The notes beneath the pieces are model-generated. The model was given only the letters and a program-made list of their open reading frames with translations. It had not been told where the DNA came from and did not search any database. Positions 1 to 64,000 of a DNA stretch of 64,000 bases are shown here, piece after piece. The position numbers were made by a program, and so were the translations under genes. Where the stretch lies: positions 186,001 to 250,000 of the forward strand of contig NZ_OBQI01000002.1 of assembly GCF_900221005.1 (NCBI RefSeq). The letters run 5' to 3'. This stretch comes from Blastococcus aggregatus. GTDB lineage: Bacteria; Actinomycetota; Actinomycetes; Mycobacteriales; Geodermatophilaceae. Within the stretch, counting starts at the first letter, position 1. Every line of letters begins with the position of its first letter.

Positions 1-939
1 AAGCAGACCCTGTACCGCACCTCCGGCGACTCCCCCATCGTCAACGCGCTGATCGAGGCGGCCGAGGCCGGCAAGCAGGTCGTCGTCCTGGTGGAGATCA
101 AGGCCCGGTTCGACGAGGAGGCCAACATCAGCTGGGCCCGCTCGCTGGAGCGGGCCGGGTGCCACGTCGTCTACGGCCTCGTCGGGCTCAAGACCCACTG
201 CAAGACGGCGCTGGTCGTGCGCCGCGAGCAGGGCGTGATCCGGCGCTACTGCCACATCGGCACGGGCAACTACAACCCGAAGACGGCGCGGCTCTACGAG
301 GACCTGGGCATCCTCACCGCCGACCCGCGGGTGGGAGCCGACCTCACCGATCTGTTCAACGTGCTCACCGGCTACTCGCGGCAGACCAACTACCGCACGC
401 TGATGGTGGCCCCGCACGGCATCCGCAACGGCCTGATCGAGAAGATCCGCCGCGAGGTGCGGCACGCCGCCGAGGGCAAGCCGGCCGGCATCCGGATCAA
501 GGCCAACTCGATCGTCGACGAGAAGATCATCGACGCGCTGTACGCGGCCTCGCGGGCCGGCGTCCAGGTGGAGCTGTTCGTGCGCGGCATCTGCGCCCTG
601 CGCCCCGGCGTGCCCGGGTTGTCCGAGACCATCCGCGTGCGCTCCATCGTCGGCCGCTTCCTCGAGCACTCCCGCGTCATGTCCTTCGTCAACGGTGGCG
701 AGGACGAGTGGTGGCTCGGCAGCGCCGACCTGATGCACCGCAACCTGGACCGCCGCGTCGAGGTGCTGCTGCGGGTCTGCGACGACCGGCTGCGCACCCA
801 GCTCGAGGAGACGCTCGCCCCGGCCATGGCGCCGGGCGTGCGCTGCTGGGAGCTGCGCAGCGACGGCAGCTGGGAGCACCTCGAGGGGCGGGACTACCAG
901 GCCGAGCTGACGGAGCGCATGCATGAGCTCGCGGGCTGA
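1..939 (+). CDS. ppk: Polyphosphate kinase, C-terminal part (partial at window edge)
   Basis: Polyphosphate kinase 1 reversibly builds long-chain polyphosphate from ATP in the cytoplasm. The frame is open from base 1, so only the last 312 codons are present; the family is usually about 700 residues and the N-terminal half lies upstream. Recognisable PPK1 segments are [26 protein letters not shown], the second phospholipase-D-like half with [12 protein letters not shown], and [16 protein letters not shown] near the end. The stop overlaps the next gene by 17 bases. The pair ppk followed by a mutT1-type Nudix gene is the arrangement known in mycobacteria, which supports both calls. Confidence 0.95.
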
Positions 940-1843
940 GGCTCCGGTGATCGCGGCCGCCGGCGGGGTCGTCTGGAGGGGAGCAGGCGACGACGTCGAG
1001 ATCGCCGTCGTCCGCCGCCCGCGGCACGACGACTGGTCGCTGCCCAAGGGCCACGTCGACGCCGGCGAGCACTCCCTGCAGGCCGCCTGCCGGGAGGTGG
1101 CCGAGGAGACGGGGCTGAGCGTGGTCGCCGGCCGCCGGAGCCTGACCACCCGGTACGAGGTCGACGGCGCCCCCAAGCGGGTCGACTACTGGGTCGTGCG
1201 CTGCGTCGGTGGGGAGTTCCTCGCCAACGACGAGTGCGACGAGCTGCGCTGGCTCCCCCCGGCGGCCGCCGCGGAGCTGTGCAGCTACGAGCAGGACCGC
1301 CGGGTGATCGCCGACGCCGCGCGGACCGACGTCCCGCGGGAGGTGTCGGTGCTGCTGGTGCGGCACGGCAAGGCCGGGAGCAGCGAGCAGTGGGAGGGGC
1401 CGGACGAGGAGCGCCCGCTCACCTCCGCCGGCGAGGAGCAGGCCCGCCGGCTCGCCGCGGTGCTGCCGCTGTTCGGCCCGACCTCGGTCGCCGCCGCGAC
1501 GCCGCTGCGCTGCCGGCAGACCGTCGCGCCGCTCGCCGACCGGCTGGGTCTCGCGGTGGACGAGCGCCCGGAGTTCGGGGAGCCCGAGTTCGGCGGCGAC
1601 CCGCAGCGCGCCCTGGACGCCGTGCTGCGCTCCCTGACCGTGCCGGGCGTCGCCGTCGTCTGCAGCCAGGGCGGGACGATCCCCGCCGTGCTGCAGGCGC
1701 TCGGCATCCACGGGCACGGCGTCCCCGGCCTCCTCCCGCCGGTCGCCAAGGGCAGCGTGTGGGCGCTCGGTGGCCGGCCGGGTGCGCTGGCCGCCGACTA
1801 CTACCGCGACGTCACCCCCGACCCCGACGCCCGCCCCGCCTAG
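923..1843 (+). CDS. mutT1: MutT1-type Nudix hydrolase fused to histidine phosphatase
   Basis: Two domains are visible in 306 residues. Residues 8-135 form a Nudix hydrolase with a full Nudix box from Gly43 to Leu65 (G-x5-E-x7-REVAEETGL). Residues 140-300 form a phosphoglycerate-mutase-like histidine phosphatase with LLVRHGKAG (catalytic His148) and CSQGG near the end. This fusion is the architecture of mycobacterial MutT1, which hydrolyses 8-oxo-guanosine nucleotides and diadenosine polyphosphates; that activity is known for the family and inferred here. The ATG at 923 lies inside the end of ppk, so the two are probably co-transcribed. The stop is one base from the stop of the convergent leuD, leaving no room for hupB, which sits here in mycobacteria. 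Confidence 0.93.
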
Positions 1844-1844
1844 G

Positions 1845-2444
1845 TCACACCGCCGGGAGCGCCTTCGGCTTCCAGGCCGGGCGGGCGTCCTCGAAGGCCT
1901 GGATGTCGTCGAGGTGCCGCTCGGTCAGGCCGACGTCGTCGAGCCCCTCGAGCAGCCGCCAGCGGGTGTACGGGTCGATCTGGAACGGCACGGTGACGTC
2001 GCCGTAGGTGACCTGCTCGGCCTGCAGGTCGACCGTCACCGGCAGCGCGGGATCCGCCTCGATCGCCGCCCACAGCGCCTCGACGTCGGCCTCGGGCAGG
2101 ACGACGGTGAGCAGCCCGGCCTTGGTCGAGTTGTTGCGGAAGATGTCGGCGAACCGCGGGCTGATGACCACCCGGAAGCCGCCGTCGAGCAGCGCCCAGT
2201 TGGCGTGCTCGCGCGAGGAGCCGGTGCCGAAGTCCGGGCCCGCCACGAGGATCGAGGCGTTCGCGTACTCGGGCCGGTTCAGCACGAAGTCGGGCTCGTT
2301 CGTGCGCCACGCGACGAACAGGCCGTCCTCGAACCCCGTGCGGGTGATCCGCTTGAGGTACTCGGCCGGGATGATCTGGTCGGTGTCGACGTTGGTCCGG
2401 CGCAGCGGCGCGGCGGTGCCGGTGTGGGTGGTGAAGGCGTCCAT
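1845..2444 (-). CDS. leuD: 3-isopropylmalate dehydratase, small subunit
   Basis: The small (swivel) subunit of isopropylmalate isomerase, which with LeuC interconverts 2- and 3-isopropylmalate in leucine synthesis. At 199 residues it has the usual length. Visible family features are the N-terminal [18 protein letters not shown], the [20 protein letters not shown] loop typical of the aconitase swivel domain, and [14 protein letters not shown]. Its ATG lies three bases after the leuC stop, so leuC-leuD form one leftward unit controlled from the region upstream of leuC. It ends one base from the stop of mutT1, with no room for a terminator between the convergent genes. Confidence 0.97.
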
Positions 2445-2447
2445 GAC

Positions 2448-3854
<1,407 letters not shown>

Positions 3855-3890
3855 GGTCCGTCCTCTCACCGGGGATCACCCGGCTCGTCG

Positions 3891-3937
3891 CGCTTGCGTC
3901 TCACTCCGCTTGTGTCTCATCAGGTGAGATGCAAGTA
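3891..3937. promoter_or_regulatory. Three-copy operator-like repeat between leuC and the IclR gene
   Basis: The divergent intergenic region holds CGCTTGCGTCTCA (3891-3903) and CGCTTGTGTCTCA (3907-3919) in direct repeat with a 16-base period, then an inverted copy TGAGATGCAAG (3925-3935). The second and third copies make an inverted repeat TCTCA-TCAGG-TGAGA. Repeats of this kind next to a regulator gene are expected for an autoregulating IclR protein that also controls leuCD, as LtbR does in Corynebacterium; binding here is inferred. Confidence 0.6.
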
Positions 3938-3944
3938 TTGCTGT

Positions 3945-4646
3945 GTGGGACAGCCTAACCCCGTTGCGGTTCTGGACAAAGCGGTCGCGATCCTCCGAGC
4001 CGTCGCCGACGAGCCGGCGACCCTCGCCGAGCTCGTGGCGCGCACCGGTCTGCCGCGCGCCACGGCGCACCGGCTGGCCGTCGCGCTCGAGGGTCACCGC
4101 CTGGTCCGGCGCACCGACACCGGCACCTGGGCGCCCGGTCCGGCGCTGGCCGAGCTCGGCCGCGGCTCGGCCGACCTCGGCGACGTCGCCGCCCGGCACC
4201 TGGTGGCCCTGCGCGACGTGACCGGCGAGAGCGCCCAGTTCTACGTCCGCGACGGCGCCAGCCGGGTCTGCGTCGCCGCAGCCGAGCGCACCAGCGGCCT
4301 GCGCGACACCGTCCCGGTCGGCGCACGCCTGCCCATGACCGCGGGATCCGCCGCGCACGCGCTGCTGGCGTTCACCCCGGCCGACGAGGTCACCCGCCTG
4401 CTCCCCTCGGCGAGCTTCACCGCCCGCACGCTGCTCGACGTGCGCCGCCGCGGCTGGGCGCACAGCATCGCCGAGCGCGAGCCGGGCGTCGCCTCGCTGT
4501 CCGCACCGGTGCGGGACGGCTACGGAGCCGTGCTCGGCGCGGTCTCCATCTCCGGCCCGGTCGAGCGGCTCGGCCGCCGGCCGGCCCCCGAGGTGGTCGG
4601 CGCGGTTCTGGACGCGGCGGCCGCGATCGCCCGCGCCGCGCGCTGA
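3945..4646 (+). CDS. IclR-family regulator divergent from leuCD
   Basis: An IclR-type transcription factor of 233 residues. The N-terminal winged helix-turn-helix spans about residues 5-65 (AVLDKAVAILRAVADEP, then LAELVARTGLPRATAHRLAV). The C-terminal effector-binding domain includes LRDTVPVGARLPMTAGSAAH and AEREPGVASLSAPVRDGYG. It is divergent from leuC, the position of Rv2989 in M. tuberculosis and of LtbR- and NdgR-type regulators of leucine genes in other actinobacteria, so leuCD control is the likely role. The start is uncertain: the GTG at 3945 gives a normal N-terminus (GQPNPVAVLDK) but has only GGTGAGA 16 bases upstream, and a GTG at 3924 is also in frame. The latter would put translation inside the putative operator. 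Confidence 0.88.
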   Translation: MGQPNPVAVLDKAVAILRAVADEPATLAELVARTGLPRATAHRLAVALEGHRLVRRTDTGTWAPGPALAELGRGSADLGDVAARHLVALRDVTGESAQFYVRDGASRVCVAAAERTSGLRDTVPVGARLPMTAGSAAHALLAFTPADEVTRLLPSASFTARTLLDVRRRGWAHSIAEREPGVASLSAPVRDGYGAVLGAVSISGPVERLGRRPAPEVVGAVLDAAAAIARAAR

Positions 4647-4654
4647 CGTCTCGG

Positions 4655-5152
4655 TCAGGCTGCTGCGGGGCGGCCCCATCGGTTCTCGTGGGCCTTGCCG
4701 TCGAGGTCCTGGAAGCGGACCACGGCCACCATGTCCCGCAGGCCCTCGCGGTCGGCGTCGGCAAAACGGAGAGTCCGCCACCATTCGCGGACGTTGGCGC
4801 CGGCGACCACGGGCGTGTCCAGGCGGAACGACGTCGTCGGAGGCCGAACGGCGCCGTCGTTGTCCACGAGCTGCACCGGTATCGGCACGCTGACCTCCAC
4901 CTCGACATGGGTCACCGGGAGTCGCCCCGGGTTGACCAGCGCGAACACGTAGTGCGACTGGGCCACGCCGTCCACCACCGGGTCCGGCGCCTGTCGCAGC
5001 CGCCACTCGACGCTGACACCCGCGAGCTCGATCCGCCGGTCACGCTGCTGGAGGGCACGGAACTCACGCAGCTGGACGGCCGCGAAGCCGACCGCCCCCG
5101 TGGTGGCCAGGCCCGACATCCACGTCGCCACATCGCCCCAGTCAACGGCCAC
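4655..5152 (-). CDS. Membrane-anchored protein of unknown function, last gene of RelA/ROK operon
   Basis: I do not recognise this 165-residue protein. The N-terminus has one probable membrane segment (about residues 11-28, WMSGLATTGAVGFAAVQL), followed by a short charged stretch (REFRALQQRDRR) and a domain of alternating hydrophobic residues that looks beta-rich, perhaps immunoglobulin-like. The likely topology is a short N-terminal anchor with one soluble domain. The GTG start at 5152 has GGAGGAGGGG upstream and overlaps the end of the ROK glucokinase gene by 11 bases. It is therefore the fourth and last gene of an overlapping leftward operon (7910 to 4655), and it converges with the IclR gene nine bases away. 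Confidence 0.7.
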   Translation of the reverse strand: MAVDWGDVATWMSGLATTGAVGFAAVQLREFRALQQRDRRIELAGVSVEWRLRQAPDPVVDGVAQSHYVFALVNPGRLPVTHVEVEVSVPIPVQLVDNDGAVRPPTTSFRLDTPVVAGANVREWWRTLRFADADREGLRDMVAVVRFQDLDGKAHENRWGRPAAA

Positions 5153-6089
5153 GGGCCGGCCCCTCCTCCGCGTGACGCCGGGCCAGGTCCCCGGCGCCGA
5201 TGACGCCGGCAGCGCTGCCGAGAGCGGCGAGTTCGACGCGGGCGGGAGTGCGATGCAGCTGTCTCGGCGTCAGAGCCGCCTCGTAGGCCTCGCGCACGGG
5301 ATCGAGCAGCAGTGCCCCCGCGTCGGCGACCCCACCACCGATGACGTACAGCTCTGGGTCCAGCGCCGCGCCGAGCACTGCCATCCCCCGTCCCAAGGCC
5401 GTTCCCACGGTGCCGAAAGCGGCCCGTGCGCTCTGATCGCCGTTCTCGGCCGCCTCGGTCACTGCGCGACCGGAGACGGCGGCGTCAGGCCCTGCGCCTT
5501 GATGGGCCAGGTAGGCGCGCACGAGTGCTGCTCCGCTGACGTACTGCTCCCAGCAGCCGACGCCGCCGCACCCGCACGGCAGACCATCCGGGACCAGCGC
5601 CATGTGGCCGTACTCGGCGGCGAACCCGCCGAACCCCCGGTGCAACCGCCCATCGATGACCAGTCCCCCGCCGAGGCCAGTGCCCACCGTCAGGCAGACC
5701 GTTGTGGTCGCCCCCTGTCCGACGCCGTGGACCGCTTCGCCCCAGGCGGCGCAGTTCGCGTCGTTCTCGACGACCACCGGCCGGTCCAGTCGCGACTCAA
5801 CGGCACCGGCCAGGTCACCTGGCAGCCAGCCGTCGATGTTCGGCGAGAAGACGAGGGATCGACGGTCGGCCCGCACGAAGCCCGCGACGCTGAGCCCGAC
5901 GGCGACCACATCCCCGGTAGCCAGAAGCGGCTCGACCACGGCGACGATCGCGTCGTCGACCCCAGGGCCGGGCGGTGTCGGCACCCGGGTCAGCTCCCCG
6001 ATCAGCCCGTCGGGTCCTACGACCCCCGCTGCGATCTTGGTGCCTCCGACGTCGACGCCGATCGCTCGCGTGCCCCCGCCGGGACTCAC
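5142..6089 (-). CDS. glk: ROK-family glucokinase
   Basis: A sugar kinase of the ROK family, very probably an ATP-dependent glucokinase forming glucose 6-phosphate in the cytoplasm. The 315 residues match actinobacterial Glk in length. Visible motifs are the phosphate loop IGVDVGGTKIAAGVV, the catalytic ENDANCAAWGE, TVGTGLGGGLVI, the sugar-binding EYGHM and the zinc cluster CGCGGVGCWEQYVSG. I use the GTG at 6089, which overlaps the stop of the upstream ROK gene as GTGA, the usual sign of translational coupling; longer frames upstream read through that neighbour. It is the third gene of the RelA/ROK operon. Sugar specificity is inferred from family likeness. Confidence 0.9.
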   Translation of the reverse strand: MSPGGGTRAIGVDVGGTKIAAGVVGPDGLIGELTRVPTPPGPGVDDAIVAVVEPLLATGDVVAVGLSVAGFVRADRRSLVFSPNIDGWLPGDLAGAVESRLDRPVVVENDANCAAWGEAVHGVGQGATTTVCLTVGTGLGGGLVIDGRLHRGFGGFAAEYGHMALVPDGLPCGCGGVGCWEQYVSGAALVRAYLAHQGAGPDAAVSGRAVTEAAENGDQSARAAFGTVGTALGRGMAVLGAALDPELYVIGGGVADAGALLLDPVREAYEAALTPRQLHRTPARVELAALGSAAGVIGAGDLARRHAEEGPARGR

Positions 6090-7087
6090 GCCGACCGAGC
6101 CGGGACGCGCTCCTCGTGGACCGCCCGCTGCAGGAGGATCGCCGCGCCGGCTGCCGCCATCGGCAGATCCAGCCGGTCCACGACAACAGCGCAGTCGCGG
6201 GCCATCGAGCTGAACGAGTTGGTCTGCATGGCCTCTCGCACCCCCGTCATGAACAGCTCGCTGCATCGCGGTCCGGACCCGTCCCCGTTGCCTACCAGTT
6301 CAGCGGGTCCGCCGAGCACGATCATCTTCGGGTTCAGCAGGTTGAGGGCCGTCGCCAGCCCTTGGCCTAGGTAGCGGCCACTGCGACGGAACACCCGCGC
6401 TGCACGATCACCGTGCGGGCCGTCGAGCAGGGCCGCTGCGTCTGCGAAACCGCGCGAGCGGCTCACTCCGCCCCAGTTCATGTCGCGGTCGAAGTTGGTC
6501 ACCGCCAGCATCGCCTCCAGGCAACCGCGGTTGCCACATCGGCAGAGGGGCCCTTCCGGCTGGACGACGATGTGCCCGAACTCGCCTGCACCTCCGGTCG
6601 CCCCGCGGACGAGTTGCCCCTGCGCGACGATGGCGCAACCGAGGCCCTGGACGTCGGGGGCGAGGTAGACCACGACGACGTCGTCCACGCCGGCGGCCAC
6701 GCCGACCTGCTGTTCGTATGCACACATGCAGTTCACGTCGTTCTCGGCGACGGCGGGCAGCCCCGAGGCCTCGGTGAGTAGGTCGGCGACCGGAACGTCG
6801 GTCCAGTCGTAGCCGGGTTGCAGGAGCCCGGGGGCGACGACGACCCGCCGGCCGTCGTCCGAGATGTGGCCCCCGATGGACAGCCCCACGCCCGCGAGGC
6901 GACCCACGCGTTTCTCCGCCTCCACCAGCGCCTGACCGATCACGTCCAGGGCCCCCTCGGGATCAGGGACGGTGACCACCTGCTCCTGCAGGAAGACGGG
7001 CTCGGGGTCGGAGTCCTCCCGCACCGTGACGATCATCCGGCCGGACGCCAGCGAAACCCCGGCGGCCCGTGTCGGCTCGTCAGGCAT
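6086..7087 (-). CDS. ROK-family protein with degenerate phosphate loop
   Basis: A 333-residue ROK-superfamily protein. It keeps the actin-like ATPase fold signatures: GVGLSIGGHI, PAVAENDVN (in place of the usual NDAN), GAGEFGHIVV and the zinc cluster CRCGNRGCLE. The N-terminal D-x-G-G-T phosphate loop is missing; the corresponding stretch is GVSLASGRMIVTV. It also has no N-terminal DNA-binding helix-turn-helix, so it is not a complete NagC/XylR-type repressor. It may be a sugar sensor, a regulatory partner of the adjacent glucokinase or an inactive kinase; these are inferences. It overlaps the upstream RelA/SpoT-fold gene by eight bases and the downstream glucokinase by four, so the proteins are probably made together. 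Confidence 0.82.
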   Translation of the reverse strand: MPDEPTRAAGVSLASGRMIVTVREDSDPEPVFLQEQVVTVPDPEGALDVIGQALVEAEKRVGRLAGVGLSIGGHISDDGRRVVVAPGLLQPGYDWTDVPVADLLTEASGLPAVAENDVNCMCAYEQQVGVAAGVDDVVVVYLAPDVQGLGCAIVAQGQLVRGATGGAGEFGHIVVQPEGPLCRCGNRGCLEAMLAVTNFDRDMNWGGVSRSRGFADAAALLDGPHGDRAARVFRRSGRYLGQGLATALNLLNPKMIVLGGPAELVGNGDGSGPRCSELFMTGVREAMQTNSFSSMARDCAVVVDRLDLPMAAAGAAILLQRAVHEERVPARSA

Positions 7088-7910
7088 CGGGCGCCCGCCC
7101 GATGTCCTCGCGGACCCGCATGATCATCCCCTCGAGGTAGTGGAGCATGTGGCCCAGGTAGTACGGCGTGAACTCCGGCGACTGATAGTTCCACTGCCAC
7201 TTCTGGTCGGGATCCTGCTTCTCTTCTCGCCGCTTCTCGAAGTACCCGTGCGTGAGCGAGCCGATGGTCTCCTGCAGCTCGGTCGTCAGCTGGATCTCGA
7301 TCTTGGAGAACCGCTCCTCCTCGTCCTCGAAGTTGAGCGTCTGCACGCGGAAGTCCTGGCGCACGGTCACGTGCATGGCGTAATACCCGTAGTCCTGCGC
7401 GTGGGTCCAGACCTCCACGTCCGCGCCCACCTCGCCGCCCAGCGACGTCATGTGGTCGGCGAGTTCCTGCACGCCGTCGAGATACCGGACGACGATGCGA
7501 CAGCGGACGACATCCCACAGACCCTCGAACCAGCAGTCCGGCGACAGCCAGCCATCGGCCGGTGGAGCGGGCCAGTTGGGGTTGTTGTGGACGTTGGCCC
7601 GCCACGTCTTGCTGAGGAAGGACTCCCAGGGCTTGAGCTCGAGCTTGATCTCCGGCGGGGCACCGAACAGTGGCACGCCCTTGCGGTCCTCGTAGTCGAG
7701 CGACCAGTCACGCAGACGGTTCGACAGCTGCAGGAAGAACTTCGACTCCTCGAAGGCCTTCTGCAGATCCCGTTGCTGCTGGAGGTAACGCCCACGTCGC
7801 AGCTCCCGGCGATCACCCGTCCACACCCGAGCCAGCCACTCCTCATAGGACGACCGGTCCGGCTTCTCCCAGGGCTCCGTCGCGTGCCCCGCGGCGAGGT
7901 CGAACTGCAC
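7080..7910 (-). CDS. RelA/SpoT-fold nucleotidyltransferase-like protein, altered active site
   Basis: A 276-residue protein resembling the synthetase domain of RelA/SpoT and small alarmone synthetases, without the HD hydrolase, TGS or ACT domains of long Rel proteins. Matches by eye are ELKPWESFLSK (91-101) to the R-x-K-x3-S-x3-K motif, DVVRCRIVVRY (133-143) to the D-x-x-G-x-R strand, GYYAMHV (175-181) to GYR-x-IH, EIQLTT (205-210) to EIQIRT, and SLTHGYFEKRR after it. Lys93, Ser97, Lys101, Asp133, Tyr176, His180, Glu205 and Gln207 are kept, but Arg is replaced by Glu91, Tyr177 and Thr209. The GTG start has GGAGG upstream. First gene of the four-gene operon. A sample at 7141-7260 is 60% G+C, against about 71% in a sample of the neighbouring gene. 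It could be an alarmone synthetase, a toxic synthetase of the ToxSAS type, or something else. Confidence 0.72.
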   Translation of the reverse strand: MQFDLAAGHATEPWEKPDRSSYEEWLARVWTGDRRELRRGRYLQQQRDLQKAFEESKFFLQLSNRLRDWSLDYEDRKGVPLFGAPPEIKLELKPWESFLSKTWRANVHNNPNWPAPPADGWLSPDCWFEGLWDVVRCRIVVRYLDGVQELADHMTSLGGEVGADVEVWTHAQDYGYYAMHVTVRQDFRVQTLNFEDEEERFSKIEIQLTTELQETIGSLTHGYFEKRREEKQDPDQKWQWNYQSPEFTPYYLGHMLHYLEGMIMRVREDIGRAPDA

Positions 7911-8065
7911 GGGTCCTCCAGTGTCCGGGCTGTGGAGGGCACGGTAGCGGCCGGACGCAAGCGGGTCACGTCGCAGAACTGCGGACCCGGGCGGAGAGCA
8001 GGTCGCGTCTAGGTTGTGCCCTGGCTCACTCGCCCACCAGCCGACGGATGACGAGATCGGACACC

Positions 8066-10513
8066 ATGACGCACGCAGCCGCCCGGAACACCCGGCTGAT
8101 CCAGGCCCTCGCCGCGCTGTCTCTCGAGGAGAAGGTCCAGCTGCTCACCGGCCGCGACTTCTGGACCACCTGGCCGATGGAGTCGATCGGCCTGCGCCGC
8201 ATCCTGGTGTCCGACGGCCCCTCCGGCGTCCGGGGCGAGGTCTGGGACGAGCGGGACCCCTCGCTCAACCTGCCCTCGGCCACAGCCCTGGCGTCCTCCT
8301 GGGATCCGGGGATCGCCCGTCGCTACGGCGCCGCGGCCGCGGTCGAGGCCCGCCGCAAGGGGGTCGACGTCGTCCTCGGGCCGACGATCAACCTGCACCG
8401 CTCGCCACTGGGTGGCCGGCACTTCGAGTGCTTCAGCGAGGACCCGGTGCTCACCGCCGAGCTTGCCGCCGCCTACGTCTCCGGTGTCCAGGACAACGGC
8501 GTCGGCGCGACGCCGAAGCACTACATCGCCAACGACTTCGAGACCGACCGCTTCACCGTGGACGTCCGGGCCGACGACCGGACCCTGCGCGAGCTGTACC
8601 TGCTGGCGTTCGAGAAGGCGGTCGTCGAGGCGCGGGCCTGGCTGGTCATGAGCTCCTACAACTCGATCAACGGCGCCACGGCCAGCGAGAACGAGCTGCT
8701 GGAGACGCCGCTGAACAGCCAGTGGGGTTTCGACGGCGTCGTCATCAGCGACTGGACCGGCGTCCGGAGCCTGGAGAGCGCGAAGGCCTCGCAGGACCTG
8801 GTCATGCCCGGCCCGCAGGGCCCCTGGGGCGAGGCGCTGGTCGCGGCGGTCCGCGCCGGGGAGATCGACGAGGCGACGGTCGACCGCAAGGTGCTGCGCA
8901 TCCTCCGGCTGGCCGAGCGGGTCGGGGCGCTCTCCGGCTCGGAACCGGCCGAGCCGGTCCTGGTCGAGGACGGCCCGGCGCTGGCCCGCGAGGCCGCCGC
9001 GGAGGGCATCGTGCTGCTGGAGAACCGGGGAGAGCTGCCGTGGGCCGCCTCCGCCCTGCGCTCGGTCGCCGTGATCGGCAACAACGCCTCGGCCGCACGG
9101 ACCCAGGGCGGTGGCAGCGCGACCGTCGTCCCGGAGTACACCGTGTCCCCGCTGGAGGGCCTGCGCCGCGCCCTGCCCGGCGTGGACGTGCGGTACTCGG
9201 TCGGCGCGGTGGTCCAGGACGGCGTCGTGGAGCTCCCGCTGCGCGATCTGACCAACCCCTCCACCGGCGAGCCGGGCCTGCACGCGCGCTTCCTCGCCGA
9301 GGACGGCGCGGAGCTGCTCGCCGAGGACCGCCGCTCCAGCAACCTCGTCTACTTCGGCAGCGACGTGCCGATCGAGGACGCCGCCGAGTTCGAACTCACC
9401 ACCCGGTTCACCCCCTCGGAGAGCGGCGTCGTCCGCCTCGGCGTCGCCCTCGTCGGCACCGCGAAGCTGTACGTCGACGACGAACTGCTGCTCGACGAGC
9501 GGCTGCGCCCTAGCCCGGAGGCCGTCGGGGCCGCCTTCACCAACCCGCCCACGGCGTCGGCGCCGGTGGAGCTCACCGCGGGCACGCCGGTCGACCTGCG
9601 GCTGGTGTACGACCTGCGCCGGCGGCGCGGCTTCAACGCCCGCGCGATGTCGCTGCGCCTGGGCACCGAGCCGGCCGACGTCGTCGCCGACGCACTGATC
9701 GCCGAGGCCGCCCGCGCCGCCGCGGACGCCGACGTCGCGCTGGTCGTCGTCGGTACCAACTCCCTCGTCGAGTCCGAGGGCTACGACCGGACGACGCTGG
9801 CCCTGCCGGGGCGGCAGGACGACCTGGTCCGCGCCGTCGTCGCCGCGAACCCGCGCACCGTGGTGCTGGTGAACTCCGGCGCGCCGGTGCTGCTGCCGTG
9901 GCGGGACGACGTCGCGGGCCTGCTGCTCGGCTGGTTCGGCGGGCAGGAGTTCGGCAACGCCGTCGCCGACGTCCTCCTCGGTGCGACCGAGCCCGGCGGG
10001 CGGCTGCCGACGACGTGGCCGGACGCGGAGGCCGACGTGCCGGTGCTCTCCTGCACCCCGGTCGACGGGGCGCTGGAGTACGCCGAGGGCATCCACGTCG
10101 GCTACCGGGCCTGGCTGAAGCAGGAGACGCCGCCGGCCTACTGGTTCGGCGCCGGCCAGGGCTACACCCGGATCGACCTCACCGGCGTCGACGCACCCGG
10201 GAGCGCCCGCGGAGGCGAGATCGTGACGGTGACCGTGGAGGTGGCCAACCGCGGCGACCGCGCCGGCAAGCAGGTGGTGCAGGTCTACGCCGAGCGGCCC
10301 GACTCCGCCGTCGACCGGCCGGTGCGCTGGCTGGTCGGCTCGACCCCGGTGCGCGTCCCCGCCGGGGAGTCGACCCGGGTGGAGGTGGCCGTCCACACCC
10401 GGTTGCTGGCGTACTGGGCGGACGGCTGGCAGTACGAGCCCGGGGCCTACCGGCTGCGGGCCGGCACGACCGCGGTCGACCTCCCGCTGGAGACGACGCT
10501 GACGCTGGGCTGA
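8066..10513 (+). CDS. bglX: Beta-glucosidase, glycoside hydrolase family 3 with PA14 insert
   Basis: A GH3 glycosidase of 815 residues that should release glucose from beta-glucosides. In order: the GH3 N-terminal barrel (residues 10-300) with the nucleophile region DGVVISDWTG and substrate-side KHYIANDFETDR; the GH3 C-terminal domain; an inserted PA14 domain (about 385-520, LHARFLAEDG through KLYVDDELLLDE); the acid/base loop ESEGYDRTTLALPGRQ; and a C-terminal fibronectin-III-like domain. No signal peptide is visible, so it probably acts inside the cell. ATGs at 8048 and 8066 are both possible; neither has a strong ribosome site, and I chose 8066. It is divergent from the RelA-like gene. The symbol is by family likeness only. 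Confidence 0.92.
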   Translation: MTHAAARNTRLIQALAALSLEEKVQLLTGRDFWTTWPMESIGLRRILVSDGPSGVRGEVWDERDPSLNLPSATALASSWDPGIARRYGAAAAVEARRKGVDVVLGPTINLHRSPLGGRHFECFSEDPVLTAELAAAYVSGVQDNGVGATPKHYIANDFETDRFTVDVRADDRTLRELYLLAFEKAVVEARAWLVMSSYNSINGATASENELLETPLNSQWGFDGVVISDWTGVRSLESAKASQDLVMPGPQGPWGEALVAAVRAGEIDEATVDRKVLRILRLAERVGALSGSEPAEPVLVEDGPALAREAAAEGIVLLENRGELPWAASALRSVAVIGNNASAARTQGGGSATVVPEYTVSPLEGLRRALPGVDVRYSVGAVVQDGVVELPLRDLTNPSTGEPGLHARFLAEDGAELLAEDRRSSNLVYFGSDVPIEDAAEFELTTRFTPSESGVVRLGVALVGTAKLYVDDELLLDERLRPSPEAVGAAFTNPPTASAPVELTAGTPVDLRLVYDLRRRRGFNARAMSLRLGTEPADVVADALIAEAARAAADADVALVVVGTNSLVESEGYDRTTLALPGRQDDLVRAVVAANPRTVVLVNSGAPVLLPWRDDVAGLLLGWFGGQEFGNAVADVLLGATEPGGRLPTTWPDAEADVPVLSCTPVDGALEYAEGIHVGYRAWLKQETPPAYWFGAGQGYTRIDLTGVDAPGSARGGEIVTVTVEVANRGDRAGKQVVQVYAERPDSAVDRPVRWLVGSTPVRVPAGESTRVEVAVHTRLLAYWADGWQYEPGAYRLRAGTTAVDLPLETTLTLG

Positions 10514-10525
10514 GGTCCAGGGACG

Positions 10526-10560
10526 ACGAGGGCCCCCGACCGATGGTCGGGGGCCCTCGT
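10526..10560. terminator. Bidirectional terminator, beta-glucosidase / tRNA-Glu
   Basis: A perfect 16-base inverted repeat (ACGAGGGCCCCCGACC, 10526-10541, and its complement 10545-10560) around a GAT loop. It follows the beta-glucosidase stop on the plus strand and the 3' end of tRNA-Glu copy 2 on the minus strand, so it can serve both. Confidence 0.85.
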
Positions 10561-10566
10561 TCGTTG

Positions 10567-10639
10567 TAGCCCCGAAGGGATTCGAACCCTCGCTACCGCC
10601 GTGAGAGGGCGGCGTCCTAGGCCGCTAGACGACGGGGCC
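10567..10639 (-). tRNA. tRNA-Glu (anticodon CTC), copy 2
   Basis: Folds as a 73-nt tRNA: acceptor GGCCCCG pairs with CGGGGCT (G1-U72 wobble), D arm GTCTAGCGGCCTAGGAC, anticodon loop CTCTCAC with anticodon CTC, T loop TTCGAAT, discriminator A. No CCA is encoded. It reads GAG codons. It differs from the copy at 10741-10813 by one D-loop base and is followed by its own terminator. Confidence 0.95.
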
Positions 10640-10697
10640 GGACGCGACGATTTTGCCACGGCTGCTCGACCGGGCGGCACGGGGGGTCCGAGAACGA

Positions 10698-10733
10698 CGA
10701 GAGCCCCCGACCGTTGCCGGTCGGGGGCTCTCG
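10698..10733 (-). terminator. Terminator after tRNA-Glu copy 1
   Basis: A perfect 15-base inverted repeat (CGAGAGCCCCCGACC, 10698-10712, complement 10719-10733) with loop GTTGCC, just past the 3' end of the tRNA-Glu at 10741-10813. The core GCCCCCGACC is shared with the terminator at 10526-10560. Confidence 0.8.
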
Positions 10734-10740
10734 CTCGCTG

Positions 10741-10813
10741 TAGCCCCGAAGGGATTCGAACCCTCGCTACCGCCGTGAGAGGGCGGCGTCCTGGGCCGCT
10801 AGACGACGGGGCC
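10741..10813 (-). tRNA. tRNA-Glu (anticodon CTC), copy 1
   Basis: Same 73-nt structure as the copy at 10567-10639, with C instead of T at one D-loop position. Anticodon CTC lies in loop CTCTCAC; the T loop is TTCGAAT; no CCA is encoded. It lies downstream of tRNA-Gln, the protease gene and gltX on the same strand. Confidence 0.95.
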
Positions 10814-10860
10814 GTGCAGTGCTGCGATCATGCTCCAGCGGAGGAAATGACGCATCCTCG

Positions 10861-10932
10861 CTGGGGTACCAGGACTCGAACCTAGACTAACGGAACCAGA
10901 AACCGTCGGGCTGCCAATTACCCCATACCCCA
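10861..10932 (-). tRNA. tRNA-Gln (anticodon CTG)
   Basis: A 72-nt tRNA: acceptor TGGGGTA pairs with TACCCCA, D arm includes AATTGGCAGC, anticodon loop TTCTGGT with anticodon CTG, T loop TTCGAGT, discriminator G. No CCA is encoded. It is the first of three tRNAs downstream of gltX. Because gatCAB is present in the window, this tRNA is probably charged with Glu by GltX and then amidated. Confidence 0.95.
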
Positions 10933-10973
10933 TGGGCCGTTCTCACGGCGCCGCAGAAGACGATACCCGACGC

Positions 10974-11984
10974 TCAGCCGGCTGCGCGCACCCCCCTCCG
11001 GGTCCGCGCGGCCAGGGCGACGAACAGGGCCAGCCCCAGCCCTCCGACCAGCGCGTACGCCGATCCGGGGCCGCCCGGCACCAGCCCCGGGACGGCGTCC
11101 TCCCCCAGCCCGGCGCCGAGCAGGAGCACCGCCACGGCCACGACGGCGTGCAGCGCGACCGCGGCCTCGAGCCCGCCGGTGACCGCCACCACCGCCGAGG
11201 CCGCCAGCCCGAGCGCCACGCGGCCGAGGAAGGCGGGCACGTCGTCCGTGCCGTGCAGGAGGGCGCCCAGCAGCGCGGCGACCACCGCGGCGACGACGGC
11301 GCCGGCCCGGGGCCGGCCGATCCAGCCGGCGACGGCCTGGCTCAGGTACCCGCGCAGCAGCACCTCCTCCGCGGCGGCGCGCAGCGGCACCGTGAGCAGC
11401 CCGGCCAGCAGCACCCAGGGCAGGTCGTCCACCGGCCCCGGGACGTCGCGGTCGGCCAGGACGACGGCACCGAGGACCCCCAGTCCGATCCCCGTACCCG
11501 CGGTGGCGAGTGCCAGCAGCGAGAACCGCCACAGCAGCGGCCGGCGGAACCGGCCGGCCTCCGACAGCCCGCGCCCGGGCCCGACGCCGTGGGCCACCGG
11601 CCAGGCCAGCAGCACCGCGGGCAGCGCGACGGCGAGGAACAGTCCGGTGACCATCAGCCCGCGCCAGGTGAGCGGAACCGGATCGAGGTCGGCGCCGGTG
11701 CCGGTGAGCACGTCGGCGATGCGGGTGAGGACCAGCGCGATGCCGAGCAGGAAGGCGATCAGCAGCAGGCCCGCGACCGGGCGCCACCAGACCCACGACG
11801 CGTCGCGCATCGCCAGCAGGAAGGGCGTCGCCCGGACCGGCTCGGGCTCCTCGGCGACCGCCGCCTCCCGCGGCGCCGCCTCGGGCAGCAGGTCCGGCGA
11901 CGGACGCAGGGTGGGCGGCGGACCGGCGTAGCGCTCCGCCACCTGATCCTCCGGCGCCAGTCCCCGCGACGCCCCGGCGGTCAT
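10974..11984 (-). CDS. CPBP-family intramembrane metalloprotease (CAAX protease-like)
   Basis: A polytopic membrane protein of 336 residues with a cytoplasmic N-terminus of about 65 residues rich in Pro, Ala and Glu, then several hydrophobic helices. The CPBP/Abi signature is visible as [13 protein letters not shown] (the glutamate pair and arginine of the metal site) with a second histidine motif in ALLGALLHG. Substrates of bacterial members are mostly unknown. The ATG at 11984 overlaps the gltX stop as ATGA, so it is translationally coupled to gltX; the two tRNA-Glu genes and tRNA-Gln lie just downstream. Confidence 0.85.
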
Positions 11985-13468
11985 CCGCCGGCGACGTCGC
12001 GCGCCGCGGCGAGCCGGGCGAGCGTGCGCTCGCGGCCGAGCAGCTCCATCGACTCGTAGAGCGGGGGCGAGACGGTGCGGCCGCTGACGGCGACCCGTAC
12101 CGGGCCGAACGCCTGCCGGGGCTTGAGGCCCAGGCCCTCGACGAGCGCGGACTTCAGCGCCGCCTCGATCTCGGGGGTGGACCACTCCGCCAGCTCGCGC
12201 AGCGACGCCGTCGCGGCGTCGAGCACCGCGACCGCGCCGTCGCCGTTCAGCTGCTTCTCGGCCGCGGCCGGGTCGATCTCGACGTCCTCGACGAAGAGGA
12301 ACCCGAGCAGGCCCACGGCCTCGGACAGCACGATCATCCGCTCCTGCGCCAGCGGCGCGATGGCGGTCAGCGTCTGCTGCTGCTCGGCCGTCGGCGGCTC
12401 GGCGACCAGCCCCGCCGCGGCGAGGTAGGGCACCACCCGCTCGGTGAACTCCTCGACCGGCAGCGCGCGCAGGTGGGTGGCGTTGATGGCCTCGGCCTTC
12501 TTCAGGTCGAAGCGGGCCGGGTTGGCGCTGACCCGGGTGACGTCGAAGGCCTCGACCATCTCGGGCATCGAGAAGATGTCGCGGTCCTCGGCGATCGACC
12601 AGCCCAGCAGCGCCAGGTAGTTGGCGAACCCCTCGGGCAGGAAGCCGCGCTCGCGGTAGATGTCGAGGTTGGACTGCGGGTCGCGCTTGGAGAGCTTCTT
12701 GCTGCCCTCGCCGGTGACGTAGGGCAGGTGGCCGAAGCGCGGGGTGCCCTGCGCGACGCCGATGTCGGTGAGCGCGGCGTAGAGGGCGAGCTGGCGCGGG
12801 GTGGAGGGCAGCAGGTCCTCGCCGCGGAGCACGTCGGTGATCTGCATGAGCGCGTCGTCGACCGGGTTCACGAACGGGTACAGCGGTGCGCCGTTGCCGC
12901 GGACCAGCACGAAGTCGGGCACGGAGCCGGCGGCGAACCGCACCTCGCCGCGGACCAGGTCGGTCCAGACGAGGTCCTCGTCGGGCATGACCAGTCGCAG
13001 GACGGGCGAGCGCCCCTCGTCGCGGAAGGCGGCCTTCTGCGCGTCGGTGAGGAAGCGGTCGGCGTTGTCGTAGCCGAGCTTGGGGTCCTGGCCGGCGGCC
13101 CGGCGGCGGGCGTCGACCTCCTCGTTGGTGGAGAAGGACTCGTAGGCGTGCCCGGACTCCAGCAGCTTGGCGGCCACGTCGCGGTAGATCTCGGACCGCT
13201 CCGACTGCCGGTAGGGGCCGAACGGGCCGCCGACCTCCGGGCCCTCGTCCCACTCCAGGCCGAGCCAGCGCAGGCAGTCGAGCAGGTGCCGGTAGGACTC
13301 CTCGGAGTCCCGCGCGGCGTCGGTGTCCTCGATGCGGAAGACGAAGGTGCCGCCGGTGTGCCGGGCGTGCGCCCAGTTGAACAGCGCCGTCCGCATCAGG
13401 CCGACGTGCACCATGCCGGTGGGCGACGGGCAGAACCGGGTGCGCACCGGGCCGGGCACACCCGTCAT
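11981..13468 (-). CDS. gltX: Glutamyl-tRNA synthetase
   Basis: Class I aminoacyl-tRNA synthetase of 495 residues. The ATP-binding HIGH-type motif is in SPTGMVHVG and the KMSKS-type motif is KLSKR in [13 protein letters not shown]. The C-terminal anticodon-binding helical domain follows. In bacteria that use GatCAB it is usually non-discriminating, charging both tRNA-Glu and tRNA-Gln with Glu. gatCAB is in this window and tRNA-Gln and two tRNA-Glu genes lie just downstream, so that role is likely. The ATG overlaps the FAH-family stop as ATGA. The gene order (FAH enzyme then gltX) matches Rv2993c-Rv2992c of M. tuberculosis. Confidence 0.97.
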
Positions 13469-14283
13469 CGCGAGCCACCGGCGGTGGAGACGGCGTCAGC
13501 GGCGGCGACCGAGTTGGCCAGCGAGCCCAGCCCTTCGATCGTGCACTCGACCCGCTGGCCGGGCCGGATCGGGCCGACCCCGGCGGGCGTGCCGGTGAGG
13601 ACGACGTCGCCGGGCAGCAGCGTCATGACGCGGGAGATGTAGGAGATCAGCGTCGGCACGTCGAAGATCAGCGAGCTGGTGCGGCCGGACTGGCGCTGCT
13701 CGCCGTCGACGGTGCAGGTGACCTCGAGGTCGGCCGGGTCCAGGCCGACGCCGGGCAGGTCGGTCTCGATCCACGGGCCCAGCGGGCAGAAGGAGTCGAA
13801 GCCCTTGGCGCGGGTCCACTGCCCGTCGCTCTGCTGCATGTCCCGCTCGGTGACGTCGTTGCCGATCGTGTAGCCGAAGATGCTGGCGCCGACCTGCTCC
13901 GGGGAGATGTTCCGGGCGCCCCGGGCGCCGATGACCACGCCCAGCTCGACCTCGTGGTGCACGTTGGTGCTGCCCGCGGGGATGCGGATCGCGTCGCCCG
14001 GGCCGATCACCGACGTCGACGGCTTGAGGAACAGCAGCGGCTCCTTCGGCGCGTCACCGGTGAGCCCCTTCATCTCCGCGATGTGGTCGGCGTAGTTCTT
14101 GCCCACGCACACCACCTTGCTGGGCAGGATCGGCGACAGGAGCCGGATGTCGGCCTGCGCGTAGCGGGCGCCGGTGAAGGAGATCTGGCCGAAGGGGTGG
14201 CCCTCGATCTGGGCCACCTGGCCGTCTCCGTCGAGGACGCCGAAGGACATGCCCTGGGGGGAGGCGAAACGGACGATGCGCAC
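13465..14283 (-). CDS. Fumarylacetoacetate hydrolase family protein
   Basis: A 272-residue FAH-fold protein. Metal-binding and fold motifs seen are [40 protein letters not shown] (the E-x-E pair) and [12 protein letters not shown]. Relatives act on 2-hydroxyhepta-2,4-diene-1,7-dioate, acylpyruvates or oxaloacetate; the substrate here is not shown by the sequence. It opens a leftward unit with gltX and the protease gene, all joined by 4-base overlaps. The same FAH-gltX pairing occurs in mycobacteria, so a housekeeping role such as metabolite repair is more likely than an aromatic catabolic one; that is inference. Confidence 0.9.
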
Positions 14284-14326
14284 GGACGCGAGGTTAGTCG
14301 CGCCCCGTCCCGGCTACCGGGCGCCC

Positions 14327-14707
14327 ATGGCCTGCCGCTTCTCCGAGCTCGTCGTGAACAGCCGTGATCCCGAGGCGCTGGCCGCCTTCTGGGCCGCGGT
14401 GCTGGACTACCGCGTCCTGGGACGGGAGGACGACGGCAGCATCGAGATCGGCCCCGCCGAGGGCTTCGGCGGAGCGGCACCGACGCTGGTCTTCGGGCCG
14501 GTCGCCGACCCCACTCCCGGCCGGCGGCGGCTGCACATCGACGTCAGCCCCACCGACCGCGACCAGGACGCCGAGCTTCAGCGGCTGCTCGGGCTGGGCG
14601 CCGTCCCGGCCGACGTCGGGCAGACCGGCGAGGAGAACTGGCACGTCCTCGCCGACCCCGAGGGCAACGAGTTCTGCCTGCTGGAGCGGCGGTTGGACCC
14701 GCTCTGA
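14327..14707 (+). CDS. Glyoxalase/VOC-fold protein
   Basis: A 126-residue single-domain protein of the vicinal oxygen chelate superfamily. It starts MACRFSELVVNSRDP and has the typical FW helix (LAAFWAAVLDYRVLG), a middle histidine in RRLHIDVSPTDRDQD, and the closing strand ENWHVLADPEGNEFCLLE. Members of this subgroup are mostly uncharacterised and may be dioxygenases, resistance proteins or binding proteins. I chose the ATG at 14327, which leaves a 43-base divergent gap with the FAH-family gene. No function is assigned. Confidence 0.8.
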   Translation: MACRFSELVVNSRDPEALAAFWAAVLDYRVLGREDDGSIEIGPAEGFGGAAPTLVFGPVADPTPGRRRLHIDVSPTDRDQDAELQRLLGLGAVPADVGQTGEENWHVLADPEGNEFCLLERRLDPL

Positions 14708-14719
14708 CACCGCGCTGGG

Positions 14720-14777
14720 ATCAGGTGACCTGATCATCGAGCGTCCTACCTCACGTCCCACGGTGAGGGAGGACGCT
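14720..14777. promoter_or_regulatory. Two inverted repeats between the VOC and monooxygenase genes
   Basis: ATCAGGT-G-ACCTGAT (14720-14734) is a perfect short palindrome. It is followed by a 15-base arm (14740-14754) pairing with 14763-14777 with one mismatch around an 8-base loop, likely the terminator of the VOC gene. The unit CGGTGAGGGAGGACG at 14761-14775 is repeated directly at 14781-14795, so part of the hairpin has been duplicated. Confidence 0.5.
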
Positions 14778-14874
14778 GCGCGGTGAGGGAGGACGTCGAC
14801 CGACCGGGCGAGCGGTGGTCACGCGGCCCGGCGGGCGGGTGGCACGGCAGTCGGGGCAGGGCGAGGATCTCCCG

Positions 14875-15201
14875 GTGATCCTCATCGTCGTGAAGTTCCC
14901 CGTCCGTCCCGAGCGCGCTGACGAGTGGACGGCGCTGGCCGCCGACTACGCAGCCGCGGTGAACGCCGAGGAGGGGTCGCTGTTCTTCGAGTGGTCCCGC
15001 AGCCTCGAGGAGCCGGGCACGTACGTCTGCATCGAGGGTTTCCGCGACGCAGACGCCGGTGCAGCACACGTGGGCACCGACGCCTTCAAGCGCTTCGTCG
15101 AGCAGGCCCCGGACCTGGTCGCCGCGCAGCCGCAGATCATCTACGTGGACGCGCCGGACGTCTCCGGCTGGGGCCCGATGGGCGAGATCCAGCCCCGCTG
15201 A
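14875..15201 (+). CDS. Antibiotic-biosynthesis-monooxygenase-fold protein
   Basis: A small ABM-domain protein (108 residues), a ferredoxin-like fold also found in YgiN-type quinol monooxygenases and haem-degrading enzymes. Visible family features are VILIVVKFPVRPERADEW, the SLFFEWSRSLEEPGTYV strand pair, and TDAFKRFVEQAPDLVA. I chose the GTG at 14875, which has GAGGA seven bases upstream; a longer frame from 14815 lacks this. It is convergent with cimA, whose stop lies four bases away. Substrate unknown. Confidence 0.82.
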   Translation: MILIVVKFPVRPERADEWTALAADYAAAVNAEEGSLFFEWSRSLEEPGTYVCIEGFRDADAGAAHVGTDAFKRFVEQAPDLVAAQPQIIYVDAPDVSGWGPMGEIQPR

Positions 15202-15205
15202 GCGC

Positions 15206-16798
15206 TCAGTCCGTCGGCGACGGCCGGCGGAGCACGGCGTAGGTCATCGCGTCGACGAGGGCGTGCCAGGAGGCCTCGACGATGTTGGCGTGGACGCCCA
15301 CGGTGGTCCACTCCCCCACGCCGTCGGTGGTGTCGACGAGCACCCGCGTCGTCGCGCTCGTGCCGCCCCGCCAGCCGAGGATGCGGACCTTGTAGTCGGC
15401 GAGGGCGACGTCGGCCAGCTGCGGGTAGCGGTGCACGAGCGCATGGCGCAGCGCGTTGTCCAGGGCGTTGACCGGGCCGTTGCCCTCGGCGGTGCTGATG
15501 ACTCGCCGGCCGTCGACGTGCACCTTGACCGTCGCCTCGCTGACGACGACGCCGTTACCCCAGTGCTCGACCGAGGTCCGGTAGCTCTCCAGCTCGAACA
15601 GCGGCGCGGGGGCGTCGGGCAGCTCGCCGCGCAGCAGCAGCTCGAAGGAGGCGTCGGCCGCTTCGAACGACCAGCCGTCGGCCTCGAGCACCTTGACCCG
15701 GTCGACCACCCGGCCGATGGCGTCGGACTGGCCGGTGAGGTCGACGCCGAGCTCGCGGCCCTTGAGTTCGACCGACGCCCGGCCGGCCATCTCGGTGACC
15801 AGGATGCGCATGTCGTTGCCGACGACGGTGGGGTCCAGGTGGTTGTAGAGCTCGGGGCTGACCTTGATGGCGCTGGCGTGCAGCCCGGCCTTGTGCGCGA
15901 ACGCCGACGCCCCGACGAAGGGCTGGTGGTCGTCGGGGGCGATGTTGGCCAGCTCGGCGATGGCGTGGCTGACCCGCTGCAGCTCGGGCAGGCACTCGGC
16001 CGGCACCACGGGCAGCCCCATCTTGGTGACCAGGTTGCCGATCAGCGCGAACGTGTCGGCGTTGCCGGCCCGCTCGCCGTAGCCGTTGGCGGTGCCCTGC
16101 ACGTGGGTGACGCCGGCCTCGACGGCGGCCAGGGAGTTGGCCACCGCGCAGCCGGTGTCGTCCTGGCAGTGGATGCCGAGCCGGCCGCTCACCCGGGTGC
16201 GCACGTCGGTGACGACCGGGCTCACCCCCGAGGGCAGCATGCCGCCGTTGGTGTCGCACAGGACGCCGACCTCGGCACCCGCGTCGAACGCCGCCTGCAG
16301 CACCGCCACGCCGTAGTCCGGGTCCGCGGCGTGGCCGTCGAAGAAGTGCTCGCAGTCGACGAACACCCGGCGCCCGGCGGCGACGAGGAAGGCGACGGTG
16401 TCGGCCACCATCGCCAGGTTCTCCTCCAGCGTCGTCCGCAGCGCCTCGCGCACGTGCCGCACGTCGCTCTTGGCGACCAGGCACACCACCGGCGTCCCGG
16501 CGTCCAGCAGGGCACGGACCTGCAGGTCGTCCTCCACCCGCACGCCGGCCTTCCGAGTGGCGCCGAACGCGACGAGCTGGGCGTGCCGCAGCTTGAGCTC
16601 GGTGCGGGCACGGGAGAAGAACTCCGTGTCCTTGGGCATCGCGCCCGGCCAGCCGCCCTCGATGTACCCGACCCCGATCTCGTCCAGCAACCGGGCGACG
16701 GCGAGCTTGTCCGTCACGGAGTAGCTGACGCCCTCGCGCTGGGCGCCGTCGCGCAGCGTCGTGTCGAAGACGTGGAAGTCGATCTGGTCGCTCGTCAT
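15206..16798 (-). CDS. cimA: (R)-citramalate synthase
   Basis: Condenses pyruvate and acetyl-CoA to citramalate, opening a threonine-independent route to 2-ketobutyrate and isoleucine. Of 530 residues, 1-280 form the HMGL-type barrel with FDTTLRDGAQREG, VDCEHFFDGH, LCDTNGGMLPSG and GIHCQDDTGCAVANSLA; the C-terminus (about 390-520) is the LeuA-type dimer domain that binds the feedback amino acid. This arrangement and length fit CimA (TIGR00977 type) better than LeuA. The ATG at 16798 has AGGAG about six bases upstream. Expression is probably set by the attenuator at 16833-16920, whose leader peptide ends Ile-Ile-Ile-Val. LeuCD and LeuB nearby would process citramalate further. Confidence 0.93.
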   Translation of the reverse strand: MTSDQIDFHVFDTTLRDGAQREGVSYSVTDKLAVARLLDEIGVGYIEGGWPGAMPKDTEFFSRARTELKLRHAQLVAFGATRKAGVRVEDDLQVRALLDAGTPVVCLVAKSDVRHVREALRTTLEENLAMVADTVAFLVAAGRRVFVDCEHFFDGHAADPDYGVAVLQAAFDAGAEVGVLCDTNGGMLPSGVSPVVTDVRTRVSGRLGIHCQDDTGCAVANSLAAVEAGVTHVQGTANGYGERAGNADTFALIGNLVTKMGLPVVPAECLPELQRVSHAIAELANIAPDDHQPFVGASAFAHKAGLHASAIKVSPELYNHLDPTVVGNDMRILVTEMAGRASVELKGRELGVDLTGQSDAIGRVVDRVKVLEADGWSFEAADASFELLLRGELPDAPAPLFELESYRTSVEHWGNGVVVSEATVKVHVDGRRVISTAEGNGPVNALDNALRHALVHRYPQLADVALADYKVRILGWRGGTSATTRVLVDTTDGVGEWTTVGVHANIVEASWHALVDAMTYAVLRRPSPTD

Positions 16799-16832
16799 GG
16801 GAACTCCTGGGGGTGCGGCCGGCCCGAACACG

Positions 16833-16888
16833 AAAAAGACCCCCCGGGTACGGGAGGTCTGCGCGCAGTCGAGGAGGGGACTGCGCGC
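16833..16888 (-). promoter_or_regulatory. Transcription attenuator upstream of cimA
   Basis: In leftward order: a perfect 10-base stem (16888-16879 with 16870-16861, loop CCCTCCTC) whose first base is the last base of the leader stop codon. Directly after it comes a terminator, AGACCTCCCG (16860-16851), loop TACC, CGGGGGGTCT (16846-16837), then a short T run to 16833. The terminator stem has one G-U pair. The cimA start lies 34 bases further on. With the Ile-rich leader peptide this reads as a ribosome-dependent attenuator responding to charged tRNA-Ile. A classical antiterminator pairing is not obvious. Confidence 0.8.
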
Positions 16889-16920
16889 TAAACGATGATG
16901 ATCGTGCGGGTGGCGTACAT
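16888..16920 (-). CDS. cimA leader peptide MYATRTIIIV
   Basis: A 10-codon frame, ATG to TAG, encoding MYATRTIIIV: three consecutive ATC isoleucine codons and a valine codon just before the stop. It lies immediately upstream of the attenuator hairpins and 90 bases before cimA, whose pathway makes isoleucine. This is what a regulatory leader peptide for isoleucine supply should look like. No strong ribosome site precedes the ATG, and a short AT-rich stretch (16929-16938) just upstream may be the -10 region, so the transcript may begin very close to the start codon. Confidence 0.8.
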   Translation of the reverse strand: MYATRTIIIV

Positions 16921-16975
16921 CCCGACGAGTAAATCATGCGCGGCCGTCGTTCCACCCCTGGCAGGCTGGCCGACC

Positions 16976-17377
16976 GTGATCCCTCCCGGCTGGACCCCCG
17001 TGCACCGTGCCGACGGCGAGCAGGTGGGCTGGCTGGCGCCCGACGGCGGCCCGGGCCTGGCCGTGCCGTTGCTGCTCACCGGCACGCCCCTGGCCGACGC
17101 CGGCCCGAGGGAGGACGGCGCGGCCCTGCTCCGCGCCCACGGGCTGCGCGCCCTGGACCGCCGGTGGTGGGCCCGGCTGCCCGGCGAGCCGCTGAGCGGC
17201 GTCGTCGGGGCCGGGGAGCCGGCGGCGGACTGGACCTGGCAGGCCGTGGTGCTGGTGGAGTCCTCCCCCGCCGGTTGCACGGTGCGACCCGAGTGGCCCG
17301 CGCCGGGCGAGACCGGACGGGCCGCGCTGCCCGTCCCCGTCGGCGACCTGCTGCGGGCGGAGCCCCCCGCGGCGTGA
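16976..17377 (+). CDS. Conserved hypothetical protein between cimA and leuB
   Basis: I do not recognise this 133-residue protein. It begins VIPPGWTPVHRADGEQVGWL (GTG start at 16976), has no membrane segment, is rich in Trp, Pro, Gly and Ala, and contains repeated short aromatic patches (RRWWARLPGEPL, DWTWQAVVLVE). Its codon pattern is that of a real gene. It is divergent from the cimA leader with a 55-base gap, and its stop is one base from the convergent leuB stop. No function is proposed. Confidence 0.7.
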   Translation: MIPPGWTPVHRADGEQVGWLAPDGGPGLAVPLLLTGTPLADAGPREDGAALLRAHGLRALDRRWWARLPGEPLSGVVGAGEPAADWTWQAVVLVESSPAGCTVRPEWPAPGETGRAALPVPVGDLLRAEPPAA

Positions 17378-17378
17378 C

Positions 17379-18401
17379 TCAGCCGCTGGCGAGCGCGGCC
17401 AGCCGGTCGCCGACCTGCGTGGTGCGGATCTGCTGCTGAGGGTCGCGGGTGGAGAGGTCGAACGCGACGGCGGCGTTGACCTTCTTCGCCTGCTCCGCGC
17501 GGCCGAGGTGCTCGAGCAGCAGGCCGACCGACAGGACCGTGGCGGTCGGGTCGGCGATGCCCTGCCCGGCGATGTCGGGCGCCGAGCCGTGCACGGGCTC
17601 GAACATGCTCGGGTTGGTGCCCGAGACGTCGAGGTTGCCGCTGGCGGCCAGCCCGATGCCGCCGGTCACGGCCGCGGCGATGTCGGTGACGATGTCGCCG
17701 AAGAGGTTGTCGGTGACGATGACGTCGTAGCGGCCCGGGTCGGTGATGAAGAACATCGAGGCGGCGTCCACGTGCTGGTAGGCGACGGCGACGTCGGGGA
17801 ACTCCGCGGAGACCTCCTCGACGATCCGCGACCACAGACCGCCGGCGTGGGTGAGCACGTTGGTCTTGTGGATCAGCGTCAGGTGCTTGCGCGGGCGGGC
17901 GACGGCCCGCTCGAAGGCGTAGCGGACCACGCGCTCGACCCCGAAGGCGGTGTTGAGGCTGACCTCGGTGGCGATCTCGTGCGGGGTGTCCTTGCGGAGC
18001 ACGCCGCCGTTGCCGACGTAGGGCCCCTCGGTGCCCTCGCGCACGCACAGCATGTCGATCGGGCCCTCGGCGGTGAGTGGTCCGCGGACGCCGTCGAACA
18101 GCTTGGCCGGCCGCAGGTTCACGTGGTGGTCGAGCTCGAAGCGCAGCCGCAGCAGCAGCCCGCGCTCGAGGATGCCCGGGGGCACGCTCGGGTCGCCGAT
18201 CGCGCCCAGCAGGATCGCGTCGTGCCCGCGCAGCTCGTCGAGCACTGTGTCGGGCAGGAGCTCGCCCGTCCGCTGCCAGCGTGCGGCGCCGAGGTCGTAG
18301 GGCGTCGTCTCGAGGTCCGGAGCGACCTCGCGGAGGACCTTGAGGCCTTCCGCGACGACCTCCTGACCGATGCCGTCACCAGGGATCACTGCCAAGCGCA
18401 T
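17379..18401 (-). CDS. leuB: 3-isopropylmalate dehydrogenase
   Basis: Oxidative decarboxylation of 3-isopropylmalate to the leucine keto-acid, NAD-dependent. The 340 residues match the family. Seen: [18 protein letters not shown] at the N-terminus, [19 protein letters not shown] (substrate arginines), the metal-binding [17 protein letters not shown], and [19 protein letters not shown] (adenine loop). The ATG at 18401 has GGGAG upstream. The serA stop is only 14 bases upstream on the same strand, so serA-leuB are co-transcribed, as their neighbouring order in mycobacteria (Rv2996c-Rv2995c) also suggests. Confidence 0.97.
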
Positions 18402-18415
18402 GGGGAACTCCCGGT

Positions 18416-20029
18416 TCAGAGGGTGTCGAGATCGGCGGCGCGGGCCTCGCGCGCGCCGATGCGGACGGCGATGTCCTCGAGCAGCTCGGGGCTGACGGGG
18501 CTGTCCACCGTGACGGCCATCAGCGCCTCGCCGCCCTCGGTCGTGCGGCTGACCTGGGCGCCGGCGATGTTGATGCCGGCCTCCCCCAGCGCCGCGCCCA
18601 CGGCGCCGACGACGCCCGGCCGGTCGGCGTAAGTGAAGAACAGCAGCCGGCCCTCGGCGGCCAGGTCGATCTCGAAGCCGGCCACCTCGGTGAGCCGGGC
18701 GACCTGGTTCTTGCCGTAGAGCGTGCCCGACACCGAGACCTGGCGGCCGTCGGCCATCGCGCCGCGCACGGTGACCAGGTTCCGGAAGGTGGGGCTCTCC
18801 GGGTCGCTGGTCAGCGCCACCTCGAGTCCGCGCTGCTCGGCGAAGAGCGGCGCGTTGACGTAGGTGACCTGCTCCTCGATCACGTCGGAGAAGACGCCCT
18901 TGAGCACCGCGAGCTGCAGCACGGCGACGTCGAACTCGGCGAGCTTGCCGCGCACGTCGACGGTCACCGACTGGGCGAGCCCTCCGGCAACGGAGGTGAA
19001 CACCCGGCCGAGCTTCTCGGCCAGCGGGAGGCCCGGGCGCACGTCCTCCGCGACGACGCCGCCGGCCTGGACGTTCACCGCGTCGGGCACGAACTCGCCC
19101 TGCAGCGCCAGGCGCACCGAACGCGCCACGGCGGTGCCGGCCTTGTCCTGGGCCTCGGTCGTGGAGGCGCCCAGGTGGGGGGTGACGACGGTGTTGGGCA
19201 GCCCGAACAGCGGGCTGTCGGTGGTGGGCTCCGTGGCGTAGACGTCCAGGCCCGCCGCCCCGACCTGGCCCGACCGCAGGGCATCGGCGAGCGCGGCCTC
19301 GTCGACCAGGCCACCACGGGCGGCGTTGACGATGATCACGCCGCGCTTGGTGAGCGCCAGCTCCTCGGCCCCGATGAGACCGAGGGTCTCCGGCGACTTG
19401 GGCAGGTGGATGGAGATGAAGTCGGACTCGCGGAGCAGCTCCTCCAGCGAGACCAGCCGGACGCCGAGCTGGGCGGCGCGGCCGGGCTGGATGTAGGGGT
19501 CGTAGGCGATGAGCTCGACGCCGAAGGCGGCCAGCCGCTGCGCGAACAGCACGCCGATGCGGCCGAGCCCGACGACGCCGACGGTCTTGTCGGTGATCTC
19601 GACGCCCATGAACTTGGAGCGCTTCCAGGCGCCCTCGCGCAGCGATGCGTCGGCGGCGGGGATCTGGCGGGCGGCGGCCAGCAGCAGGGCGACGGCGTGC
19701 TCGGCGGCGCTGACGATGTTCGAGGTCGGCGCGTTCACGACCATGACGCCGCGCTCGGTGGCGGCGGCGACGTCGACGTTGTCCAGACCGATGCCGGCCC
19801 GGGCCACGACCTTCAGGTTCGGCGCGGCCGCGAGCGCCTCGGCGTCGATCTGCGTGGCGCTGCGGATCATGACCGCGGCGGCGTCGGCCAGCGCGGGCAG
19901 CAGCGCGGACCGGTCGGCCCCGTCGACGTGCCGGATCTCGACGTCGCTCCCGAGCACCTCCAGCACGCTCGGGGCCAGCTCTTCGGCGATCAGGACGACG
20001 GGCGCTGTCCCCGACACGATGGCTGTCAC
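18416..20029 (-). CDS. serA: D-3-phosphoglycerate dehydrogenase (long, ACT-containing form)
   Basis: First enzyme of serine synthesis, oxidising 3-phosphoglycerate. The 537 residues match the long mycobacterial-type enzyme. N-terminal part: substrate/NAD domain with [29 protein letters not shown] and [12 protein letters not shown] (catalytic His). Then an intervening allosteric domain (about 320-455) and a C-terminal ACT domain (about 460-537, [14 protein letters not shown]) that binds serine in relatives. The GTG at 20029 ([13 protein letters not shown]) is the first in-frame start giving a normal N-terminus; a second GTG four codons on is possible. Leads a two-gene unit with leuB. Confidence 0.96.
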
Positions 20030-20197
20030 GGATCGACAGCCTAGGGACGGCGCACCTCGCGGGGTCGGCCGGGTGCGAGGCGTGGGAGGAGCATCCCACT
20101 GCTCGGGACGAACGGGGCGCTGTTGCCGCCGCGCCCCGCGCTCGCCATCCTGGCCGGGCCACGACAGCCGGCACGTCCGACGCCGACGGAGGAGACC

Positions 20198-20767
20198 ATG
20201 ACCCTGCCCCCGGGCGACCCGCAGTGGAACCAGCCACCGCAGGGCCAGCAGTTCGGCTACGCCGGGTACCAGGCCGGCTACCAGCCAGCGCCGCAGTTCG
20301 GCCCGTACGGGCCGCCGCCCGCGCGGCCCGGCTCGGTGATCGCCGCCGCCGTCCTGGGCTTCCTGTTCGGGGCACTCGGGATCGTGGTGACGCTCGGGGC
20401 GATCGTCCTGGGCGCGATCGCCGGGAGCCTGGACGACGACTCCACGGGCGGGTTCGACGAGTTCGCCGACGCGGCCGCGGGGGTCGCCCTCGCCCTCGGT
20501 CTCCTGGCGCTGGCGTGGACGGTGCTGCTCATCTGGGGATCGGTGTGGGCGCTGACCGGTCGCAGCCGCGTGCTGCTGCTCGTGGGCGGCTCGATCGCGC
20601 TCTTCTTCACCACGCTGGGGTTCCTGGGCAGCCTCGGCAGCACGAGCGGTGGCGACGTCGTCGTCAACCTGCTGCTCTTCGCCGGGGCGCTGGCGATCGT
20701 GCTGCTGCTGTCCCTGCGGCCGGCCGCGGAGTACTTCGCCGCCCACCGGGCCCGTCGCGGCGGCTGA
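20198..20767 (+). CDS. Four-helix membrane protein with Gln/Pro/Tyr-rich N-terminus
   Basis: Unrecognised 189-residue protein. The first 45 residues are a Gln/Pro/Gly/Tyr-rich tail, followed by four likely membrane helices (about 46-76, 92-119, 126-150, 155-178). The ATG at 20198 has GGAGGA five bases upstream. It is followed in the same direction by the DUF805 gene, which has a similar low-complexity cytoplasmic tail, so both may be envelope proteins of related build. It is divergent from serA across 168 bases in which I see no other feature. Confidence 0.75.
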
Positions 20768-20843
20768 TCCGCGGGCACGGGAGCCCCTACACTCCGCCCT
20801 TCGACCCGCCACCGTGGCGGGCGCCACAGGAGGATGCACCGCG

Positions 20844-21425
20844 ATGACCACCCCACCCCCCGGCTACGGCCAGAACGTGCCCCCCGAGGACCAGCCGGGC
20901 TGGGGAGCTCCTCCCCCGCCGCCGCCCGCACCCGGCTACGGCCAGGCACCGGGCTACGGCCAGGCCCCCGGCTACGGCCAGGCCCCCGGCTACGGCCAGG
21001 CCTACCCCGCCGCCCCCGGCTACAGCGCGCCCGGCGCGGCCGCCCCGCAGCTGGACATCGCCACCGCGGTGCGCAGCGTGCTCACGCAGTACGCCAACTT
21101 CACCGGCCGCGCGCGCCGCTCGGAGTTCTGGTGGTTCTACCTGGCCAACTTCCTGGCCTCGATCGTCGCCTCGATCATCGACCAGGTCATCGGCGTGCCG
21201 CTGTTCCAGGTCGTCGTCGCCCTCGGCCTGCTCATCCCGGGCCTCGCGGTCGGCGCGCGTCGCCTGCACGACATCGGCAAGTCCGGCTGGTGGCAGCTGA
21301 TCGCGCTGGTGCCGCTGGTCGGCATCATCGTGCTGATCGTCTTCTGGGCGCAGGACAGCGACCCGGCGACCAACCAGCACGGTCCCTCGCCGAAGTACCA
21401 GGCGGCCGGCGGCTACGGCTACTGA
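20844..21425 (+). CDS. DUF805 membrane protein with PGYGQA repeats
   Basis: A 193-residue protein. The N-terminal 70 residues are low complexity, with four perfect PGYGQA repeats and a polyproline run. From about residue 75 comes a DUF805 domain: FTGRARRSEFWWFYL before the first helix, the diagnostic RRLHDIGKSGWWQL loop, and helices at about 98-118, 121-140 and 150-172. DUF805 proteins are inner-membrane proteins of unknown function. The ATG at 20844 follows AGGAGG by nine bases. Only 76 bases separate it from the preceding membrane protein. Confidence 0.88.
   Translation: MTTPPPGYGQNVPPEDQPGWGAPPPPPPAPGYGQAPGYGQAPGYGQAPGYGQAYPAAPGYSAPGAAAPQLDIATAVRSVLTQYANFTGRARRSEFWWFYLANFLASIVASIIDQVIGVPLFQVVVALGLLIPGLAVGARRLHDIGKSGWWQLIALVPLVGIIVLIVFWAQDSDPATNQHGPSPKYQAAGGYGY
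20931..21002 (+). repeat. Four tandem 18-base repeats in the DUF805 gene
   Basis: Four head-to-tail 18-base units, consensus CCCGGCTACGGCCAGGCC, each encoding PGYGQA. The units are nearly identical, so copy number may vary between strains. Confidence 0.9.
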
Positions 21426-21437
21426 CCCCCGCACGGC

Positions 21438-21475
21438 GAACGGGCCCCGTCACCTCTCGGTGACGGGGCCCGTTC
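21438..21475. terminator. Bidirectional terminator between DUF805 gene and ilvC
   Basis: A perfect 17-base inverted repeat (21438-21454 with 21459-21475) around TCTC, between two convergent stops. No long T run on either side, as is common for GC-rich terminators. Confidence 0.85.
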
Positions 21476-21488
21476 TGCGTTCGCGGGA

Positions 21489-22541
<1,053 letters not shown>

Positions 22542-22573
22542 CTAGCGGGTGGAGCGGATGGGTGGAGCGGGTC

Positions 22574-23101
22574 TCAGGCGGTGCGCTCGACCGGGCGCAA
22601 GGTACCGGTGCCGGACATGGACCGCGGGCCGCGGCCCAGGGCCACGGTGCCCGACTGCGCCATCTCCTTGATCCCCATCGGGGCGAGGACGGCGAGCAGC
22701 GCCTGGAGCTTGTCGGGAGTACCGGTGGCCTCGAGGGTCACCGTCTCCGGGTTGACGTCGATGACGCGGGCCCGGAAGAGCTCCGCGGTCTGGAGCACCT
22801 GGGTGCGCTCGGCCAGGGGCGCGCGCACCTTGACCAGGAGCAGCTCGCGCTGCACCGCGGCCCCGGTCTCCAGCTCGACGATCTTGATGACCTCGATCAG
22901 CTTGTTCAGCTGCTTGGTGATCTGCTCGAGCGGAGAGGCCTCGGCCTCGACGACGATCGTCATCCGGGACAGCCCGGGGTTCTCCGTCGGGCCGACGGCG
23001 AGGGACTCGATGTTGAAGGCGCGCCGGCTGAACAGCGCCGAGACGCGGGCCAGGACGCCGGACTTGTTCTCGACCAGCACCGAGAGCGTGTGGCGGGGCA
23101 T
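22574..23101 (-). CDS. ilvN: Acetolactate synthase, regulatory subunit
   Basis: The small subunit that activates IlvB and confers valine feedback. It has 175 residues with an N-terminal ACT domain (LSVLVENKSGVLARVSALFS, then RAFNIESLAVGPTENPGLSR) and the C-terminal ALS_ss domain (ELLLVKVRAP, GTPDKLQALLAVLAPMGIKE). Its ATG shares a base with the ilvB stop (TGATG), so the two subunits are translationally coupled, which suits a fixed subunit ratio. Confidence 0.97.
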   Translation of the reverse strand: MPRHTLSVLVENKSGVLARVSALFSRRAFNIESLAVGPTENPGLSRMTIVVEAEASPLEQITKQLNKLIEVIKIVELETGAAVQRELLLVKVRAPLAERTQVLQTAELFRARVIDVNPETVTLEATGTPDKLQALLAVLAPMGIKEMAQSGTVALGRGPRSMSGTGTLRPVERTA

Positions 23102-24969
23102 CAGACCTGACCCTCTCCGAAGACGGGCCGCACGTCGCGCGCGGCCAGGATGTCGTCGTTGCTCGCGCCGGCGGCCACCATCGGCCACACCTGCGCGTCC
23201 GAGCCGACGACGAAGTCGATGACGACGGGGGCGTCGGTGATCGCCATGGCCTTCTCGATGACGGCGTCGACGTCGTCCTTGCTCTCGCAGCGCAGCCCGA
23301 CGCAGCCGAGCGCCTCGGCGAGCGCGACGAAGTCGGGGATGCGCACCGGCTTGGGCGTCCCGTCGGCGTTCTGGGCGTGCAGCTTGGTGCTGGAGTAGCG
23401 GCCCTCGTAGAACAGGGTCTGCCACTGCCGGACCATGCCGAGGTTGCCGTTGTTGATGACGGCGACCTTGATCGGGATGCCCTCGATGGCGCAGGTGGCC
23501 AGCTCCTGGTTGGTCATCTGGAAGCAGCCGTCGCCGTCGATCGCCCACACCGTGGCGTCGGGCAGGCCCTGCTTGGCGCCCATCGCCGCCGGCACGGCGT
23601 AGCCCATCGTGCCGAGGCCACCGCTGTTGAGCCAGGTGCCGGGCTTCTCGTACTTGATGAACTGCGCGGCCCACATCTGGTGCTGGCCGACGCCGGAGGT
23701 GTAGACCGCGTCGGGGCCGGCGATGGCCCCGAGCCGCTCGATCACGTACTGCGGCGAGAGCGCGCCGTCCTCGGGCTCGTCGTAGCCCAGCGGGTAGCGG
23801 TCGCGCCAGCCGTCCAGCTGGGTCCACCAGGCGGCGAGGTCGGGCGTCCGCCCGGCCGCGTGCTCGGCCTGCAGGGCGGTGACCAGCTGGGCGATGGTCT
23901 CCTTCGCGTCGCCCACGATCGGCACGTCGGCCTTGCGGTTCTTGCCGATCTCGGCCGGGTCGATGTCGGCGTGCACGACCAGCGCGTCCGGCGCGAAGCT
24001 GGACAGCTGGCCGGTCACCCGGTCGTCGAACCGCGCGCCGAGGGCGACCAGGACATCGGACTTCTGCAGCGCGGTCACCGCGGCGACGGTGCCGTGCATG
24101 CCGGGCATGCCCAGGTGCTGCGGGTCGCTGTCCGGGAACGCGCCGCGGGCCATCAGCGTGGTCACCACCGGCGCGCCCGTCAGCTCGGCGAGCGCTGCCA
24201 GCTCGGACGTGGCGCCGGCCTTGAGCACGCCGCCGCCGACGTAGAGCACCGGCCGGCTCGCACCGGCGATCATCGCGGCGGCCTCGCGGACCTGCTTGCC
24301 GTGCGGCCGGGTGGTCGGCCGGTAGCCGGGGAGGTCGATCCGCGGCGGCCAGGAGAAGTCCGTCGTCGCCTGCAGCACGTCCTTGGGGACGTCGACGAGC
24401 ACCGGGCCGGGGCGGCCGGTGGAGGCCAGGTGGAACGCCTCGGCGATCCGCTGCGGGATGTCCGCGGCGTCGGTGACCAGGAAGTTGTGCTTGGTGATCG
24501 GCATCGTGATGCCGCGGATGTCCGCCTCCTGGAAGGCATCGGTGCCGATCGCGCCGCTGGGCACCTGGCCGGTGATGGCCACGATCGGCACCGAGTCCAT
24601 GTAGGCGTCGGCCAGCGGGGTCACGAGGTTGGTCGCGCCGGGGCCGGAGGTGGCCATGCAGACGCCGACGCGCCCGGTGGCCTGGGCATAGCCGGTGGCG
24701 GCGTGGCCGGCGCCCTGCTCGTGGCGCACCAGCACGTGGCGGACCTTCGAGTCGAACAGCGGGTCGTAGAGCGGGAGGATCGCGCCGCCCGGGATGCCGA
24801 AGACGACGTCGACGCCGATGGCCTCCAGCGAGCGGACGAGGCTCTGCGCCCCGGTGATGCCCGTGGCCGGCTCGTGAGCGGCCTCGTGGATCGAGCGGGC
24901 CGTGGTCTCGACACCCGTGAGGGCGGCGGCGGCCTCGCGGGTGGCGGACTCGCCCTGGTTGGTGGTCAT
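23101..24969 (-). CDS. ilvB: Acetolactate synthase, catalytic subunit
   Basis: ThDP-dependent carboligase, first common step of valine, leucine and isoleucine synthesis. The 622 residues include the ThDP-activating glutamate in [16 protein letters not shown], the FAD-binding middle domain, and the ThDP/Mg motif [15 protein letters not shown] with INNGNLGM. About 30 extra N-terminal residues precede [13 protein letters not shown]. It heads the ilvB-ilvN-ilvC unit. An attenuator with a Leu-Leu-Val-Val leader peptide lies 131-175 bases upstream of its ATG. Confidence 0.97.
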
Positions 24970-25038
24970 GCGGTTCTCTCCTGGGCCGAACGGAGGTGGG
25001 TGCGGGTGCCGGCGGGGCGTCGACAGCTGTCGGGCAAC

Positions 25039-25100
25039 AAAAAACCCCTCGTGCCGCAGGCACGGAGGGGTCAGCGCGTCGGTCGTGAGGACCGACGCGC
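25039..25100 (-). promoter_or_regulatory. Transcription attenuator upstream of ilvB
   Basis: In leftward order: a perfect 11-base stem (25100-25090 with 25084-25074, loop CTCAC) starting at the last base of the leader stop codon. Two bases later comes a terminator, ACCCCTCCGTGCC (25071-25059) with GGCACGAGGGGT (25055-25044, one bulge), and a six-T run to 25039. The layout equals that at cimA. Candidate leader peptides with terminators have been predicted upstream of ilvB in other actinobacteria, so attenuation here is well supported by family knowledge. Confidence 0.85.
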
Positions 25101-25144
25101 TAGGGAACTACGAGGAGGCTGCGGGAGCAGTCGTCGACGAGCAT
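25100..25144 (-). CDS. ilvB leader peptide [14 protein letters not shown]
   Basis: A 14-codon frame from ATG to TAG containing Leu-Leu-Val-Val near the end plus an early Leu-Val. It ends inside the first hairpin of the attenuator, upstream of ilvB. Leader peptides rich in the pathway's end products are the sensor of ribosome-mediated attenuation. There is no clear ribosome site, so translation may be weak or start near the transcript end. Confidence 0.78.
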
Positions 25145-25165
25145 GCAGGCGGAGGGCACCTGCAC

Positions 25166-25195
25166 ACTGTGCTCCTCCACCGTGCGGCTCGTCAA
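25166..25195 (-). promoter_or_regulatory. Possible ilvB promoter
   Basis: TTGACG (25195-25190) and CACAGT (25171-25166) with an 18-base spacer lie just upstream of the leader peptide. The -35 matches the housekeeping consensus; the -10 is weak. Placed by pattern only. It overlaps the stop codon of the GGDEF-EAL gene. Confidence 0.35.
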
Positions 25196-27924
25196 CCAGC
25201 CAGTCCCACTGACTGGACACCGATGTCCAGATCCGCGTTCTCCACTGCCGTGAACGAGCCCCAGTCGAAGGCCGTCAGCACCTCCGGGAGCGAGTCGGCG
25301 TCGACCGGCCGGCCGAACAGCCAGCCCTGCATGAACCGGCAGCCCCGTTCCTCCAGCATGCGCAGCTGACCGACGGTCTCCACGCCCTCGGCGACGACGT
25401 CCAGGCCCAGCCGGTGACCGAGGTCGAGGACACCGGCCACGAGCGTCGCACCGCGCTCGTCCCGCTCGATGTCCGCGACGAACTCGCGGTCCATCTTCAG
25501 GATCTGCACGGGCAGGCGGGCGAGGTAGGCCAGCGACGAGTAGCCGCGACCGAAGTCGTCGACCGACAGCACGCAGCCCATCTCCTTGAGCGTGGCCAGG
25601 TCGCTCTCCAGCCGGTCCTCCGCGTCGAGCATCACCGACTCGGTGATCTCGAGGATCAGCTTGTGCGGCGGCAGGCCCGCCTCGGCCAGGGCCGAGGCGA
25701 CGTCGGGCGCGAGGCAGCCGGCCTGGAGGTGGCGGACGGAGACGTTGATGCTCGTCATGACCTCGAAGCCCGCGGCGTGCAGCGCCGCGGCGTCCCGCGT
25801 CGCCCGGCCCAGCACCCAGCGCTGCAGCGGGACGATCAGCCCCTCGTCCTCGGCCAGCGAGATGAACTCGTCCGGCGGCACGGTGCCCAGCTGCGGGTGG
25901 TCCCAGCGGACGAGCGACTCCAGGCCCAGGATGCGCCGCTCCTCGACCCCGACCACCGGCTGGTAGACCATCCGGAAGTGCTCCTGCTCGAGGGCGGCGG
26001 GCAGGTCGCGGGCCAGCCGGGCCCGCCGTCCCATCGCGCTGTCGATCGCACGCGCCGCCGTCCGGACGCAGGACTTCCCGTCCGCCTTGGCCGCGCGCAG
26101 GGCGATGTCGGCCTGCCGGATGGTCGCCGACACCTCGTCGGCGGCGTCCAGCGCGGTCACCCCGATGCTCCCGGCGACGTCGAACACGACCCCGGCGGCG
26201 TGCCCGGCACCGTCCGCGGCGGCGCGGACGGTCCGGAGGTCGGCCACGATCCGCTCGGCCAGGCCGACGGCCTCGTCCAGCGTGCCGGGCACGAGGACGG
26301 CGAACTCGTCGCCGCCGAGCCGGGCGACCAGGTCGCCGTCGCGCACGGCGGCCCGCAGCCGGCCCGCGACCTGGATCAGCAGGTCGTCCCCCGCCTCGTG
26401 GCCGGCGACGTCGTTGACCAGCTTGAAGCCGTCGAGGTCCAGCAGCAGGAACGAGGCGGGCTCGCCCTGGGCGGCACGGTCGCGGGCGTCGGTGAGCGCC
26501 GCCATGAGCCGGGCGCGGTTGGGCAGCCCGGTGAGGTAGTCGGTGTAGGCGAGCCGTTCCAGCTCGGTGCTGCGCTGCCCGTCGGTGTCCCGCAGGTGCA
26601 GGACCAGGCCGTCGCCGACGGCAGCGTCGGTGACGGTCGGCAGCCCGGCGGAGGACGCCGGCCCGACCGACTCGAAGGTGCGCCAGGCACCGTCCCGCCC
26701 GCGCAGCCGGAGGTACGGACGGGGACCGCCGCCGGACGCGCTGCCCCGCTCGGCACCCGGGTCGAGGGCGCGGTGCAGGTCGTGGCGGTCGTCGGGGTGC
26801 ACGAAGTCGCGCAGCGGCCGGCCCTCGAGGTCGCGGGGCAGCCAGGCGGAGACCTCCGCCGTCGAGGCCGCCGCCCAGGTGACCTGCCCCCGGGCGTCCA
26901 GCACCACCGTGACGTCGGCCGCGGAGTGGACGAGGGTGCGGAAGTAGGCCTCCGTCCGCAGCACCTGCCGCGACAGGCGCGCGCCGTCGGAGGCCCACAC
27001 GAGGGTGCGCGCGAAGGTCAGGGCCATCAGCACGGCGACGGTGAGCGCCTCCGCCGTGTGCAGCGGCCGGCCCGCGGCGAGGGTGCCGAGCAGCAGCAGG
27101 AGGACGCCGAAGCTCAGGCAGTAGCTCACGACGACGCCGACCAGCGGCACCCCGCCGGCGGTCTCCCCCGCGCCCCGGGGCCCCGGGTCGGCGGCGAGCG
27201 CCAGCGTGGCGGACGCGAGCATGCCGAGGTAGGCCGTCGTCGCGACGGCGTCCAGCAGTGCGGACGGGCCGGAGACCGCGAGCGCGCCGCCGGCCATCGT
27301 GACCGACAGCGAGGCGAAGCCCAGCAGCAGCCAGCCGGCCGCGGCCCGCCGGCGCGGGGTGACCGCGCCGAAGGTGACGAGCCCGACCGCGCAGAGGACG
27401 GCCGAGACCGCCGGGTAGAAGACGGTGAGCAGCGGGTCCGCGGGCGCGCCGGCCGGGCCGGCCGTCAGCGGCACCAGCATCTCCAGCAGCACGCCGAGGG
27501 CCACGAGGGCGACGGCGGCGTCCAGCACCACCTGCATGCGGACGCGCCCGCCGGCCGACCGCGTCAGCCGCACGCAGAGCAGCAGGGCCACGGGGCCGGT
27601 GGCGGCGAGGAAGAGGTCCGAGAGGCCCGCGGACGTGGGGTTCACGCCCGCAGCGGTGACGGCCCGGACCAGGTGGCCCAGGCCCAGCAGCACCGCGATG
27701 ACGGCGAAGGACCGCCAGGTGCCCGCCACCGCCGGCGTCAGCCGGAGGCAGTGCCGGCCCACGAGCGCGGCGACGGCGAACGTCGCGAGCGCGAGGACCG
27801 CCGGGCCGCTCCACCCGTTCCAGCCCGGGACGACGAGCTGCTGGACCGCCAGGACCAGGGCGGTGGCCGCGAAGCCGAGGAGCACCGGACGCCGGGGCCA
27901 GCCCGCTCCCGCGGCGGGGCTCAT
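25192..27924 (-). CDS. Membrane GGDEF-EAL protein, both domains intact
   Basis: A 910-residue c-di-GMP enzyme. Residues 1-300 hold about nine hydrophobic segments (an integral membrane sensor). A PAS-like domain follows (about 315-430, YFRTLVHSAADVTVVLD), then GGDEF (450-620) with an intact RLGGDEFAV, then EAL (645-895) with LESLVRWDHP, INVSVRHL, LILEITESVML, DDFGRGYSSL, KMDREFV and VVAEGVET. The E-x-L-x-R, Asn, E-x-x-E, DD, Lys and final Glu positions expected in an active phosphodiesterase are present, so it may make and degrade c-di-GMP. It is 13 bases downstream of a degenerate paralogue and probably co-transcribed with it. Confidence 0.92.
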   Translation of the reverse strand: MSPAAGAGWPRRPVLLGFAATALVLAVQQLVVPGWNGWSGPAVLALATFAVAALVGRHCLRLTPAVAGTWRSFAVIAVLLGLGHLVRAVTAAGVNPTSAGLSDLFLAATGPVALLLCVRLTRSAGGRVRMQVVLDAAVALVALGVLLEMLVPLTAGPAGAPADPLLTVFYPAVSAVLCAVGLVTFGAVTPRRRAAAGWLLLGFASLSVTMAGGALAVSGPSALLDAVATTAYLGMLASATLALAADPGPRGAGETAGGVPLVGVVVSYCLSFGVLLLLLGTLAAGRPLHTAEALTVAVLMALTFARTLVWASDGARLSRQVLRTEAYFRTLVHSAADVTVVLDARGQVTWAAASTAEVSAWLPRDLEGRPLRDFVHPDDRHDLHRALDPGAERGSASGGGPRPYLRLRGRDGAWRTFESVGPASSAGLPTVTDAAVGDGLVLHLRDTDGQRSTELERLAYTDYLTGLPNRARLMAALTDARDRAAQGEPASFLLLDLDGFKLVNDVAGHEAGDDLLIQVAGRLRAAVRDGDLVARLGGDEFAVLVPGTLDEAVGLAERIVADLRTVRAAADGAGHAAGVVFDVAGSIGVTALDAADEVSATIRQADIALRAAKADGKSCVRTAARAIDSAMGRRARLARDLPAALEQEHFRMVYQPVVGVEERRILGLESLVRWDHPQLGTVPPDEFISLAEDEGLIVPLQRWVLGRATRDAAALHAAGFEVMTSINVSVRHLQAGCLAPDVASALAEAGLPPHKLILEITESVMLDAEDRLESDLATLKEMGCVLSVDDFGRGYSSLAYLARLPVQILKMDREFVADIERDERGATLVAGVLDLGHRLGLDVVAEGVETVGQLRMLEERGCRFMQGWLFGRPVDADSLPEVLTAFDWGSFTAVENADLDIGVQSVGLAG

Positions 27925-27937
27925 CGCCCGCCGCCGG

Positions 27938-30562
27938 TCATCGGGCGCTGACGAGGCCGGGCCACACCGCTGCCTCGAGGCGGATCATGCCCATGAGCTG
28001 CTCGAGCGGCATCGGGCGGGCGAGCAGGAAGCCCTGCGCGCAGTCGCAGCCGAAGCCGCTCAGGACGGCCAGCTGCGCGGAGGTCTCCACGCCCTCGGCC
28101 ACGACCGACATGCCCAGCGCCCGGCCGATGCCCACGATCGACTCGCACAGCGCGCGGGTCTTGGGGTCGCGGTCGATCCGGGACACGAAGGCCCGGTCGA
28201 GCTTGACCATGTCGATCGGCAGCTTGGTCAGGTGGGTGAGCATCGAGGAGTCGCCACCGAAGCCGGCGAGGGCCACGTGCACGCCCATGAGCCGCAGGGT
28301 CGCGACGTCCAGGCCGTCGCGCTCCTCGCTGGAGGTGACGGTCGCGTCGCTGATCTCGAGCACGAGGCGCTCGGGCGGGAGGCCCGACCGGCGCAGCGCC
28401 GCCTCGACGTCGGGCACGATCGCACCGGTGGCCAGGTAGGCGGCGGGCGCGTCGAGGCTGACCCGGATGCCGGAGGCGGACTCCGGCATGGCCGCGGCGG
28501 CGGAGACGGCCTCGTCCAGCGCGAACCGCTGCAGCTCGCCCAGGAGACCGGACTGCTCGGCGATCGGCAGGAACTCCGCCGGCGGGACCTCCCCGAAGGT
28601 GGGGTGCCGCCAGCGCAGCAGCGCCTCCACGCCGGAGAGCCGCTGCTCGGCCAGGGAGACCACGGGCTGGAAGAGCAGGAACAGTTCGCCGTTGGCCCGC
28701 GCCGAGCGCAGGTCCTCGCGCAGCTGCTCGCGGCGGGCCGCGGCCTCACCGAGCGCGGCCCGGTAGCGCTGCGCCATGCCGGAACCCGCGGCGCGGGCGG
28801 CACGGACGGCGAGGTCGGCCCGGACGAGCAGGTCCTCGACGGCGAGGCCCTCGTCGAGCTCGACCAGCCCCACACCGGCGGTCAGGTCGACGATGCCGGC
28901 GTCGGTCAGGATCGGCTGCTCGACGACGGACAGGATGCGGCCGGCCAGCCGGTCGGCGTCCGGGCCCTGCCCGGTGGCGAGCACGGCGAAGGTGCCGCCA
29001 CCGATGCGGGCGACGACGTCCTCCCCGCGCACGGTGGCGCGCAGCCGGCGACCGATCTCGGCGACGACGGCACCGACCACGTCGCGGCCGGCGTGCTCGC
29101 GGGCCTCGAGGATGCCGTCGAGCTCGACCATCAGCAGGGTGCCGGGCTCCTCCCCCTCCACGGGGGCGGCCAGCCGCTCGGTGAGCAGCTGCAGCATGCC
29201 CGCGCGGTTGGGCAGGGTGGTCATGGGATCGATGTAGGCGACGCTCTGCAGGGAGCGCTCGCGTGCCTGCCGCTCGGTCATGTCGCGGCACTGCAGGACG
29301 ACGGCACCGACGTCGGAGTCGTGGCGGAGGTCGGCGATGCCGGCCTCGAGGCAGCGCCACACGCCGTCGGCGTCCCGCAGTCGCAGACCCAGCAGGGCCG
29401 GGGCGCGCTCGCCGGGGGCCAGCGCCTCGCCGAGGGCGGCCTGGTCCTCCGGGTGCACGGCGTCGAGCAGCGGCCGGCCGACGAGCTCCGTCGCGGCGGA
29501 GCCGAAGACGCGCTCCAGGGCCGGCGAGGCCCAGGTGACGCGCAACGCATCGTCGAGGAGGACGACGGCGTCGATGCCGGAGTGCACCAGGGACCGGAAG
29601 TAGGCCTCGCTGCGCCGCAGGCGGGCCGACAGGTGGTGCTCCTGGCAGGCGGTGGCCCAGCGGTGCGCCAGCGCGAGCAGGACGGCGAGCATCAGCCCGA
29701 CCCAGGTGACGATGTCGAGGGAGTGGCCCATGAACCGGACCACGCCGGCCGCGGCGACGGCGACCAGCAGCGCGCCCATGGGGAGCAGCTGGCCCACGTC
29801 GACGGCACGGGAGAAGCCGGTGGTGGGCGCGGGCCTGCTCCACCCCGGGTCCACCAGGACCGCGAGGGCGAGCAGCAGCAGGCCGCCCAGGACGAGGAAC
29901 CGGGATAGGGAGGTGAGGCCGACGGCGTCCGCGAGGACGGCGGAGGTGCCCAGACCGCGGCCGCTGGTGAGCAGCACTGTGCCGACCAGGAGCACGACGG
30001 CCATGCGCCGGCGGGCGGGCTCGACGACGCCGAGCAGGACGAGCGCGGCGGTCATGGTCGCCGAGGTCACGACGACAGCGGCACCGAGGACGAGCCGCTC
30101 GGGCAGGTACATCCCGGACCAGTCGCCGACCGGGCCTGCGACGAGCAGCCGGATCGCGACCAGGCACGAGGCGAGGAACAGCGCGACCTCCACGGCCGCA
30201 CGACGTCCGGTGCGCAGCCGGGACCGGCCCGCCAGCCCGAGCAGCGCCACGATCGCGATGAGGTAGCCGGGAACGGTGGGCAGCCAGCGGACGACGACCC
30301 GGTCGAGCGGGTCGCCGGCGTCGATCAGCCACGCCAGGAGCGCGCCGAGCACCGGGAACAGGGGTGCGACGGCGAACAGCCGCCAGGCCGGAGGCCGGCC
30401 CGGCCGGCCTCCCGCGGTCCAGAGGACGGCGGAGGTGATCAGGCCGACGAGGACGACGGCGAGATCGCCGAGGTCACGGAGGGCAGGCGAAGCGGCGGCG
30501 GCGGCGCAGGCGACAATCGCCGGCACGGCCACCGCGAGCAACCACCAACGGCGCGGGTCCAC
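27938..30562 (-). CDS. Membrane GGDEF-EAL paralogue with degenerate active sites
   Basis: An 874-residue relative of the next gene with the same order: membrane helices (1-295), PAS-like domain (about 310-425), GGDEF-type domain and EAL-type domain. The GGDEF signature reads IGGGTF (about residue 520), lacking the metal- and substrate-binding acids. In the EAL domain E-x-L-x-R is kept (VEALLRWRHP), but the Asn of NVS is replaced (IRVSLDAP), E-x-x-E reads EISD, and the DD of DDFG reads AGFGG (about 768). VKLDRAF and VVAEGVET remain. It is therefore probably not a cyclase and may not be a phosphodiesterase; a sensor or partner role is inferred. First gene of the pair. Confidence 0.9.
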   Translation of the reverse strand: MDPRRWWLLAVAVPAIVACAAAAASPALRDLGDLAVVLVGLITSAVLWTAGGRPGRPPAWRLFAVAPLFPVLGALLAWLIDAGDPLDRVVVRWLPTVPGYLIAIVALLGLAGRSRLRTGRRAAVEVALFLASCLVAIRLLVAGPVGDWSGMYLPERLVLGAAVVVTSATMTAALVLLGVVEPARRRMAVVLLVGTVLLTSGRGLGTSAVLADAVGLTSLSRFLVLGGLLLLALAVLVDPGWSRPAPTTGFSRAVDVGQLLPMGALLVAVAAAGVVRFMGHSLDIVTWVGLMLAVLLALAHRWATACQEHHLSARLRRSEAYFRSLVHSGIDAVVLLDDALRVTWASPALERVFGSAATELVGRPLLDAVHPEDQAALGEALAPGERAPALLGLRLRDADGVWRCLEAGIADLRHDSDVGAVVLQCRDMTERQARERSLQSVAYIDPMTTLPNRAGMLQLLTERLAAPVEGEEPGTLLMVELDGILEAREHAGRDVVGAVVAEIGRRLRATVRGEDVVARIGGGTFAVLATGQGPDADRLAGRILSVVEQPILTDAGIVDLTAGVGLVELDEGLAVEDLLVRADLAVRAARAAGSGMAQRYRAALGEAAARREQLREDLRSARANGELFLLFQPVVSLAEQRLSGVEALLRWRHPTFGEVPPAEFLPIAEQSGLLGELQRFALDEAVSAAAAMPESASGIRVSLDAPAAYLATGAIVPDVEAALRRSGLPPERLVLEISDATVTSSEERDGLDVATLRLMGVHVALAGFGGDSSMLTHLTKLPIDMVKLDRAFVSRIDRDPKTRALCESIVGIGRALGMSVVAEGVETSAQLAVLSGFGCDCAQGFLLARPMPLEQLMGMIRLEAAVWPGLVSAR

Positions 30563-30623
30563 GCCTGTTGTCTCGGCACCGGGCGGGGCCCGGCCAAGCG
30601 GTGGCGGGCGGACCTCACCCCTT

Positions 30624-30642
30624 GGGAGGGGGGCGCCCTCCC
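30624..30642 (-). terminator. Hairpin after ilvD
   Basis: GGGAGGG (30624-30630) and CCCTCCC (30636-30642) flank a 5-base loop, just past the ilvD stop and before the next leftward gene. There is no T run, so termination is only possible, not clear. Confidence 0.4.
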
Positions 30643-30649
30643 GGGGGTA

Positions 30650-32374
30650 TCAGCCGCAGATCGCGCCCTGGGCGGCCGATCCGACCAACTTGGCGTACTT
30701 GCCGAGCACCCCGGTGGTGTAGCGCGGCGGCAGCGGCTCCCAGCCCTCCTTGCGGCGGGCGAGCTCCGCGTCGTCGACCAGCAGGTCCAGCGTGCGGGTG
30801 GTCAGGTCCAGGCGGATCGTGTCGCCGTCGCGGACGAAGGCGATCGGCCCGCCGTCGGTGGCCTCGGGCGCCACGTGGCCGATGCACAGGCCGGTCGTGC
30901 CGCCGGAGAACCGGCCGTCGGTGAGCAGCAGGACGTCCTTGCCCAGGCCCGCGCCCTTGATGGCGCCGGTCACGGCGAGCATCTCGCGCATCCCGGGCCC
31001 GCCGCGCGGGCCCTCGTACCGGATGACGACGACGTCGCCCGGCTTGAGCGTGCCCTCGGTGACGGCGTCCATGGCGCCCTGCTCGCCGTCGAAGACGCGG
31101 GCGGTGCCCTCGAAGACCTCGGTGTCGAAGCCGGCGGACTTCACCACGGCCCCCTCGGGCGAGAGCGAGCCCCGGAGGATCGACAGGCCCCCGGTGGCGT
31201 GGATCGGGTCGTTCATCGCGTGGATGATCGCGCCGTCGGGGTCAGGCGGGGCGATGTCGGCCAGGTTCTCGGCCATGGTCTTCCCGGTCACGGTGAGCAC
31301 GTCGCCGTGCAGCAGGCCGGCGTCCAGCAGGGCGCGCATGACGACGGGGACGCCGCCGATGCGGTCCACGTCGGTCATGACGAAGCGGCCGAACGGCTTC
31401 ACGTCGGCCAGCAGGGGCGTGCGGTCACCGATCCGGTTGAAGTCCTCGAGCTCGAGGTCGACCTGCGCCTCGTGGGCGATCGCCATCAGGTGCAGCACGG
31501 CGTTCGTCGAGCCGCCCAGCGCCATGACGACGGTGATCGCGTTCTCGAAGGCCTTCTTGGTCATGATCTGCCGCGCGGTGATGCCCAGGCGCAGCAGGTT
31601 CACGACCGCCTCGCCGGAGGCGACGGCGTAGTCGTCGCGCCGGCTGTCGGGTGCCGGCGGTGCGGCGCTGCCCGGCAGGGCCATGCCGAGGGCCTCGGCC
31701 ACGCTGGCCATCGTGTTGGCGGTGTACATGCCGCCGCAGGAGCCCTGGCCGGGGCAGGCGGCCTTCTCGATCTCGACCAGTTCGTCGCGGGTGATGAGCC
31801 CCCGGGCGCAGGCGCCGACGGCCTCGAAGACGTCGATGATCGTGAGGTCGCGGTCCCCGAGCTTCCCGGGCATCGTCGAGCCGGAGTAGAGGAAGACGCT
31901 GGCCAGGTCCAGCCGGGCGGCGGCCATGAGCATGCCGGGCAGCGACTTGTCGCAGCCGGCCAGCAGCACCGAGCCGTCGAGGCGCTCGGCGAACATGACG
32001 GTCTCGACCGAGTCGGCGATGACCTCGCGGGAGACCAGCGAGGCGCGCATGCCCTCGTGACCCATCGAGATGCCGTCGGACACCGAGATGGTGCCGAACT
32101 CCATCGGGAAGCCGCCGGCGGCGCGGACGCCGTCCTTGGCCCGCTTGGCCAGCCGGTCCAGCGAGAGGTTGCAGGGGGTGATCTCGTTCCAGGACGAGGC
32201 GACGCCGATCTGCGGCTTGACCATGTCCTCGTCGCCCATGCCGACGGCGCGCAGCATGGCGCGCGCCGGGGCCTTGGCGTCCCCGTCGGTCACCTCGAAG
32301 CTGCGCGGCTTCATCGGATTGCGCGTCGCGCTGGCGGAGTCGTTGCCCGGGATGAGGTCCTCGCCGATCGTCAC
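30650..32374 (-). CDS. ilvD: Dihydroxy-acid dehydratase
   Basis: Fe-S dehydratase forming the keto acids of valine and isoleucine. The 574 residues are normal. Cluster and active-site segments are [25 protein letters not shown] and [19 protein letters not shown] (the three cysteines), plus [23 protein letters not shown] near the C-terminus, cut here into [15 protein letters not shown]. Unlike ilvB it has no leader peptide that I can see. It stands apart from ilvBNC by the two GGDEF-EAL genes and is divergent from an XRE regulator. Confidence 0.97.
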
Positions 32375-32418
32375 GGGGCGATGCTAGGCCGGAGGTCGGA
32401 CATGTCGGAGACTGCGTC

Positions 32419-32436
32419 GGTGCTAGTACCGGCACC
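32419..32436. promoter_or_regulatory. Near-perfect 18-base palindrome between ilvD and XRE regulator
   Basis: GGTGCTAGTACCGGCACC has two 9-base halves that match as inverted repeats at 7 of 9 positions. It sits 22 bases before the XRE gene start and 45 before ilvD. It is a candidate operator for that regulator. Confidence 0.4.
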
Positions 32437-32457
32437 ACCACCGATCGGGAGCCCGCC

Positions 32458-33276
32458 GTGACCGCCTCCGCCCGCCGCGAACTCGCCGAGTTCCTCGGCT
32501 CGCGCCGCCGTCAGCTGTCCCCGGGCGCGGTCGGCCTGCCGCCCGGCGCGAACCGCCGGACACCGGGGCTGCGGCGGGAGGAGGTCGCGCTGCTCGCCGG
32601 GGTCAGCCACACCTGGTACACGTGGCTGGAGCAGGGGCGGGAGATCCGGCCCTCCGTGCAGGTGATGGACGCGCTGGCCCGGACGCTGCAGCTCACCGCG
32701 GCCGAGCGCGAGTACGTGCTGCGGCTGTCCGGCAACGAGCCGGCGCCGACGGTCGAGGCGCAGGAGACGATGCCCGCCCACCTGCAGCGGCTGATGGACG
32801 CCCTGGGCCCCTCCCCCGCGTACGCGATCACCTCGACCTGGTCGATCGTCGGCTGGAACCGGGCCTACGAGCGCCTCTATCCCGGGGTGGCCGATCTGCC
32901 CGCCGCTGATCGCAACCTGCTGTGGGTGGTGTTCACCGACCCCGCCGTCCGCCGGCTCCTGGGTGACTGGACGACCGACAGCCGCCGGTTCCTCACCCAG
33001 TTCCGGGCCGAGGTCGGCCCGCGGCTGGCCGATCCGCAGGTGGTCGACCTCGTGACGCGGCTCCAGGCGGTCAGCCCGGCCTTCCGCGAGGGGTGGGCGA
33101 GCCACGACGTCGACCGGTTCACCTCCACCGAGCGCCGGTTCGAGCACCCCGCCGTCGGCTCCCTGGTGCTCGAGCACCACCAGCTGACGCCGGCCGACGC
33201 CCCCGGTCTCCAGCTGGTCGTCTACACCGCCGCCGAGCCCGGCAGCAGCGCAGGGCTGGCCCGGCTCGCGGGCTGA
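32458..33276 (+). CDS. XRE-family regulator with MmyB-like ligand domain
   Basis: A 272-residue regulator. Residues 5-80 form the Xre helix-turn-helix with TPGLRREEVALLAGVSHTWY and WLEQGREIRPS, diagnostic of the actinobacterial MmyB-like group. Residues 105-265 are the PAS-like ligand-binding domain of that group (SPAYAITSTWSIVGWN, FTDPAVRRLLGDW). Members of this group often regulate a neighbouring enzyme gene. The GTG at 32458 has GGGAG seven bases upstream. It is divergent from ilvD, but a role in ilvD control is only a possibility. Confidence 0.9.
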   Translation: MTASARRELAEFLGSRRRQLSPGAVGLPPGANRRTPGLRREEVALLAGVSHTWYTWLEQGREIRPSVQVMDALARTLQLTAAEREYVLRLSGNEPAPTVEAQETMPAHLQRLMDALGPSPAYAITSTWSIVGWNRAYERLYPGVADLPAADRNLLWVVFTDPAVRRLLGDWTTDSRRFLTQFRAEVGPRLADPQVVDLVTRLQAVSPAFREGWASHDVDRFTSTERRFEHPAVGSLVLEHHQLTPADAPGLQLVVYTAAEPGSSAGLARLAG

Positions 33277-33299
33277 GCCGTCTGGGAGGATCGGCGCTC

Positions 33300-33683
33300 G
33301 TGGACACCACCGCCCGCTTCCGGATGAACCGCACCACGCTGCTGCCGGTGCTGGTGTTCGCCTTCTGCCTGATCCCGCTGTCGGCGGCCTCGGCGTGGCT
33401 CCTGCTGCTGCTGCTCGTCCCCGCGGTCGTGGCCGCCTGGGTGTGGCGCACCGGCTTCGACATCGACCCCGGCGCGATCACCGTGCGCACGCTGGCCGGC
33501 CGCCGCCGGGTGCCGTGGACCGAGCTCGCCGGCGTGCGGGTCGGCGAGCGGGCCGACCTCTGGCTGGTGACCACGGGTGGCACCGAGGTGCGGTTGCCCG
33601 CGGTGCGGGCCCGCGACCTGCCCGCGATCGGCCAGGCGTCCGGGGGCCGGATCCCGGTGCCCACGCCACCGACGGATCAGTAG
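33300..33683 (+). CDS. PH-domain membrane protein (Cfp6-like)
   Basis: A 127-residue protein with two adjacent hydrophobic helices (about 12-28 and 31-48) followed by a short bacterial PH domain (about 52-110, GFDIDPGAITVRTL, RRRVPWTELAGVRVG). The same architecture is found in Cfp6 (Rv3004) of M. tuberculosis, which lies between ilvB and lppZ there, a comparable place. The GTG at 33300 follows GGAGGA. Its last seven bases overlap the 3' end of the convergent dehydrogenase gene. Function unknown. Confidence 0.8.
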   Translation: MDTTARFRMNRTTLLPVLVFAFCLIPLSAASAWLLLLLLVPAVVAAWVWRTGFDIDPGAITVRTLAGRRRVPWTELAGVRVGERADLWLVTTGGTEVRLPAVRARDLPAIGQASGGRIPVPTPPTDQ

Positions 33684-34624
33684 CGGTCGACCACGTTCAC
33701 CAGCGGCCGGCCGTCGAGGATCCGCTCCAGCTGGTCGGCCACCGCGGCCGCGGCCCGTTCGTTGGTGCCGGGCACGTCCCCGCCCACGTGCGGGGTGATC
33801 AGCAGGTTCGGCGCCGTCCAGAGCGGATGCCCCTCGGGCAGCGGCTCGGGCTCGGTGACGTCGACGGCGGCGCGCAGCCGGCCGGCGGTGAGCTCGGCGA
33901 GGAGCGCGTCGGTGTCGACGACGACGCCGCGGGCGGCGTTGACCAGCAGGGCGTCGTCCTTCATCGCGGCGAGGAAGGCGGCGTCGACCAGGCCGATGGT
34001 CTCGTCGGTCACCGGCACGATCACGACGACGATGTCGGCCTGCGGCAGCAGCTCCGGCAGCTCGCTGGTGGCGTGCACGCCGTCGCGGGCGCTGCGGGCG
34101 ACGAAGGTCAGCTCGACGTCGAACCCGGCCATCATCCGGCCGATCGTGCGGCCGATGTCGCCCGCGCCGACGACGAGCACCTTCGCGCCGACGAGCTTGT
34201 GGTGGGTGCGCGGCGTCCAGCGGCCGGCGTCCTGCTCGCGGACGAAGAACGGGATCCCGCGCTGGGCGGCGAGCGTGGCGGTGACTGCCCACTCGGCGGT
34301 CGAGGGCGTGTGCGCGCCGCGGGCGTTGCACAACGAGACCCCGTCGGGCAGCCGCCCGGCGAAGCGCTCGGCGCCCGCGCTGAGCAGCTGGACGACGCGG
34401 AGTCCGGGCAGCGCGGCGAAGAACTCCTCCCCCGGGAACGGGGCACCGCCGGACCGCGGGATCCAGACCTTCGACCGGGCGGCGTCACCGGTGGGCGGGC
34501 CGTCGGCCGCCGCCCAGCGGTGCGCGCGCACGCGTGGCGAGACCGCCTCGACGGCAGCAGCCAGGGCACGGGAAGGGACCAGGACGTCGAGCACCTCGTC
34601 GGGGCCGACCAGCGGTTCGCTCAC
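33677..34624 (-). CDS. D-isomer-specific 2-hydroxyacid dehydrogenase
   Basis: A 315-residue NAD(P)-dependent dehydrogenase. Seen: VLVVGAGDIGRTIGRMM (Rossmann loop), VNAARGVVVDTDALLAEL (catalytic Arg), EPEPLPEGHPLW (catalytic Glu region) and LITPHVGGDVPGT (catalytic His). The cofactor loop after the second strand reads VARSARDG, with arginines that could favour NADPH. Relatives reduce glyoxylate, hydroxypyruvate or other 2-keto acids; the substrate is not known here. I chose the GTG at 34624 (VSEPLVGPDEVLD); a frame from 34687 would run over the next gene's promoter. Confidence 0.9.
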   Translation of the reverse strand: MSEPLVGPDEVLDVLVPSRALAAAVEAVSPRVRAHRWAAADGPPTGDAARSKVWIPRSGGAPFPGEEFFAALPGLRVVQLLSAGAERFAGRLPDGVSLCNARGAHTPSTAEWAVTATLAAQRGIPFFVREQDAGRWTPRTHHKLVGAKVLVVGAGDIGRTIGRMMAGFDVELTFVARSARDGVHATSELPELLPQADIVVVIVPVTDETIGLVDAAFLAAMKDDALLVNAARGVVVDTDALLAELTAGRLRAAVDVTEPEPLPEGHPLWTAPNLLITPHVGGDVPGTNERAAAAVADQLERILDGRPLVNVVDRY

Positions 34625-34685
34625 GAGCGCCGAGACTAGGCGCAACCGCCCGCCCCGCCCACGGCGCGCACGTACTGTGGGAGCC

Positions 34686-35804
34686 ATGCGGCGGGTCTCG
34701 GCGGGTGCGCTGCTCCTGACCGCCGCCCTCCTGACCGGGTGCGGCGACGACGGCTACGAACCGTCCGGGCCCTTCCGCCCGCTCCTCGAGGGCGCACCGC
34801 CCCAGGTCGGACCGCCCCCGTCGAGCGCACCGAACCCCGGGCGCCCCGCCGAGCCGGGCGCCGAGGAGACCGACGGCGACCCCGCCGTGGTCGCCACCGG
34901 GCTGGCCGTCCCCACCGGGCTGGCGCTGCTCCCCGACGGCACCGCGATCGTGGGCGAACGCGACAGCGGCCGCATTCTGCAGGTCTTCCCCGACCGCTCC
35001 CCCGCCCGCGAGCTGATGATCGTGCCGGGCGTGGACACCGCCGGCGACGGCGGCCTGCTCGGGCTGGCGGCGTCCCCGACCTATCCCGAGGACGGACTGC
35101 TCTACGCCTACGTGTCGACGGCCGTGGACAACCGCGTGGTGCGCTTCCCGATCGGGGGGACGCCGAACGCCGTGGTCACCGGTATCCCGCGCGGCGAGGT
35201 GCACAACGGCGGCGGCCTGGTGTTCGGCGCCGACGGGACGTTGTACGTCGGCACCGGCGACACCGGGAACCCCGCACTGGCGAGCGACCCGGCCTCGCTC
35301 GGCGGCAAGGTGCTGCACGTCGACGTCTTCGGCCGGCCCCTCGGCGCGGGCCCGGTGTTCACCAGCGGGCACCGAGACGTCACCGCCGTCTGCGTGGGCG
35401 AGGAGGACCGGCTGTTCGCCGCCGACGCCGCGCGCGACGGCGCCGACGAGCTGAACGCGCTCACCGAGGGGCAGGACTACGGCGTCGCCGGGCCCGTCGT
35501 CGAGTTCGTGCCGGGCGAGGACGGCCTGGGCGGCTGCGCCGTCGCCGGCGACGCCGTCTTCCTGGGCGCGCTGGACGGCCAGCGGGTGCACGCCGTCCCC
35601 GTCGACGCGTCGGACACCGTGTCCGGCGAGCTCGAGGAGTTCCTCGGCGGCCGCTACGGCCGGCTGCGCACCGTCGTCGCCGACCCCACGGGCGCGCTGT
35701 GGATCACCACGTCCAACCGCGACGGGACCGGCACCCCGGCCGAGGACGACGACAAGGTGCTGCGCATCAACCCGCCGTCGTCGGCTGGCGGCTCACCGCT
35801 GTAA
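34686..35804 (+). CDS. LppZ-like lipoprotein, sorbosone/glucose dehydrogenase fold
   Basis: A 372-residue exported lipoprotein. The signal peptide ends in a lipobox LLTGC (Cys19), followed by a Pro-rich linker (to about 65) and a six-bladed propeller of the glucose/sorbosone dehydrogenase family: VATGLAVPTGLALLPDGTAI, GLLGLAASPTYPEDGLLYAY, EVHNGGGLVFGADGTLYVG, GGKVLHVDVFG. The soluble relatives use PQQ, but many actinobacterial members have no shown activity. M. tuberculosis LppZ (Rv3006) has the same build and a comparable position. ATG at 34686 with GGGAG upstream. Confidence 0.88.
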   Translation: MRRVSAGALLLTAALLTGCGDDGYEPSGPFRPLLEGAPPQVGPPPSSAPNPGRPAEPGAEETDGDPAVVATGLAVPTGLALLPDGTAIVGERDSGRILQVFPDRSPARELMIVPGVDTAGDGGLLGLAASPTYPEDGLLYAYVSTAVDNRVVRFPIGGTPNAVVTGIPRGEVHNGGGLVFGADGTLYVGTGDTGNPALASDPASLGGKVLHVDVFGRPLGAGPVFTSGHRDVTAVCVGEEDRLFAADAARDGADELNALTEGQDYGVAGPVVEFVPGEDGLGGCAVAGDAVFLGALDGQRVHAVPVDASDTVSGELEEFLGGRYGRLRTVVADPTGALWITTSNRDGTGTPAEDDDKVLRINPPSSAGGSPL

Positions 35805-35882
35805 GCGGGGTCGTGCCCGGCTGCGCAGAGCCCCACCGTCACGCCTGCGCGGACCCCTCCGGGGCCCACTCGGCGCGACAGG

Positions 35883-37388
35883 TCAACCGATCAATCTCTC
35901 CTCGAGCATGCGCTTGACGGTGGCGGCGTCGGCCTTGCCGCGGGTGGTCTTCATGACCGCGCCCACGAGCGCGCCGATCGCCTGCACCTTGCCGCCGCGC
36001 ACCTTCTCGGCGACGTCGGGGTTGCCCGCGATCGCGCCGTCGACGGCGCTGACCAGTTCGTCGGACTCGCCCATGACGGCCAGCCCGCGCGCCTCGACCA
36101 CGGCCGCCGGGTCGCCCTCGCCGGCCAGCACGCCGTCCAGGGTCTGACGCGCCAGCTGGTCGTTGATCGTGCCGGCGGAGATCAGCCCGATCAGCTCGGC
36201 CACCTGCTTCGGCGTGACCGCCAGCTCGCCGAGCTCCGTGCCGGTGTCGTTGGCGCGGCGGGCGAGGTCGCCCAGCCACCACTTGCGGGCGTCGCCCGGC
36301 GAGGCGCCGGCGGCGACGGTGTCGCTGACCAGCTCGACGGCGCCGGCGTTGACCAGCCAGGCCATCTCGGTGGGCGCGATGCCCCACTCGTCGGAGAGCC
36401 GGCTGCGGCGCGCGGCGGGCAGCTCGGGGAGCGCGGCGAGCAGCGAGGCCACCCACTCCTCGTCGGGGGCGACCGGCACCAGGTCGGGCTCGGGGAAGTA
36501 CCGGTAGTCGGTCGCCTCCTCCTTGCTGCGGCCGGGCGAGGTCGTGCCGGTGTCCTCGTGGAAGTGCCGGGTCTCCTGGAAGATCCGCTGCCCCTCGTCG
36601 AGGAGCGCGGCCTGCCGGCGCATCTCGAAGCGCACCGCGCGCTCCACCGAGCGCAGCGAGTTCACGTTCTTCGTCTCGGTGCGGGTGCCCCACTCGAGGC
36701 TGCCGATCGGCGCCAGCGAGGTGTTGACGTCGCAGCGCAGGTTGCCCTGCTCCATGCGCACCTCGGAGACGCCGAGGGCGACCAGGATCTCGCGCAGCTC
36801 GGTGACGTAGGCCTTCGCGACCTCTGGCGCCTTGGCCCCGGCGCCCGGGATGGGCCGCGTGACGATCTCGACGAGCGGGATGCCGGCCCGGTTGTAGTCG
36901 ATCAGCGAGTGGTCGGCACCGTGGATGCGCCCGGTCGAGCCACCGACGTGCAGGTTCTTGCCGGTGTCCTCCTCGAGGTGCACGCGCTCGATCTCGACGC
37001 GGTAGGTCTCGCCGTCCACCTCGACGTCGAGGTGGCCGGCGGTGCACATCGGCTCGTCGTACTGCGTCGTCTGGAAGCCCTTGGGGATGTCCGGGTAGAA
37101 GTAGTTCTTCCGGGAGAACCGCGCCCAGGTGGCGATGCGGCAGCCCAGCGCGAGGCCGATGCGGATGGTCGACTCGATGGCGGCGGCGTTGGCCGACGGC
37201 AGCGAGCCGGGCAGCCCGAGGCAGGTCGGGCAGGTCTGGGTGTTCGGCTCGGCGCCGAACGTGGTGGAGCACCCGCAGAACATCTTGGACGCGGTGCCCA
37301 GCTCGACGTGGGTCTCCAGACCGAACACCGGCTCGTAGCGGGTCAGGACCTCGTCGTAGTCGACGAGCCGATCGGGGGTGGCGCTCAC
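35883..37388 (-). CDS. gatB: Glu-tRNA(Gln) amidotransferase, subunit B
   Basis: Binds misacylated Glu-tRNA(Gln) and phosphorylates it for amidation. The 501 residues show [39 protein letters not shown] (zinc site cysteines in the N-terminal cradle), [19 protein letters not shown], and the C-terminal YqeY-like tail domain ([19 protein letters not shown]). I chose the GTG at 37388 ([15 protein letters not shown]), which overlaps the preceding small gene as GTGA. It ends a tightly coupled gatC-gatA-orf67-gatB unit. In M. tuberculosis pfkA lies between gatA and gatB; here it does not. Confidence 0.97.
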
Positions 37389-37588
37389 GGGGTGGGGCCT
37401 TCCTTGGGTGCGGGGGGCCGACCTGCGGCTCGCTCGGCGCGGCCGGTGACGACGGCGCCGGCGGCGGTGAGCACGCCCAGGACGAGGAAGACGGCGAAGA
37501 CGGGGCGCCCGGAGGCGATCCACCCGACGATGCCGCCGACGATGACGAAGGCGGTCAGGGCCCAGGCGGCCTTCAGCGCGGCGCTCAT
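37385..37588 (-). CDS. 67-residue two-helix membrane protein between gatA and gatB
   Basis: A small protein (67 residues) with two likely membrane helices (about 9-27 and 31-50) and a basic, Pro-rich C-terminal tail ([19 protein letters not shown]). Its ATG overlaps the gatA stop as ATGA, and its stop overlaps the gatB start as GTGA, so it is locked into the amidotransferase operon. I do not recognise a family. It occupies the place where mycobacteria carry pfkA. Confidence 0.75.
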
Positions 37589-39111
37589 GCGGCACTCCCG
37601 GCCGGGCGGGCGGCGAGCTGGTCGAGGAAGCGGGAGCCGCGAGCGGCGTCCTGGGCGGCCTCGAGCGCGGCGGCGACCTTGTAGCAGCGGTCGTCGGCCA
37701 GCGCCGGCGCCATGATCTGGAAGCCGACCGGCAGCCCCTCGGACAGCCCGCAGGGCACCGAGATGGCGGGCACCCCGGCGAGGCTGGCCGGCAGGGTGCA
37801 GAGGTCGGCGGCGTACATGGCGATCGGGTCGTCCACGCGGGCGCCGACCTCCCAGGCGACGGTGGGGCTGGTCGGGCTGACCAGCACGTCCACGTCGTCC
37901 CACGCGCGGGTGAAGTCGCGGGTGATCAGCGTGCGGACCTTCTGCGCCTGCCCGTAGTAGGCGTCGTAGTAGCCGCTGGAGAGCGCGTACGTGCCGAGGA
38001 TGATCCGGCGCTTCACCTCGGGCCCGAAGCCCTGCTCGCGGGTGAGCGCCATGACCTCGTCGAGGTCGCGGTCGCCGTCGTCGCCGACGCGCAGCCCGTA
38101 CCGGACGCCGTCGAAGCGGGCGAGGTTGGACGACGCCTCGCTCGGGGCGATCAGGTAGTAGGCCGGCAGCGCGAGATCGAAGGCCGGGCAGGAGACCGGG
38201 CGGACCTCGGCACCGAGGCTCTCCAGCAGGGCCACCGTCTCGGCGAACCGGGCGAGCACGCCCTCGTCGTAGCCGTCGGTGTGCCCGTCACCGCCGAGCT
38301 CGGTGACGACGCCGACCCGGAGGCCGGCGAGGTCGCCCTCGGCGCCGCGGCGCGCGGCCTCGGCGAGCACCGGGACCGGGGAGTCGATGGAGGTGGAGTC
38401 CAGCGGGTCGTGCCCGGCGATCGCCTCGTGCAGCAGCGCCGCGTCGAGGACCGTGCGGGTCATCGGCCCCGCCTGGTCGAGGCTCGAGGAGAAGGCGATG
38501 AGGCCGTAGCGGGAGACCGAGCCGTAGGTGGGCTTGTGCCCGACCAGGCCGGTGACGGCGGCCGGCTGGCGGATCGAGCCGCCGGTGTCGGTGCCGATCG
38601 CCCACGGGGCGAGGCCCCCGGCCACGGCCGCCGAGGAGCCGCCCGACGAGCCGCCCGGGATGCGGTCGTGGTCCCAGGGGTTGCGGGTGACGCGGTAGGC
38701 GGAGTTCTCGGTGGACGAGCCCATCGCGAACTCGTCCATGTTGGTCTTGCCGAGCAGGACCGTGCCGGCGTTCTTGAGCCGGGCGGCCAGCGTCGCGTCG
38801 TACGGCGGGCGCCAGCCCTCGAGGATCTTCGAGCCGCTCGTCGTCGGCACGCCCTCGGTGACGACGACGTCCTTGAGCGCCAGCGGGATGCCGGCCAGCG
38901 GGCCGGTGGCGGTGCCGCCGGCGCGGGCGGCGTCGACCTGCTCCGCGGTGCGCAGCGCGGCCTCGCCGTCGACGTGCAGGTAGGCCCCGAGCGCGTCGTC
39001 CTCGGCCGCGATGCGGTCCAGGTAGGCGCGGGTCACCTCGACGGCGGTGACCTCACCGGCGGTGAGCAGCCGGCCGAGCTCGGCGGCGTCCGTACTGGTC
39101 AGGTCGCTCAT
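37585..39111 (-). CDS. gatA: Glu-tRNA(Gln) amidotransferase, subunit A
   Basis: Amidase subunit releasing ammonia from glutamine. The 508 residues carry the amidase signature: catalytic Lys in [13 protein letters not shown], and the Ser-cisSer part in [14 protein letters not shown] and [16 protein letters not shown]. It overlaps gatC by four bases (ATGA) and the next small gene by four. With gltX and tRNA-Gln in the same window it completes the indirect route to Gln-tRNA(Gln). Confidence 0.97.
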
Positions 39112-39425
39112 GCTCCCTCCCCCAGGATGCGCGGCACGCGGATGCGGCCGTCCTCGGCCGCCGGGGCGCCCGCCAGCACGGCGTCACGGGGCAGGCTGGG
39201 ACGGGCGACGTCCTCGCGGAAGACGTTGGTCATCGGCACGGCGTGCGTCGTCGGCGGTACGTCGGCGACGTCGGCCCGGCCCACCTGTGCGACGGCGTCC
39301 AGCACGGCGCCCAGCTGCCCGGCGAAGAGGTCTAGCTCCTCGTCGGTGACGGCCAGCCGCGCGAGGTGGGCCAGGTGGGCCACCTCGTCACGGGTGAGTC
39401 GGTCCTTGCGGGACGGCGTGCTCAT
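39108..39425 (-). CDS. gatC: Glu-tRNA(Gln) amidotransferase, subunit C
   Basis: Small chaperone-like subunit (105 residues) that wraps GatA and GatB. It shows the typical [20 protein letters not shown] helix, the [19 protein letters not shown] stretch and PRILGEGA at the end. I chose the ATG at 39425, with GGAG about 11 bases upstream. It is first in the gatC-gatA-orf67-gatB unit; the 176 bases upstream to the divergent ACT gene should hold both promoters, but I can fix no hexamers there. Confidence 0.93.
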
Positions 39426-39601
39426 GCGGGACGGAACTCCACTTCGAGGGGCGACTGGCCGGCGCCGGCAACCCCTTGCGGGACCGGGGCCTGACCGTCC
39501 CACTGTACGTGGGGGGTCTGCGCAGGCCGTCACCGTGAGAAGCTGCCCTCGCCTGCGATCAACGGAGATCGGTCCGCGCCCGAGGACGTCCCGGAGGAAC
39601 C

Positions 39602-40270
39602 GTGTCCTATCTCCTGCGTCTGGTCATGCCCGACCGACCCGGCATCCTGGGTGCGGTCGCCACCGCCCTGGGCACCGCCGGCATCGACATCGTGTCCCTG
39701 GACGTGCTCGAGCGGGGCAGCGGCGTCGCCGTCGACGACGTCGTGGTCGACCTCCCGCCCGACCGGCTACCCGACAGCCTGATCACCGTGGCGCAGAGCG
39801 TGCCGGACGTCGTCGTGGAGTCGCTGCGGCCCTTCTCCGGCGCGCTGGACACCCACCGCGAGCTGGAGTTGCTCGACGGGCTGGCCCGCGCCGGTGAGGA
39901 CGGTGCGGAGAAGCTGCTGGCCGCCGAACTGCCGCGGGTCTTCCACTGCGGGTGGGCGGTGGTCCTCGACTGCGGCCCGGACGGCTCGTGGGAGGTACGC
40001 GCGACGTCGGACGCCGCGCCGGCGTTCGAGGGGCTCGAACTGCCGTGGATGCCACTGACCGGGGCCCGGCTCCTGCCCAGTGACGACGACTGGCTGCCCG
40101 AGCGCTGGCGGGAGATGGCCATCGAGATGATGGCGGTGCCGTACGGCGGGGACGCCTGCGCGGTGGTCCTGGGCCGGTCGGGCGGACCGGCGTTCCGCCG
40201 CTCGGAGCTGCTCCGGCTGGCACACCTCGCCGGCATCGCCTCGACCGTCGTGCACCTGCCGCCGGCCTGA
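39602..40270 (+). CDS. ACT-domain protein (Rv3013-like)
   Basis: A 222-residue protein with an N-terminal ACT domain (about 2-75, YLLRLVMPDRPGILGAVATA, AGIDIVSLDVLERG) and a C-terminal region (80-220) resembling a degenerate GAF/PAS-type sensor domain. ACT domains bind amino acids, and it is divergent from gatC as Rv3013 is from gatC in M. tuberculosis. An amino-acid-sensing role next to the glutaminyl-tRNA route is plausible but unproven. The GTG at 39602 has GGAGGA three bases upstream. Confidence 0.85.
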   Translation: MSYLLRLVMPDRPGILGAVATALGTAGIDIVSLDVLERGSGVAVDDVVVDLPPDRLPDSLITVAQSVPDVVVESLRPFSGALDTHRELELLDGLARAGEDGAEKLLAAELPRVFHCGWAVVLDCGPDGSWEVRATSDAAPAFEGLELPWMPLTGARLLPSDDDWLPERWREMAIEMMAVPYGGDACAVVLGRSGGPAFRRSELLRLAHLAGIASTVVHLPPA

Positions 40271-40349
40271 CCGCGTCCTGTCCGGCGACCTGCCGACCAG
40301 CTCCCACCTGCACGTTCTCCGTCCACAAGCACCTTGTCGACCCCTCTGT

Positions 40350-40365
40350 TCGAACGTATGATCGA
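40350..40365 (+). promoter_or_regulatory. LexA-like SOS box over the start of the DUF222-HNH gene
   Basis: TCGAACGTATGATCGA matches the actinobacterial SOS box TCGAAC-N4-GTTCGA except for one base in the second half. It contains the likely ATG start (40358). Several mycobacterial genes of this 13E12/DUF222 family carry SOS boxes, so DNA-damage control is plausible. Confidence 0.65.
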
Positions 40366-42369
40366 ACACATGGACGTGACGGCGGAGACGAGGGCCGCCC
40401 CCTCTCCGACCGTCGGGTGGGCTGAGGGCCCGCTCGGAATCGCCCAGGCGGCGGCCCGAGAGATCGGCCGGCAGACCGCGCTCCGCGCTCGGGCGGTGGC
40501 CGCCTTCGCCGCGACGCGGCCCGCGTCGGACGACCGGCCTCCCGGAACGCCCGGCGCCATGAGCGCCGACCGGCGGGCGTCCCGGCCGGAGGTGCTGGCG
40601 GGCGTCAGCGAGTGGGCGGCGCAGGAGCTGGTGATCGCGATGTCGATCACCCAGGTCGCCGCCGAGAACCTGCTGCAACGTTCGCTCACGCTGGTGCACC
40701 GGCTGCCGCGCACGCTGGTGGCGCTGGAGTCCGGGCTGATCCACGACGGGCACCTCTGGCACCTGCTGGACAAGGTCGCGCCGATCGCCGACGCGGCGAT
40801 CCGCGCCCGGGTGGAGCGGGGAGTGCTGGACTGGGTGGCCGGCCGGTCGGTCACCACCCCGGCACAGCTGGGCGCGAAGGCTCGGCGGTCGGTGCTCAAG
40901 CACGACGCGGCCGCCGCAGCCCAGCGGTTGGCGAGAGCGCTGCGCGAACGCGGCGTCTCCGTCCGGTCCGACCGCCGAGAGGGCATGGCCGTCTTCGACG
41001 CCCTGCTGACCGTTCCCGAGGCGCATGCCTTGCTGGACGTCCTGGGGCAGTACGCCGACGCGATCGACGAACCGGGCGACACCCGTACCCGCGGCCAGAA
41101 GATGGCCGACTGCCTGCTCGATCTGGTGCTCCGACCCGGCGAGCAGGACGGCCCGCCGGTGCAGGCACGGCTGACCCTGGTGGCCGGGGTGGCGACGCTG
41201 CTAGGGGGTGACCAGCCCGGAGAGATCGACGGCGAACCGGTGCCGGCGGAGCTGGTGCGCGCGCTGGCACGCGCCCTGGGCCTCCTGCCCGAGGTGAGGC
41301 CGGAGGCGCCCGGCTCCTCCCCCGATCCCGACCTGCGGCCGGACGAGCCCCCGGCCGGGGCGTGGACCGACGCGGTGCGCGCGGCCGACGAACGGTGGTG
41401 GGCCGCGATCGAGGAGCGGGCACTGCGGGGCGAGTGGGGCGGTGCGGAGGATCCCCGCTCGACGTGCTCGAGCGCTGGTGGGCCGAGGAGCCGTTCTGGG
41501 CCGGATCGGCATCGCCCGAGGCCGGGCCGTCTCCCGGTCCCCACCCAGGATCTCCGTCCGACGCCGAGCCACGACCGCAGTCGCAGCACGACCGCGTCAC
41601 ACCTCCCGCGCGCTCCGGCGAGGCCCCCGATCGTGACCCCGCCGCCGGCGAGTGGGCGACGGCCGATCGAGCGCTCGACCGGGCCGGTGCCGCGCTGCTG
41701 GACCTCCAGCGAACAGTGGGTGCCGCGGGGCGGGCGGTCTCCGCCGCTGGACGCGCCGCGGCGGACGACGAGGACGCCTGGGAGGACAGCGCGGCCGGCC
41801 GGATGACCCGGGCCCGGGGGGCGCTCGACGCGCTCCTCGAGGGGACCGCCCGTCAGCGGGAGGAACTGGCCGACCTGTTGGGGCGCACCGCCGGTGGTGG
41901 GCTGCTCGACCGGCCGCGCATCGCGATCGTCGACGAGCTCACCGGCGCGCTGCTCGCACTGACCGACAGCACGGAACTGCGCCGGTACGCCACCTGCGGT
42001 GCGGCCGCCTGTCGCCGGCATCCGGCGGGCTGCGGCCACGACCTCGGCGACCGCCCGGGCCTCGGTCCTCCGCCCCCGAGCGACGGCTACCGACCCGGTG
42101 CGGCGCTCGACCGGTACGTCCGTGCCCGCGACCGTCGCTGCCGTCAGCCCGGCTGCCGCCGGCGGGTGCCGCTGGGAGGCGAGCTCGACCACGACCGGCC
42201 CTGGCCCGACGGGCCGACCAGCGCGGGCAACCTCGCCGGCTACTGCACCGGGCACCACCGCGGCAAGCACCAGGCACCCGGATGGCAGCACTCCCTGGCG
42301 GAGGACGGCACGCTCACCGTCCTCACGCCGACGGGCCTGGTCGCGACGACCACGCCGCCCCCGTTCTGA
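40358..42369 (+). pseudogene. DUF222-HNH (13E12-type) nuclease gene split by a frameshift
   Basis: Two frames together make one DUF222-HNH protein of about 670 residues. From the ATG at 40358 the first frame encodes the helical DUF222 domain (LHDGHLWHLLDK-type region written IHDGHLWHLLDK, RSVTTPAQLGAKARR) and runs to EWGGAEDP at 41452. The natural continuation, PLDVLERWWAEEPFW, is in the -1 frame and ends with the HNH domain (RDRRCRQPGCRRRVPLGG, LDHDRPWPDG, YCTGHHRGKH) at 42369. The junction is a run of four C at 41453-41456; a fifth C would restore the frame. Unrepaired, the first frame stops at 41806 with no HNH domain. It may be a true mutation, a phase-variable tract, or a sequencing error. 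A LexA-like box overlaps the start. Confidence 0.8.
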
Positions 42370-42384
42370 CGGCGCGCCGAGGGC

Positions 42385-42780
42385 TCAGCCGCGCGGTGAC
42401 GTCACCTTCTCCGGGGCGATCCGGACCAGCAGGCGGACCTGGTCCCGGCCGCCGAACCACGGGTACGGACGGCCGATGTAGCGCTGGGACAACTCGTCGA
42501 TGTGCTCGCGGGCGCCGTCCTCGGTGACCTCGGTGACCCGGCCGCGCACCTCGAAGTAGCGGCTCGGGTCGTCGGGATCGGCCACGTTGAGGGCCACCCG
42601 CGGGTCGCGCTCGACGTTGCGGACCTTCTGGTGCCCCCGGACGGTGTTGATCAGGACGTCGTGCCCGTCGGTGTCCACCCAGGTCTGGGTCATCTGCGGG
42701 GAGCCGTCGGGCATGAGGGTCGAGAGGAAGCAGGGGCTCGGACGGCGGAGCAGGTCGAGCAGGGCGTCGGGCAGGGACAC
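42385..42780 (-). CDS. PPOX-class F420-dependent oxidoreductase-like protein
   Basis: A 131-residue split-barrel flavoprotein-fold protein of the pyridoxamine-phosphate-oxidase class. Seen: ALLDLLRRPSPCFLSTLMPD, WVDTDGHDVLINTVRGHQKV, ERDPRVALNVADPDDPSRY and RYIGRPYPWFGG. This pattern is typical of actinobacterial F420-binding members rather than FMN-dependent PdxH. The GTG at 42780 has AAGGA seven bases upstream. A 7-base inverted repeat (42783-42789 with 42801-42807) lies over that ribosome site, between this gene and the ligA stop, and could affect translation. Substrate unknown. Confidence 0.85.
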   Translation of the reverse strand: MSLPDALLDLLRRPSPCFLSTLMPDGSPQMTQTWVDTDGHDVLINTVRGHQKVRNVERDPRVALNVADPDDPSRYFEVRGRVTEVTEDGAREHIDELSQRYIGRPYPWFGGRDQVRLLVRIAPEKVTSPRG

Positions 42781-42831
42781 GCGGGGTCCTTCCGGAGGGT
42801 GGACCCCCGCCCCTACCCGCGACCACCACCG

Positions 42832-47511
<4,680 letters not shown>

Positions 47512-47515
<4 letters not shown>

Positions 47516-48702
47516 CGCCGGCCCAGCCCCGCCCGGCGGGCCCGCTCCACGACCGGCCCGATGACCTCGACGACGGCGTCGACATCGGCCTCGGTCGAGG
47601 TGTGGCCCAGGCTGAACCGCAGCGAGCTGCGGGCGCGCTCGCCGTCGGCGCCGACGGCCAGCAGCACGTGGCTGGGCCGGGCGACGCCGGCGCTGCACGC
47701 CGAGCCCGTGGAGCACTCGATGCCACGGGCGTCGAGCAGCATGAGCAGCGCGTCGCCCTCGGCGCCGGGGAAGGACAGGTGCGCGTTGCCCGGCAGCCGG
47801 CCGGGGCCGTCCGCGAGGACGTCGTCCAGCGCGGCGCCGTTGAGCCGGGCGTCCGGCACCTGCGCGACGACCTCGCGCACCAGGCGGTCGCGCAGCGCGC
47901 CCACCTGCGCCGCGCGCTGCTCCCGGCGGCCGACGGCGGTGACCGTCGCGACGGCGAGCCCGACGATCGCGGCGACGTCCAGGGTGCCGGAGCGCACGTC
48001 GCGCTCCTGCCCCCCGCCGTGCAGCAGCGGCGTGCACTCGGCATCGCGGCGCAGCAGCAGCGCGCCCGCGCCCATGGGGCCGCCGAGCTTGTGCCCGGTC
48101 ATCGTCAGCGCGTCGACGCCGCTGGCGCCGAAGTCCACGAGCACCTGGCCGACCGCCTGCACGGCGTCGGTGTGCATCGGGACGCCGACGGCGTGCGAGA
48201 CGGCCGCCAGGGCGGCGATGTCGTTCACCGTGCCGATCTCGTTGTTCGCCCACATCACGCTGGTCAGGGCGACGTCGCGGCCGTCGCCGAGCGCCTCGGC
48301 GAGCACCTCGGGGCGGATCCGCCCGCTGGGCTCGACCGGCAGCCAGGTGACCTCCGCGCCGTCGTGCTTGACCAGCCACTCCACGCTGTCGAGGACGGCG
48401 TGGTGCTCGGCCGGGCTCACCACCAGCCGGCGGCGCTGCGCGTCGGCCTCGCGCCGGGCCCAGAAGATGCCCTTGACGGCGAGGTTGTCGCTCTCGGTGC
48501 CACCACCGGTGAACAAGACCTCCGACGGCCGCGCCCCCAGCGCCTCGGCCAGCCGCTCGCGGGACTGCTCGGCCACCCGGCGGGCGGCGCGGCCGCTCGC
48601 GTGGAGGGAGGAGGCGTTGCCGACGCGGCCGAGCTGCTCGGTCATCGCCGCGAGCACCTCGGGCAGCATCGGCGTCGTCGCCGCGTGGTCCAGGTAGGTC
48701 AT
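47512..48702 (-). CDS. iscS: Cysteine desulfurase (IscS/NifS type)
   Basis: PLP enzyme converting cysteine to alanine and a protein persulfide. The 396 residues show [42 protein letters not shown], the PLP lysine in [16 protein letters not shown], and the persulfide cysteine in [18 protein letters not shown]. It overlaps the MFS exporter upstream and mnmA downstream by four bases each. Position and partner match Rv3025c-Rv3024c. Confidence 0.95.
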
Positions 48703-50087
48703 GTCGCCGCCAGGGTAGTCGCGGGCGCCGGGGCCACCTGGCCCGGCGGGACGGTGCGCCCGGCCACCCGGACGCCGAGCAGCGCGGGGACCGACAGCAC
48801 GGCCACCGCGGCGAGCACGGCGGGCCACAGCGCGTTCCCCCCGTCGGCCGCCCCGGCGACGAGCACGCCGGAGAGACCGATGCAGAGCGCCGATGCGGTG
48901 ACGTCCGAGATCTGCAGCGCCGCGGAGTTGGCGCCGCGCTCGGCCTCGGGCGAGAGGTCCAGCAGCAGCACGCCGACGCTCGGCATGGCCAGACCCATCC
49001 CGATGCCCGCCACGAACCAGCTCAGGTAGGCCGGCCACCCGCCGAGCCCGGGCACCGCGACCGACGCCGTGGCGGCCAGGCCGAGAGCGAGCAGGACGAA
49101 GCCCGCCCGCAGCACCCGCTGCCGCGGCACCTCCGCCCGCCGTCCCTGCAGCTGCGCGGCGACCACCCAGCCGACCGCTCCCGCGGTCAGCGGCAGCCCC
49201 GCGGTGGCCGCGCTCCACCCGTGCTGCTCGGTGAGGACGAACGGGAGCAGGGCGTCCATGCCGAAGAAGGCACCCGCTGCCAGGCCGCGGCAGGCCACGA
49301 CCGCCGGGATGCCGGGCCGGGCGCGGACCGTGCCCGCCGGCAGCAGCCGGCGCAGACCGCCGGCCAGGGCGGCCAGGCCCACGACGGCGAGGCCGAGGGC
49401 GACGAGGTCGAGGCGCTGGGAGGCGTACTGCAGCCCGGCGACGCCCGCACCGGCCAGCAGCGCCCACGGCGCGTTGCTGCGCCGCGCGGCCGCCGGCCCC
49501 GCGGGCGGCTCGTCGGCGCCGGCGCTCAGCAGCAGCACCAGCCCGGCACCGACCAGGGGCAGCAGCAGGAGGAAGACACCACGCCAGCCCAGGTGGGTGG
49601 TGATCAGGCCCGCGGCCAGCGGCCCGATCAGCGCCGGCAGCACCCACCCCGCGGCGAAGGCGCCGAACAGCCGGGGGCGCAGCTCCGAGGAGTACCCCTG
49701 CCCGGCGATGACGTACAGCAGCACGATCACGACGCCGGCCCCCAGGCCCTGCACCGCCCGGCCCAGGACGAGCACGGCCATGTGCTGGGCGAGGCCGGCG
49801 ATCAGCAGGCCGGTGGCGAACAGCAGCACGCCGGCGATCACGCCGGGCCGCGGCGAGCGCCGGTCCCCCACCTCGCCGCCGACGACCATGCCGACGACCG
49901 AGGTGATCAGGAAGGCGCTGAAGGCCCACGCGTACCAGGCCACGCCGTCGAGCTCGCCCACCGCGCTGGGCATCGCCGTTCCCACGGCCATCGCCTCGAA
50001 GGCGACGAGGGTGACGAGGGTGAGCAGTCCGATGGTGGTCCGGCGGTGGTCGGCGTCCCAGATGCCGGGTGCCACGGTCCTCTCCAC
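48699..50087 (-). CDS. Major facilitator superfamily transporter
   Basis: A 462-residue multi-helix MFS protein with at least twelve hydrophobic segments. Seen: the A-like loop [14 protein letters not shown] between helices 2 and 3, and [20 protein letters not shown], a motif of drug-exporter-like members. Substrate unknown; efflux is inferred. The GTG at 50087 is the best start; one at 50075 is also in frame. It is first of an overlapping unit with iscS, mnmA and the MetE-like gene. In mycobacteria those genes have no such exporter in front. Confidence 0.88.
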
Positions 50088-50138
50088 GAACGCCCCAACC
50101 GCCCGCCGGCGCTCCTGCTTCCCGGACCCGGGAACGCA

Positions 50139-50172
50139 TCGAGCGCCGACCCCCTGGGGGACCGGCGCTCGA
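50139..50172 (-). terminator. Terminator after etfA
   Basis: TCGAGCGCCG at 50139-50148 pairs with CGGCGCTCGA at 50163-50172, and the stem continues through CCCC/GGGG with one offset base around CTG. It follows the etfA stop on the minus strand. Confidence 0.75.
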
Positions 50173-50190
50173 CGGGTGGAACGGGTGCTG

Positions 50191-51153
50191 CTACTTGCGA
50201 GCGGTGATCAGCTCGGTCGCCTGCGGGACGACGGTGTTGAGGTCACCGATGACACCGAAGTCGGCGAGCTCGAAGATCGGCGCCTCCGGGTCCTTGTTGA
50301 TGGCGACGATCGTCTTCGACGTCTGCATGCCGGCGCGGTGCTGGATGGCACCGGAGATGCCGACGGCCACGTAGAGCTGCGGCGAGACGGTCTTGCCGGT
50401 CTGCCCGACCTGGAAGCTGTGCGGGTAGAAGCCGGAGTCGACCGCGGCGCGCGAGGCGCCCACGGCGGCACCGAGCGAGTCGGCGAGACCCTCGATGACC
50501 GAGAAGTTCTCGGCGCTGGCGACACCGCGACCACCGGAGACCACGATCGCGGCCTCGGTGAGCTCGGGGCGGCTGCTCTTCTGCTCGACGACCCGGTCGG
50601 TGACCTTGGCGCCCTTGGCGGCGTCCGAGACCGAGACCGAGACGGCCTGCTCGGCGCCCGCGGCCGCAGCCGGCTCCGGGGTGACCGAGTTGCCGCGCAG
50701 CGTGTAGATCGGGGTGCCGGCGGTGACCTTCGAGTGGACGATCACCGATCCGGCGAACGCGACCTGGGTCGCGGTGCCGTCGGCGGCGATCTCGGTGACG
50801 TCGGTCAGGAAACCGCTGCCGATCTTGATCGCCAGACGGGCGGCGATCTCCTTGCCCTCCGGCGAGGAGGGGATGACGACCGCAGCGGGCGACTTCTCCT
50901 GCACCAGCTGGGCGAGCACCTCGGCCTTGGGGGCGACGAGGAACTCGTCGACCTCGGCGGCCTCGGCGACGTAGACGGTGGCCGCGCCGTACTCGGCCAG
51001 CGCGTCCTTGATGCCCGCGGCGGTGCCGGGGGCGGCGATGACGACGGCGGACGGCTCACCGAGCGCACGCGCCGCGGTCAGCGCCTCGAGGGTCGTCTTG
51101 CGGACTCCTCCACCGGCCGGGTTGAGCTCGGCCAGGACCAGGACCTCTGCCAT
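50191..51153 (-). CDS. etfA: Electron transfer flavoprotein, alpha subunit
   Basis: The FAD-binding subunit of ETF, which passes electrons from acyl-CoA and other dehydrogenases to the quinone pool. It has 320 residues. The C-terminal FAD-binding domain is clear: [59 protein letters not shown] and [20 protein letters not shown]. It lies 36 bases after etfB on the same strand; the pair matches Rv3028c-Rv3029c. Confidence 0.97.
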
Positions 51154-51189
51154 GGGTAGCTTCTCCTCTTCCTTCGATCCGGACCGGGC

Positions 51190-51969
51190 TCAGACGATCT
51201 TCTGGCCGGCGAGGAAGTCGACGAACTTCTGTGCGCCGTCGCCCTCATCGGTGACCTTGACGCCCTCGCCCTTGGGGGGACGGCCGGCGAAGTCGACCAC
51301 CTGCGTGGTGGCGTTGGCCAGGCCGACGGTCGAGGCGTCGACGCCGATGTCGGCCAGCGACTTGGTCTCGACCGGCTTCTTCTTGGCGGCCATGATCCCC
51401 TTGAACGAGGGGTAGCGCGGCTCGTTGATCGTGTCCCAGGTGGAGACGATCGCGGGCAGCGGGGCCTCGACGGCCCAGTAGCCGCCGTCGGTCTGCCGCT
51501 CGATCTTGGCGACGCCGCCGTCCACGGTGAGCTTGCGGGCGCCGGAGAGCTGCGGGAGACCCAGCCGCTCCGCCAGCAGTGCGGGCATGACGCTCATCTG
51601 GCTGTCGGTCGCCTCGGCGCCGCAGATGATGAGGTCGTACTCGAGCTGACCCAGGGCAGCAGCCAGGACGGCGCTGATCTGCACGGCGTCCGAGCCCTTG
51701 ATGGCCTCGTCCGAGATGTGCACCGCCTTGTCGGCGCCCATGGAGAGCGCCTTCCGGATGGCGTCGGTGGCGCTGTCCGGGCCGACGGTCAGCACGGTGA
51801 CCTCTCCGCCCTGGGCCTCCTTGACCACGAGCGCCTCTTCGATGGCGTACTCGTCGATCTCGTTCACGACGTTGTCGGCAGCGGCGCGGGCGACGGTGTT
51901 GTCCGCCGGATCCATCTTGCGCTCGCTCCCGGAATCCGGGACCTGCTTGACCAGAACGACGATGTTCAC
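51190..51969 (-). CDS. etfB: Electron transfer flavoprotein, beta subunit
   Basis: The AMP-binding subunit of ETF (259 residues). Seen: MNIVVLVKQVPDSGSERKMD, EIDEYAIEEALVVKE, ICGAEATDSQMSVMPALLAE (the ADP/AMP-site signature) and the C-terminal EGVKVTDEGDGAQKFVDFLA. GTG start at 51969 with GGAGGT upstream. First of the etfB-etfA pair. The 115 bases upstream should hold the promoter; a CTGACA at 52057-52062 on the minus strand is a possible -35 but I see no convincing -10. Confidence 0.97.
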   Translation of the reverse strand: MNIVVLVKQVPDSGSERKMDPADNTVARAAADNVVNEIDEYAIEEALVVKEAQGGEVTVLTVGPDSATDAIRKALSMGADKAVHISDEAIKGSDAVQISAVLAAALGQLEYDLIICGAEATDSQMSVMPALLAERLGLPQLSGARKLTVDGGVAKIERQTDGGYWAVEAPLPAIVSTWDTINEPRYPSFKGIMAAKKKPVETKSLADIGVDASTVGLANATTQVVDFAGRPPKGEGVKVTDEGDGAQKFVDFLAGQKIV

Positions 51970-52084
51970 GCCAGACCTACCTCCGCGACGGGGTCATGGG
52001 GCGCGGGCAGATAGCCCGCCAGCTCCGACCTTGGAGGTTACTTGCACGTTAAGGCTGTCAGGAACGAGGGCGGGGTGAGCCACG

Positions 52085-53200
52085 TCACGCTCCGTGGCGC
52101 CACGCCCCGCTCGCCGCGAATCGCCGCAGCGTGGCCGCGTGCGGCGCCAGGTCCAGCCCCTGCCCGGCGACCCACTCGTCCGAGTAGTACGTGTGCGCGT
52201 ACCGCTCCCCGCCGTCGCACAGCAGGGTGACCACGCTGCCCGTGCGGCCGGCCGCGACCATCTCGGCCACCAGGGTGAAGGCGCCCCACAGGTTGGTGCC
52301 GGTGGAGCCGCCCGCCCGCCGCCCGGTGACCTCCGCCAGGTGGCGCATGGCAGCCAGCGACGCAGCGTCGGGCACCTGGATCATCCGGTCGACGATCGTC
52401 GGCACGAACGAGGGCTCCACCCGCTGCCGGCCGATCCCCTCGATCCGGGACGGCGTCCCGGTGGTCGCGTCGGGGTCGCCCTCGGCGTACCCCGGGAAGA
52501 AGGCGGAGTTCTCCGGGTCGACGACGGCGAGGCGCGTGGGGTGCCGCCGGTAGCGCAGGTACCGGCCGATGGTCGCGCTCGTCCCGCCGGTGCCGGCGCC
52601 GACCACCACCCACTCGGGCACCGGATGCCGCTCGGCGGCGAGTTGGTCGAAGATCGACTCGGCGATGTTGTTGTTGCCCCGCCAGTCGGTGGCCCGCTCG
52701 GCGAGGGTGAACTGGTCGAGGTAGTGCCCTCCGCACTCGTCGGCGAGCCGGCGGGCCTCGCCGTACATCTCCGCGGCGCGGTCGACGAAGTGGCACCGGC
52801 CGCCGTGGAACTCGATCAGCGCGATCTTCTCGGGGCTGGTCGAGCGCGGCATGACCGCCACGAACGGCAGGCCCAGCATGCGGGCGAAGTAGGCCTCGCT
52901 CACCGCCGTCGACCCGCTGGAGGCCTCCACCACGGGGCTGCCCTCGGTGATCTGGCCCGAGCAGAGCCCGTAGAGGAACAGCGACCGGGCCAGCCGGTGC
53001 TTGAGGCTGCCGGTGGGGTGGGTCGACTCGTCCTTGAGGTACAGGTCCACCCCCCACTCCGGCGGCAGCGGGTAGACCAGCAGGTGCGTGTCGGCGCTGC
53101 GCCGGGCGTCGGCCTCGACCAGGGCGACCGCCCGGTCGACCCAGGCGCGACCCCCCGGGTCGGACCGGTCGACGACGGCGGGGTCCCGGGGAGCGCTCAT
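52085..53200 (-). CDS. Cds1-like L-cysteine desulfhydrase (PLP fold-type II)
   Basis: A 371-residue PLP protein of the cysteine synthase superfamily. The PLP lysine is in [16 protein letters not shown], the substrate loop in [19 protein letters not shown], and the phosphate loop in [17 protein letters not shown]. The [16 protein letters not shown] stretch with the long [18 protein letters not shown] insert resembles M. tuberculosis Cds1 (Rv3684), which releases H2S, pyruvate and ammonia from cysteine; activity here is inferred. I chose the ATG at 53200, because a frame from 53248 would overlap the RGCVC-type gene, whose stop lies 26 bases upstream of the chosen start. Confidence 0.85.
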
Positions 53201-53226
53201 CCCCGGATGATCCCGTACCGCGTCGG

Positions 53227-53391
53227 TCAGGACGGAGGGCAGGCGCATCCTCGCGGCAGGTCGCCGGCCTGGGTCGCGCGGCAGAACCGCAGCGAGATCG
53301 CGTCGTGGGCGCTGAGCGGGTGCGGGCAGTTCCCGCAGGCGTCGGCGGGTGCGTGCTCGACGGTGGGCGTGGCGGACGGTGCGGAGGTCAT
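53227..53391 (-). CDS. RGCVC-family small cysteine-rich protein
   Basis: A 54-codon frame (ATG at 53391) encoding a protein with a [19 protein letters not shown] segment and a C-terminal RGCACPPS. This is the pattern of the RGCVC family of short actinobacterial proteins (C-x-x-C, HDxIxxRFC, then RGC-x-C), here with Ala for Val. The paired cysteines and histidines suggest metal or cluster binding; no function is known to me. It lies 26 bases upstream of the Cds1-like gene on the same strand and is probably co-transcribed with it. Confidence 0.8.
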
Positions 53392-53493
53392 GAGGAACCT
53401 GACTGGGCCGGACGACCGGCCCGCGGTGTTCTCCTGGACCTGGCAGCGGCGGCGGGCAGCCGGTGCGCGAGGAGACCCAGGACGCCCCGGACG

Positions 53494-54570
53494 CTACTCC
53501 TGCGGCACCACCAGCACCGGCCGCTCGGCGGGCACGACCGACACCGCCGCCCCCGGGGTGAGGTGCTGGCTGTCGGCGCTCGCGAGGTCCGCCCGCACCT
53601 CGACGCCGCCGGGCAGCGCGACCAGCAGCCGGGTGCTCGCGCCGGAGAAGGTGCGGGTGACGACGCGCCCCGGGCCACCGGCGGAGACCACCAGCGCCTC
53701 GGGCCGGACCAGCGCCTCGACCGGCCCGGCCGGGGTGGCCCCGGCGACCGGCCGACGTACGCCCAGCAGCTCGACCGCGCCGTCCGCCAGCGTCGCCGGA
53801 AGCCGGTTCATCGTGCCGACGAACTCGGCGACGAACGCCGTCGCCGGGCGCTCGTAGAGCTCGTCGGGGCTGGCGACCTGCTCCAGCCGTCCGGCCCGCA
53901 TCACGCCGACCCGGTCGGCCACCGACAAAGCCTCGGCCTGGTCGTGGGTGACGAAGACGGTGGTGATGCCGAGCTCCAGCTGGATGCGGCGGATCTCCTC
54001 GCGCAGCTGCACGCGGACCTGCGCGTCCAGCGCCGAGAGCGGCTCGTCCAGCAGCAGCACCTTCGGGGCCACCGCCAGCGCGCGTGCCAACGCCACCCGC
54101 TGCTGCTGGCCGCCGGAGAGCTGGTGGGGATACCGGTCGCGGCGGTCGGCGAGGCCGACCAGCTCGAGCAGCTCGGCGGCGCGGCTGCGCTGCTCGGCGC
54201 CGCTCCGGCGGCGCACCCGCAGCCCGAAGGCGACGTTCTCGGCGACGGTCAGGTTCGGGAACAGGGAGTAGGCCTGGAACACCATGCCCATGTCCCGCTT
54301 GTTCGCCGGCGTCCCGGTGACGTCGCGGCCGTCGAGGAGCACCCGGCCGGCGTCGGGCCGGTCGAACCCGGCGATGGCCCGCAGCGCGGTCGTCTTGCCG
54401 CAGCCGGAGGGGCCCAGCAGGGCGAGGAACTCACCGCCGACGATCTCCAGGTCCAGGCCGTCGAGGGCGACGACCGAGCCGTACCGGCGGGTCAGCCCCT
54501 CGAGCCGGATGGGCACGCCGGGACGGGCGTCCGGGGCCGCGTCCGCGGTCCGCGGCGAGACGGCGGTCAT
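53494..54570 (-). CDS. ABC importer ATPase (PotA/FbpC type)
   Basis: ATP-binding subunit of a periplasmic-binding-protein-dependent importer. The 358 residues show Walker [18 protein letters not shown]-loop [13 protein letters not shown], signature [18 protein letters not shown], Walker [17 protein letters not shown] and H-loop [10 protein letters not shown], then a C-terminal TOBE-like domain (from about 270). That arrangement belongs to the polyamine / iron(III) / phosphonate / sulfate group. The ATG at 54570 overlaps the upstream permease stop as ATGA. Last gene of the importer operon. Confidence 0.93.
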
Positions 54571-55451
54571 GCGCTCTCCTTCGTGCCGCGCCGGCGGTCC
54601 AGCGCGGAGATCATCAGCAGCAGCATCCAGGTGACGACCAGCGAGAGCACCGAGACCGCCACCGACAGCTGCGGCGCCGAGCCCGAGATCCGCAGGATCC
54701 AGGTCGGGAAGGTCTCGAACCCGAGGATGTTGGCGAACGTGAACTCGCCCAGCACGAGGGCGAGGGTGAGGAACGCGGCGTTGAGCACCGAGGTGCGCAG
54801 CACCGGCAGGACCACCGAGACCAGCACCCGCGGCCAGGAGGCGCCCAGGTTGCGCGCGGCCTCGGTCAGCGTGCGCAGGTCCGCCCCGCGGACGCCGGAG
54901 TCCAGCGCGCGGTAGACGAACGGCAGCGCCAGCACGACGTAGGCGAAGACCAGGATCCAGGGCAGGTCGGGTTCCTGGATGGCGAAGAACGCCTCGGCGA
55001 GCCAGGTGTCGAGGAAGTAGTCCGGCGCCCAGGACAGCACGCTGCGCACGCCCACCACGAGGGCGATCGGCGGCACGACCAGCGGCATCAGGGTGAGCAG
55101 CTCGACCGTCGTCCGCAGGCGGGGCAGCCGCAGGTCCACCAGGACGACGGTCGGCACCATGAGCGCGAGCGCGATGAGCACGGTCAGCCCGGCCAGGACG
55201 AGCGAGCGGGTGAAGGACTCGGCGAAGCCGTCGGCGCCCGGGATGCCGGTGTAGTGCTCGGCGGTGAACTCCCCGGTCCCGCGGTTGCGCACGGTGAACC
55301 ACACCGACGCCGCGATCGGCACCAGGAAGTACAGCCCCAGCAGGCCGAGGACGGCGAACCGCCACGCGCCGCCGCCCCGTCGTCCGGGCCGGGCCGGGGT
55401 CTCGGGTGCCACTCCCCCGGCGCCGGCGATACCCTCGGCGAGCGCCGTCAT
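54567..55451 (-). CDS. ABC importer permease 2 (PotC-like)
   Basis: A 294-residue membrane protein with six or seven helices and the binding-protein-dependent permease loop [20 protein letters not shown] (E-A-A-x3-G-x9-I/V-x-L-P). The N-terminal 30 residues are a Gly/Pro/Arg-rich cytoplasmic tail. The ATG at 55451 overlaps the stop of permease 1 as ATGA. It pairs with permease 1 to form the membrane channel. Confidence 0.92.
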
Positions 55452-56296
55452 GCCAGCCACCGCTGGGTGCGCCGCTGGACCCAGGCGTAGAACGCCATGA
55501 CCAGGCCGACGACGACGACCATGCCCAGGGCCAGTGCCTTGCCCAGGTTCTCCGCGCCGACGACGACGTTGCTCGACAGCGCGTCGGCGATCTGCAGGGT
55601 GACCAGCGGGACGCTGCTGCCGACGAGCGCCTTGGCGGTCGCGTAGGCGGCGAACGCGGAGGCGAACAGCAGCATCGTGGCGCCGAGCACGGGCGGCAGG
55701 AGCACCGGCCCGCCGACGTGCCGCCAGTACTGCCAGCCGCTGGCGCCGAGGTTGTCCGCCGCCTCCCGCCACTGCGGGCGCAGCGCCTCGAGCGCCGGGA
55801 TGATCGTGAGGACCATCAGCGGCACGAGGAAGTAGAGGTAGACCAGGGCCAGGCCGGTCATCGAGTACAGCGAGAAGCCGCCCAGCCCGATGCCGAGGGT
55901 GTCCTGGAGCATCGCGGTGACCACGCCCTGGCTGCCGATGGTGGCGATGAAGGCGAAGGCGAGCGGGATGCCACCGAAGTTGGCGAGCACCCCGGAGGCG
56001 GTGAGGACCAGCCGGCGCAGCAGCAGCCCGCGGCGGGCCCGCAGGATGGCCACGGCCAGCGCCAGACCGAGCACGGCCGACAGCACCGCGGTGATCAGCG
56101 AGAGCTGCAGGCTGCCCAGGTAGGCGCGGCGGTAGACCCCGCCGGTGATGGTGGTGATCGAGTCGGTGGACCAGGTCTCCTCGAAGGTGACCGGGTCGGT
56201 CGCGCGGAACGCCTCGACCCCGAGCACCCCGATGGGGAGCAGCAGGAACACCGCCACGTACAGGAAGAACGGCGCCGTCCCCAGCGCCGTCAGCAC
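55448..56296 (-). CDS. ABC importer permease 1 (PotB-like)
   Basis: A permease of 282 residues from the GTG at 56296 (VLTALGTAPFFLYVAVFLLL), with six helices and the loop EAADNLGASGWQYWRHVGGP, a variant of the EAA motif. The frame is open further upstream, but the only start-like codon that would touch the binding-protein gene is a CTG at 56359 (CTGA overlap). Every other junction in this operon is a 4-base overlap, so CTG initiation, adding 21 residues (LSTSAADAPAPAPRRGG...), is a real alternative. Confidence 0.88.
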   Translation of the reverse strand: MLTALGTAPFFLYVAVFLLLPIGVLGVEAFRATDPVTFEETWSTDSITTITGGVYRRAYLGSLQLSLITAVLSAVLGLALAVAILRARRGLLLRRLVLTASGVLANFGGIPLAFAFIATIGSQGVVTAMLQDTLGIGLGGFSLYSMTGLALVYLYFLVPLMVLTIIPALEALRPQWREAADNLGASGWQYWRHVGGPVLLPPVLGATMLLFASAFAAYATAKALVGSSVPLVTLQIADALSSNVVVGAENLGKALALGMVVVVGLVMAFYAWVQRRTQRWLA

Positions 56297-56355
56297 GCGC
56301 CCGCGCCGGCCCCCACGACGGGGGGCCGGCGCGGGCGCGTCCGCTGCTGACGTAC

Positions 56356-57498
56356 TCAGCCGGACATCTCCTCGTTCCAGCGGGACGTGACGACCTCCTT
56401 GGCGGCGGCCTCCTGCTCCTCGCTCGGGAAGTCGGCCTCGCCCTCGACCTCGGGGAGCGCACTGCGCGCCGCCTCGTCGGCGGTGCCCGCGGCCTCCATC
56501 TTCGGGAGCCGGACCGGGCGGGCGCCGCCCTCCAGCCAGATGTTCTGGCCCTCGTCGCTGTAGAGGAACTCCTGCCACAGCCGGGCCGCGGCGGGGTGCG
56601 GGGCGAACTTGCTGATCGCCTGGCTGTAGTAGCCGCCCATCAGCCCGTCGGAGGGCACGTGGACCTCCCACGTGGACCCGGCGGCCTCCAGCTCGTCGGT
56701 CTGCGCGGCGTTCACGTAGTCCCAGTCGAGCGAGATGGGGGTCTCACCGGCGAGCACGGTGGCCGGCGTCGACTCGACGGGGTTGAAGTTGCCGCCGGCC
56801 TTGAGGTCGACGAAGAAGTCGATGCCCGGGCCGATGTCGTCGAGGTCGCCGCCGTTGGCCAGCGCGGCGGCCCAGACACCGGCGAAGGCGGCCTGCGCCT
56901 GCGTCGGGTTGCCGTTGAGCGCGACCTGACCGGCGTAGCGCGGGTCGGCCAGCTCCTTCATCGTCGTCGGGCACACCTCGACGATCGTGGCGTTGCAGCC
57001 GATCGACAGGTAGCCGCCGTAGTCGTTGTACCAGTGGCCGTCGGGGTCCTTCTGGTCCTCGGGGATGTCCTCCCAGGTCTCCACCTGGTACGGGACGGTG
57101 AGGTCCTGCGCCTTCGCCTGGCGGGCGAAGGAGAGCCCGAGGTCGAGCACGTCGGGGGCCCGGTCCTGGCCGCGCTGGCTGGTGACGGCGTTGAGCTCGT
57201 CCTGGCTGGAGCCGTCGGGGCTGGCGCTGTTGATCTCGATGTCGTACTTCTCGCTGAAGGTCTCGAGCATCTCGCCGTAGTTGGCCCAGTCCGGCGGCAG
57301 CGCGATGACGTTGAGCTCGCCCTCGGCCTGCGCGGCCTCGACGAGCGCGTCCATCCCGCCGCCGTCCTCGACGGAGGTGGCGGTGGCCCAGTCCGAGCCG
57401 CTGCCACCGCCGGAGTCGCCGTCGTCCGAACCGCAGGCGGTCAGGGTGAGTCCCGCGGTCACGACCGCGACCGCGGTCCGCAGGGTGCTTCGTCGCAC
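56356..57498 (-). CDS. ABC importer substrate-binding lipoprotein
   Basis: A 380-residue exported lipoprotein: signal peptide VRRSTLRTAVAVVTAGLTLT ending in lipobox LTAC, a Gly/Ser/Asp-rich linker, then a solute-binding domain of the family that includes PotD, FbpA and 2-aminoethylphosphonate binders (VIALPPDWANYGEMLETF, PDVLDLGLSFARQAKA, TPISLDWDYVNAAQT). Aspartate/tryptophan-rich pocket residues resemble polyamine binders, but the ligand cannot be fixed from sequence. The GTG at 57498 has AGGAGG five bases upstream. First gene of the four-gene importer operon. Confidence 0.92.
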   Translation of the reverse strand: MRRSTLRTAVAVVTAGLTLTACGSDDGDSGGGSGSDWATATSVEDGGGMDALVEAAQAEGELNVIALPPDWANYGEMLETFSEKYDIEINSASPDGSSQDELNAVTSQRGQDRAPDVLDLGLSFARQAKAQDLTVPYQVETWEDIPEDQKDPDGHWYNDYGGYLSIGCNATIVEVCPTTMKELADPRYAGQVALNGNPTQAQAAFAGVWAAALANGGDLDDIGPGIDFFVDLKAGGNFNPVESTPATVLAGETPISLDWDYVNAAQTDELEAAGSTWEVHVPSDGLMGGYYSQAISKFAPHPAAARLWQEFLYSDEGQNIWLEGGARPVRLPKMEAAGTADEAARSALPEVEGEADFPSEEQEAAAKEVVTSRWNEEMSG

Positions 57499-57611
57499 GT
57501 GTCCTCCTGGTGTGGTGCCGTCGCGCCCGGATCCCTCTGACCCCGGCACCGACGGCCTGGCGCATTGTGACCGACCGGACCGCCCGCCCGCGCCGAACGG
57601 CGCGTGAACCC

Positions 57612-58400
57612 TCAGCGTCCGGTGAACTCCGCCTTGCCCGGGCCGCTCTCCAGGAACGAGCGCATGCCGGTCGCCTGGTCCTCGGTGTCGAACAGCTCGG
57701 CGAACAGCCGGCTCTCCAGCGCCAGACCCTCGTCGATGGGCAGCTCGAGCCCCTCGTCGATGGCGCGCTTGGCCGCGGCCAGGGCCAGCGGCGGGCCGGC
57801 GGCGAACTTGCGCGCCATGGCGAGCGCGGTCTCGTAGACCTCGGCGTCGGGGACGACGGCGTCGGCCAGCCCGATCTCCAGGGCCTCCTCGGCGCCGACG
57901 TGCCGGCCGGTGAACACGAGGTCCTTGGCCTTGGCCGGGCCGACCAGGCGGGCCAGCCGCTGGGTGCCGCCGGCGCCGGGGATGACGCCGAGCTGGATCT
58001 CCGGCTGGCCGATCTTCGCGCGGCTGCCGAGCACCCGGAAGTCGGCGCACAGCGCCAGCTCGTAGCCGCCGCCGAGCGCGTACCCGGTGATCGCGGCGAT
58101 GACCGGCTTGGGCAGCCGGGCGACGGTGCGGAAGGAGTCCTGCAGCTCGCGGCCCCAGGCCTGCATGCCCGTGCCGTCCAGCTGGGACATGGCCTTGATG
58201 TCGGCGCCGGCGGCGAACACCCGCTCCCCGCCGTAGATCACGACCGCGCGCACGTCGGCGCGCTCGCCCGCCTCGATCGCCGCGGCGCGCACCTCGAGGT
58301 GCAGCTGCTCGTCGATCGCGTTCATCTTCGGCCGGTCGAGGCGGATCGTGCCCACCCCGTCCTCCACCTGCAGGGTCACGAACTCCGGGGTCTGCGCCAT
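57612..58400 (-). CDS. Enoyl-CoA hydratase/isomerase family protein
   Basis: A 262-residue crotonase-fold enzyme. Oxyanion-hole segments are [10 protein letters not shown] and [17 protein letters not shown], and the second catalytic glutamate region is [19 protein letters not shown]; the first glutamate position is in the GGGYELAL segment. These fit a true enoyl-CoA hydratase of fatty-acid beta-oxidation. The ETF genes are nearby but not contiguous. Its stop lies 113 bases from the importer operon start, and the next gene upstream on the same strand (ABC ATPase) ends nine bases before its ATG, so those two are probably one unit. Confidence 0.93.
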
Positions 58401-58409
58401 GGCCGCACC

Positions 58410-59216
58410 TTAGCGAGCGCTGCGCGCGGTGAAGCGGCCGTCGGTGCGGGTCAGCTCCAGCGGGAGCCCGAAGGTGTCCGACAGGTTCCCGGCGGTCAGC
58501 ACGTCGTCGACCGCGCCGGAGGCGACGATCTCCCCGCCGCGCAGCAGCAGGGCGTGGGTGTAGCCGGGCGGGATCTCCTCGACGTGGTGGGTGACCAGCA
58601 CCTGCGCCGGTGCGTACAGGTAGCGGGCGAGGTCGGAGAGCCGGGAGACCAGGTCCTCCCGGCCACCCAGGTCCAGGCCGGCACCCGGCTCGTCGAGCAG
58701 CAGCAGCTCCGGGTCGGGCATGAGCGCGCGGGCGATCTGGGTCCGCTTGCGCTCGCCCTCGCTGAGCGTCCCGAATGCCCGGTGCGCGAACTGGGCCACG
58801 CCCCACTGCTCCATGAGCATCCCGGCACGGGTCAGGTCGTGGACGTCGTAGCGCTCCCGCCACCGGCCGACGACGGCGTACCCCGCCGAGACGACGACGT
58901 CGCCCGTCTTCTCCGACGGCGCGATCCGCTGGGTGAGCGCCGCGCTGGTCAGCCCGATGCGGGGGCGCAGCTCGAAGACGTCGACGGCGCCGAGCGTCTC
59001 GCCGAGCAGCCGCACCTCGCCGTGGGTGGGGTGCAGGAGCGCCCCGGCGAGCTGGAGCAGCGTCGTCTTCCCCGCTCCGTTGGGCCCCAGCAGCACCCAG
59101 CGCTCGTCGGCCTCCACACGCCAGTCGACGCCGCGCAGCAGGTAGGTCTCCCCGCGCACGACGTCGACCCCGGTCATCCGTACGACGGCCCCGTCAGAGG
59201 CGTCTGAGCTCGACAC
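58410..59216 (-). CDS. ABC transporter ATP-binding protein
   Basis: A 268-residue ABC ATPase: Walker A LLGPNGAGKTTLLQLAGALL, signature GTLSEGERKRTQIARALM (LSEGE variant), Walker B ELLLLDEPGAGLDLGG, H-loop VLVTHHVEEIPPGYTHALLL. The HHVEEIPP motif is typical of ModF/YlmA-type ATPases found without a permease gene. No permease is adjacent here, so its partner or non-transport role is unknown. I chose the GTG at 59216. It is divergent from glgX (69-base gap). Confidence 0.88.
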   Translation of the reverse strand: MSSSDASDGAVVRMTGVDVVRGETYLLRGVDWRVEADERWVLLGPNGAGKTTLLQLAGALLHPTHGEVRLLGETLGAVDVFELRPRIGLTSAALTQRIAPSEKTGDVVVSAGYAVVGRWRERYDVHDLTRAGMLMEQWGVAQFAHRAFGTLSEGERKRTQIARALMPDPELLLLDEPGAGLDLGGREDLVSRLSDLARYLYAPAQVLVTHHVEEIPPGYTHALLLRGGEIVASGAVDDVLTAGNLSDTFGLPLELTRTDGRFTARSAR

Positions 59217-59285
59217 GCCCCCATCCAACCAACCTCGCGCATGCCACCTGCACCCCCACACCCCCGGAGTTGGCACCATCACCGC

Positions 59286-61421
59286 GTGACCGCATCCCCT
59301 GCCGTCGAGGTCCTCCCGGGCTCCCCCACTCCGCTCGGCGCGCACTGGGACGGCACGGGCACGAACTTCGCCCTGTGGTCGGCCGGCGCGCACGCCGTCG
59401 ACCTGTGCCTCTTCGACGCCGACGGCACCGAGCACCGGCACCGGCTGACCGAGAGCACCCACCAGATCTGGCACGGCCGGGTCGGCGGCATCGGCCCTGG
59501 TCAGCGCTACGGGTACCGGGTGCACGGGCCCTACGAGCCGTCGGCCGGACAGCGGTACAACCCGGCCAAGCTGCTGCTGGACCCCTACGCGCGCGCCGTC
59601 GACGGCGAGCTGCGGTTGGACCCCGCGCTGTTCGGGCACCCGGTCGATGCCGTCGACAGCCCGGTCCCCGACGGCCAGGACTCCGCGCCGTCGGTGCCGC
59701 GCGGCGTCGTCGTCCACGACACCTTCCCGTGGGACGGCGACCGCGCGCTGCGCACGTCCTGGTCGGACACCGTCATCTACGAGGTGCACGTCAAGGGCGC
59801 GACCATGCGGCACCCCGGCGTCCCCGCGCAGCTGCGCGGCACCTACGCGGGGCTGGCCCACCCGGCGTTCGTCGAGCACCTGCAGTCCCTGGGCGTGACC
59901 GCGGTGGAACTGCTGCCGGTGCACTCCTTCGTCAGCGAGCCGCACCTGCTGCGCCGCGGGCTGACCAACTACTGGGGCTACAACACCCTCGGCTTCTTCG
60001 CCCCGCACGCCGGCTACAGCGCCTCGGGCAGCAGCGGCGGGCAGGTCACCGAGTTCAAGACGATGGTGAAGGCGCTGCACGCCGCCGGCATCGAGGTGAT
60101 CCTCGACGTCGTCTACAACCACACCGCCGAGGGCGACCAGACCGGCCCGACGCTGTCGCTCAAGGGCATCGACAACGCCGGCTACTACCGCGTGGACGGG
60201 GCGAACCCGGCGCGGTACACCGACTTCACCGGCTGCGGCAACACCCTCGACGTCCGCCGCTCACCGGTGCTGGCCCTGCTCATGGACTCGCTGCGCTACT
60301 GGGTCACCGAGATGCACGTGGACGGATTCCGGTTCGACCTCGCGCCGGCGCTGGCCCGCTCCACGGAGGACTTCGACCGGTTCTCCGGGTTCTTCGACGT
60401 GGTGCACCAGGACCCGGTGGTCAGCCAGGTGAAGCTGATCGCCGAGCCGTGGGACGTCGGCCCCGGCGGCTACCAGGTGGGCAACTTCCCGCCGCCGTGG
60501 ACGGAGTGGAACGCCGCCTACCGGGACACCGTGCGCGACGTGTGGTCCGGCGCGCACGTGGGTGTCCGCGACCTCGCCTACCGGCTCACCGGCTCCTCGG
60601 ACCTGTACCGCTCCGACGGCCGGCGCCCCTTCGCCAGCATCAACTTCGTCACCGCCCACGACGGCTTCACCCTGCGCGACCTGGTCACGTACCAGGACAA
60701 GCGGAACGAGGCCAACGGCGAGGAGAACCGGGACGGCGAGAGCCACAACCGCGGGTGGAACTGCGGCGTCGAGGGCGAGACCGACGATGTCGCCGTCACC
60801 GCGCTGCGCCGCCGACAGGTGCGCAACCTGCTCGGCACGCTGCTGCTCTCCACCGGGGTGCCCATGCTCACCGCCGGTGACGAGCTCGGCCGCACCCAGC
60901 GCGGCAACAACAACGCCTACTGCCAGGACACCGAGCTGTCCTGGCTGGACTGGTCGCAGGTCGACGAGGAGCTGCGCGCCTTCGTCGCCCACGTGCTGGC
61001 GCTCCGCCGGTCGGCGCCGGTGCTGCGGCAGGAGGCGTTCTTCGAGGGCCACGAGCTGCCCGGGACCGGCGGCACCCGCGACCTGGCCTGGTTCGCCCCC
61101 GACGGCAAGCAGCTCACCACGACCGACTGGTTCGACACCGGCCTGCAGACGATCGGCATGTACCTCGACGGCCGCGGCATCCGGGCGCGCGACGCCCTCG
61201 GCCGGCCGGTGGTCGACGACTCGTACCTGATCTGGCTGCACGCCGGCGCCGAGCCGGTGACCCTCGAGCTGCCGGCCGCGCCGTGGGCCGATGGCTACGA
61301 ACTCGTCGTCTCCACCGAGTACGCGACCGGAGCCCCGCCGGCGACGGCGGTCGTGGCGCCCAGCCCTGTGGAGCTACCGGGCCGGTGCGTGTGGGTGCTC
61401 AAGGTGCTCCGCCGCCCCTGA
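59286..61421 (+). CDS. glgX: Glycogen debranching enzyme
   Basis: GH13 isoamylase-type debranching enzyme that cleaves alpha-1,6 branches. The 711 residues begin with a CBM48 domain (PLGAHWDGTGTNFALWSAGA). The catalytic barrel follows with VILDVVYNHTAEGD, the nucleophile region MHVDGFRFDLAPALAR, the acid/base region VKLIAEPWDVGPGGYQ and FVTAHDGFTLRDLVTY. The GTG at 59286 gives the usual N-terminus. It is 1.2 kb from, and convergent with, the alpha-glucan phosphorylase gene, so glycogen breakdown genes cluster here. Confidence 0.95.
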   Translation: MTASPAVEVLPGSPTPLGAHWDGTGTNFALWSAGAHAVDLCLFDADGTEHRHRLTESTHQIWHGRVGGIGPGQRYGYRVHGPYEPSAGQRYNPAKLLLDPYARAVDGELRLDPALFGHPVDAVDSPVPDGQDSAPSVPRGVVVHDTFPWDGDRALRTSWSDTVIYEVHVKGATMRHPGVPAQLRGTYAGLAHPAFVEHLQSLGVTAVELLPVHSFVSEPHLLRRGLTNYWGYNTLGFFAPHAGYSASGSSGGQVTEFKTMVKALHAAGIEVILDVVYNHTAEGDQTGPTLSLKGIDNAGYYRVDGANPARYTDFTGCGNTLDVRRSPVLALLMDSLRYWVTEMHVDGFRFDLAPALARSTEDFDRFSGFFDVVHQDPVVSQVKLIAEPWDVGPGGYQVGNFPPPWTEWNAAYRDTVRDVWSGAHVGVRDLAYRLTGSSDLYRSDGRRPFASINFVTAHDGFTLRDLVTYQDKRNEANGEENRDGESHNRGWNCGVEGETDDVAVTALRRRQVRNLLGTLLLSTGVPMLTAGDELGRTQRGNNNAYCQDTELSWLDWSQVDEELRAFVAHVLALRRSAPVLRQEAFFEGHELPGTGGTRDLAWFAPDGKQLTTTDWFDTGLQTIGMYLDGRGIRARDALGRPVVDDSYLIWLHAGAEPVTLELPAAPWADGYELVVSTEYATGAPPATAVVAPSPVELPGRCVWVLKVLRRP

Positions 61422-61440
61422 CCGCTCGACGCGCCCGCCG

Positions 61441-61515
61441 CCGCATTGCGGGCGTTGTTCGCACATTGCGGGCCCTGCAGCACCCGCAATGCACGCACAA
61501 CACCCGCAGAGTGCG
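61441..61515. repeat. Long imperfect palindrome between glgX and the FHA gene
   Basis: Two arms of about 37 bases meet at CTGCAG (61475-61480). Each arm holds two copies of a TTGCGGG/CTGCGGG word and a GTTGT word: CATTGCGGG at 61444-61452 and 61464-61472, and the complements CCCGCAATG and ACCCGCAGAG on the right. It lies between convergent stops and could act as a bidirectional terminator, but its internal repetition looks like a small palindromic repeat element. Confidence 0.6.
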
Positions 61516-61527
61516 CCGAGGCCCCGG

Positions 61528-62511
61528 CTACTCGGGCTGCTCGAAGGTGATGACGGTCCAGCCGAGGAGCAGCCGGTCGCCGTCGGAGAGGGGGTGCGGC
61601 TGGCCGGGCTCGAGCTGGGTCCACTCGGTGGCCTCGGGGCCGGCGACGTGGGTGCCGTTGAGCGACCCGAGGTCGACCAGCGACACCTCGGTGCCCGAGC
61701 GGGTCAGGGCGGCGTGCGCCGAGGAGAGCACGTTCTGGGTGTCCGCGATCGGCACGGGACGGGCGGTGCCGGCGGTGACCATCTCGTGGTTGTCGGGACG
61801 GCGCCCCAGCACGAGGTCCTCGTCCACGGTGACGACCAGTCCGTCGTCGAACCGGAGCAGCGGCACGGATCCCGCGGGCGCGTCGGAGTCGGCGTCCGGC
61901 CGCCAGAACGCGGTCTGCTCGCCGGACTCGGCGGGCGCGCCGACCCGGCTGGAGCCGCTGGCCGCACCCGAGCCGAAGCCGGCGTCGGACCCGGCGAGGA
62001 ACGACGACGCCGCAGGCGAGGACGGCGCGGCCGCAGCGACCGGCGCCGCAGCGGCAGCGGTTCCGTGCAGCGTCGCCCCGGAACCGGGCACGGTGCCCTC
62101 GACGAGGTCGAACGTCACACCGGAGGCGGCCTGCGAGGCGGCGGACCCGGGGCCGACGTAGAGCGTGCGGCCGAGCGCGAACCCGGAGGCGAGGGTCCCG
62201 CCGTCGACCGAGGAGCCGGAGACCGGCACACCGTCGACGGAGAGCTGACCCTTGCCGGACCACAGCGCGACACCGGTGCCCGCACCGGCGTCGGTCAGGA
62301 CGAGGGCGAAGGACGCGCTGCCGGAGCCGAGCGACCCCGCCTGCGCGGCGACGGCGGTCAGCACCTGCTCGGCGCCGGGGCCGGTGACCCCGAGGCATGC
62401 GTGCAGGGCCGCCACGAGGGCGGGGGAACCTGGCGCGTCCACCCACAGCAGACCGCCGTCGCGGCGGGCGACGACGGCGTCTCCGGGCAGGACTTCACAG
62501 CGGTCGGGCAT
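61528..62511 (-). CDS. FHA-domain protein
   Basis: A 327-residue protein. An N-terminal region of about 140 residues (PDRCEVLPGDAVVARRDGG onward) looks like a degenerate phosphatase- or sensor-like domain. Then follow an Ala/Ser/Pro/Gly-rich linker (about 155-235) and a C-terminal FHA domain (245-325) with LVLGRRPDNHEM, VLSSAHAALTR and VDLGSLNGTHVAG, the Arg, Ser-x-x-His and Asn-Gly-Thr positions that bind phosphothreonine. It probably takes part in Ser/Thr kinase signalling; partners are unknown. I chose the ATG at 62511. Confidence 0.85.
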   Translation of the reverse strand: MPDRCEVLPGDAVVARRDGGLLWVDAPGSPALVAALHACLGVTGPGAEQVLTAVAAQAGSLGSGSASFALVLTDAGAGTGVALWSGKGQLSVDGVPVSGSSVDGGTLASGFALGRTLYVGPGSAASQAASGVTFDLVEGTVPGSGATLHGTAAAAAPVAAAAPSSPAASSFLAGSDAGFGSGAASGSSRVGAPAESGEQTAFWRPDADSDAPAGSVPLLRFDDGLVVTVDEDLVLGRRPDNHEMVTAGTARPVPIADTQNVLSSAHAALTRSGTEVSLVDLGSLNGTHVAGPEATEWTQLEPGQPHPLSDGDRLLLGWTVITFEQPE

Positions 62512-62631
62512 GGCGGCCAGCCTAGTGATGCCCAACCGACTTCGTCGCCCGGCCGCCCCCGCCACGCCGTACCCGGACCACGTCACAGCGAACGGGTGGG
62601 ACGAGCGTGACGGGAGCGTCGCGACGGGTGA

Positions 62632-64000
62632 TCAGGCGGTCGTCACGACCCCGAGCTCGGCCGGATCGGCCAGGTGCTCGGAGTGCGGGAGCACGCGCAC
62701 CGTGTAGCCGAACGCGCCGGTGCGCTCCAGCGGGACGGTGGCGGTGAACCAGTGCCGGGAGCCCTCGGTCTGCTCGTGCGCCATGGGCACCGAGGTGACC
62801 TCGTGCAGCCCGTCGGCGTCGTCGACCCGCCCGTAGGCGGCCTGCACCTCGACGTCACCCGGCTCCAGCCCGGGCAGCTCCACCTCGGCGCGCAGCGCCA
62901 GGGTCGAGCCGATCTCGGGGGTGTCGCCGGCGCCCGTCGCCTCGACGTGCGCGACGCGGACGGTCGACCAGTTGTGCAGCAGGTGCGCCCGCCACTGCGC
63001 CTCGGCGCGCGCCGGGGCGTAGCCCTCCCCCGCCATCACGCGTGCCGACTGCGCCGCCGGCACGTAGAGCGCCTGGACGTAGTCGCGCACCATGCGGGTG
63101 GCCAGCACCTTCGGGCCGGTCTCGCGCAGCGTGTGGCGGACCATCTCCACCCAGCGCGCCGGCACGCCCTCGGCGTCGCGCTCGTAGAACCGCGGCAGCA
63201 CCTGGGTGGACAGCAGGTCGTAGATCGCCCGCGCCTCCACCTCGTCGCGGCGGTCGGCGTCCGCGACGCCGTCGGCCGTGGGGATCGCCCAGCCGTTCTG
63301 GCCGTCGAACCACTCGTCCCACCAGCCGTCGCGGATGGAGAGGTTCAGCCCGCCGTTGAGCGCCGACTTCATCCCCGAGGTGCCGCAGGCCTCCAGCGGC
63401 CGCAGCGGGTTGTTCAGCCAGACGTCGCAGCCCCAGTACAGGTAGCGGGCCATCCCGATGTCGTAGCCGGGCAGGAACGCGATGCGGTGCCGGATCTCGG
63501 GGTCGTCGGCGAACTCGACCATCTGCTGGATCAGCTTCTTGCCGCCGTCGTCGGCGGGGTGGCTCTTGCCGGCGATGACCAGCTGCAGCGGGCGGGCCGG
63601 GTCCAGCAGCATCGCCTTGAGCTTGGCCGGGTCGCGCAGCATCAGGGTCAGCCGCTTGTAGCTCGGCACCCGCCGGGCGAACCCGATGGTGAGGACGTCG
63701 GGGTCGAAGGCGGTGTCGGTCCAGCCGACCTCGGCCTCGGTGGCGCCACGGGACAGCGCGGTCTCGCGGATCCGGCGGCGCACCTCGTCGACCAGCCGGC
63801 CGCGCAGGGTGCGCCGGATCGCCCAGAGGTCACCCGCGGGGATCTTGTCGACGCCGTCGAAGTGCACCGGCCCGTCGACGACGACCGGGTCGCCCTGGCT
63901 CGAGGTCTGGGTGCCCATCTCGACCAGCTCGCGCGCGGTCCAGGTCGGCGCGTGCACGCCGTTGGTGATCGAGCCGATCGGCACGTCGCGCTCGTCGAAG
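62632..64000 (-). CDS. glgP: Alpha-glucan phosphorylase, C-terminal part (partial at window edge)
   Basis: GT35 phosphorylase of the short TIGR02094 type, releasing glucose 1-phosphate from alpha-glucans. The frame is open to base 64000; 456 codons are present, about half of the family length. Seen: IGFARRVPSYKRLTLMLRD, LVIAGKSHPADDGGKKLIQQ, LYWGCDVWLNNPLRPLEACG and the PLP lysine in CGTSGMKSALNGGLNLSIRD. It faces glgX across the FHA gene. The 120 bases to the FHA start hold no clear terminator. Confidence 0.95.
   Translation of the reverse strand, partial: FDERDVPIGSITNGVHAPTWTARELVEMGTQTSSQGDPVVVDGPVHFDGVDKIPAGDLWAIRRTLRGRLVDEVRRRIRETALSRGATEAEVGWTDTAFDPDVLTIGFARRVPSYKRLTLMLRDPAKLKAMLLDPARPLQLVIAGKSHPADDGGKKLIQQMVEFADDPEIRHRIAFLPGYDIGMARYLYWGCDVWLNNPLRPLEACGTSGMKSALNGGLNLSIRDGWWDEWFDGQNGWAIPTADGVADADRRDEVEARAIYDLLSTQVLPRFYERDAEGVPARWVEMVRHTLRETGPKVLATRMVRDYVQALYVPAAQSARVMAGEGYAPARAEAQWRAHLLHNWSTVRVAHVEATGAGDTPEIGSTLALRAEVELPGLEPGDVEVQAAYGRVDDADGLHEVTSVPMAHEQTEGSRHWFTATVPLERTGAFGYTVRVLPHSEHLADPAELGVVTTA

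Follow-up and report, generated by a model that had tools for sequence, protein, structure and literature searches.

Among RelA/SpoT-fold proteins, the described systems closest to the locus considered here are the RelP/RelQ-type synthetases, the toxSAS toxins (FaRel2, CapRel, PhRel and FaRel/Tas1), and the exported alarmone synthetase of Streptomyces (SaEAS, 8vx3), many members of which carry a Sec signal peptide. Among ROK proteins they are the glucokinase of S. griseus (3vgk) and the NagC/Mlc repressors. FaRel2 is reported to bind tRNA through a basic surface (PMC11559606). Here we analyzed a 64,000-nt stretch of the Blastococcus aggregatus genome (the window), in which four genes, designated A to D, bring the two folds together (Table 1). 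A full-text literature search, judged by titles, returned no description of RelA/SpoT and ROK proteins as one unit; the parts are known, while their combination is new and comes from one genome.

Each gene departs from its nearest described counterpart. A differs from RelP/RelQ in falling under the Pfam cut-off, in having only 16% identity in a structural alignment, in its longer N-terminus and a 17-residue insert seen in another alignment, and in lying in a putative operon with ROK genes. It resembles the toxSAS toxins in fold and catalytic residues and, as they are, is encoded by an accessory gene that was gained by transfer and lies close to its partners; unlike them, it is acidic and has ROK partners rather than a partner with a recognized antitoxin domain. 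While Sec signal peptides are common in the SaEAS group, the best hydropathy window of A reaches only 0.67. C has all of the sugar, zinc and phosphate motifs of the S. griseus glucokinase but is encoded with A and B and falls under the cut-off of the TIGR00744 model. B shares the ROK domain and its sugar and zinc motifs with the NagC/Mlc repressors, from which it differs in lacking the N-terminal DNA-binding region, in the alteration of both ATP motifs and in being translated after a RelA/SpoT-fold gene.

Table 1. Positions of the four genes, the block that they form and the genes on either side (window coordinates).
Feature	Position	Strand	Description
Gene A	7080..7910	-	276 aa, very divergent RelA/SpoT-fold pyrophosphokinase (by comparison)
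Gene B	6086..7087	-	333-aa ROK protein, likely sugar-binding pseudokinase
Gene C	5142..6089	-	315-aa ROK sugar kinase, glucokinase-like (predicted)
Gene D	4655..5152	-	165-aa orphan; N-terminus may include a weak membrane segment; alternative start at 5119
Foreign block (approximate)	4645..8009		limits of similarity to four close relatives
Flanking gene	3945..4646	+	presumed IclR-type regulator; conserved in relatives
Flanking gene	8048..10513	+	presumed GH3-type glycosidase; oriented divergently to A; found in 5 of 40 relatives' intervals

Layout and origin of the block

The four ORFs lie on the same strand and overlap at all three junctions, by 8 bases between A and B (7080-7087), 4 between B and C (6086-6089) and 11 between C and D (5142-5152). 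These lengths, which the initial annotation had also given, presuppose starts at ATG 7087 for B, GTG 6089 for C and GTG 5152 for D, and for these starts the ORFs and coordinates were confirmed. A gene caller based on codon usage placed the start of D at 5119, with which the 11-base overlap disappears, and that of B at 7036, and left C uncalled. Overlaps were found in 97 of 435 same-strand neighbor pairs in 40 relatives' loci and in 9 of 31 such pairs elsewhere in the window; the chance of three overlapping junctions out of three is about 1%, assuming independence. The overlaps fit an operon, though they are not exceptional. A consensus search found no promoters in the block. Two terminator-like sites within genes (stems at 4792-4773 and 7755-7740, minus strand) were taken as chance, given that 0.7 were expected (sd 0.9).

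Third-position GC is lower in B, C and D than in all 48 other window genes tested, and lower in A than in 47 of the 48. Total G+C amounts to 65.2% in A and 70.7-73.2% in B, C and D, against a mean of 74.0% for the other genes, and for C and D it is ordinary, with 20 and 10 of the 48 genes, respectively, being lower still. The low G+C first noticed in a sample of A was borne out for the gene as a whole and for positions 7101-7300 within it (61%). Similarity to relatives stops at 4639-4644 in three cases and at 4665 in one, and restarts at 8010-8062. In 40 relatives' loci the corresponding slot contains galT-galK in 29, only a symporter and a small protein in 6, and neither in 5, with A-D in none of the 40. 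No convincing pair of flanking repeats was found at the block ends. Because the four genes combine low third-position GC with a slot that holds galT-galK in relatives and A-D in none, their gain by lateral transfer is well supported; both the transfer and the interrupted gene order had been proposed initially. Given its lower overall GC, A may have come from a source other than that of B-D. The GH3 neighbor was considered as a hint of sugar function and rejected, since the gal operon adjoins GH3 in relatives and the sugar context of this flank is inherited.

These observations bear on a somewhat unlikely explanation, in which chance brought a RelA-like gene of divergent sequence and a pair of accessory ROK genes into a permissive slot, where they are cotranscribed but have no joint function. 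The occurrence in one genome only, the variable content of the slot, the frequent gene overlaps in this group and the possible separate source of A are what one would expect under chance assembly, whereas the unusually low third-position GC of all four genes, their single direction and the overlap at every junction argue against it.

Gene A and the RelA/SpoT fold

A matches Pfam PF04607 with E=0.0015 and 19.3 bits, below the curated cut-off of 27 bits. Across the SYNTH domain its profile similarity was 47.2, compared with at most 25.6 in 150 shuffles, and a further profile comparison gave 42.4, compared with at most 22.4 in shuffled controls. A model built with distant RelA/SpoT relatives adopted the SYNTH fold (pLDDT 61.2), towards which such input rows push it; modeling from the single sequence gave a pLDDT of 37.6 and was not used. 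We compared active-site residues whose roles are described in PMC5794853 and PMC11782079. A keeps 10 of 11 ATP, metal and G-loop positions (K93, S97, K101, R104 by spacing, D133, R138, Y176, E205, Q207 and H221), and at the remaining one E91 replaces the adenine-stacking arginine (R78 of RelP, R64 of FaRel2). Profile comparison, residues and the relatives-based model agree in pointing to a very divergent RelA/SpoT-fold pyrophosphokinase, in line with the fold first assigned, and A is probably competent as an ATP-dependent pyrophosphokinase. Because of the change at R78/R64, together with those of the arginine of EVQIRT to T and the glycine of DxxGxR to R, A could alternatively be weak or inactive. 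The altered G-loop was considered as a mark of a new acceptor and rejected, since viral relatives likewise lack the lysine and arginine there. In a tree with 79 relatives A joined no supported group, and its terminal branch measured 6.0 changes per column; it would represent a lineage of the fold distant from all of them.

The likeness of A to the toxSAS toxins raises the possibility, which we consider unlikely, of a toxin-antitoxin or anti-phage unit of that type. A, released by phage or stress, would inhibit translation or drain ATP, with B or D as a new kind of antitoxin and the ROK fold recruited as a phage or metabolite sensor. However, no pZFD, Tis1 or Panacea-type antitoxin was found by Pfam, NCBIfam or PADLOC, and PADLOC recognized no defence genes in the block. 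The acidity of A (34 K+R, 48 D+E), which is unlike the FaRel2 surface, also argues against this explanation but is not decisive, as net charge among its relatives ranges from -19 to +23. The suggestion of a defence module in the initial annotation was not upheld, the only PADLOC matches being PDC-S33 for A (E=6e-4) and DpdC for B (E=0.012). PDC-S33 was rejected as a defence label for A, as this model has matches in 135 of 148 class genomes, at the superfamily level; among the matches listed these are mostly frames of more than 700 aa. Weak matches to GBP, DNA_ligase_aden, sulfite_red_C and DpdC were taken as chance.

The ROK pair, gene D and a possible mechanism

Both B (E=8.4e-40) and C (E=1.6e-71) match Pfam ROK. 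In this family, DxGGTK and GTGLGGG are the ATP motifs, while END, ExGH and CxCGxxGCxE serve sugar and zinc binding. C has every one of them; its nearest solved structure is 3vgk (E 1.8e-73), and its TIGR00744 score is 226 bits, the cut-off being 260. It is predicted to be a complete glucokinase-like ROK kinase. B has lost both ATP motifs (SLASGR and DVQGLGC in their places) and retains END, EFGH and CRCGNRGCLE. Pfam detected no N-terminal helix-turn-helix in B, whose alignment to C begins at the N-terminus. B is likely a sugar-binding ROK pseudokinase, and the pairing of an intact ROK protein with one that looks kinase-dead is as originally described.

The motifs of C would also suit an operon for sugar use, in which sugar uptake or phosphorylation is the task of B and C, with C acting as a second glucokinase, while D plays an accessory part and A is a passenger, inactive or drifted to another role. 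We regard this as quite unlikely. Sugar genes do occupy the slot in relatives, and in A, which ends a long branch, R78/R64 is gone along with other conserved positions; nevertheless, the block holds no transporter or sugar enzyme except B and C, and the catalytic K/S/K, D, R, Y, E, Q and H of A are all kept, which decay would not favor.

D, initially called a membrane protein, has a best 19-residue Kyte-Doolittle mean of 1.32 (window from residue 8), whereas membrane segments usually exceed about 1.6, and it matches no family in Pfam, NCBIfam or PADLOC. It appears to be an orphan with a membrane segment that is weak at best.

Our preferred reading, held tentatively and short of probable, is that A is gated by a sugar-sensing B together with C. 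The laterally acquired genes would form one operon at the site of the galactose operon of most relatives. Active A would slow or stop growth, either by making a nucleotide of the alarmone type or through modification of some other acceptor; B, translated directly after A, would be its likely regulator; C may set the signal, a sugar or a sugar phosphate, or join B in mixed ROK oligomers; and D may serve as a tether or cap for the complex. Should A be under the control of B, an enzyme that stops growth would be gated directly by a protein that binds sugar. The fullest version is a growth-control or immune unit gated by sugar, with a RelA/SpoT-fold pyrophosphokinase of an undescribed lineage under the direct control of a ROK pseudokinase and its active sister kinase; as a whole it is improbable. 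Against the gating mechanism, there is no second A-D set, and Pfam finds none of the known toxSAS antitoxin domains in B, C or D.

Distribution of the genes

A matched itself alone in 112 family genomes and 397 order genomes. In 396 phylum genomes it matched itself, a short RelA/SpoT protein (E 5.5e-4) and one further locus (E 9e-4), the latter taken as chance, the ORFs there not being RelA-like by eye; the three genome samples overlap, so that their counts are not additive. A tblastn search of plasmids and phages gave no match to A. A peptide-pattern search, which reaches close relatives only, confirmed none in genome_contigs or viral_contigs, and a viral search with a profile of the relatives of A (A2) likewise confirmed no relative of A. 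D matched only itself in 394 class genomes and nothing in plasmids and phages, and a ROK gene was near none of 59 other RelA/SpoT loci. The A-D set is not conserved and is so far confined to a single genome. A recurrent four-gene set found no support: co-occurrence was seen nowhere else, the outcome that the initial annotation had itself named as speaking against its proposal. Because A and D are almost without detectable homologues, absence elsewhere cannot separate a rare system from chance assembly.

B was not found in genome_contigs by the peptide-pattern search, with the same reach. Some match to B was present in 239 of 246 class genomes, the query included, with the best two others 37% and 38% identical. 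B also had matches in 39 phage records and 880 plasmid records, and the one plasmid neighborhood with a B match that we examined was a sugar-transporter locus.

Gene layout and the genomic slot

Four overlapping minus-strand genes had been described in the initial annotation, and re-reading of the ORF limits bore this out: A, with a RelA/SpoT-type fold, is followed by the ROK genes B and C and the orphan D, with successive overlaps of 8 (A/B), 4 (B/C) and 11 (C/D) bases. Start positions are based on ORF limits and homology; a codon-usage gene caller gave 5119 for D and 7036 for B, and left C uncalled. The overlaps support a single operon with probable coupled translation, and they are not extraordinary because overlap is common in these genomes: same-strand neighbours overlap in 97 of 435 pairs in the loci of 40 family relatives and in 9 of 31 pairs in the rest of the window, and the chance of three successive overlaps is about 1% if independence is assumed.

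Coordinates of the four overlapping genes in the window
Gene	Coordinates	Strand	Type	Length
A	7910-7080	minus	ORF	276 aa
B	7087-6086	minus	ORF	333 aa
C	6089-5142	minus	ORF	315 aa
D	5152-4655	minus	ORF	165 aa

Third-position GC is 0.899 in A, 0.856 in B, 0.820 in C and 0.880 in D; the 48 other predicted genes of at least 120 aa in the window average 0.966 (sd 0.019), and B, C and D lie below all 48 of them, A below 47. In total GC, A is the lowest of all and C and D are ordinary (20 and 10 of the 48 genes, respectively, are lower). Another predicted gene, at 41716-42369, also has low third-position GC (0.894).

In three of four close relatives similarity ends at 4639-4644, in the fourth at 4665; it picks up again at 8010-8062. 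We compared the interval from the IclR-type gene to tRNA-Glu (4646-10566) with its counterparts in 40 family loci that we selected (L021-L040 and L124-L143), which contain galT-galK in 29 cases (24 with an SSS-type symporter), only the symporter with a small protein in six, and neither in five. The similarity breaks and this varied content place a block of about 3.4 kb in a variable slot of the family. The names galT, galK, SSS, GH3, IclR, leuC and gltX are based on sequence features rather than on family searches. A GH3 gene lies within the slot in 5 of the 40 loci; in three of these the gal operon separates it from the IclR-type gene and is on the strand used by A-D here. With tblastn at E up to 1e-6, none of A-D had a match in any of the 40 slots. 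Among 23 genus genomes, a galactokinase was matched at E up to 1e-10 in 18, in one case (G434) only by a 48% match elsewhere; the genome studied here and four others have none. No convincing flanking repeats were found at the block, nor an integrase among A-D. Judged by base composition and gene order, the host is probably an actinobacterium.

The slot shrinks to 87 bases in one relative (L126), and in another (L124) the GH3 match is in two abutting pieces, possibly through a frameshift or sequencing error. A third (L025, 5393-11773) has an extra block of several kilobases that separates its gal operon from the IclR-type gene, encoding response-regulator-like and sensor-like proteins with low codon scores, which is perhaps another transfer into the slot. 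Elsewhere in the window, ARAGORN reported a tRNA-Thr (tgt) at 38499-38591 that is absent from Rfam at gathering score and is possibly spurious.

Fold and predicted active site of A

A scores 19.3 bits against Pfam RelA_SpoT, under the cut-off of 27, and its assignment was therefore tested by other means. HHalign of residues 87-226 with a profile built from 27 synthetases of same-phylum genomes gave a score of 47.2 (E 2.9e-6, probability 88%), compared with at most 25.6 for 150 shuffles of A and 25.1 for the window's 50 other predicted genes with products of 120 aa or more. A 79-row profile gave 42.4 (E 1.8e-5, probability 78%; 150 shuffles, at most 22.4; reversed A, 19.9). Judged by its sequence, A is a member of the RelA/SpoT superfamily at its far edge.

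In an alignment with 12 viral-contig relatives, invariant columns include K93, S97, K101, D133, R138, G175, Y176, H180, E205, Q207 and H221 of A. Published accounts name R78, K80, S84, K88, R91, D107, R112, Y151, E174 and H190 in SaRelP (PMC5794853) and R64, K66, S70, K74, R77, D90, R95, Y128, E145 and Q147 in FaRel2 (PMC11782079). By our own mapping onto these named residues, A keeps 10 of 11 positions, R104 corresponding to RelP R91 by spacing only. Three substitutions count against activity: SaRelP R78/FaRel2 R64 is E91, the EVQIRT arginine is T209 and the DxxGxR glycine is R136. At the G-loop positions where a short RelA/SpoT protein from a phylum genome (L007, KPSGYR) has lysine and arginine, A has Q and Y, and the viral relatives also lack the two basic residues.

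The ROK pair and D

C matches the S. griseus glucokinase 3vgk (E 1.8e-73) with all motifs present, and scores 226 bits against the NCBIfam glucokinase model (cut-off 260). B is 29-30% identical to C; its phosphate motifs are changed (DVGGTK to SLASGR, GTGLGGG to DVQGLGC), and END, EFGH and CRCGNRGCLE are retained, so that, as a ROK protein, B would be expected to bind a sugar and zinc without using ATP. A sugar operon carrying A as a passenger would suit C and the gal operons of related slots; we give it little likelihood.

Around the best matches to B in 246 class genomes, we examined 11 loci. Ten encode proteins of 351-401 aa (own gene calls) with N-termini that look regulator-like by eye, and L080 encodes one of 307 aa; B itself is too short N-terminally for a DNA-binding domain. 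No A or D match occurred in any of the 11 stretches (13.5-14 kb each; E up to 1).

D belongs to no family by Pfam, NCBIfam or PADLOC, matched only itself in 394 class genomes and had no matches in plasmids or phages. It had been called a membrane protein; its uncharged N-terminal stretch (best Kyte-Doolittle mean 1.32) makes an anchor possible.

Co-occurrence and possible functions

In 112 genomes of the family and 397 of the order, A matched only itself; in 396 phylum genomes it had two further, weak matches. Two sets of RelA/SpoT-type loci, 33 searched at E up to 0.01 and a further 29 at E up to 0.05, had no B, C or D match closer than about 1.5 kb; three loci were counted twice, leaving 59 distinct ones. 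We see no evidence for the proposed set as a conserved unit, and formally this speaks against the proposal. Yet none of the genomes or databases searched holds a close homologue of A or D, so that a true but rare system would look the same here as a chance assembly, which we rate only slightly below the reading favoured next.

Each assigned part of A-D belongs to a known kind, and a full-text search of the available literature did not find the RelA/SpoT and ROK combination. We tentatively favour a sugar-gated pyrophosphokinase module, every step of which past the sequence features we infer: B, translated right after A, would sense sugar and then restrain or trigger A; C would alter the sugar signal or pair with B; and D would support the complex.

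A toxSAS-type toxin-antitoxin or phage defence function seems improbable. For toxSAS systems, tRNA or (pp)pApp products, the antitoxins pZFD and Tis1, and phage-triggered CapRel have been described (PMC11782079, PMC11559606, PMC9712102, PMC12691689). Short synthetase-like proteins from two genomes (L103 and L107) cluster with five viral-contig sequences (L144-L148; SH-aLRT 97), which suggests prophage-borne relatives. The genome studied here also has a strong RelA_SpoT match on contig C7 and a second over the Pfam cut-off (63 bits) on contig C6 at 603812-604186 (L114), within a predicted 559-aa protein.
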